IMG/VR virus record: IMGVR_UViG_3300021378_000100
Coordinates: 1-30,773 of that record
Length of the DNA: 30,773 nucleotides
Direction: 5' to 3' (one strand)
Source: a virus
A model generated the notes under the pieces. It was given only the letters and a program-made list of their open reading frames with translations, was not told where the DNA came from and ran no database searches. Of this stretch, positions 1 through 30,773 are shown one piece after another (the stretch's first letter is position 1; every line of letters begins with the position of its first letter). The position numbers and the translations under genes are program-made.

Positions 1-2888
1 AGAGCAGTGTCAACAATGATGTGTACTGGTATAGACGTGTCTGAAGTATTGTGTAATTGCTTACACTTTTGTAAAAATTGTTTCTTAAAGTTTGCATAAC
101 TGCTTGATGCAAATTTTAAACTACTGTAAATATTTGTATCGTTATGCATTAAACTTTGTGCTAGTAACTCAGTACTATATGGTTGTTGTCTAATAGTACC
201 ACCGAATTCATGTACTTCTGGTAAATTTCTATAGTTGTTAACACCAAACCAATTTCCATATAATCCAGGTATACCATTCATTTGTGATTTCATATGAGAT
301 AAAATATCACCAAAACTAACAGTTGTTAAAAGTTCATTTTGTGAGTTTAAAATATGTGTATCACTTGCTATATTGTTGCCTTGTGTAACATTATCATATG
401 TTGACCAAACAATGTCAAAAATATCTCCTGCAGAAAATCCACTATTGACATTTACACTATTGTTTTGTATTGTATAGTTAGTAAATGCCACACCGTTTTT
501 GGTAACAGTGATGTTGTCACTTATGCTATTACTATTGATGTATATTAGACCGGTGACTTGTGTGCCAACTAAGCGATATTTAATTGCCGCATCTAAGAAC
601 GTATTATCTGCTGTAACACTGACTTGGTTGTTTCCTAATAATGTAACAGTTACACCACTTCCAGTAAGTGTTGCGCCATTTGTCTTTGTAAAACTTAAAT
701 CGAATACGTCAAAGTTTGTTTTAAATGTATACGACTTATTTCTATCTATAAAGAGAGCAGGGTTGACACCATTGATACGAGTTAACTGACTTAGCCCTGT
801 TTTGTATGAGTAGAATTCTGTATTAACGCCACGCTTACTAACTAAAAATCTGTTATCTGCAGATATATCATTAGTTCCAATTGTTACTATAAATGGGGTT
901 GTGTTATCTGTAATATATTGTATATGTTTACTAACTGGCTGTGAATTTCTAATTTCACTCCAACCATTGTAGTAATTGTTACTAACCAACTTTTTATAGT
1001 AGTAGTATCCTGGTATTTCTATTGATCCACTTGCACTTTTATTTTCTGGTGTATCTTGTGTGTTAATAACATTGTATGCATAACGAACACTGCCTAGACC
1101 CATATCAAAACTTAATCCTGGTTCATTACCGTAGTCTTCATAACGTGGAGCAAATCCAAGTGCTAAATCTTCTGTTGAGCTACTACTTGTACCATAGTTA
1201 AAAATTGTATCCCCAAGAAAATTATTATTTGGATATACAGTTGTATTATCAAGTGCAATACTATTACTGTCATATAATTTAAACTTGATACCTTCACTAC
1301 GATACGTTTTTTGTTGTGAGTAAACCCACGCTGTTCCATCCCAGTGCCATTCACTACCACCGTATATTTTGTTTGGATAAGACTCTCCAAATACGTTGTT
1401 ATAACCAATAAGAACGTTAATACAATCTCCTACATTTAATGTTGTAGATGATGCACCATATATCTCTGTTAATGCTGTTACAACACCAGACGATGCAGAC
1501 ACTCTAAAAATTCTGTTATTGTATGTACTATTTGTAGAATCTAAAAATAATATTGTGTCATTGTTTTGCAAGTTTCTTACGTCAATACGAGCCCAGTAGA
1601 TGTTATTTTCACCAAAGGTTGGATTTTTAGCTACTGTGTGTGTTTTGATACAATTATAGTATGCAATTGTGCCGTTTTGTGACACCCTTACATTTTGACC
1701 GTAATCGTATCCAGTATTAGTCCAGTTAGTAGTAATGTCAAATGCCATATTCCAGTTTAACGCACCAACAATAGTAGTTGCAGGATCAGCAACATTATCA
1801 ATAATATGTGTTACACTACCAAGACTATTAGATCCATGATTATATTTTTCAATGTTAGCACGGAACTCAATAATTGGCCTTACACCACGAAATTTATCTA
1901 AGGTGTAATCACTTGCTGTTAGTCCATTGAACTCACAAATTATACCAACTACTTCTTCATGTATCCATAAGTTGCGGCGACTCCATGCACTTTGGTCAAC
2001 ACTGTGTCTTTGTTCTACTACATAATCTCTACTTAATACATCATAAGTTGTTAGGTCGTAAGAAGGATAAACAAATGCAGTGTCACTTCCATCCCATTGA
2101 CTTGGTTCCTGTACACCATATATTGTACTATTATTCCAAACTCTTTTTCCGTAATTTGATTGTGATGCAGCATATTCAAACTGTTTAGTTAATGTGATAC
2201 TTGTGCCAACACCATCAATAATATAAATGTCATTTTTTATCACATCACCACTTTGTGTGAAGTTTGAACCAGTAAAACGTACTCGCATACCATTTTGAAA
2301 TGGTAGCTGTTTGCCATTTGTCAAAGTAGGTGTTGTATAATATGGCAATCCAGTAAAGTTAGTTGGAGAAATTGGGTCACTGGCTGTGGGCTCAATTACA
2401 CAAATTGGCATAAAGTCAAGTAACCAAAAGTAATGATGATAGTTAATAAACATGTCATAGTTAATTGGTAAGTCAAGTGTGTAACCTGGCTCGTTAAAAA
2501 TACGGTTTGTATTTACAGTGTCTACTTCATTATATTTTAGCATGTCCAGCATGTCATCATATGACATTGCTGATGTTATATTTCTGTTGTCATCACGCAC
2601 CACAGCACCTGGCACAAACTGATAATTATCAGCTTCACGGCTATCAGTTAAGAAACTTTCATCTACCTTTTTACCAATAGTGTTACCTATATAATAACTA
2701 ATCGCTTGCATGCTACCACTCGACAATAGTTGCTCAAGTGTGCTATCTAAAAACTTCTTGTTTACAGTAGTTTGAAAAACCGCTGGCAAGAGTTCAGTAG
2801 TGTTACGTGTTCCAACGTACTCTAAACTTTCTCCTGGTCTAGTAGAATGTGCTGCTACGACTGGATTGGCATGATATTTTGTGCTCAT
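1..2888 (-). CDS. Very large virion structural protein, probably baseplate or fibre-associated (3' end outside window)
   Basis: An uninterrupted minus-strand frame of at least 962 codons starts at the ATG whose first base is 2888 and runs off the left edge. I translated it through and found no stop. The ATG overlaps the gp6 stop as ATGA, so it is translationally coupled to gp6 and is the last visible gene of the baseplate operon. The protein is rich in Asn, Ser, Thr, Tyr and Gly, has short beta-like segments, and shows no signal peptide or membrane segment. Near the visible C-terminal end is a Tyr/Phe-rich stretch with GIPGLYGNWFGVNNYRNLP followed by a more helical region. In T4 the gene after gp6 is gp7 (about 1030 residues), so position and size suggest a baseplate-wedge role, but I see no motif that proves homology to gp7. 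Structural role likely; exact identity unknown. Confidence 0.8.
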   Translation of the reverse strand, partial: MSTKYHANPVVAAHSTRPGESLEYVGTRNTTELLPAVFQTTVNKKFLDSTLEQLLSSGSMQAISYYIGNTIGKKVDESFLTDSREADNYQFVPGAVVRDDNRNITSAMSYDDMLDMLKYNEVDTVNTNRIFNEPGYTLDLPINYDMFINYHHYFWLLDFMPICVIEPTASDPISPTNFTGLPYYTTPTLTNGKQLPFQNGMRVRFTGSNFTQSGDVIKNDIYIIDGVGTSITLTKQFEYAASQSNYGKRVWNNSTIYGVQEPSQWDGSDTAFVYPSYDLTTYDVLSRDYVVEQRHSVDQSAWSRRNLWIHEEVVGIICEFNGLTASDYTLDKFRGVRPIIEFRANIEKYNHGSNSLGSVTHIIDNVADPATTIVGALNWNMAFDITTNWTNTGYDYGQNVRVSQNGTIAYYNCIKTHTVAKNPTFGENNIYWARIDVRNLQNNDTILFLDSTNSTYNNRIFRVSASSGVVTALTEIYGASSTTLNVGDCINVLIGYNNVFGESYPNKIYGGSEWHWDGTAWVYSQQKTYRSEGIKFKLYDSNSIALDNTTVYPNNNFLGDTIFNYGTSSSSTEDLALGFAPRYEDYGNEPGLSFDMGLGSVRYAYNVINTQDTPENKSASGSIEIPGYYYYKKLVSNNYYNGWSEIRNSQPVSKHIQYITDNTTPFIVTIGTNDISADNRFLVSKRGVNTEFYSYKTGLSQLTRINGVNPALFIDRNKSYTFKTNFDVFDLSFTKTNGATLTGSGVTVTLLGNNQVSVTADNTFLDAAIKYRLVGTQVTGLIYINSNSISDNITVTKNGVAFTNYTIQNNSVNVNSGFSAGDIFDIVWSTYDNVTQGNNIASDTHILNSQNELLTTVSFGDILSHMKSQMNGIPGLYGNWFGVNNYRNLPEVHEFGGTIRQQPYSTELLAQSLMHNDTNIYSSLKFASSSYANFKKQFLQKCKQLHNTSDTSIPVHIIVDTA

Positions 2889-5800
2889 CTGATACTAACT
2901 CCGCTGTTGGTTGCAATAGTTGTTGGATTGTAAACGATTGTTTTGTTTACTGTTATATCACTTGTTGTAACAACTGGTAAAAACAGTTCATCACTATCAC
3001 TGAATATTTCAAATAATGCATTTGGGCTTGCTTGATTATCTACTGATTGGATTGTTATTTGTGCAACTTGTCCAACCATTTGATTGTGTATATAAGCTGC
3101 TAGTTCAGTGAAGTAAAATGTTTCACCAAAGTCCCAGTTATCAATACTAAAGTATTGTTGTATTAAATTGATAACCTGTTGTTTAATTTCTACATCACTA
3201 AGTGAACTATTAGTAGTTTTTGTTACAGTAAATTTAGCTTGAAGTTCGCTACTTGCTAGATTGCCAAACAATATTTTATATTTGACTGGTCTATAAATTA
3301 TCTGATCACTAATTGACTTTTTGTTTTCCAAACTGGTAAACAAGTCATTAAGTTGGCTAATAGTAGGTGCTATTGGTTTTGTGTAGCCTCTGCCATCATA
3401 CAGTGCCCATGTACGGAATGAATTTTCATAGCTTGATAGTAAAACGTAAGTGTCAATAATGTTTGTTTTTGCTGGATCAATAACTTGATTAATATCTGCG
3501 GTTCTTGTAAACTTACTTGATAGTGTACTGCGGCCAGGTACTGTAGTAGTACCAGTGTCGTCACGTACTGTATATGTAAATCCGTCAATATCAGTTGTAC
3601 CAAGTTTAATAGTATCAGTTCCTACAATGTCATGGAACGCACTTGGGTTAATTGGATAACCTTCATTACTAGGAGACGCAAGTGTTACTCTAATTTTATT
3701 TGGATCAGTAAACCCATCTGGGTATGTAAAATATCCAAATGCGTTTAGTGTATAGTCATTACCTAATGGAACACTGTTAGTTGAACTAGTTGTGTTTATG
3801 CCCAGTACTTTTATTGAATCCATACTTGGCTTGAGTGTTTCACTGCTAAATGTTTCTTGAAAATTTAAGTTGTTAAACTTCAGTTGTGCATCGCTGCCAA
3901 ATACATAACGTGTTTTACGAGTAATTATTTCCCACTCTGTTGATGTATAATTTAGTCTTATAATCCAACTATTATCAAGTCCAGTACCAGTTGTGTCGCC
4001 TTCATATTGTCTGCTCCAACTACTTGGATTATTGTTAGTTAAACTACTGGTTACCATATCACTACTATTAACAATTGTCCATTCTTGTGCTGTAGCATTA
4101 TATCGTAAACCAAAACTAGTGTTATTTTGTAACAATGATAATAGTTGTGTTTTTGTTGCACTTTCTAATTCATTTGCCCAACTAGTAACAATACGTTTAA
4201 TACGAGCACCACTTGGTATTACACCACTTAGTGAAATACTGCCACGTCCAATTTGATCGATACCAGTAGGTGTACCAACACTGTTGTCAATACCTAGACC
4301 ATCATTATAAATTCCTGTTACTCTTACCCATTTGGTATCAGCACTTGTTACTATTGCTGTTGCACTTGCACCGCTTCCTCCACCACCGCTAAGTGAGATA
4401 TTTGTAGCACTGTCATAACCAAGGCCGCTATTTGTAATAGTTATACTAATTACCGTACCACTTCCATCGATGTTTGCTGTTCCAGTTGCACCTGTACCTG
4501 CACCAGTAATTGTAACTGTTGGTGCACTAGTATAACCACTTCCTGCACTTGTTATTTTGATGTTCTGAATGTATCCAATTTTATATGGAGAAGTTACGTA
4601 CTCAATTAGTGAGTTAATTTCAATCTTGTTTAACGGTACAGTGCCATTTGAGTTTACTCTTTGAACAACACCTACATCATTAGTAATGTATCCACTACTA
4701 GTATTAGACCCTTTGGTTATTTGGTTCCAACGTAGTGTGTTTAATGCACTACCATCGGCATTATAGTATACAAGATTTGCTGTTGTATCAGTATATTGTG
4801 TAGTTGGCGCATAAGCACCATCTGGTCCATAAAACTGTCTATCATAAAAGAAGTTCTTAACTTCTGGATTTTTTAGTAGTGGCTCAATATACTTGTTATA
4901 TGTCTGTTCACTGTTTAAGTTTGTTGGCAAACTAATAATATTACGAGCTGCAATATCTTCTCTGTAAAGATATCCATCATCTAGAAAGTTTATAGCATCA
5001 CTGTATGTCCCGGTTGGATCATTAAACTCTCTAAATCGACTGTGTCCACTATGCACACGGTTGATACTTTTAATCTTGCGAATGTTTTCGCTTACTGTTA
5101 GTGGAAAGATACTATAATCTTCTGCTGTTACTAGTCTGTCTTGTGTACTAAAATAACGACCTGCATTATCTTTAATACTTTGTAAACTTTCACGTTCACT
5201 ACTATTGTTTACTATTGATTTTAGACTTGCAGTAAATGATGCTGTATATGTATTTCCGTCAATACCTGTATATTCAAAACTGTATGTAGTTGACCCAAAA
5301 CTTTCAGGATTAAGAGCATAACTTCTGTTTAGTCCTGTTCTATACCACACACGAATAATACCACGTGGTACATTACCAAATAGTCCGTCACCAAATACAA
5401 TGCTTATACCGTCATTTTCTCTACTCGACACTGTAAAGATATTACGATTGTTATTTTCAATATTGTTATAGATTGCATTCAGACCAAACAAGCGGTCTAC
5501 TGACATCCAGTTAGCTAATACATTACCTGCTTCATCTACAGTTTGTACCCAAACATTTCCGTTTGCAATGTTTGTATCGTTAATATCAAGTACAAGGTTT
5601 GGTAAACCTTCAGTTATATTAAAGTCAGTAAAGTTTAACGAGCCTTGTTTAAATCCTAAAAAGAATCCAGTGTTTGGTGAACTAAATCCGCCATTGTCAT
5701 TTCTATAAAGCAAGTCAAGTGAAGTATAAGGATCAGGATATCTTTCTTCTAATAAATTTAATGTACTATTATAGTATACGCTATATGCACCAAATGTTGC

Positions 5801-6424
5801 ACGGCTTCCACTTATACTTCCAGTAAACTCCCTTGACGGTTCTGCATTTGTACTTTTTGTACGATAAACCTCATTAGTAATGCCATCACGAGTAAACTTG
5901 CTATATGGTGTTCCAAATTGATTACTACCAATAAAGATTGCATTCATAACAGTAATAAAGTTTTGGTATGTAGTTGTATCACTAACATCTTCAAATTGTA
6001 ATGAAACATTAGATAAACTATTGCCATCAACATCATAAATTGTTTCAGTTGTTTTTACACTATCAATTTTTAAGTAACCGTTTGCTACAACATTTCGAGT
6101 GGGAGTATAGCCCAAGAATTCAGCAATACGGAGAGCACTGTCTCGACGTTCTGCTGTACTTAAATAATTTTCCCGTGAGTTGAGATCATTTCTAAACGCT
6201 AAGTTATGTCCCATAAATGCCATAAGTTCAATTAAACTTGTAAACTCGCTTGAGCTAATCCAGTCATTAAAATTCTCTGGATAGTTAGTATCAATATATT
6301 CAACCATTGCATTTTTAATTGTATCAAAATCATATGCTTGAAAGTTTGCTTGTGCAAAACTTTCATATACTACACTAAAATCTTCAGCAGCAAATAAACT
6401 GCTCTGTCTTGCGCCCTGTGCCAT
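2885..6424 (-). CDS. gp6: Baseplate wedge protein gp6
   Basis: 1179 residues, much longer than T4 gp6 (about 660). The first 130 residues are the recognisable gp6 N-terminal domain: a region starting near FDTIKNAMVEYIDTNYPENF, then helices with LIELMAFMGHNLAFRNDLNSR and RRDSALRIAEFLGYTPTR. In T4, gp6 forms the inner ring of the baseplate wedge around the hub. Residues about 621-690 hold Gly/Ala/Thr-rich repeats of the GSGYTSAPTVTITG type, which look like an inserted beta domain. The C-terminal part (after about 1050) again has gp6/gpJ-like features, such as the FGETFYFTELAAYIHNQM stretch. It starts one base inside the gp25 stop (TAATG) and ends in an ATGA overlap with the next large structural gene. 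Family call is firm; the role of the insertions is inferred. Confidence 0.93.
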   Translation of the reverse strand: MAQGARQSSLFAAEDFSVVYESFAQANFQAYDFDTIKNAMVEYIDTNYPENFNDWISSSEFTSLIELMAFMGHNLAFRNDLNSRENYLSTAERRDSALRIAEFLGYTPTRNVVANGYLKIDSVKTTETIYDVDGNSLSNVSLQFEDVSDTTTYQNFITVMNAIFIGSNQFGTPYSKFTRDGITNEVYRTKSTNAEPSREFTGSISGSRATFGAYSVYYNSTLNLLEERYPDPYTSLDLLYRNDNGGFSSPNTGFFLGFKQGSLNFTDFNITEGLPNLVLDINDTNIANGNVWVQTVDEAGNVLANWMSVDRLFGLNAIYNNIENNNRNIFTVSSRENDGISIVFGDGLFGNVPRGIIRVWYRTGLNRSYALNPESFGSTTYSFEYTGIDGNTYTASFTASLKSIVNNSSERESLQSIKDNAGRYFSTQDRLVTAEDYSIFPLTVSENIRKIKSINRVHSGHSRFREFNDPTGTYSDAINFLDDGYLYREDIAARNIISLPTNLNSEQTYNKYIEPLLKNPEVKNFFYDRQFYGPDGAYAPTTQYTDTTANLVYYNADGSALNTLRWNQITKGSNTSSGYITNDVGVVQRVNSNGTVPLNKIEINSLIEYVTSPYKIGYIQNIKITSAGSGYTSAPTVTITGAGTGATGTANIDGSGTVISITITNSGLGYDSATNISLSGGGGSGASATAIVTSADTKWVRVTGIYNDGLGIDNSVGTPTGIDQIGRGSISLSGVIPSGARIKRIVTSWANELESATKTQLLSLLQNNTSFGLRYNATAQEWTIVNSSDMVTSSLTNNNPSSWSRQYEGDTTGTGLDNSWIIRLNYTSTEWEIITRKTRYVFGSDAQLKFNNLNFQETFSSETLKPSMDSIKVLGINTTSSTNSVPLGNDYTLNAFGYFTYPDGFTDPNKIRVTLASPSNEGYPINPSAFHDIVGTDTIKLGTTDIDGFTYTVRDDTGTTTVPGRSTLSSKFTRTADINQVIDPAKTNIIDTYVLLSSYENSFRTWALYDGRGYTKPIAPTISQLNDLFTSLENKKSISDQIIYRPVKYKILFGNLASSELQAKFTVTKTTNSSLSDVEIKQQVINLIQQYFSIDNWDFGETFYFTELAAYIHNQMVGQVAQITIQSVDNQASPNALFEIFSDSDELFLPVVTTSDITVNKTIVYNPTTIATNSGVSIR

Positions 6425-6795
6425 TATTCTGTCTCACTTGTGTATGTTAGGTATAGTTCTTCAGCCGTTCCTGTATCGTCATAGATAACACGTACTCGTA
6501 TATCAAGTTGATGATCTTGTGGTTTAGATAAGTTTAAATCATCAAAAATCCATCTTGGATCACTATTAATGATTTTCTCTACATCTTCTTTGGCTAACAT
6601 TTCTGTTCTTGCATCCAGCGGATCAAATACTAACTCATGCAGTATTGATCCAAATTCTGGATTCATTACACGTTCACCACGGCGTGTGTAAAAATGATTC
6701 ATCAAATCACGCAACGCCAGGTCTTTGTCAGTAAGAACTGTGTTAATTGTTTTCTTGTTAAGTGTGCTATATCCAACGTATGTAACCATACTCAT
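6424..6795 (-). CDS. gp25: Baseplate wedge protein gp25
   Basis: 123 residues, normal for gp25 of the GPW/gp25 family (T4 gp25 is 132). The family core is visible as LALRDLMNHFYTRRGERVMN, then PEFGSILHELVFDPLD, followed by a helix with EDVEKIINSDPRW and a beta strand with LDIRVRVIYDD. The protein binds gp6 in the wedge and helps start sheath assembly; despite the family's old name it has no proven lysozyme activity. The gene follows the lysozyme-like gene after a 27-base gap and couples to gp6 by TAATG. No good ribosome site precedes the first ATG, and a TATAAATA box overlaps it, so initiation at the second ATG (6789) is possible. Confidence 0.92.
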   Translation of the reverse strand: MSMVTYVGYSTLNKKTINTVLTDKDLALRDLMNHFYTRRGERVMNPEFGSILHELVFDPLDARTEMLAKEDVEKIINSDPRWIFDDLNLSKPQDHQLDIRVRVIYDDTGTAEELYLTYTSETE

Positions 6796-6802
6796 ATTTA
6801 TA
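6795..6802 (-). promoter_or_regulatory. Possible late promoter box overlapping the gp25 start
   Basis: TATAAATA on the minus strand, with its last base being the first base of the gp25 ATG. If used, transcription would begin near the second in-frame ATG of gp25 and give a leaderless message. In DNA this AT-rich, a few chance copies of this 8-mer are expected per window, and the spacing differs from the other late boxes, so this one is doubtful. Confidence 0.25.
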
Positions 6803-6822
6803 GGAAAATTAACTGCTACTTT

Positions 6823-7725
6823 TTAGATTTTGGTAGTGAATCTAACAATATCGCCTGCTTTTAGTTCTTTTGTTACTGTAATAACATTATTAACTAAAGT
6901 AAAGTCAAAAAAGTGTTGAACAACAGTGCCATTTATTTCAACTTTGAGTTTTTCTACTGGATCCATGCTAGGACTACTTGTAATTGTAAAAACTGAGCTA
7001 TTATTATATGTAAAGTTTTCAATTATAGTTGTTTGATCATATCGTCTAATAATATCTCGTTTAACACCTTCAGGCGTTTTAGGCAAGAACTTTGCTGTTT
7101 CGGCATAGTATGCAAATCGAGCTTTAAATAATTCTTCTACAGATAATGCATCAATCTCATTTTTATCACGCATTTCATATATGCCATTTAACCGCATCCA
7201 GGCTCTATTTTTTGTCTTTCCATAGTCAGCTAGTTTTATTATACTACTAGCTTGGTTACAAAAAGGTCTGTTAAAGTTACTGCGTTTAATTATACTAGCA
7301 ACTGTATCCCAATCTTTACGTGCAATATGATCACGTAACTCGTAGTTGCCTTCATCTGCGGTTACTGTTAACAGGTTTCCGTTAATAACATAATACAACA
7401 TTATCCCATCATAAGCCGGTTGTGTTATTGTTTTAATGTTAAATGATTCAAGTTGTTTTATAACAGTACGCTGACGTTTTTGGAAATCTTCATCCCATAT
7501 ATTATATGCTTCTTGTTCAGTGATGCCACGATCTGCTTTGCCAATATCATAACCAAAACCATCATAACCACTATAGCGTCCCATGTTAAGTGCTACTAGT
7601 ATTACTTTTTCACTTGCACTAATATTTGCGATATCAATAGCAGTATCTAATGCAGTCTGATCTTTAACTGTAAACTCATCCCATGCAGTTTTAAATTTAT
7701 CACTTATGTTGTTTAAAAGACTCAT
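6823..7725 (-). CDS. Lysozyme-like (GH24 fold) baseplate protein encoded apart from gp5
   Basis: 300 residues. Residues 36-185 resemble the phage lysozyme (GH24) fold. An E39-containing helix leads to GYDGFGYDIG (53-62), in the place of the family's TIGYG turn. RGITEQEA (66-73) matches the G-x-I-T-x-x-x-A segment, and TQPAYDGIMLYYVINGN (101-117) matches the T-x-x-x-x-D-A...F-N-x-G helix. KNRAWMRLNGIYEMR (172-186) matches the closing arginine helix. E39 is the candidate general acid; the family's catalytic Asp is not obvious, so activity is uncertain. Residues 235-300 form a short beta-rich tail. The start overlaps the gp5 stop as ATGA. As gp5 here lacks its usual internal lysozyme, this gene may supply that domain as a separate chain. 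Fold inferred from motif order only. Confidence 0.6.
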   Translation of the reverse strand: MSLLNNISDKFKTAWDEFTVKDQTALDTAIDIANISASEKVILVALNMGRYSGYDGFGYDIGKADRGITEQEAYNIWDEDFQKRQRTVIKQLESFNIKTITQPAYDGIMLYYVINGNLLTVTADEGNYELRDHIARKDWDTVASIIKRSNFNRPFCNQASSIIKLADYGKTKNRAWMRLNGIYEMRDKNEIDALSVEELFKARFAYYAETAKFLPKTPEGVKRDIIRRYDQTTIIENFTYNNSSVFTITSSPSMDPVEKLKVEINGTVVQHFFDFTLVNNVITVTKELKAGDIVRFTTKI

Positions 7726-9056
7726 CTACGTCTTCCTTGACGTCTGTCGTTACTACTGGGTTTTCCAATTACACCTGACAAATTGGATGTGTCTATGTCT
7801 TTAGCTGTTGTATTTCCACTAGCAGGTGCTTGTGCAGCAATTTTACTTCCTTGTGCACTATGGCCACCCCAAGGTTCATGTTCAGGTACTCTTGGATTGA
7901 TGCTTTCTTTTACTGTACGATTTACGCTTAAACTGCCACTTGTTGGTCCAACTGCACCCAATGCTGAAGGACCGTTCAAATCTAATATACCATCTGTACT
8001 AATTCTTCCATAACCAGCAGCTTTTAATTGTAAATTTAAATCTGATGTTAAGCGAATATCCTTGTTTGCTTTAAGTTGTATTGGTCCAGTTGCAGTTTCT
8101 GCTTGTATACCTGCTGCGCCACGAGCTTTAATATTAAATGTATCAGCATCCATGTTAATATCTCCGCCAGCATAAAAGTTAAAGTCTTGTTCTGCATGAT
8201 AACTTACACTGCCTGCTGCATACACATCAACGTTGCCGTCACTATCCAATTGCATCCAACTAGTACCTTTTTGGTTTGTTATGTATACAATACCAGCAGT
8301 ATCATTAAACAGCATTTGTGCGCCACCTGCACTACGTAGTCTTATTAAATTGTTTTGACCTTCTTCTCTATTTTGGTCTGGAACAAAATTTTCACCCTCT
8401 TTATATGCAACTGTTCCATCATCCATTACAAAACTATGTCCAGCAGGTGTTAAAAATCCTGCAACATTGCTTGGAGATTCTCTTCTTCCACCACTACTAC
8501 CAACGCCACGTACTGCGTCTAATCCTGTGCCTTGTTCTGCAACTGCTTCTGAAACTGGATGCCTAGGTCTGATGTTTTGATCTTGTTCTCCAGCTGGTGG
8601 ATCAACACTAGGACCAATACTTTCTTCATCAACTTGTGATACTGGTAATCCTGGCACACTACTATTTCTACCTGCAGGTAGTAATACACCAAGCAAATAA
8701 CCAACAGTATCTGAAGCAGTAAACGCAACTAATACTTCAGTACCAGGTGCTGGAGGAGGAAAACTTGCACCGTATGTTACTGTTGAATTTTCTGTAGACA
8801 GGGATCCACCAAATGGCGACATTGTTCTTACTTTAGTAAACTTATGCCTATCTTCCATGGTGTCTTTATTACCCAGCCTGTTACCGCCAACAAGTTGTAC
8901 TCGAATATGTCCACTATAATCAGGATCAGCTATATCAACTACTTTGGCAATATAAACACCGTGATTAGACGCAACACCATTGGCACTTGAATTACCATAG
9001 CTGGCAGGTATTCCTATTGAACGAGTATTTTGTCCAGAAAATTTAACTTTAGTCAA
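7722..9056 (-). CDS. gp5: Baseplate hub spike protein gp5 (OB fold plus beta-helix, no lysozyme domain)
   Basis: 444 residues. Residues 30-127 are the N-terminal OB-fold of gp5/VgrG-type hub proteins (VYIAKVVDIADPDYSGHIRVQL, PPPAPGTEVLVAF, GYLLGVLLP). A low-complexity linker rich in Pro, Gly, Glu and Asp follows (about 128-200). A repetitive beta-helix then occupies about 225-365, with short alternating strands such as GTSWMQLDSDGNVDVYAAGS and GGDINMDADTFNIKARG, as in the T4 gp5 needle. T4 gp5 carries a lysozyme domain between these parts; here no such domain fits between 128 and 225. The gene overlaps the hub gene before it by 8 bases and the lysozyme-like gene after it by 4. It is expected to form the trimeric membrane-puncturing spike. 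Confidence 0.88.
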   Translation of the reverse strand: MTKVKFSGQNTRSIGIPASYGNSSANGVASNHGVYIAKVVDIADPDYSGHIRVQLVGGNRLGNKDTMEDRHKFTKVRTMSPFGGSLSTENSTVTYGASFPPPAPGTEVLVAFTASDTVGYLLGVLLPAGRNSSVPGLPVSQVDEESIGPSVDPPAGEQDQNIRPRHPVSEAVAEQGTGLDAVRGVGSSGGRRESPSNVAGFLTPAGHSFVMDDGTVAYKEGENFVPDQNREEGQNNLIRLRSAGGAQMLFNDTAGIVYITNQKGTSWMQLDSDGNVDVYAAGSVSYHAEQDFNFYAGGDINMDADTFNIKARGAAGIQAETATGPIQLKANKDIRLTSDLNLQLKAAGYGRISTDGILDLNGPSALGAVGPTSGSLSVNRTVKESINPRVPEHEPWGGHSAQGSKIAAQAPASGNTTAKDIDTSNLSGVIGKPSSNDRRQGRRR

Positions 9057-11730
9057 TTGCGTACCCTCCTGCTAATTGATCAAGTAGTTGCTGTGTATTA
9101 ATATTTGCATCCCTAAAACTATCTAACATCATTTTAAATTCACCATTCATATAAGTTGCTTGTACATACTTAACACGATAAACTGCGGTCATCATAAAGT
9201 CCGTAAACTCTTGATTTATGAAGCCGTCTTCACCGTCGTATGTTGGAAAACGAGTATTTAAAAAGTATCCTACACCGCCTATATCATAATCAGCTTGTGC
9301 ATTATTATTCTGAAGAGCACCAAATGGTTTTCCTAGCCAATAAGGGTCTCCTCGGATATGTAAATTTATTTCAGTCATATCCGAAGTAGAAAGTAAATTA
9401 AGTTCTAATGCACCTAACTGTGCTGATCCAATATTAGTTTCATTATCTGATCCGTCAACTGATAATGCACCAGTTGGGTTTTTATAGTCAAATGTTAATT
9501 CTTGACTACGATCGTTTAATGTACTATTTGGACTTCCCCTGTTATATAAATCAGTTTGTGTAATATATCTCTGTGCGGCGTTACCTATTCCTGCTCTAGA
9601 ATTTTCAAAACCTTGGGCAGTAAGACGGCGTGTTGCTTCTTCTAATTGTCCTTCTACAGATTCCAGTTGACGTACGGATGTAGATTGATCATCACGTAGA
9701 TTACCAAGCTCTAAATCTAACTCTTGCAATTGTCCTGACAAGTCTGACCCAAATGGTCCAAAACGGTCAAGATTTTCTATGATGTCTGCTCGCCTGGCTT
9801 CTAGTGTTTGTATAGAACTACGAATATCAGCAAGGCGCCTTTTAATTTCATTATACTCTCCTTTGAGTAAAGTTACTTCTCCTTGCCCAGGAAACATACC
9901 ACTAGTGTCTTGTATTGCACCGCCGTGTATAGGTTGCAAAATAAAATAAGATGTGTTAAACGTCATATCAAGGTTATATATTTCTGTATTTTCACCAGTA
10001 TAAGTGTAGTCATAACGTTTTTTCATTAAGCCATTATTAAAGATGTTGCTTAGTCTTTCTTGACCCAAATTTTGATTATTAAACAACTCATTATAACTTT
10101 CAGGATCATGTATTGCTTCTGGTGCTATGTAAGGAGATACTTCATATGTATACTCAACTTGATAACGTTTAGATAATTGATCATATGCACCATATCTTAC
10201 ACTTGTTTTAAAAGTAAACCATTGTAATAAATCTGCCATCCTGTTAGCAGGCGGCAACTCGTCTGGTTTTTCTTTTGCAAATCTATTTTTTGCTGTAGGT
10301 AGATTTTTAAACTCTCTTGTATGATATAGTGCTTGTGCAATTGCATCAGACATGCCTGTTCCAGATGGAAAATTAAAACTTGTTTGCCCTGTTGAACTGC
10401 TAGACGTTATATTACGGGCATTATTTGCATCCGGGATATCAAATCTCCATTCCCTCCATGCTTCTGCGGCCTCTGCTGTTTTAAAAACATATCGATCTGC
10501 CAATGTTGCACCTGGTGATGTTGCTACTTGATCTGTTGTTTCTTTGTTAACATCTTCTTGGAAATTATCCAAAAATTCTCCAAAATTACTAGCAGTAAAA
10601 CTAATGTCACTTTTAAGATGGTATGGTAAACGGTTGAAGACTTTTGATGTTGTGCCCTCTAATGCCAATGTATATGTTGTTACCCCGCCCTCGTTTTTTG
10701 TATCTACAGACCTTGCAGCACATATATAGTAATAAGGTCCTAAACTACTTTGTTGGGAATTTCCAGAAATTGTACTGCCATCTTGATTCCAACCACGGAA
10801 GTTTAATTCCAGTAAGTAATTAACATCAGTGATACTTTCAATACCCAATTCTTCCATTGCAAGTTTAATACGGTTAAAATATGTGAACCCATTTACTTCT
10901 TGTAATGTTATTTGGAAAGTATGACTTAACGCTTCTCTTACATTTGAACTTGAAAAGTTTGTAGCCATTTGCTGCATTACACTTTCAATACTAAGTTCAT
11001 TTTCAACACCAGTTTCAGCAAGTGTAATTGCTGTACCATTTGTTAAATTTTCTTCCATACGATCAGCAGTTTGCGGATGTACAACATGTATTGCCCAATT
11101 ATAGGTATACGTATCAAAACTATTTAAAACGTTTGGTTGATAAAATGATGGACTACGTCTACCAGTGCTTCTTCTTTCATCGTTTACTGCGGCGGCAGCT
11201 GATTCAGTATCTTCTACTACGGGTGCTTCGCCCTCTTCTGGAACATAATCTTGGTTTGGAACAATTGCTTCACCGTCCCAATTTAAAACATTATCTAATC
11301 TGTCTGCACGCCATTGTGCAATACCTACTGCACCGTTACCGCCTCCAGCTGGATTAAACGCTGTAGGGTCTAAGCTACTACCACTTTCTGCCATTAAATT
11401 ACCAACAATGCCACTGGCTTGTTGTGGAGTATATCCTTGATTTGTAAGATAGTTAAATGCAGATGAAACATTAGGACTAATTGAACTGAGCGTTCCAGTT
11501 TGAGATGCTGCATACACGCTATTGGCATTATTAATGCGTCTATCAAGTGCAGAACCACCAGATCTCTCAAATTGCCTTTCAAAGGCAATTGCAGCTTGAC
11601 TCACACTCATATTGGGATTGTTATTAAATGTACTGGCAATATTTCCACCATTACCTGTACCCATTTCCCAATTAAGGAAACTAAGTTGTGTCTCAAATGA
11701 TGGATAACTGCTAGGAGGTGTTGCACCCAT
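9049..11730 (-). CDS. Large baseplate hub protein with N-terminal tail peptidoglycan-hydrolase module
   Basis: 893 residues. Residues 90-151 (TNQGYTPQQASGIVGNLMAE, GGGNGAVGIAQWRADRL) match the first half of the phage tail lysozyme / transglycosylase-like family, with E115 as candidate catalytic Glu. Residues 11-73 (FETQLSFLNWEM, AAIAFERQFERSGGSALDRR) match the second half of the same family, so the halves appear in reversed order. A Glu/Ala/Pro-rich linker (about 155-195) leads to a beta-rich structural region. A coiled coil lies at about 613-703 and a conserved-looking C-terminal domain covers about 770-893. Placed between gp53 and gp5, the protein sits where a hub component equivalent to T4 gp27 is expected, but homology to gp27 is not shown. 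It starts one base after the gp53 stop. Confidence 0.75.
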   Translation of the reverse strand: MGATPPSSYPSFETQLSFLNWEMGTGNGGNIASTFNNNPNMSVSQAAIAFERQFERSGGSALDRRINNANSVYAASQTGTLSSISPNVSSAFNYLTNQGYTPQQASGIVGNLMAESGSSLDPTAFNPAGGGNGAVGIAQWRADRLDNVLNWDGEAIVPNQDYVPEEGEAPVVEDTESAAAAVNDERRSTGRRSPSFYQPNVLNSFDTYTYNWAIHVVHPQTADRMEENLTNGTAITLAETGVENELSIESVMQQMATNFSSSNVREALSHTFQITLQEVNGFTYFNRIKLAMEELGIESITDVNYLLELNFRGWNQDGSTISGNSQQSSLGPYYYICAARSVDTKNEGGVTTYTLALEGTTSKVFNRLPYHLKSDISFTASNFGEFLDNFQEDVNKETTDQVATSPGATLADRYVFKTAEAAEAWREWRFDIPDANNARNITSSSSTGQTSFNFPSGTGMSDAIAQALYHTREFKNLPTAKNRFAKEKPDELPPANRMADLLQWFTFKTSVRYGAYDQLSKRYQVEYTYEVSPYIAPEAIHDPESYNELFNNQNLGQERLSNIFNNGLMKKRYDYTYTGENTEIYNLDMTFNTSYFILQPIHGGAIQDTSGMFPGQGEVTLLKGEYNEIKRRLADIRSSIQTLEARRADIIENLDRFGPFGSDLSGQLQELDLELGNLRDDQSTSVRQLESVEGQLEEATRRLTAQGFENSRAGIGNAAQRYITQTDLYNRGSPNSTLNDRSQELTFDYKNPTGALSVDGSDNETNIGSAQLGALELNLLSTSDMTEINLHIRGDPYWLGKPFGALQNNNAQADYDIGGVGYFLNTRFPTYDGEDGFINQEFTDFMMTAVYRVKYVQATYMNGEFKMMLDSFRDANINTQQLLDQLAGGYAID

Positions 11731-11731
11731 A

Positions 11732-12034
11732 TTAGTTTACTCCAATTGTACCTTGTTTCGTTGGTATAACAATTGTAGTACCTGAAACAAAATCATTGAC
11801 GGGATCTTTAAGTATATCACGATTGTAATGTGCAAACAACCACCAGTATCTACTGCTACCATATAGATCATGTGCTAGTAAATCAGGACGTCGGTGATAA
11901 CGATTGCCGATTTTTATTTTTTTAACTTCATCTGACAACGTTTTACTTGTATATTTTGGTATATAAAGTCCCAAGTATCTATTATTTTGTTGTGTTTGTG
12001 AATAATTGCTTGTGCTTGGATATTTTGCTTTCAT
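11732..12034 (-). CDS. gp53: Baseplate wedge protein gp53
   Basis: 100 residues. The region RPDLLAHDLYGSSRYWWLFA, then NRDILKDPVNDFVSGTTIVI, is the typical signature of gp53-like wedge proteins with a LysM-like fold: an aromatic WW pair, then the DP..DF..GT.I.IP end. T4 gp53 joins the wedge last and allows wedges to assemble around the hub. This protein is shorter than T4 gp53 (about 196 residues) and keeps mainly this core. It couples to the upstream tube-cap gene by a TAATG overlap. Confidence 0.88.
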   Translation of the reverse strand: MKAKYPSTSNYSQTQQNNRYLGLYIPKYTSKTLSDEVKKIKIGNRYHRRPDLLAHDLYGSSRYWWLFAHYNRDILKDPVNDFVSGTTIVIPTKQGTIGVN

Positions 12035-12636
12035 TAAATAAATCCTTGACCGTATAAACTGCCATTAACAAATGCTGACTTACTAAACACTCTCTTTTGT
12101 TTAGCTGGATTAACTGTTACTAATAAGTCCAATGCAATAGTTTGTACTGCTGGTAAAGATTGACCGTTCACTTCAACTAAATCTGTATCACTTTGGAATG
12201 GTATGTTAAAACTTCCAATAACAACTGGTACTTCTTGAAACTGTTGAGAACCAAATGCACTAAATCTTAGTACAGGAGGAGGTGTGCCTGCAACTGGAGT
12301 ATTACCTCTGTCGCCTATGCCATAAAACATTTTTGTTACACTTCGTAAAAAATGTATAACACCTTGTGTGTACAAATGCTCTTGTTCTGTCGTATTACTA
12401 AACTGTGCTGTTACTTGTAATGTTGGACTAGGTGTTCCGCCATATGCATATGTTGTGTAATTTGTATGTGTTAAGTTAATTGGTGTTTGGTTGACACCTT
12501 GGCCATACATAATGTCAGGCTGTTGTGCAAACAAAATTCCATTTGTTCGAGTCAAAACTTCAGCAGGACCTTGGAAGTAAATATTATTTCTTCCTGAAAC
12601 TGTTAGTCGTGCTCGGCTTGCTTCACTGACCGCCAT
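12034..12636 (-). CDS. gp48: Baseplate tail-tube cap or initiator protein (gp48/gp54-like)
   Basis: 200 residues. A central domain (YAYGGTPSPTLQVTAQFSNT, EHLYTQGVIHFLRSVTKMFYG) and a second one (VPVVIGSFNIPFQSDTDLVE, then VQTIALDLLVTVNPAKQ) have the features of the gp48/gp54 family, whose tail-tube-like fold lets them cap the hub and seed the tube. T4 gp48 and gp54 are 364 and 320 residues, so this is a reduced form. Which of the two it replaces cannot be decided here; gp48 is chosen because marine T4-like phages usually carry that name for this gene. It overlaps the upstream nucleotidyltransferase-like gene by 14 bases and gp53 by one base. Confidence 0.6.
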   Translation of the reverse strand: MAVSEASRARLTVSGRNNIYFQGPAEVLTRTNGILFAQQPDIMYGQGVNQTPINLTHTNYTTYAYGGTPSPTLQVTAQFSNTTEQEHLYTQGVIHFLRSVTKMFYGIGDRGNTPVAGTPPPVLRFSAFGSQQFQEVPVVIGSFNIPFQSDTDLVEVNGQSLPAVQTIALDLLVTVNPAKQKRVFSKSAFVNGSLYGQGFI

Positions 12637-13213
12637 TCAATTTGCCTTTCACAAACTCGTACACTTTAGGATTAAATGAGCCAAAGAAGTCTTCAAATGC
12701 TTCACGCTTCTTTTTATCTTCAATGCCATCCATACGCATTACATTTCTAAACGTAGTAGCACTACGCCCATCATCTTTAACAGGAACAGTATAAATGTAA
12801 CCTGCTTCGTCACTTGATGTTAATTGTTCGCCGTCTTTATACATTCTGAGATAGCCACCTGTTTTTAAACGTCCTGCATCTTTTTCACTAAACACTAGTA
12901 GTACCGCAGTGGTTGCAGGGTCTTTTCCCGTTAACTTGATGTCAGGCTGATAAGGACTAGTACGAATAATCTTATCAGCAGGTATGCCAAACATTTGTTG
13001 CATAATACTAGTTTTCTCTTCGTAACTAAAAGGATCCTTCTCAGGTGTTGCATTCTTGGCTATCGTAGTAGCGATAAATACATTAGAGGAACCAAACTTA
13101 CGAACTAAGTCCATATAAACTTTATGGTGCCCACTATGCATAGGCTGAAATCTACCACCATACATAACAGCAATATCAGTCGCTTCAGCTTCTGTAAGTT
13201 GTGAGTATCTCAT
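12623..13213 (-). CDS. Cytidylyltransferase-like nucleotidyltransferase
   Basis: 196 residues. GGRFQPMHSGHHKVY (19-33) is the signature of the nucleotidylyltransferase superfamily, with H26-x-x-H29 in the (H/T)xGH position. A second family motif, near ISSTxxR, is approximated by RSATTFRNVMR (150-160). The fold would transfer a nucleotidyl group from ATP or CTP to a small molecule such as nicotinamide mononucleotide or a phospho-sugar/alcohol; the substrate cannot be told from sequence. The gene is the first of the baseplate operon, with a clear AGGAG ribosome site and a late promoter box 20 bases upstream, so it would be made late, together with virion parts. That timing is odd for a metabolic enzyme. 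Confidence 0.8.
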   Translation of the reverse strand: MRYSQLTEAEATDIAVMYGGRFQPMHSGHHKVYMDLVRKFGSSNVFIATTIAKNATPEKDPFSYEEKTSIMQQMFGIPADKIIRTSPYQPDIKLTGKDPATTAVLLVFSEKDAGRLKTGGYLRMYKDGEQLTSSDEAGYIYTVPVKDDGRSATTFRNVMRMDGIEDKKKREAFEDFFGSFNPKVYEFVKGKLNGGQ

Positions 13214-13232
13214 GTCTATTCTCCTATAATAC

Positions 13233-13240
13233 TATTTATA
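13233..13240 (-). promoter_or_regulatory. Late promoter box (TATAAATA) of the baseplate operon
   Basis: Exact T4 late consensus TATAAATA, preceded by C, on the minus strand; 20 bases lie between it and the first ATG of the operon, with an AGGAG ribosome site between. It lies in the 110-base gap between the divergent baseplate operon and gp55, the sigma factor that reads such boxes. Confidence 0.75.
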
Positions 13241-13273
13241 GCACCAGTAAACTACAGCTATAACAAGAAGAAC

Positions 13274-13301
13274 TTGACATTATATCTAGACGTGTTACAT
13301 T
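13274..13301 (+). promoter_or_regulatory. Sigma70-like promoter for gp55
   Basis: A perfect -35 TTGACA at 13274-13279, then 16 bases, then a weaker -10 TACATT at 13296-13301. An AAGGGA ribosome site follows, about 8 bases before the gp55 ATG. This would let host polymerase transcribe gp55 before any late factor exists. Confidence 0.55.
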
Positions 13302-13323
13302 AACACTAATTAAGGGAAAAACT

Positions 13324-14202
13324 ATGAGGAAACAAAACTATCTTAACAATAAGGATATGCTTAAAGAAATACATAAAAGTAAACTTTCATATTGCCATTT
13401 AATGGATGAAGATTATGGAAGATTTGACATTATTGTAGAAAGCTACGATGACATATTTGATCCTGAAGTAATTCAGCAAGCTAAAGAAAATAGAGCTTCA
13501 CAATTGAGCTCACAGGGATATGAAGAATCATATAGAAAGTGGCAAGCTAGTGGTAGACGAACAAAAGATAAGCCAAAGCAGGCTGAAACAAGAGTAAATC
13601 CAGAAGAAATTAACACTGACGAGTTAATTTTTAGATTAATGACATATGATCATGTGCCTGGAGATTCAAAGAGAAAAACCAACCCAAAAACTGAGGCAGA
13701 TAGACACGTTAAAGTTAACTTTCCACCATTTAAACATTATGCAAAACATGATGGGGAGATTCGTGAAGTAGTTAGAAGTCATTGGGAAGGTGGAATTGAC
13801 AATGGAAAATTTAGTACAACACATGGACACACAACAAATGAATTAGCAAAAATGTATATCAAACTATGTGAAAGATATAGCATGCGTAGCAACTGGCGTG
13901 GATACACTTATGTAGATGAAATGCGTAGTCATGCTCTTATGCAACTATCTCAGATAGGTTTAAAATTTAACGAAGCAAAGAGTCAAAATCCGTTTGCATA
14001 CTATACAGCCGTTGTTACAAACAGTTTTACAAGGGTTCTAAACCTTGAGAAGCGGAATCAAAATATACGTGATGACTTACTCCAAGAGAACGGTTTTAAT
14101 CCTAGCTTCAGTAGACAACTTGACCATGAAGCCTCTGAAAAAGCAAAATGGGATGAGCAAATGGAAAAAGAGCGTAAAGAAGCAACTGGTACAAACTTCT
14201 AG
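13324..14202 (+). CDS. gp55: Late transcription sigma factor gp55
   Basis: 292 residues. The conserved gp55 core lies at about 175-255: ELAKMYIKLCERYSMRSNWR, YVDEMRSHALMQLS, then FNEAKSQNPFAYYTAVVTNS and FTRVLNLEKRNQNIRDDLL, matching the sigma region-2-like part of T4 gp55. T4 gp55 is 185 residues, so this one has an extra N-terminal region of about 100 residues, rich in charged residues, which I do not recognise. gp55 binds host RNA polymerase and directs it to TATAAATA late promoters, of which this window has several. It is followed directly by gp47 and gp46, a neighbourhood known in marine T4-like phages. Confidence 0.9.
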   Translation: MRKQNYLNNKDMLKEIHKSKLSYCHLMDEDYGRFDIIVESYDDIFDPEVIQQAKENRASQLSSQGYEESYRKWQASGRRTKDKPKQAETRVNPEEINTDELIFRLMTYDHVPGDSKRKTNPKTEADRHVKVNFPPFKHYAKHDGEIREVVRSHWEGGIDNGKFSTTHGHTTNELAKMYIKLCERYSMRSNWRGYTYVDEMRSHALMQLSQIGLKFNEAKSQNPFAYYTAVVTNSFTRVLNLEKRNQNIRDDLLQENGFNPSFSRQLDHEASEKAKWDEQMEKERKEATGTNF

Positions 14203-14231
14203 TTGACAAAACTCAACATAAAGTATATTCT
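14203..14231 (+). promoter_or_regulatory. Sigma70-like promoter for gp47-gp46
   Basis: TTGACA at 14203-14208, 17 bases, then TATTCT at 14226-14231. The -35 box begins one base after the gp55 stop. The expected start of transcription falls on or next to the gp47 ATG at 14238, which has no ribosome site, so the message may be leaderless. Confidence 0.55.
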
Positions 14232-14237
14232 AACTGT

Positions 14238-15245
14238 ATGACATTTTTTAATAGAGCAGCATGCTTTACTGATATTCACTTTGGAAACAAAAATAACAGT
14301 AAACAGCATAACAACGATTGCGAAGATTTCGTAGATTGGTTTATTTCGAATAGCGAAGACTGTGAAACGTGTATCTTCCTTGGCGATTGGCACCACCATC
14401 GGGCTGGTGTGAACGTCAGTACACTCAATTATAGTGTAAACAATGTACGAAAGTTAAGTAAAAACTTTGAAAAGGTGTACATGATTATGGGAAACCATGA
14501 TTTGTACTATCGTGAAAAACGTGAGCTTAATAGTTTACCCTACGCAGACTTATTTGACAATGTTACACTAGTTGAAGAGGTATTACAGCAAGACGATGTA
14601 GCACTAGTACCTTGGTTAGTAGGTAATGAATGGAAAAATATACATAAAATACAAGCTCGTTATATGTTTGGACATTTTGAGCTTCCACACTTTAAAATGA
14701 ATGCAATGGTAGAGATGCCTGACCACGGTGGACTAAACGTTGAACACTTATCTAGTCCAGAATACGTATTCAGTGGACATTTTCACAAGCGTCAGCATAA
14801 AGGTAATATACATTATCTTGGGTCTCCTTTTCCACACAACTATGCTGACGCTTGGGATGATGATAGGGGAATGATGAAGCTAACGTGGGGCGGCAAACCT
14901 GAATATATTGACTTTGACGGTCCAAGATATCGTACAGTACCACTTAGTAGACTAATTGATGATGCTGACAGTATTTTAAACAACAAAACTTACTGTCGTG
15001 CAGTACTTGATGTTAATATTACATATGAAGAAGCAAACTTTATTAAAGAAACGTTTGCATCACAATACCAATTACGTGATATTACTCTAATGCCTAGCAA
15101 GAAGGAAGAACATGCACAGGATTGGCGGCAAGTTGATGATTTAGAAGTTGAAAATGTAGACCAAATAGTGTATAATAGCTTAAATGCTGTTGATAGCGAA
15201 ATGATAGATAAAAAGCTACTAGTGGACATATATAACAACCTATGA
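14238..15245 (+). CDS. gp47: Recombination nuclease subunit gp47 (SbcD/Mre11-like)
   Basis: 335 residues, the normal size (T4 gp47 is 339). Calcineurin-like metallophosphoesterase motifs are in order: D12-I-H14 (TDIHFG), GDWHHH (49-54), GNHD (85-88) and GHFH (180-183), which together bind two metal ions. With gp46 it forms the nuclease-ATPase complex that resects DNA ends for recombination-dependent replication. The D-x-H motif lies only 12 residues from the start, so the ATG at 14238 is needed. There is no Shine-Dalgarno sequence before it. The stop overlaps the gp46 start as ATGA. Confidence 0.95.
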   Translation: MTFFNRAACFTDIHFGNKNNSKQHNNDCEDFVDWFISNSEDCETCIFLGDWHHHRAGVNVSTLNYSVNNVRKLSKNFEKVYMIMGNHDLYYREKRELNSLPYADLFDNVTLVEEVLQQDDVALVPWLVGNEWKNIHKIQARYMFGHFELPHFKMNAMVEMPDHGGLNVEHLSSPEYVFSGHFHKRQHKGNIHYLGSPFPHNYADAWDDDRGMMKLTWGGKPEYIDFDGPRYRTVPLSRLIDDADSILNNKTYCRAVLDVNITYEEANFIKETFASQYQLRDITLMPSKKEEHAQDWRQVDDLEVENVDQIVYNSLNAVDSEMIDKKLLVDIYNNL

Positions 15246-17017
15246 TTATTATTAAAGACATCACAATCAAGAATTTTATGAGTGTGGGTAACGTTACTCA
15301 GGCTGTAAGATTTAACGACAATGGACTTACCCTTGTACTAGGCAACAATGTTGACTTAGGCGGCGATGGTAGCCGTAATGGCACTGGTAAGACAACAATA
15401 ATCAATGCACTATCGTATGCAATGTACGGCAATGCACTTACTAACATACGTAAAGACAACCTTATCAATAAAACAAATGGCAAAGGTATGATAGTTACAC
15501 TGGACTTTGAAAAGGACGGTGTACAATATCGTATTGAGCGTGGACGAAAACCTAACATCTTTAAGTTTTATGTTGACAACATAGATACTGATGACGGTAA
15601 CGAAGCGCAAGGTGAGAATAGGCAAACACAAGAACAAGTGGATAAACTGTTTGGGATGAGCCATGATATGTTCAAACATATTATCGCCTTAAATACATAT
15701 ACAGAGCCCTTCCTTAGTATGCGAGCAAACGATCAGCGAGCTATTATCGAACAGCTACTAGGTATTACAATGCTTAGTGAGAAAGCAGAGGCTCTTAAAG
15801 AACAACAAAGGTTGAACAAAGATGCAATCAAAGAAGAAGAGTATCGAATTAAGGCAGTTGAAGATGCAAATCAAACAATTGCGAAGAGTATTAGTGACCT
15901 TGAGCGTCGACAAACTCTCTGGCAAACGAAAAAACAAGAAAGCCTGCAAGAACTAGAAATAGCTATCAACGTTTTAGACAAAGTTGATATTCAAGCAGAG
16001 ATCGCAAAGCATAAAGAACTAGCTGAGTACTTAACAAAGAAGAGTCGGCTAGACGATGCCAATCGCTGGATTTCCAGAATAGATACTGATAACAAAAAAC
16101 TAGATAACCTTATTGTTAAACTAGAAAAAGAGATAGTACTACTTAAAGACCAAAAGTGTCATGCATGTGGACAAGAGTTACATGATAACAGTCATGAAGA
16201 GTTGTTACGTAATAAAGAAGATCAACTAGCTGATGCACGTATGCAAATTTTAACCAATGGTACACAAGAACAAGAACATCAAGAGGTTGTTGCTGAAATT
16301 GGAGAACTAGGACAACTACCAAGTACATTGTATAACACAGAGCAAGAAGCATATCAACATCAAAATCAAGTTGATAAGTTACTTACAGAATACGCAAACA
16401 AACAACAAGAAACAGATACATACCAAGAACAAATTATCAGTCTAAAGGAAACAGCACTACAAGAAGTTAGTTGGGATAAGATGAATGAACTTGTGCGTGT
16501 AAAGGAACACCAAGACTTCCTGTACAAACTGTTAACTAACAAAGATAGCTTTATACGTAAACGTATTATTGAGCAGAACTTGCAGTATCTGAATTCTAGA
16601 CTTGCATACTATTTGACTAAACTAGGACTACCACATGAGGTGCAGTTCCAACCAGATCTGAATGTAGAAATTACAGAACTAGGTCGTGAACTAGACTTTG
16701 ATAACTTGAGTAGAGGTGAACGTAATAGACTTATACTTGGACTTAGTTGGAGTTTTAGAGATGTGTTTGAAACTATGAATACACCGCTTAACTTCCTTGC
16801 TATTGACGAACTTGTTGACAGTGGAATGGATACTAACGGCGTTGACAGTGCACTCAGTGTACTTAAAAAGATGGAGAGAGAAAGAGGTAAGAATATCTTC
16901 CTCATATCTCACCGTGATGAACTACAAGGTCGTGTTAACACTATCTTGCAAGTTATCAAAGAAAATGGATTTACGTCATTTAGTGTAGATACGGAGATTG
17001 TAGATATTGGTGGATGA
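15242..17017 (+). CDS. gp46: Recombination ATPase subunit gp46 (SbcC/Rad50-like)
   Basis: 591 residues (T4 gp46 is 560). The P-loop GSRNGTGKTT is at about 43-52. Long helical coiled-coil arms flank a zinc hook, C306-H-A-C309. The ABC signature LSRGERNRL is at about 488-496 and Walker B is FLAIDE, with D522 and E523. A switch histidine lies in LISHRDE. The protein is the ATPase and tether partner of gp47. It couples to gp47 by ATGA, and its end overlaps a small downstream ORF. Confidence 0.96.
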   Translation: MIIIKDITIKNFMSVGNVTQAVRFNDNGLTLVLGNNVDLGGDGSRNGTGKTTIINALSYAMYGNALTNIRKDNLINKTNGKGMIVTLDFEKDGVQYRIERGRKPNIFKFYVDNIDTDDGNEAQGENRQTQEQVDKLFGMSHDMFKHIIALNTYTEPFLSMRANDQRAIIEQLLGITMLSEKAEALKEQQRLNKDAIKEEEYRIKAVEDANQTIAKSISDLERRQTLWQTKKQESLQELEIAINVLDKVDIQAEIAKHKELAEYLTKKSRLDDANRWISRIDTDNKKLDNLIVKLEKEIVLLKDQKCHACGQELHDNSHEELLRNKEDQLADARMQILTNGTQEQEHQEVVAEIGELGQLPSTLYNTEQEAYQHQNQVDKLLTEYANKQQETDTYQEQIISLKETALQEVSWDKMNELVRVKEHQDFLYKLLTNKDSFIRKRIIEQNLQYLNSRLAYYLTKLGLPHEVQFQPDLNVEITELGRELDFDNLSRGERNRLILGLSWSFRDVFETMNTPLNFLAIDELVDSGMDTNGVDSALSVLKKMERERGKNIFLISHRDELQGRVNTILQVIKENGFTSFSVDTEIVDIGG

Positions 17018-17180
17018 TATTGATGATAATTTGTTGCAACAACTAGGAGGCATGATATATGAGTCTCCAGACAAGGGCAAAACTGTACGTGGTAGACCAA
17101 GTCCAGAGCATCCAGTTTTTTTACTATCATCTGGTATACTACCAATAGACGTTTGGTATAAGATATATGGAAAAGGCTAA
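17010..17180 (+). CDS. Small hypothetical protein with LPID-W-K-Y motif (first of a pair)
   Basis: 56 codons from GTG at 17010 to a TAA at 17178-17180; missed by an ATG-only search of moderate length. It overlaps the end of gp46 by 8 bases and its TAA overlaps the next ATG as TAATG, so it fits the operon's coupling pattern. Its end reads GILPIDVWYKIYGKG, clearly like ELPIDIWAKMYNNG at the end of the next protein. An alternative in-frame ATG at 17052 follows an AGGAGG by only one base, too close for normal use. The shared ending is the main reason to believe this frame. Function unknown. Confidence 0.6.
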   Translation: MDDIDDNLLQQLGGMIYESPDKGKTVRGRPSPEHPVFLLSSGILPIDVWYKIYGKG

Positions 17181-17443
17181 TGGAAGATAATAACGACACT
17201 TTAACTATTACTACTTCAGATTCTAATTATACAGTTAATGTTGATAGTGATTTAGACTGGGGAACACTAGATGTGTCATCTATAGGTACATCAACATATA
17301 CAGGATCAATTACTACAATTACGCTAGACGATATCGGATCATGGGGGACTGATGAAAAACGTACATCAGTTCGTGATGGTGGTGAATTACCGATTGACAT
17401 ATGGGCAAAGATGTATAATAATGGAGTTATAGATGACGAATAA
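17180..17443 (+). CDS. Small acidic hypothetical protein with LPID-W-K-Y motif (second of a pair)
   Basis: 87 residues, very rich in Asp, Ser and Thr. The N-terminal 55 residues are beta-like, with repeating Thr/Ile/Asp (TLTITTSDS, YTGSITTITLDD). The C-terminal segment ELPIDIWAKMYNNG matches the end of the preceding small protein. It couples to that gene by TAATG and overlaps the HAD enzyme gene after it by 11 bases. No known domain is recognised. Placement between recombination and sugar-phosphate genes gives no clear clue to function. Confidence 0.75.
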   Translation: MEDNNDTLTITTSDSNYTVNVDSDLDWGTLDVSSIGTSTYTGSITTITLDDIGSWGTDEKRTSVRDGGELPIDIWAKMYNNGVIDDE

Positions 17444-18140
17444 TTTCATATTTGATGTTGATGGTACACTAACAGATGCACGTCAGCACATAGACCCAGA
17501 GTTTGAAGAATTTTTACATGAGTTTGTTGAAAAACACTCATGTCATGTCTGTTCTGGCAGTGATTATGAAAAGATTGAAGAACAATTAGGCAAAGATTTA
17601 GTTAATAAGTTTGATACCATATTTGCATGCAGTGGAAATCATCATATTAGCAAAGGCAAAGAAACTTATATCTCAGAATGGCAACTTAACACAGAACAAA
17701 AATGGTTTCTCTTGGATGAGCTAGATAAAATTAGCTATCCTTGGAAACGTGGCAGACACTTAGAAGAACGTATAGGATCAGCTAATTTAAGTATCCCAGG
17801 TAGAAACGCAAATCTAGACGATAGAGCTATGTTTGTTTCATGGGATAAAAAAAAGAAAACAAGAATAAAACTGGCAGAAGATTTTAATAACATATACCCA
17901 CATTTAGAGGCAGTATTAGGCGGCGAAACTGGCATAGATATATTCCAAAGAGGCAAAAGCAAAAAGCAAATACTTGACAAATTTGATCACACATCATTAA
18001 TTTACTTTTTTGGTGATAAAATTTGTCCGGGCGGCAATGATTACGATATTGGCACAGCAACAGACAAATTACCATATGGCAAAAGTTTTAACGTAAAAAA
18101 TTGGCAAGAAACATTCAAAATTCTAAAAACACAATTTTAA
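17433..18140 (+). CDS. Eukaryotic-type phosphomannomutase-like HAD enzyme
   Basis: 235 residues, close to eukaryotic phosphomannomutases (about 245). HAD motif I is FDVDGTLTDAR with nucleophile D8 and acid D10. SGSDYEKIEEQLG (41-53) matches the GGSDxxKIxEQLG motif of that family. PGRNA (122-126), GGETGIDIFQRGKSKKQI (163-180, with Lys of motif III) and YFFGDKICPGGNDYDI (191-206) follow in order. The C2b cap lies between. The family interconverts mannose-6-phosphate and mannose-1-phosphate, the precursor of GDP-sugars. Possible roles are sugar modification of phage or host surface, or a plain phosphatase; the sequence cannot separate these. An AAA-AAA-AAG run at about 17846-17855 is noted but probably has no function. 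Confidence 0.82.
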   Translation: MTNNFIFDVDGTLTDARQHIDPEFEEFLHEFVEKHSCHVCSGSDYEKIEEQLGKDLVNKFDTIFACSGNHHISKGKETYISEWQLNTEQKWFLLDELDKISYPWKRGRHLEERIGSANLSIPGRNANLDDRAMFVSWDKKKKTRIKLAEDFNNIYPHLEAVLGGETGIDIFQRGKSKKQILDKFDHTSLIYFFGDKICPGGNDYDIGTATDKLPYGKSFNVKNWQETFKILKTQF

Positions 18141-18185
18141 TACCATAATCAGTAGATTTATGATGACAAATGATATATACGATAC

Positions 18186-18623
18186 ATGCAATGGAAATAC
18201 AATGGCAATCTTGTTGAAGAGATAGCTGACCAATATATTGGATTTGTATACATCATTACTAATCTGACTAACAACAAAAAATACATAGGCAAAAAATTAG
18301 CTAAGTTTAAAAAAACTCGGCCACCCCTTAAAGGCAAAAAACGTAAAAGAAAATCACTAGTAGAAAGCGACTGGCAGTCATACTGGGGATCTTCTGAACA
18401 CTTATTGGCAGACGTAGATGAATTAGGACCAGAAAACTTTAGTAGAGAAATTTTATATTTTTGTACAACACGTGGCGAACTTTCCTACCTTGAGGCAAAA
18501 GAACAATTCGACAGAGGTGTATTACTTACTGACGAATATTACAATGGCATCATTAACTGCCGTATAGGCGGATCTCAGGCTCTCAAAGAATCACTAAAAA
18601 ATAATATACCCCCTCTGAAATAA
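18186..18623 (+). CDS. GIY-YIG-like endonuclease family protein
   Basis: 145 residues. GFVYIITN (19-26) and KKYIGKK (31-37) are the GIY and YIG elements, followed by a basic stretch (PPLKGKKRKRK), SDWQSYWGSS (61-70) and YLEAKEQF (101-108), where E103 is the likely metal-binding Glu. This layout is like Seg-type free-standing endonucleases, and a very similar protein occurs in many marine T4-like phages as I recall the family. Its conservation there suggests a regular phage function and not just a selfish homing element. It ends at the edge of a hairpin-rich non-coding stretch. Activity not proven. Confidence 0.72.
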   Translation: MQWKYNGNLVEEIADQYIGFVYIITNLTNNKKYIGKKLAKFKKTRPPLKGKKRKRKSLVESDWQSYWGSSEHLLADVDELGPENFSREILYFCTTRGELSYLEAKEQFDRGVLLTDEYYNGIINCRIGGSQALKESLKNNIPPLK

Positions 18624-18629
18624 GCATTG

Positions 18630-19045
18630 AGGAGTCGCCATTTATTTGGTTAGACAACGGAACTTGCTGGGGGACACAAACCAAATGAGTGGGCAATCCT
18701 GAGCCATTGGATCCCACGAGTAGCTGAGTATGTAGCCGTTATTGCATCTCAGTATCTTGCGTTGAAAGCAGCGTGTAAAGGGGTACAGCACAACCGCCTC
18801 TGCCTGAAAAGGTTTCGCTATAACGGTGCACAAGGTGACTGGTAATGACCCTTTTGTCGTGCTTGGCCGAATCAGGCTAAGTGCGACTTTAGTTCATGGT
18901 AATAACCAATTATATTAACCACAATATATAATACGATTTCGAATGTATCAGAAGAAAAAAATTCAATCGAACGATAGTGAAGATTGATGATGTCGTAAGA
19001 CATCAGATAAAGGTACTAACATAATATATAAAAGAATCGTTCTGA
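18630..19045 (+). ncRNA. Hairpin-rich intergenic region, candidate structured RNA
   Basis: About 420 bases without a gene between the convergent GIY-YIG and gp26 units. Inverted repeats seen: 18644-18651 with 18679-18686 (8 bp); 18689-18699 with 18709-18717 (9 bp, two-base bulge); 18724-18732 with 18745-18752; 18760-18764 with 18769-18773 around a 4-base loop; 18856-18868 with 18875-18887 (13 bp including wobble pairs, 6-base loop); 18934-18944 with 18961-18969; 18988-18994 with 18999-19005 closing a GTAA tetraloop; and 18969-18975 with 19036-19042. The part to 18900 is more GC-rich than the neighbours. The strand is assumed from the upstream gene. No clear promoter or U-tract terminator was found. 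It could instead be a two-way transcription end. Confidence 0.5.
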
Positions 19046-19273
19046 CTAAAATGTTTTCTTACCTTGCGCAGCGGCTAATTGGTCTTCTCTTGCTTTTGCT
19101 TTTTCCTTGAATGTTTCCATGATTTCTTCGTGTTGATATAATGGTAGTTCATACAACTCTTTGAGATCAAATATTCCATCGCTGTATATAACTATACTAA
19201 ACACTTGGCCTCTCATTGTCTTAGATTCATTGTTTAACGTCTTAATCACATCAGAAGCGTCTTGTGTTCTCAA
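19046..19273 (-). CDS. Small gp26-linked ORF, probable frameshift extension or gp51-like hub assembly factor
   Basis: 75 codons, read from TTG at 19273, which overlaps the gp26 TGA as TTGA. No ribosome site precedes it. The residues VIYSDGIFDLKELYELPLYQ, followed by a charged helix and an Ala/Gln/Lys-rich tail, resemble small baseplate hub assembly proteins that accompany gp26 in T4-like phages. Its frame lies -1 relative to gp26, and the frame stays open back through a U9 run near the gp26 end, so it may be made as a gp26 fusion. It may act like T4 gp51, a catalyst of hub assembly, but this is inferred from position and size only. Confidence 0.6.
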   Translation of the reverse strand: MRTQDASDVIKTLNNESKTMRGQVFSIVIYSDGIFDLKELYELPLYQHEEIMETFKEKAKAREDQLAAAQGKKTF

Positions 19274-20103
19274 TTGTTGGTGAAAAAAAAAGTTGGATTA
19301 AACTCCACAGCACTTTCAAATTCTTTCGAACATGATTCATTACTGCAACTAAATTTGAACTTGTCATTGATGCCATTTTGGTTTTGCATTTTATTTGCTC
19401 TTTGTAGAGTTTTCATTGTAGCACCGTCAATATTATTGAGCCATTCAATAATCTCTTCCACCGTAGTTACCTTGGAACCGTCTGGTAGTATTACAGCTTC
19501 GATACCATCTGCAATTAGTACCATTGTTGCGGCTGTTGTTTTTGATAAACTCTCTTCAAATAATTTTTTTGCCTGATCAGGTGGTAAGTCACTAGTTAAG
19601 TTTTGCGTAATTGACACTGCTTCAGTAGTTTTAATACTTGATGCAGTCATACTACGTAATGTATTGGGTTTAAACTGTATAGTTAGTTTGTTTGGTAGTT
19701 CAATTTCAACTTGCTCAATAGTTTTTACATTGCTAAGAATGTTTGGTATACTAATTAAGTAGTTTTCAGTTGTATTACAATGTGGACATGTAGCATTTAC
19801 TTGTAAGTTTCCATCATTGTTACTAATACGACTAGCAATTAAAATAACATCAACATCAGACATTGCAACCTCATATGGGTCGATGATATCAGGACATACA
19901 CTTTTTATTACATCATACAATGACTCTCCATTATATAAACTATCAGGTATTTTCAATAGCATTTCATCTTTGAAGCTCATTGGATATACACCAATCTCTC
20001 CGTCGTCAGTTAGTCGTGGCTTGTTCTTATACCATTTACCGCCACTTGGTAGCTTGATATAAATTTCTTTTGTTCGATAAAAGTTACTTAATGATTGAGT
20101 CAT
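19270..20103 (-). CDS. gp26: Baseplate hub protein gp26-like
   Basis: 277 residues (T4 gp26 is 208). FYRTKEIYIKLPSGGKWY at the start, then YPMSFKDEMLLKIPDSLYNG, VIKSVCPDI and DVDVILIASRIS form the known N-terminal pattern of gp26-type hub proteins. Four cysteines, C106-x-x-C109 and C253 with C258, could form a zinc ribbon interrupted by a long helical insert. The role is in assembly of the central baseplate hub. An AGGA ribosome site and a late-box variant lie upstream. Near the 3' end is a run of nine U in the message, in the frame of a U-UUU-UUU slippery heptamer. Confidence 0.78.
   Translation of the reverse strand: MTQSLSNFYRTKEIYIKLPSGGKWYKNKPRLTDDGEIGVYPMSFKDEMLLKIPDSLYNGESLYDVIKSVCPDIIDPYEVAMSDVDVILIASRISNNDGNLQVNATCPHCNTTENYLISIPNILSNVKTIEQVEIELPNKLTIQFKPNTLRSMTASSIKTTEAVSITQNLTSDLPPDQAKKLFEESLSKTTAATMVLIADGIEAVILPDGSKVTTVEEIIEWLNNIDGATMKTLQRANKMQNQNGINDKFKFSCSNESCSKEFESAVEFNPTFFFTNN
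19283..19291 (-). promoter_or_regulatory. Candidate -1 ribosomal frameshift site (U9 run) in gp26
   Basis: On the minus strand the gp26 message reads ACT TTT TTT TTC ACC AAC AAT TGA. T-TTT-TTT and T-TTT-TTC are both slippery heptamers in the correct frame. A -1 slip gives TTT CAC CAA CAA TTG AGA and continues into the 75-codon ORF without a stop. The fusion would be about 350 residues. A possible weak stem (ACGCTT with AAG-A-CGT) starts about 20 bases downstream. Confidence 0.55.
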
Positions 20104-20111
20104 CTTAGTCC

Positions 20112-20119
20112 TATAAATA
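20112..20119 (+). promoter_or_regulatory. Late promoter box (TATAAATA) for the tape-measure-like gene
   Basis: Exact TATAAATA, preceded by C, 38 bases before the ATG at 20158. It lies in the 54-base gap between divergent gp26 and the 606-residue gene, facing the minus-strand box at 20131-20138. Confidence 0.7.
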
Positions 20120-20130
20120 CATATATAAGT

Positions 20131-20138
20131 TATTTATC
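20131..20138 (-). promoter_or_regulatory. Late promoter box variant (GATAAATA) for gp26
   Basis: On the minus strand GATAAATA, one base from the consensus, 27 bases before the gp26 ATG, with an AGGA ribosome site between. The two divergent boxes here are only 11 bases apart, so the two polymerase sites would overlap. Confidence 0.5.
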
Positions 20139-20157
20139 TAAGTAAAGTGAGCACTTA

Positions 20158-21978
20158 ATGGCATCAATAACAATACCATATGGTAATAGTAGTATACCAG
20201 TAGAAATTCCAGATTTTGCTCTGGAGTCTACTCAGCAAGATATTGTACGTGAATCATCTGAAACAAATAGTTTACTATCACAAATTGCAAGCCATATGGG
20301 TGTAGAAGTTAAAACAAGTCAAGCACAAGAAAAAGCTACTGATGAATTAATTAGTAAAATAGAACAAAACAACAAAGAAACTAAGACTCTTGGCAGAACT
20401 ATTAGAGATGGTGCTTTAAAAGCACCAAATGCAGTAGGTAATCAGCTTGCTGGTATGACAGGAAAAGAAGGTATGTCTGATCTCATGGGTCAAGGCGGTA
20501 TACTTGGTAGTATTCCTGGTCTTGCTAACGCTGGTGCAATGATGGGTAGTATGTTTGGCATACTTGAAGAATTTGGTGCTAGTATGAGTGCACTTCGTCG
20601 TGTTGGTGCAGGTGTTGGTGTTAATTTAATTGAACTTAGAGAAAGTGCTGCACAAGTCGGCCTTGGTATGGAAAGTCTTGGTAAAATTGTTACTGATAAT
20701 GGGGCAACTATACGATCATTGGGCACTAATACAAATGAAGGTACGCAGAATTTTCTAAGACTTAATAGAGAACTACGGAATGCAACTGAAGATTTGGGAT
20801 TTTTTGGTCTTAATTCAACCGAAATGTCGGCAGTGTTAACTGATGAAATTGAAACTCGTCGTAGAGCTAGAATGGATTTAAGCCAAGAAGAAGACGATCG
20901 TAAAGGTCTAATTAACACAATTAAAGAAAACTTACGTATGCAAGAAGCTATGGCGGCAGCAACTGGTACTGATTTAGCTGATAGAATTAAAGCACAGCAA
21001 GCATTCAAAGAAGATTCAAGAATAGCATTACTAAGACGTAGTATGGATGAACAACAAATACAAGCAATGAACAATGTTACTGGTGCATTCACGCAATTAG
21101 GAGACGGTGTTGGGCGAGGAGTTTTTGAACAAGTTGTAATGCAATTACTAAGTGGTGGTAATATTGGACAAGTTGACGGGGCTGCTGAACTTAATGCCTT
21201 TTTACAAGCAGAAGGTGTTGATATGCTAGGTACTGCTCGGGCAGCAGTTGAAGCAATTAGATCAGGAACTGTAGACGGATCAGAACAAATTGTAACTGAA
21301 TTTGCAAATCAAATTGCAGCAATTGATAATGAAAGATTGTCAACACTTGGCTCAGTTGGAGTCGGTGGTGCTACTATGGTTTTAGATTTAATAAACAGTG
21401 TATTAACTACAACTCAAGGAGCCATTGATGACGCAATGCGCAATTTAGACGATCCAGCCAATCAAGCAGACTTAGATCTTAGCGGTACTAGAAATAGAAT
21501 GGATGTTGCAGCGGCGCAGTTTAGAACAACATTAATGCAAAGTATACTTAATGCATTTGATATTGACGATATCAGAGACTCTAACTTTGTAGATTTTGTT
21601 AAAAATATTCAAGATTTTCCTGCTAGTGAAAATTTTCGAAACTTTATGGATATGATAAGTAAATTTAATGCATACGCCAGTGGTGGTGCTGGAATTGTGT
21701 TTACCATGTCAGACATTGGTAATCCAACAAATGCCGAAGCAGCCGTTGCGCAAGCTGTAGCATTAAGAAACTTATTAAGAGGTGGCGGAGTTGACATACC
21801 AGGAGCTGATCTCTTAGCAGGCGGTGGTTTGGCAACGATTTTAGGTGCTGAAGCATTTAACACAATGTTTCCAGATGGTATCCCAACAGGCGAAAACATG
21901 GAAGGTTTGTCAGCCGCCATTCGAGCATTAGAGGCGGCGATCAGAGGTTTAACCGTTCCTGACCCAACCAGTGACTAA
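20158..21978 (+). CDS. Tape-measure-like tail/hub protein (candidate gp29 counterpart)
   Basis: 606 residues, close to T4 gp29 (590), the tail length determinant and hub subunit. It is mostly alpha-helical: a heptad-like stretch at about 25-90, a Gly/Ala/Met-rich hydrophobic segment at about 112-150 (GSIPGLANAGAMMGSMFGIL), long charged helices at about 230-310, and a second hydrophobic Gly/Val segment near 400-420. Such helical proteins with hydrophobic patches are typical of tape measures. It lies next to gp26, as gp29 does in T4. No direct sequence motif of gp29 is recognised, so identity rests on size, composition and place. It has its own late box. No signal peptide. Confidence 0.5.
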   Translation: MASITIPYGNSSIPVEIPDFALESTQQDIVRESSETNSLLSQIASHMGVEVKTSQAQEKATDELISKIEQNNKETKTLGRTIRDGALKAPNAVGNQLAGMTGKEGMSDLMGQGGILGSIPGLANAGAMMGSMFGILEEFGASMSALRRVGAGVGVNLIELRESAAQVGLGMESLGKIVTDNGATIRSLGTNTNEGTQNFLRLNRELRNATEDLGFFGLNSTEMSAVLTDEIETRRRARMDLSQEEDDRKGLINTIKENLRMQEAMAAATGTDLADRIKAQQAFKEDSRIALLRRSMDEQQIQAMNNVTGAFTQLGDGVGRGVFEQVVMQLLSGGNIGQVDGAAELNAFLQAEGVDMLGTARAAVEAIRSGTVDGSEQIVTEFANQIAAIDNERLSTLGSVGVGGATMVLDLINSVLTTTQGAIDDAMRNLDDPANQADLDLSGTRNRMDVAAAQFRTTLMQSILNAFDIDDIRDSNFVDFVKNIQDFPASENFRNFMDMISKFNAYASGGAGIVFTMSDIGNPTNAEAAVAQAVALRNLLRGGGVDIPGADLLAGGGLATILGAEAFNTMFPDGIPTGENMEGLSAAIRALEAAIRGLTVPDPTSD

Positions 21979-21979
21979 T

Positions 21980-21987
21980 GATAAATA
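21980..21987 (+). promoter_or_regulatory. Late promoter box variant (GATAAATA) for the portal operon
   Basis: GATAAATA begins 2 bases after the stop of the tape-measure-like gene and 26 bases before the portal ATG, with an AGAGA ribosome site between. Confidence 0.55.
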
Positions 21988-22013
21988 CATATAATTAAAA
22001 GAAAGAGATAGCT

Positions 22014-23684
22014 ATGTCGTGGAAAAAACACTTCACTGTATATAATGGACCAAATGGAGAAGCAAGACCAAGCAGTTCTAGCCGCTTTCAAAGTTGGCTA
22101 CCCGAAGTGTACAGTGGACAACCAAATCGTGTAGAACGTTATATGCAGTACGATCAAATGGATATGGACAGTGAAGTTAATGCTGCCCTTGACATCATTG
22201 CTGAGTTTAGTACACAAGTAGATGAAAGTACAAAATTACCATTTAGTTTAGATTATAGTGGTGATGTTACTGAAAGCGAAACAAAAATATTAGAACAAAC
22301 ACTGCGCCAATGGTGTAATTTACAAGATTGGGATAGAAAAATCTTTAAGACATTCCGTAATGCTATTAAGTACGGGGATCAATTCTTTATTAGAGATCCA
22401 GAAACATGGGAAATGTACTACGTAAATCCAGTTGATGTTACTAAAGTTATTGTAAACGAAGCAAAAGGTAAAGAACCTGAACAGTATGTTCTTAAAAATT
22501 TAGACTTAAACATGCAAAATAAAACAGTGAGTGAGCCTATTAAACATAGTGAAACTTACAGCACTGTTAATAGTACAATGCGTGGTACAGAACGTAATGC
22601 ACTTGGAACTGGTGGCGATTATAGTAGTTCATTAGGGAACATACATGAATACAATGTAGATGCTACACATATTGTACATGCTGCCTTAACTGAAGGTATG
22701 GATAGTGACTTTCCATTTGGTGCAAGTATTTTAGATCCAATCTTTAAAACTTACAAACAAAAAGAACTACTAGAAGATAGTATTATTATCTATCGTGTGC
22801 AACGTGCACCTGAGCGTAGAGTATTTTATGTTGATGTAGGTAATATGCCAGCAAACAAAGCTATGGGGTTTGTTGAGCGTGTTAAAAACGAAATACACCA
22901 AAAGCGCATTCCAAGTAAAACCGGCGGCGGTTCAAGTATTATGGATGCAAGCTATAATCCACTTAGTATTATGGAAGACTACTTCTTTGCACAAACTGCT
23001 GAAGGCAGAGGCAGTAAAGTTGAAGTGTTACCAGGTGGAGATAACTTAGGTCAAATTGATGACTTACGTTATTTTACAAACAAAATGCTAAGAGCATTGC
23101 GTGTACCTAGCAGCTACTTACCAACAGGACCAGACGATGGTACAGCAACATACGTAGATGGTAGAGTAGGAACAGCATTTATTCAAGAGTATAGATTCAA
23201 TCAATACTGTCAAAGATTACAAAAAATTATTTGTCCTGTGTTTGATACAGAGTTTAAATTGTTCATGAAAAACAGAGGTATTAATATTGACAGTAGTATT
23301 TTTGATCTTACATTTGTGGAGCCGCAGAGCTTTAGTGAATATAAAGAAATCGAAGTACATGCTGCAAGAGCTAATGTATTTGGCTCATTGGAAGGTGTGG
23401 ATTATTTAAGTAGACGCTTTATGATGAGTAAGTATCTCGGTCTTAGTGAAGATGAGATTCTTGAAAATGAACGCATGTGGATGGAAGAAAACAAATCAGG
23501 AACTGCACCAAGTGCAGATAGCGAACCAGGACTTGGAAGTGTTGGTGTTCGTGGATTTGATATTGACAGTGGAGATACTCCAGATATGGGAGATTTAGAA
23601 GCTGGTGATACTGGCGGAGATGAATCGCCAATTAGCGGGGCTGAAAATGCAACAGCACCAGTAGGAGGAGACGAAAATGCGTAG
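22014..23684 (+). CDS. gp20: Portal vertex protein gp20
   Basis: 556 residues (T4 gp20 is 524). The N-terminal portion with YDQMDMDSEVNAALDIIAEF and the run KIFKTFRNAIKYGDQFFIRD are hallmark gp20 segments, as are the later VQRAPERRVFYVDVGNMPAN and LRVPSSYLPTG. The protein forms the dodecameric ring through which DNA enters and leaves, and it starts prohead assembly. The C-terminal 70 residues are Gly/Asp/Ala-rich and variable. The gene overlaps the small basic protein gene after it by 8 bases. Confidence 0.97.
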   Translation: MSWKKHFTVYNGPNGEARPSSSSRFQSWLPEVYSGQPNRVERYMQYDQMDMDSEVNAALDIIAEFSTQVDESTKLPFSLDYSGDVTESETKILEQTLRQWCNLQDWDRKIFKTFRNAIKYGDQFFIRDPETWEMYYVNPVDVTKVIVNEAKGKEPEQYVLKNLDLNMQNKTVSEPIKHSETYSTVNSTMRGTERNALGTGGDYSSSLGNIHEYNVDATHIVHAALTEGMDSDFPFGASILDPIFKTYKQKELLEDSIIIYRVQRAPERRVFYVDVGNMPANKAMGFVERVKNEIHQKRIPSKTGGGSSIMDASYNPLSIMEDYFFAQTAEGRGSKVEVLPGGDNLGQIDDLRYFTNKMLRALRVPSSYLPTGPDDGTATYVDGRVGTAFIQEYRFNQYCQRLQKIICPVFDTEFKLFMKNRGINIDSSIFDLTFVEPQSFSEYKEIEVHAARANVFGSLEGVDYLSRRFMMSKYLGLSEDEILENERMWMEENKSGTAPSADSEPGLGSVGVRGFDIDSGDTPDMGDLEAGDTGGDESPISGAENATAPVGGDENA

Positions 23685-23880
23685 TAATGAATTTCTAATT
23701 GAGTACTATGATGCAGAAGATAACGAGTATGCAAATCGTAAAATTGACGATACTAGACGTAGTAGATTAACACTAAAACACATTAATAGACTACGTAAAC
23801 AACGTGAAATTCACAAGACAGAACACGCATCTCGAACAGAAAGAGTGCAACAAATATACCGTAGACCCGCAGCTCAATAA
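23677..23880 (+). CDS. Small basic prohead core protein (between portal and acidic core protein)
   Basis: 67 residues; the C-terminal two thirds are very basic (LTLKHINRLRKQREIHKTEH, then VQQIYRRP). In T4 the genes between portal and protease encode prohead core proteins gp67 and gp68. The place here, the 8-base overlap with gp20 and the small size support such a role, and a short LKHINRLRK-type protein is common at this place in marine T4-like phages. Direct homology to gp67 or gp68 is not shown. A strong terminator hairpin follows. Confidence 0.65.
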   Translation: MRSNEFLIEYYDAEDNEYANRKIDDTRRSRLTLKHINRLRKQREIHKTEHASRTERVQQIYRRPAAQ

Positions 23881-23890
23881 TAAATTTTAA

Positions 23891-23950
23891 GGTGTAAAAA
23901 CTACTTATCTTGACTTTTTAGTCAAAAAGTACAGTTTTTACGCCTTTTTT
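23891..23950 (+). terminator. Rho-independent terminator after the portal unit
   Basis: GGTGTAAAAACT (23891-23902) pairs with AGTTTTTACGCC (23933-23944), with further inner pairing ACTT/AAGT and TTGAC/GTCAA, followed by T6. This very long hairpin separates gp20 from the next late box. Confidence 0.8.
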
Positions 23951-23970
23951 CTATGGTAAAACGTATTGGT

Positions 23971-23978
23971 AATAAATA
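23971..23978 (+). promoter_or_regulatory. Late promoter box variant (AATAAATA) for the prohead/capsid operon
   Basis: AATAAATA, one base from consensus, 49 bases before the ATG of the acidic core protein and just after the terminator, so it can restart late transcription for the core, protease, scaffold and capsid genes. Confidence 0.5.
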
Positions 23979-24027
23979 ATACTTGTAAACCAGCAATGGT
24001 AAGCCTGAATTTTTAAGGAGATATAGA

Positions 24028-24834
24028 ATGAGTAATCATAAGGATTCATTAACTAAGGTCCTTGAATATCTTGTCAACGAAGATCGTGAAAAGGCAGCAG
24101 ACCTTTTACACGATGTTTTTGTTGAGAAAGCAAAAAATCATTGGGCAGCACTTTCTGAAAGTGATGAGTCAGTGGAAGAAGATATTCAAGATGAAGATCT
24201 AGACGAAACATATGATGTTGAAGTTGAAGAAGGTATCGACAATTACGATGCAGAAGAAGACTTCTTGAACGACATCGAAACTGCAGAAGACGAAATCGAA
24301 GCTGAAGAAGTATTTGGCGAAGATGACGACGAAGCCGATGAAATGGAACCTGAAGGTGACATGGATATGGATATGGGCGACGAAGAGTCAGGTGACGAAG
24401 AAGCACCTGAAGCTGAGGAAGCCATGGCCAATGTAGAAGATGCTATTGCAGAACTACGTGCAGCATTTGCTGATATGATGGACGATGAGCCAGCTGACGA
24501 ACCAGAAATGGAAGAAGTAGCAGCTTTTGAATCCGACGATGCAGATGAAGAAGAAGTCGAAGCAGTTGAAGAAGGCGCTACAATGTCAGCAGTAAGTGTA
24601 TCACATACAGCAGGCGATGACGGTGCACATTCACCAGTAGGCCCAGGTGACAGTTCAATGTCAGATGCAAAGCCAGTTGACATCGCAGGTGGCGCAGCAG
24701 AAGCAGGTGGCAAAGCGCCAGCAGCTAAAGACATGGGTGTTACAGGACCACAAGAAGCAGGTTCGCCAAGTGCGGCACCAGCTCCAAAGCGTGAAACAAC
24801 ATCAAGTACCGGTCCAGTAAGAGAGATGAAGTAA
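24028..24834 (+). CDS. Acidic prohead core protein (gp67/gp68-like)
   Basis: 268 residues with three parts. An N-terminal helix (KDSLTKVLEYLVNEDREKAA, then HDVFVEKAKNHW) is like the start of prohead core proteins in T4-like phages. A long Glu/Asp region follows (about 43-190, broken by an amphipathic helix NVEDAIAELRAAFADMM). The last 80 residues are rich in Gly, Ala, Pro and Ser. Together with the scaffold gp22 it should fill the prohead and be cut by gp21. Much longer than T4 gp67 (80 residues). It has a perfect AAGGAG ribosome site and is followed one base later by gp21. The minus-strand Ser-rich ORF opposite it is an artefact of its codon bias. Confidence 0.7.
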   Translation: MSNHKDSLTKVLEYLVNEDREKAADLLHDVFVEKAKNHWAALSESDESVEEDIQDEDLDETYDVEVEEGIDNYDAEEDFLNDIETAEDEIEAEEVFGEDDDEADEMEPEGDMDMDMGDEESGDEEAPEAEEAMANVEDAIAELRAAFADMMDDEPADEPEMEEVAAFESDDADEEEVEAVEEGATMSAVSVSHTAGDDGAHSPVGPGDSSMSDAKPVDIAGGAAEAGGKAPAAKDMGVTGPQEAGSPSAAPAPKRETTSSTGPVREMK

Positions 24835-24835
24835 T

Positions 24836-25474
24836 ATGTCAGCAATCATTGAGCACCTAACATTTAACCAGGCAAACATTGTCACTGAAGCTATTGAAGA
24901 AGCTAACGGTGGCAAAAGCCTGTACATGAAGGGTATCTTTATTGAAGGCGATGTACGGAATCAAAACAACAGAATTTATCCAGCCAAAGAAATTCATAGT
25001 GCAGTAAAAGCAATTAATGAAAAAATTAAAGGTGGATATTCAGTATTAGGTGAAGCCGATCACCCAGACGACCTTAATATTAATCTTGATCGTGTAAGTC
25101 ATATGATCACAGAGATGGATATTGATGGTAATAATGGTATCGGCAAACTTAAAATCCTTCCAACTCCAATGGGAAACATTTGTAAAACCTTATTGGAAAG
25201 CGGAGTAAAACTAGGCGTGTCAAGTAGAGGTAGTGGCAACGTTAACGAAAGTGGTCATGTTAAAGAATTTGAGATCATCACTGTAGATATCGTTGCTAAT
25301 CCAAGTGCTCCAGATGCTTACCCTGATCCAATTTATGAAAGAATTATGAATCATAAACGGGGTAATGTATTAATGGATGTTGCTTCTGCTGTTAAGCACG
25401 ACGAAAGAGCACAGCGTTACCTGCAAGAAGAAGTAACGCAATTTATAGAGAACCTAAGGTATAGGAGAGATTAA
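24836..25474 (+). CDS. gp21: Prohead core protease gp21
   Basis: 212 residues, the normal size. The S78-type protease motifs are visible: EADHP with H76 and GVSSRGSG with S129 or S130, in a herpes-protease-like fold; KLKILPTPMGN and VDIVANPSAPDA are also typical. It matures the prohead by cutting scaffold, core and capsid N-termini. It starts one base after the acidic core protein stop and lies one base before gp22. Confidence 0.95.
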   Translation: MSAIIEHLTFNQANIVTEAIEEANGGKSLYMKGIFIEGDVRNQNNRIYPAKEIHSAVKAINEKIKGGYSVLGEADHPDDLNINLDRVSHMITEMDIDGNNGIGKLKILPTPMGNICKTLLESGVKLGVSSRGSGNVNESGHVKEFEIITVDIVANPSAPDAYPDPIYERIMNHKRGNVLMDVASAVKHDERAQRYLQEEVTQFIENLRYRRD

Positions 25475-25475
25475 T

Positions 25476-26570
25476 ATGGCTCACTCAATAGATGAACTAT
25501 TAAGCTCCGGAACGCTCTCAGAAGAGGTTAGATCTTCAATTTCAGAGGCTTGGGAAACTAAGCAATCTGAACTACGTGAAGAAGTTGCTAGCGAACTACG
25601 TGAAGAGTTTGCGGAACGTTATGAAAATGACAAGTCGCAAATTGTAGAAGCAATGGACACAATGATTGGCGAAGTTATTGCAAAAGAACTTGAAGAGTTC
25701 CAAGCAGACAAAGCTAAAGTAGCAGAAGATCGTGTTGCATATCGCAAGCATATGAAAGAACATGCAAATGTTCTTGATGAGTTTGTGATGGAAACACTTC
25801 GCAAAGAAATTAATGAACTTCGCGAAGACCGTGAGGCACAGGACAAGAACATGGCCCAATTAGAAGGCTTTGTACTTGAACAACTTACAAAAGAGCTCAA
25901 CGAGTTTCATGAGGACAAACGCTCGCTAGTCGAAGCAAAAGTCAAAATGATTAAAGAAGGTAAAGAAGTTATCGAGCAAACTAAGCGTAAGTTTATTGAA
26001 ACTGCCGCAAGTAAGGTGGAAGACGTTCTTGAATCAACAATCAAGACTGAACTAACATCACTTAAAGAAGACATCCAAGTTGCTAAAGAAAACACATTTG
26101 GACGTCAAATTTTTGAAACATTTGCAGCAGAGTTTATGAGCAGCTACCTCAATGAAGGTACTGAAGTTGCAAAACTAAACAAATCAATGAACGAGCTAGA
26201 AGTAAAACTTGATGAAGCAAAAGCCGAACTTGCTAAAAAAGAAGTTCAGCTTACAGAATCTGCACGTATTGCACGTATTGCAGAGGACAAAGCAGAACGT
26301 AAAGCTATTATGAATGAAATGATGGCCCCACTTTCAAAGCAAAACCAAGAAGTAATGAATGCATTACTAGAATCTACAAAGACAGTAGATTTGCAAAAAG
26401 CATTTAACAAGTATCTTCCTTCAGTACTGAATGAAGCTACAAAACCAAATCAAACTAAGAAGGTGCTTAGTGAATCCTCGAAAGAGATCACAGGTGGAAA
26501 ATCAGTGGAAGCAGAAGCTTCAGTTGATGCTAACATTGTAAACCTTCGTAAGTTAGCCGGAATAAGTTAA
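25476..26570 (+). CDS. gp22: Prohead scaffolding protein gp22
   Basis: 364 residues, nearly all helical and highly charged, with long coiled coils (for example LREEVASELREEFAERYEND, and KLDEAKAELAKKEVQL at about 244-259). Position between gp21 and gp23, size (T4 gp22 is 269) and composition identify it. The last part (KAFNKYLPSVLNE near 309) is the conserved end that in T4 contacts gp23. A GGAGAG ribosome site precedes it. Confidence 0.9.
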   Translation: MAHSIDELLSSGTLSEEVRSSISEAWETKQSELREEVASELREEFAERYENDKSQIVEAMDTMIGEVIAKELEEFQADKAKVAEDRVAYRKHMKEHANVLDEFVMETLRKEINELREDREAQDKNMAQLEGFVLEQLTKELNEFHEDKRSLVEAKVKMIKEGKEVIEQTKRKFIETAASKVEDVLESTIKTELTSLKEDIQVAKENTFGRQIFETFAAEFMSSYLNEGTEVAKLNKSMNELEVKLDEAKAELAKKEVQLTESARIARIAEDKAERKAIMNEMMAPLSKQNQEVMNALLESTKTVDLQKAFNKYLPSVLNEATKPNQTKKVLSESSKEITGGKSVEAEASVDANIVNLRKLAGIS

Positions 26571-26581
26571 GGAGACCTAAA

Positions 26582-27742
26582 ATGGCAGAAAATCTAATGG
26601 AAAATTGGAGCGAAACTAAAACAGCTCTAACCGACGGTCTAACTGGAACAAAGAAAAAAGTTATGGAAAGTGTTCTCGAGAATACTAAAACATATTTGTC
26701 AGAAGCAGCAGGCGCAGGCGCAACAGCGTCAGGCAACATTGCTACATTAAACAAAGTTATTCTTCCAGTTATCCGCCGTGTAATGCCAACTGTTATTGCA
26801 AACGAAATCGTTGGTGTTCAGCCAATGACTGGACCAGTTGGACAAATCCACACACTACGTGTACGTTACGCAGAAACTTTTGACTCAGCAACAGCTGGTG
26901 ACGAAGCATTGAGCCCATTTGCAATTGCAACTGGTTACTCAGGTAACGCAACAACAAACCGTGCGGATGCAACAAGCACAATGGAAGGTTTGGCAGGTAA
27001 GAAAATGTCAATCCAAGTCCTAAAACAAACTGTTGAAGCTAAAACACGTAAGCTATCAGCACGTTGGACATTCGAAGCGGCACAAGATGCCAACTCAATG
27101 CACGGACTAGACGTAGAAGCAGAAATCATGCAAGCACTTGCACAAGAGATTACTGCTGAAATCGATCAAGAAATCATTGCAAGCCTAACATCACTAGCAG
27201 GCACAGCGGCTGACACATACGACCAAAGTGGCGTAAGTGGTACAGCAACATTTGTTGGTGACGAGCATGCAGCTCTTGCAGTTCTAATCAACAAAAATGC
27301 AAACACAATTGCAGCACGTACACGCCGTGGCGCAGGTAACTGGGCAGTTGTTTCTCCAACAGTACTAACAGTACTACAGAGTGCAACTACATCAGCATTT
27401 GCTCGCACAACAGAAGGTCCGTTTGAAGCACCAACAAACACCAAGTTCGTAGGTACACTAAACGGCACAATGCGTGTATATGTAAACCAGTATGCAGCTA
27501 ACGATGACGTACTAGTAGGTTATAAGGGTTCAACAGAAACAGACGCAGCAGCGTTCTATTGCCCATACATCCCACTAATGTCAAGTGGCACAGTACTAGA
27601 TCCAAGCTCATTCGAGCCAGTAGTATCATTCATGACACGTTATGGTTATGTTGAACTAAGCAACCAGGCATCATCTCTTGGTAATGCAGCTGATTATCTA
27701 GCAAACATTGCAGTTACAACAGGTCAACTTGCATTCTCTTAA
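26582..27742 (+). CDS. gp23: Major capsid protein gp23
   Basis: 386 residues with a HK97-like capsid fold of the gp23 family. Recognisable parts include LPVIRRVMPTVIANEIVGVQ, MTGPVGQIHTLRVRY, LSARWTFEAAQDANSMHGLD, VEAEIMQALAQEITAEIDQE and, near the end, ASFEP-like SSFEPVVSFMTRYGYVE. It is shorter than T4 gp23 (521) and than most cyanophage forms, mainly because the region after residue 210 lacks a large insertion domain. The N-terminal 40-60 residues should be removed by gp21. Codons are more GC-rich and regular than in neighbours, as expected for the most abundant protein. AAGGAG ribosome site; a strong terminator follows. Confidence 0.96.
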   Translation: MAENLMENWSETKTALTDGLTGTKKKVMESVLENTKTYLSEAAGAGATASGNIATLNKVILPVIRRVMPTVIANEIVGVQPMTGPVGQIHTLRVRYAETFDSATAGDEALSPFAIATGYSGNATTNRADATSTMEGLAGKKMSIQVLKQTVEAKTRKLSARWTFEAAQDANSMHGLDVEAEIMQALAQEITAEIDQEIIASLTSLAGTAADTYDQSGVSGTATFVGDEHAALAVLINKNANTIAARTRRGAGNWAVVSPTVLTVLQSATTSAFARTTEGPFEAPTNTKFVGTLNGTMRVYVNQYAANDDVLVGYKGSTETDAAAFYCPYIPLMSSGTVLDPSSFEPVVSFMTRYGYVELSNQASSLGNAADYLANIAVTTGQLAFS

Positions 27743-27766
27743 TAGAGATAGATAATAAAATAAAGA

Positions 27767-27791
27767 TAGGCGCTACGGCGCCTATTTTTTT
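27767..27791 (+). terminator. Rho-independent terminator after gp23
   Basis: TAGGCGC (27767-27773) and GCGCCTA (27778-27784) form a perfect 7-bp stem closed by a C-TACG-G loop of the stable UNCG class, followed by T7. Confidence 0.92.
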
Positions 27792-27792
27792 G

Positions 27793-27810
27793 ACTTTTTT
27801 TAAAAAAAGT
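27793..27810. repeat. AT palindrome upstream of the small-RNA promoter
   Basis: ACTTTTTTTAAAAAAAGT is a perfect 18-base palindrome ending one base before the base preceding the -35 box. It could act as an UP element, bend the DNA, or add to termination of gp23 transcripts. Confidence 0.6.
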
Positions 27811-27811
27811 G

Positions 27812-27840
27812 TTGACATTGGTGTCTACATATGCTATATT
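27812..27840 (+). promoter_or_regulatory. Strong sigma70-like promoter of the small RNA
   Basis: TTGACA at 27812-27817, an optimal 17-base spacer, and TATATT at 27835-27840 with an upstream TGC that fits an extended -10. An A/T tract lies directly upstream. It is the best sigma70-type promoter in the window, and no protein gene follows within 330 bases. Confidence 0.85.
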
Positions 27841-27846
27841 ATATAC

Positions 27847-28131
27847 ATAGCTTGGGAGATATCCCAGAGTTAGATAGTGCAAGGAATGGCAATCCGTAGA
27901 GGTTGTAACTTGGTTCATAGCTGTAGTGGCAATGCAAGAGCGTAGAGATACGAAGTTGTACTTTTAGACGTAACCGTTTAATATGAAGCTCCCTGTTTTT
28001 GAGCGTGGCTCTACAAAGGGGTTGTTGGTATTCACAGAGTCCAACCTATCACTTTTATCGGAAGGGTTTTGTTTCCCTTGCAAAATATAGAACAAAACAA
28101 AGACTTGTTCTTAGTTGAGCAAGTCTTTTTC
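27847..28131 (+). ncRNA. Candidate small structured RNA, about 285 nt, own promoter and terminator
   Basis: Transcription should start near 27847 and stop at the hairpin at 28100-28127. No credible reading frame lies inside: the longest near the start is 19 codons with a misplaced ribosome site. Hairpins include TGGG/CCCA (27853-27856 with 27863-27866), GTTGG/CCAAC (28024-28028 with 28041-28045) and AAGGG/CCCTT (28062-28066 with 28075-28079). A set of short motifs occurs twice in the same order: GGCAAT, CGTAGAG, GTTGTA and CTT at 27888-27911 and at 27928-27963. It lies between gp23 and fibre genes and would be read by host polymerase from early on. I match it to no known RNA family (not tRNA, tmRNA or 6S-like as far as I can see). 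Confidence 0.7.
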
Positions 28132-28133
28132 TT
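28100..28133 (+). terminator. Rho-independent terminator of the small RNA
   Basis: AAGACTTGTTC (28100-28110) pairs with GAGCAAGTCTT (28117-28127), an 11-bp stem with one wobble pair and a 6-base loop, followed by a T-rich tract. Confidence 0.9.
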
Positions 28134-28144
28134 ATCTTAACCGC

Positions 28145-28152
28145 TATAAATA
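28145..28152 (+). promoter_or_regulatory. Late promoter box (TATAAATA) for the fibre gene
   Basis: Exact TATAAATA preceded by C, 21 bases before the ATG at 28174, with GGAGAT as ribosome site. It starts a new late unit after the small-RNA terminator. Confidence 0.75.
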
Positions 28153-28173
28153 GTATTAACATGGAGATAAGAT

Positions 28174-28863
28174 ATGAGTACCACAAAATATAAACAGGAT
28201 TTAGATGTTACTGGAAATATAACATTATCTGGAAACGTAACAGCAGATGGTAATGTAATATTAGGTGATGCCGATACAGATAGTATTACACTAAATGCTG
28301 ATATAACAAGTAGTATTATTCCAGATGTAGATATTACATATGACCTAGGTTCTACCACAAAAACTTGGCGAGAAGTGTTTACTAGCAAAGTTAACAGCGC
28401 AGTTGGTGATGATTTAGATTTACACAGTGGCGCAGACATTGCGCTATATCCTACAGGTAATATTTGGATTAAACAAGATACAAAACTTATTTTTGAAGGC
28501 ACTGTGCCAGATGATTTTGAAATTAAACTTCAAGCACTAGCAGCAACCGCAGACAGGGATATTATATTACCAGATGCTAGCGGAACGCTTGCACTAAATG
28601 AAAAATTACAAGACGGAACATTTGATTTAGATGTTAACAGTTTTACTGTAAGTGGATCAAGTACTACTAGTATCACAGCAGGTGCTAATATTGAACTAAA
28701 TGCGACAACCCGTGTATTAGTTACAGACACGCCATTTAGATTGGCAAGTTTTACTACTGTAGAACGTGATGCTTTGAGTGCAGAAAATGGCGATATGATC
28801 TACAACACAACTGACAACAAATTCCAAGGATATGAGAACGGTGCTTGGGCTAACTTAATCTAA
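28174..28863 (+). CDS. Fibre-like virion structural protein
   Basis: 229 residues, rich in Asp, Thr, Ser and Gly and almost wholly beta-like. The N-terminal part has repeating strands (DVTGNITLSGNVTADGNVIL), then the YDLGSTTKTWREVF module often seen in marine phage fibre proteins, and at the end the fold-back motif GDMIYNTTDNKFQGYENGAW. Both modules recur in the next fibre-like protein (29461 onward), so the two are related by module exchange. It is likely a trimeric tail or head fibre part. No chaperone domain is visible. Late box and good ribosome site upstream. Confidence 0.7.
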   Translation: MSTTKYKQDLDVTGNITLSGNVTADGNVILGDADTDSITLNADITSSIIPDVDITYDLGSTTKTWREVFTSKVNSAVGDDLDLHSGADIALYPTGNIWIKQDTKLIFEGTVPDDFEIKLQALAATADRDIILPDASGTLALNEKLQDGTFDLDVNSFTVSGSSTTSITAGANIELNATTRVLVTDTPFRLASFTTVERDALSAENGDMIYNTTDNKFQGYENGAWANLI

Positions 28864-28898
28864 GGGCGAAAAATTAAGTGAAAATTGGATAATCCGTA

Positions 28899-29432
28899 AT
28901 GAGCAATCTTAAAGAACTAACAATGGAACATCACCGTTCTGCAGAACGCTGTGGATTTGTTAAAGTATTACTTGGTGGTAATATAGAACCTACTTTGTAT
29001 GGTGTATTTTTACTAAATCAGTATCACAAATATAGTGCATTAGAACAACTTGCACTTGAACGTGGGCTTTTAGTGGGCATCGAGTCAATACAACGTGCTG
29101 ATAAAATATTAGCAGATGCAACTGAACTATTGTTACATAATAATATTGATTTACTACAGAGCACATCAGAATATATTAGTCACGTACAAACACTAAACGA
29201 TCATGATTTATTTGCACATATATATGTACATCACATGGGAGACCTAAGTGGTGGACAAATGATTAAAAAACGTGTTCCGGGTGCTTGCACTATGTATGAA
29301 TTTGACGGAGATGTTATAGAACTCAAAAATGAAATACGTAGTCGTTGTAAGGACTCTATGGCTCAAGAAGCTAAAATGTGCTTTGAATTTGCTATCAAAC
29401 AGTTTAATGAAATGTCTAAACTCACCGCATAA
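28899..29432 (+). CDS. ho1: Heme oxygenase
   Basis: 177 residues, shorter than cyanobacterial HO-1 (about 240). The proximal helix LKELTMEHHRSAERCGFVKV gives H12 as the heme-ligating His by match with the KSHTMAENVGFVK pattern. YGVFLLNQYHKYSALEQ is the next helix. HIYVHHMGDLSGGQMIKK (107-124) is the family signature, with GD-x-SGG in the distal helix. The enzyme opens heme to biliverdin, CO and iron, using reduced ferredoxin. In cyanophages it feeds bilin synthesis; in a non-photosynthetic host it could supply iron. No bilin reductase is seen nearby. It has only a weak ribosome site and no late box of its own, so it is probably read with the fibre gene before it. Confidence 0.93.
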   Translation: MSNLKELTMEHHRSAERCGFVKVLLGGNIEPTLYGVFLLNQYHKYSALEQLALERGLLVGIESIQRADKILADATELLLHNNIDLLQSTSEYISHVQTLNDHDLFAHIYVHHMGDLSGGQMIKKRVPGACTMYEFDGDVIELKNEIRSRCKDSMAQEAKMCFEFAIKQFNEMSKLTA

Positions 29433-29435
29433 ATA
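29428..29435 (+). promoter_or_regulatory. Late promoter box variant (CATAAATA) for the right-edge fibre gene
   Basis: CATAAATA at the very end of the heme oxygenase gene, 25 bases before the ATG at 29461 with a GAGAGAG ribosome site between. One base from consensus. Confidence 0.5.
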
Positions 29436-29460
29436 CATTAAAGTATTGTGAGAGAGTTAC

Positions 29461-30773
29461 ATGGCCATAAATTTTGATCATCAACGGGACAGGATTAGTT
29501 CTAGTAGTCAAAGCATAACAGTAAACACAACTGGTGCATTTACAATTCCAGTTGGTAATACAGCACAACGACCGACGGCAGCAAGCGGTCAAATACGTTT
29601 CAATAGTCAACAACAAAGTTTTGAAGGATACAACGGCGCAGGCTGGAGTACACTTGGCGGTGTACGTGATGTTGACGGAAATACATATGTTATTGCAGAA
29701 ACTGGTCCAGGTGTAAACAATAACGAACTAGATTTCTTTACTGATGGAACACAACGCTTCCAAATTGGTGCTACTGGTGATTTTAAGTTTGGTGATACTC
29801 TTGCAGAAGTAACTATTGCTGGTGCTACAGGTAATGCAGTATTTGGTGGAACACTTGATGTTACTGGTATTACAAACATAAATGATACAACAGATTCAAC
29901 AACAATAACAGACGGTGCCTTAGTTGTAGATGGCGGTGTTGGCATTGCTAAGAAACTTTTTGTTGGTACTGATTTAGATGTTGCGGGTAACGTACAAATT
30001 GATGGTACACTTACTGTGGACGGCATTGCTACATTAAAAGCAGGCGCAAGTGGCAGTATTGCTATTGGTGACGATGCTACTGATAATGTTGTGTTTAATG
30101 CAGACGTTAATAGTGACTTTGTACCAGATACAAACGGCACATATAACTTAGGCTCACTAGTACAAAACTGGAATAAAGCGTATTTAAGAACACTTGATAG
30201 TGATAATGATATTATTACTGTTGATATTAATGGTGCTATTGTACTTCCAGTTGGTACAGTATTAGAACGTCCAGCCGCTGCAACACAAGGTATGATCCGT
30301 TACAACAGTGACGATACTACTTTTGAAGGTTACGATGGAACAGCATGGGGCTCACTTGGCGGAGTTAAAGATGTTGACCAAGACACATATATTCAAGCAG
30401 AAACATCACCAGGTGCAGATAACGATGAACTAGAGTTTTATACTGGCGGCGTTGAGCGTATGACCATTGATAGCACTGGCCAAATTACAGCGGCAGCTGG
30501 ATATACACCAACCAATCCACAAGACTTAATTACAAAAGACTTTGCTGAAAATAGTTTATCAGCTACAGCAGGTACACCAACAGATGGAAGTTGGCAGGAT
30601 GGAGCATATTTGGGATTCACAGACTCAGACAAAGTAGCAGACGTATTAGACGAACTTAACGAATCGTTAGAAAATGTTCGTAACAACACATTTGTACGTA
30701 GTGTAACATTTACTGGTACACCAACAACTGGCGGTGCAGGGACAACAGTAACACTTAACTTAACAGTTGACGA
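29461..30773 (+). CDS. Large repetitive fibre-like virion protein (3' end outside window)
   Basis: An open frame of at least 437 codons from ATG at 29461, with no stop before the right edge. It is made of beta-type modules rich in Gly, Asp, Thr and Val. A block of about 80 residues starting near FTIPVGNTAQRPTAASGQIR comes back about 233 residues later as IVLPVGTVLERPAAATQGMI; both copies continue with an FEGY-GxxW-SLGG core and an AETxPGxxNxELxF segment. Between them lie DVTG/DVAGNVQIDGTLTVDG strands and YNLGSLVQNWNKAYL, which match the fibre protein at 28174. Probably a long tail or whisker fibre involved in host contact; receptor unknown. Confidence 0.8.
   Translation, partial: MAINFDHQRDRISSSSQSITVNTTGAFTIPVGNTAQRPTAASGQIRFNSQQQSFEGYNGAGWSTLGGVRDVDGNTYVIAETGPGVNNNELDFFTDGTQRFQIGATGDFKFGDTLAEVTIAGATGNAVFGGTLDVTGITNINDTTDSTTITDGALVVDGGVGIAKKLFVGTDLDVAGNVQIDGTLTVDGIATLKAGASGSIAIGDDATDNVVFNADVNSDFVPDTNGTYNLGSLVQNWNKAYLRTLDSDNDIITVDINGAIVLPVGTVLERPAAATQGMIRYNSDDTTFEGYDGTAWGSLGGVKDVDQDTYIQAETSPGADNDELEFYTGGVERMTIDSTGQITAAAGYTPTNPQDLITKDFAENSLSATAGTPTDGSWQDGAYLGFTDSDKVADVLDELNESLENVRNNTFVRSVTFTGTPTTGGAGTTVTLNLTVD

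Follow-up and report, generated by a model that had tools for sequence, protein, structure and literature searches.

A divergent manA-family RNA with its own promoter and terminator beside a viral major capsid gene

Introduction

The window, by which we mean the whole 30.8-kb virus record analysed here (36.9% GC), raises a question in the interval between its gp23-like major capsid gene and the late gene that follows: which RNA is encoded at positions 27812-28134, and does it serve the next gene or act on its own? The interval is laid out as a promoter, a structured non-coding RNA of ~285 nt, an intrinsic terminator and a separate late-type promoter. An earlier reading of the letters alone, here called the original prediction, took this arrangement for a stand-alone regulatory RNA of unknown identity. 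The features referred to below are the following, all positions being those of the window.

26582-27742, + strand: gp23-like major capsid protein gene, the upstream neighbour (Pfam PF07068 Gp23, E 1.4e-103)
27762-27789, + strand: intrinsic terminator ending the capsid transcript (12 pairs, 5 GC, T-run)
27795-27808, + strand: T/A tract 5' of the promoter, TTTTTTTAAAAAAA, with a putative UP-like role
27812-27840, + strand: sigma70-type promoter TTGACA-17-TATATT, TG-extended, conserved in 67 of 67 related loci (near-identical copies included)
~27847-28131, + strand: predicted non-coding transcript of ~285 nt, from promoter plus terminator
27852-28055, + strand: manA-family structured core (RF01745 positions 1-192, 40.1 bits, E 5.4e-9)
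27873-27877, + strand: 5' strand GAUAG of the closing helix (helix 2), pairing with CUAUC at 28046-28050, from covariation
27924-27927, + strand: GUAGUG hairpin loop, with a proposed kissing contact to 27973-27976, from pairing across copies
27941-27952, + strand: hairpin CGUA-GAGA-UACG with a GNRA tetraloop (helix 9, 95% paired); the loop type recurs in relatives
28060-28081, + strand: small additional hairpin separating the core from the terminator, absent from most relatives
28099-28128, + strand: intrinsic terminator at the 3' end of the RNA, a 12-pair stem and then a T-rich tail (-15.3 kcal/mol)
28145-28152, + strand: TATAAATA, which resembles a T4-type late promoter and precedes the downstream gene, with similar sites in most relatives
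28174-28863, + strand: downstream late gene encoding 229 aa, unmatched in Pfam and called fibre in the original prediction

Results

A non-coding unit between two late genes

The whole RNA of the window folds with a z score of -2.9, and no conserved ORF was found in its segment: all six frames are broken and differ between relatives, which rules out a small-protein gene. Consistent with the original prediction, the interval thus holds some 285 bases with hairpins and no gene, and the unit is flanked on both sides by terminators on the + strand (27762-27789 and 28099-28128). The separate late promoter that had been proposed behind the second terminator was also recovered, as TATAAATA. With this terminator and a late-like promoter standing before the next gene, the window RNA does not lie in a 5' UTR.

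The RNA is a divergent manA RNA

The comparison with Rfam that had been suggested at the outset gave no family in the window at curated cut-offs. A lenient scan matched the manA RNA (RF01745) over its whole model at 27852-28055, with 40.1 bits (E 5e-9) against a curated cut-off of 55.2, and every other family had an E value above 0.03, which is chance level. The full set of consensus helices of RF01745 was matched without truncation over model positions 1-192. No tRNA, tmRNA or 6S RNA was found in the window by Rfam or ARAGORN, the lenient scan being significant for manA only, and these three identities were rejected for want of a model match.

Of the 80 contigs whose capsid proteins are closest to that of the window, 18 carried an RF01745 match, always on the same strand as the capsid gene and 0.1-1.0 kb past it. 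Seven of these 18 exceeded the cut-off (78.6, 61.9, 60.4, 58.6, 57.9, 57.8 and 56.4 bits), and the manA-family RNA of Mosig, a phage of SAR11, scored 64 bits against RF01745. We then used a covariance model, R1, made from 25 non-cyanophage copies (the window's lineage and a Mosig-like lineage). Such a model from relatives had been proposed in the original prediction, and it does find cyanophage manA RNAs, recovering them at full length in P-SSM2 (E 8e-8), P-SSM7 (8e-7) and S-CREM1 (2e-10). All 30 of its matches in 618 kb fall at such RNA loci; the window copy scores 169.7 bits and belongs to the training set of the model.

These sequence comparisons place the window RNA in the manA family, as a divergent branch homologous to RF01745. 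We file it as a divergent variant and not as a plain member because it scores under the RF01745 cut-off. The stand-alone non-coding unit of the original prediction is therefore upheld, with a layout conserved in many phages, while its unknown identity gives way to that of a manA homologue. A known family does match, namely manA RNA, an orphan family labelled cis-regulatory; the tRNA, 6S and tmRNA models did not.

A covarying fold with a proposed loop-loop contact

The joint alignment of 49 distinct copies, cyanophage copies included, had 45 of 49 base pairs changed on both sides and 92.8% of cells paired, in an alignment that is fitted to the structure and model. With the RNAalifold/R1 structure as consensus, the covariation score was 0.607, compared to 0.175 for shuffled alignments and ~0.10 or less for slid structures. 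RNAalifold on an unfitted MAFFT alignment gave double changes in 25 of 39 pairs. The closing helix, for example, reads GAUAG/CUAUC in the window and GGGAG/CUCCC in cyanophages. Rfam 14 gives the manA structure with 48 significantly covarying pairs, and the reality of manA RNA is therefore not in doubt.

The GUGGUG/GUAGUG hairpin loop can pair with a later ACC/ACU loop. The middle position of this contact pairs in 44 of 47 readable copies (AU 20, GC 17, GU 6, UA 1), and the three mismatches include the window (A-C) and its near twin L029. Where Weinberg et al. 2010 draw the manA pseudoknot, it carries a question mark (PMC2864571). Taken together, the covarying compact fold, the GNRA hairpin and the predicted loop-loop contact suggest binding of a protein, a ligand or the ribosome over simple antisense action.

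A conserved promoter directly before the RNA

The promoter of the window RNA consists of a -35 box TTGACA at 27812-27817, a 17-nt spacer and a -10 box TATATT at 27835-27840 (11/12 matches), with the +1 predicted at ~27847. Within 3 kb around the locus, 6 promoter-like sites of at least 9/12 were seen versus 8.5 expected from shuffles, and several other 11/12 sites lie across the window on the two strands. The match alone proves little, and we take the promoter as real because it is conserved at related loci. In the window's lineage, to which a pattern scan added 47 further stretches, a site of at least 9/12 lies just 5' of the RNA in 67 of 67 loci and one of at least 10/12 in 65 of 67, compared to 1.5% of random positions, in a set where some copies are almost identical and a few contigs entered by both routes. 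Mosig likewise has a sigma70-type promoter directly before the RNA. The near-perfect sigma70 promoter with its A/T tract (~27795-27808) was thus read correctly from the letters, as was a sigma70-type RNA unit inside a late gene block, a layout that is conserved across many phages.

A second scan gave at least 120 stretches of the cyanophage type. Among the matches listed, 58 of 66 distinct usable copies scored 10/12 or more for a promoter whose end lies ~7-15 nt 5' of the RNA, by a simple score that misses -10 boxes of the TATAAA type; the random-position control belongs to the window-lineage set alone. Inspected by eye, the low scorers L193, L194, L211, L227 and L288 read TTGACA ... TATAAA, and L232 has a weaker site. 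In the low scorers L244 and L296, the RNA follows a tRNA. The predicted +1 and the model's first base are at most a few bases apart in P-SSM2, P-SSM7 and S-SSM7.

Terminators and tRNA junctions at the 3' end

The strong terminator that had been noted after the window RNA was confirmed (28099-28128, 12 pairs), and the segment 28056-28134 folds at -24.5 kcal/mol with a z score of -4.3. According to one script, a terminator follows directly after the RNA and before any ORF in 31 of 39 matches of the window's lineage; a second script found a strong intrinsic terminator just 3' of the RNA in 32 of 39 distinct copies, compared to 2.6% in the control. Its T-run lies ~35-45 nt past the core in most relatives and 76 nt past it in the window. 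The first gene after the RNA in L039 is a tRNA-Gly gene, with the terminator behind the tRNA, and the terminator is missing after the RNA in Mosig and L103.

Two other elements were observed 3' of manA RNAs. A conserved and apparently structured non-coding stretch, AGTGTTTTAATATACACACCAGAGTAGATGCACC, replaces the terminator ~20-250 nt past the RNA in L116, L121, L123 and L141, and had no Rfam match over the cut-off in L116 and L123. A terminator-like element with conserved loop sequences, AGACCTAAGATGCAACTC...GAGTCGGGCAGATGGTCTTTTT, recurs in L200, L210, L213, L240, L258, L282, L283 and L305; Rfam did not report it in L200 and L240.

For cyanophage-type RNAs among the matches listed (n=64), the 3' side held an ORF without a terminator in 39, a terminator before the ORF in 16, a tRNA in 4 and none of these in 5. 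In S-SSM7, the manA RNA at 151363-151563 is flush with a tRNA-Gly that starts at 151564, and in S-CREM1 (L148) the RNA is likewise in direct contact with tRNAs, lying between tRNA-Leu and tRNA-Asn. L296 has a tRNA-Thr (1120-1191), a flush manA RNA (1192-1384) and then a terminator, and in L208 the RNA is again flush with a tRNA. Such junctions are a minority, ARAGORN finding tRNAs near 7 of 92 distinct copies among the matches listed. RNase P and tRNA 3' processing would free an RNA that is joined to tRNAs, and manA copies joined to tRNA genes would therefore again become separate RNAs. A wcaG RNA lies in the same tRNA-rich stretch of S-CREM1 as the manA RNA (L148, 2246-2343), and this class may deserve the same check.

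Downstream genes are of many kinds

The genes 3' of the RNA fall into over 30 groups among the matches listed, with no evident common function. A gp32-type ssb gene follows in 17 distinct copies among the matches listed, from both branches (L194, L228, L241, L103 and others), and a transaldolase-like gene in 9 copies among the matches listed, these names coming from reading of the sequences and not from a domain search. Leaders of T4 gp32 are sites of autoregulation. In most capsid-linked copies a late-like GATAAATAC stands after the terminator, at the same place as TATAAATA in the window, and in L122 the ORF after the RNA's terminator lies on the opposite strand.

Behind the RNA, an MGRP-type late gene has a leader that is the freshwater-2 RNA RF02980, over the cut-off, in L040 (4774-4857), L077 (6624-6706) and L118 (882-963, - strand). 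RF02980 had no match at the downstream gene of the window, which is a different gene.

Distribution among phages

The capsid proteins of named phages closest to that of the window are from Pseudomonas phage PA5oct (69.5%), Vibrio phage 2.275.O and Sinorhizobium phage Phosso, which are large phages and not cyanophages. Of these, 2.275.O and Phosso do not carry the RNA. Some of the absence is genuine: the RNA was lacking altogether in nine named phages tested, and it was missing at 30 of the 49 capsid loci that are followed by 1.3 kb or more of sequence. When the window RNA or its best homologue was searched directly against the DNA of named phages, nothing relevant came up, and only the copy of L022 found Mosig. 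There were also five matches in genome assemblies, of which L308, without surrounding features, looks spurious and the others may be phage DNA.

The window also encodes a phosphomannomutase-like gene (17433-18140; PF03332, E 3e-33) and a heme oxygenase gene (28899-29432; PF01126), whose closest phage relative is that of Mosig (42%). Permuted alphaproteobacterial tmRNA genes were seen in the manA-family carriers L100 (Mosig, MT647606) and L123 (887-1189, - strand), a hint of alphaproteobacterial hosts.

Discussion

A free-standing RNA as the best explanation

At the level of its sequence, the unit is a stand-alone gene, with its own promoter, its own 3' end, no ORF and a conserved structure, and comparison of ~90 copies suggests that manA RNA is frequently produced as a separate molecule. 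On balance, we think that the unit is probably a free-standing RNA gene, transcribed by the host polymerase and acting in trans as a folded RNA. The host sigma70 RNA polymerase would start at ~27847 and stop at the terminator ending at ~28131, giving a non-coding transcript of 285 nt, the first 210 nt of which would fold into the manA-family structure with its multiple helices, GNRA hairpin and loop-loop contact. This RNA would be made independently of the preceding capsid gene and of the following late gene and, being read by the host polymerase, probably from early in infection. The folded RNA would then act on a protein, the ribosome or another host or phage component and not on the next gene. 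Action in trans is favoured because the following gene varies widely in kind and comes with a promoter of its own, because an ORF on the opposite strand follows one copy, and because copies joined to tRNAs are not simple gene leaders. Counting against it are the many cyanophage copies that stand directly before ORFs, with the gp32-type ssb and transaldolase-like genes recurring, the lack of the terminator in Mosig and L103, and the window copy's low Rfam score and mismatch in the proposed kissing contact.

Alternative explanations

A general leader or promoter cassette, in which a strong host promoter is combined with a protective or boosting 5' RNA and the terminator is incidental in the window's lineage, would account for promoter and RNA starting together in nearly all copies and for the wide variety of downstream genes. 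However, it would be useless with a terminator directly after it, as in 31 of 39 copies, and the detailed covarying fold with near-invariant loops exceeds the needs of a stabilising leader. We consider it unlikely.

An attenuator or riboswitch in cis, in which the manA RNA senses a signal, decides the fate of the 28099-28128 terminator and so sets readthrough into the next gene, is a quite unlikely reading of this locus. It agrees with the classic order of RNA, terminator and gene, with the many cyanophage copies that stand directly before ORFs, and with the classification of manA RNA by Rfam and Weinberg et al. 2010 (PMC2864571) as cis-regulatory and a possible riboswitch. However, the terminator arms paired with their own RNA at a mean of -8.28 kcal/mol versus -8.38 kcal/mol with the RNAs of others, the own RNA being better in 11 of 26; the arms thus appear uncoupled from their own RNA, which speaks against an attenuator, and no arm competing with a sensing domain was found. 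Moreover, the terminator stems are wholly different between relatives, with 25 different sequences, while the RNA is conserved. Further against attenuation, a late-like promoter stands past the terminator before most downstream genes, these genes share no evident function, and one lies on the opposite strand.

Action in cis on the transcribing polymerase is very improbable. The put RNA of phage HK022 acts in this way, by antitermination in cis, and the structured RNA does begin at, or a few bases from, the start site predicted for a strong sigma70 promoter. However, a terminator right after an antiterminator would be pointless, yet here one persists although its sequence changes. That the manA match is a chance one and the segment merely a spacer with promoter and terminator can be dismissed, since, although the window copy by itself is below the Rfam cut-off, homologues over the cut-off, reciprocal detection by R1 and strong covariation already refute it.

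Implications for the manA class

The wider reading that manA RNAs are trans-acting phage RNA genes, and not riboswitches, that serve a common infection need and not the metabolism of a single gene, in cyanophages, the SAR11 phage and marine T4-like relatives alike, with ends set by a host-type promoter with a terminator of its own or by tRNA excision, is tentative, and we lean slightly away from it. The RNA may have cis roles in cyanophages, where many copies precede ORFs and where the ORF without a terminator in 39 of 64 cases among the matches listed fits a leader. The RNA may also have both roles, or be a leader in cyanophages and free-standing in the window's lineage.

Databases and four papers (PMC2864571, PMC9964418, PMC10665884, PMC12197685) regard manA RNA as acting in cis to regulate carbohydrate, nucleotide or photosynthesis genes. 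The open-access papers found all present it as cis-regulatory, and the class is not questioned in them. When pelagimyophages were surveyed with a riboswitch tool, riboswitches were found in neither phage group (PMC7029224). If manA were mainly an independent RNA, the functional assignments would fall, and a ligand search tied to the next gene would be the wrong experiment. The cassette predicts 5' and 3' ends of the RNA in the cultured phages P-SSM2, P-SSM7, S-SSM7, S-CREM1 and Mosig.

Comparison with known systems

The free-standing RNA proposed here recalls the rnaC and rnaD RNAs of T4 (species 1 and 2), which are also small stable phage RNAs, rnaD lying 1 nt from tRNA-Arg. Kinship with them was rejected: R1 with filters off reached at most 4.8 bits there, and Rfam gave no manA match. 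The wcaG RNA (RF01761) is another cyanophage RNA labelled cis-regulatory and lies near tRNA-Met in S-CREM1; it is a separate model that has no match in the window. The tmRNA, including the permuted alpha-type, is likewise structured, several hundred nucleotides long and present in some carrier phages (L123, Mosig), at a separate locus.

The closest system is manA RNA (RF01745) itself, which the window RNA resembles in its full-length match, its helices, its conserved loops and the T4-like marine phages that carry it. The window copy differs in scoring under the cut-off, in lying outside a 5' UTR, in having its own terminator and in a proposed kissing contact broken at one pair. Unlike the manA RNAs described earlier, those of the window's lineage adjoin gp23 in phages that are not of the cyanophage type, and the manA family is hereby extended to non-cyanobacterial marine phages.
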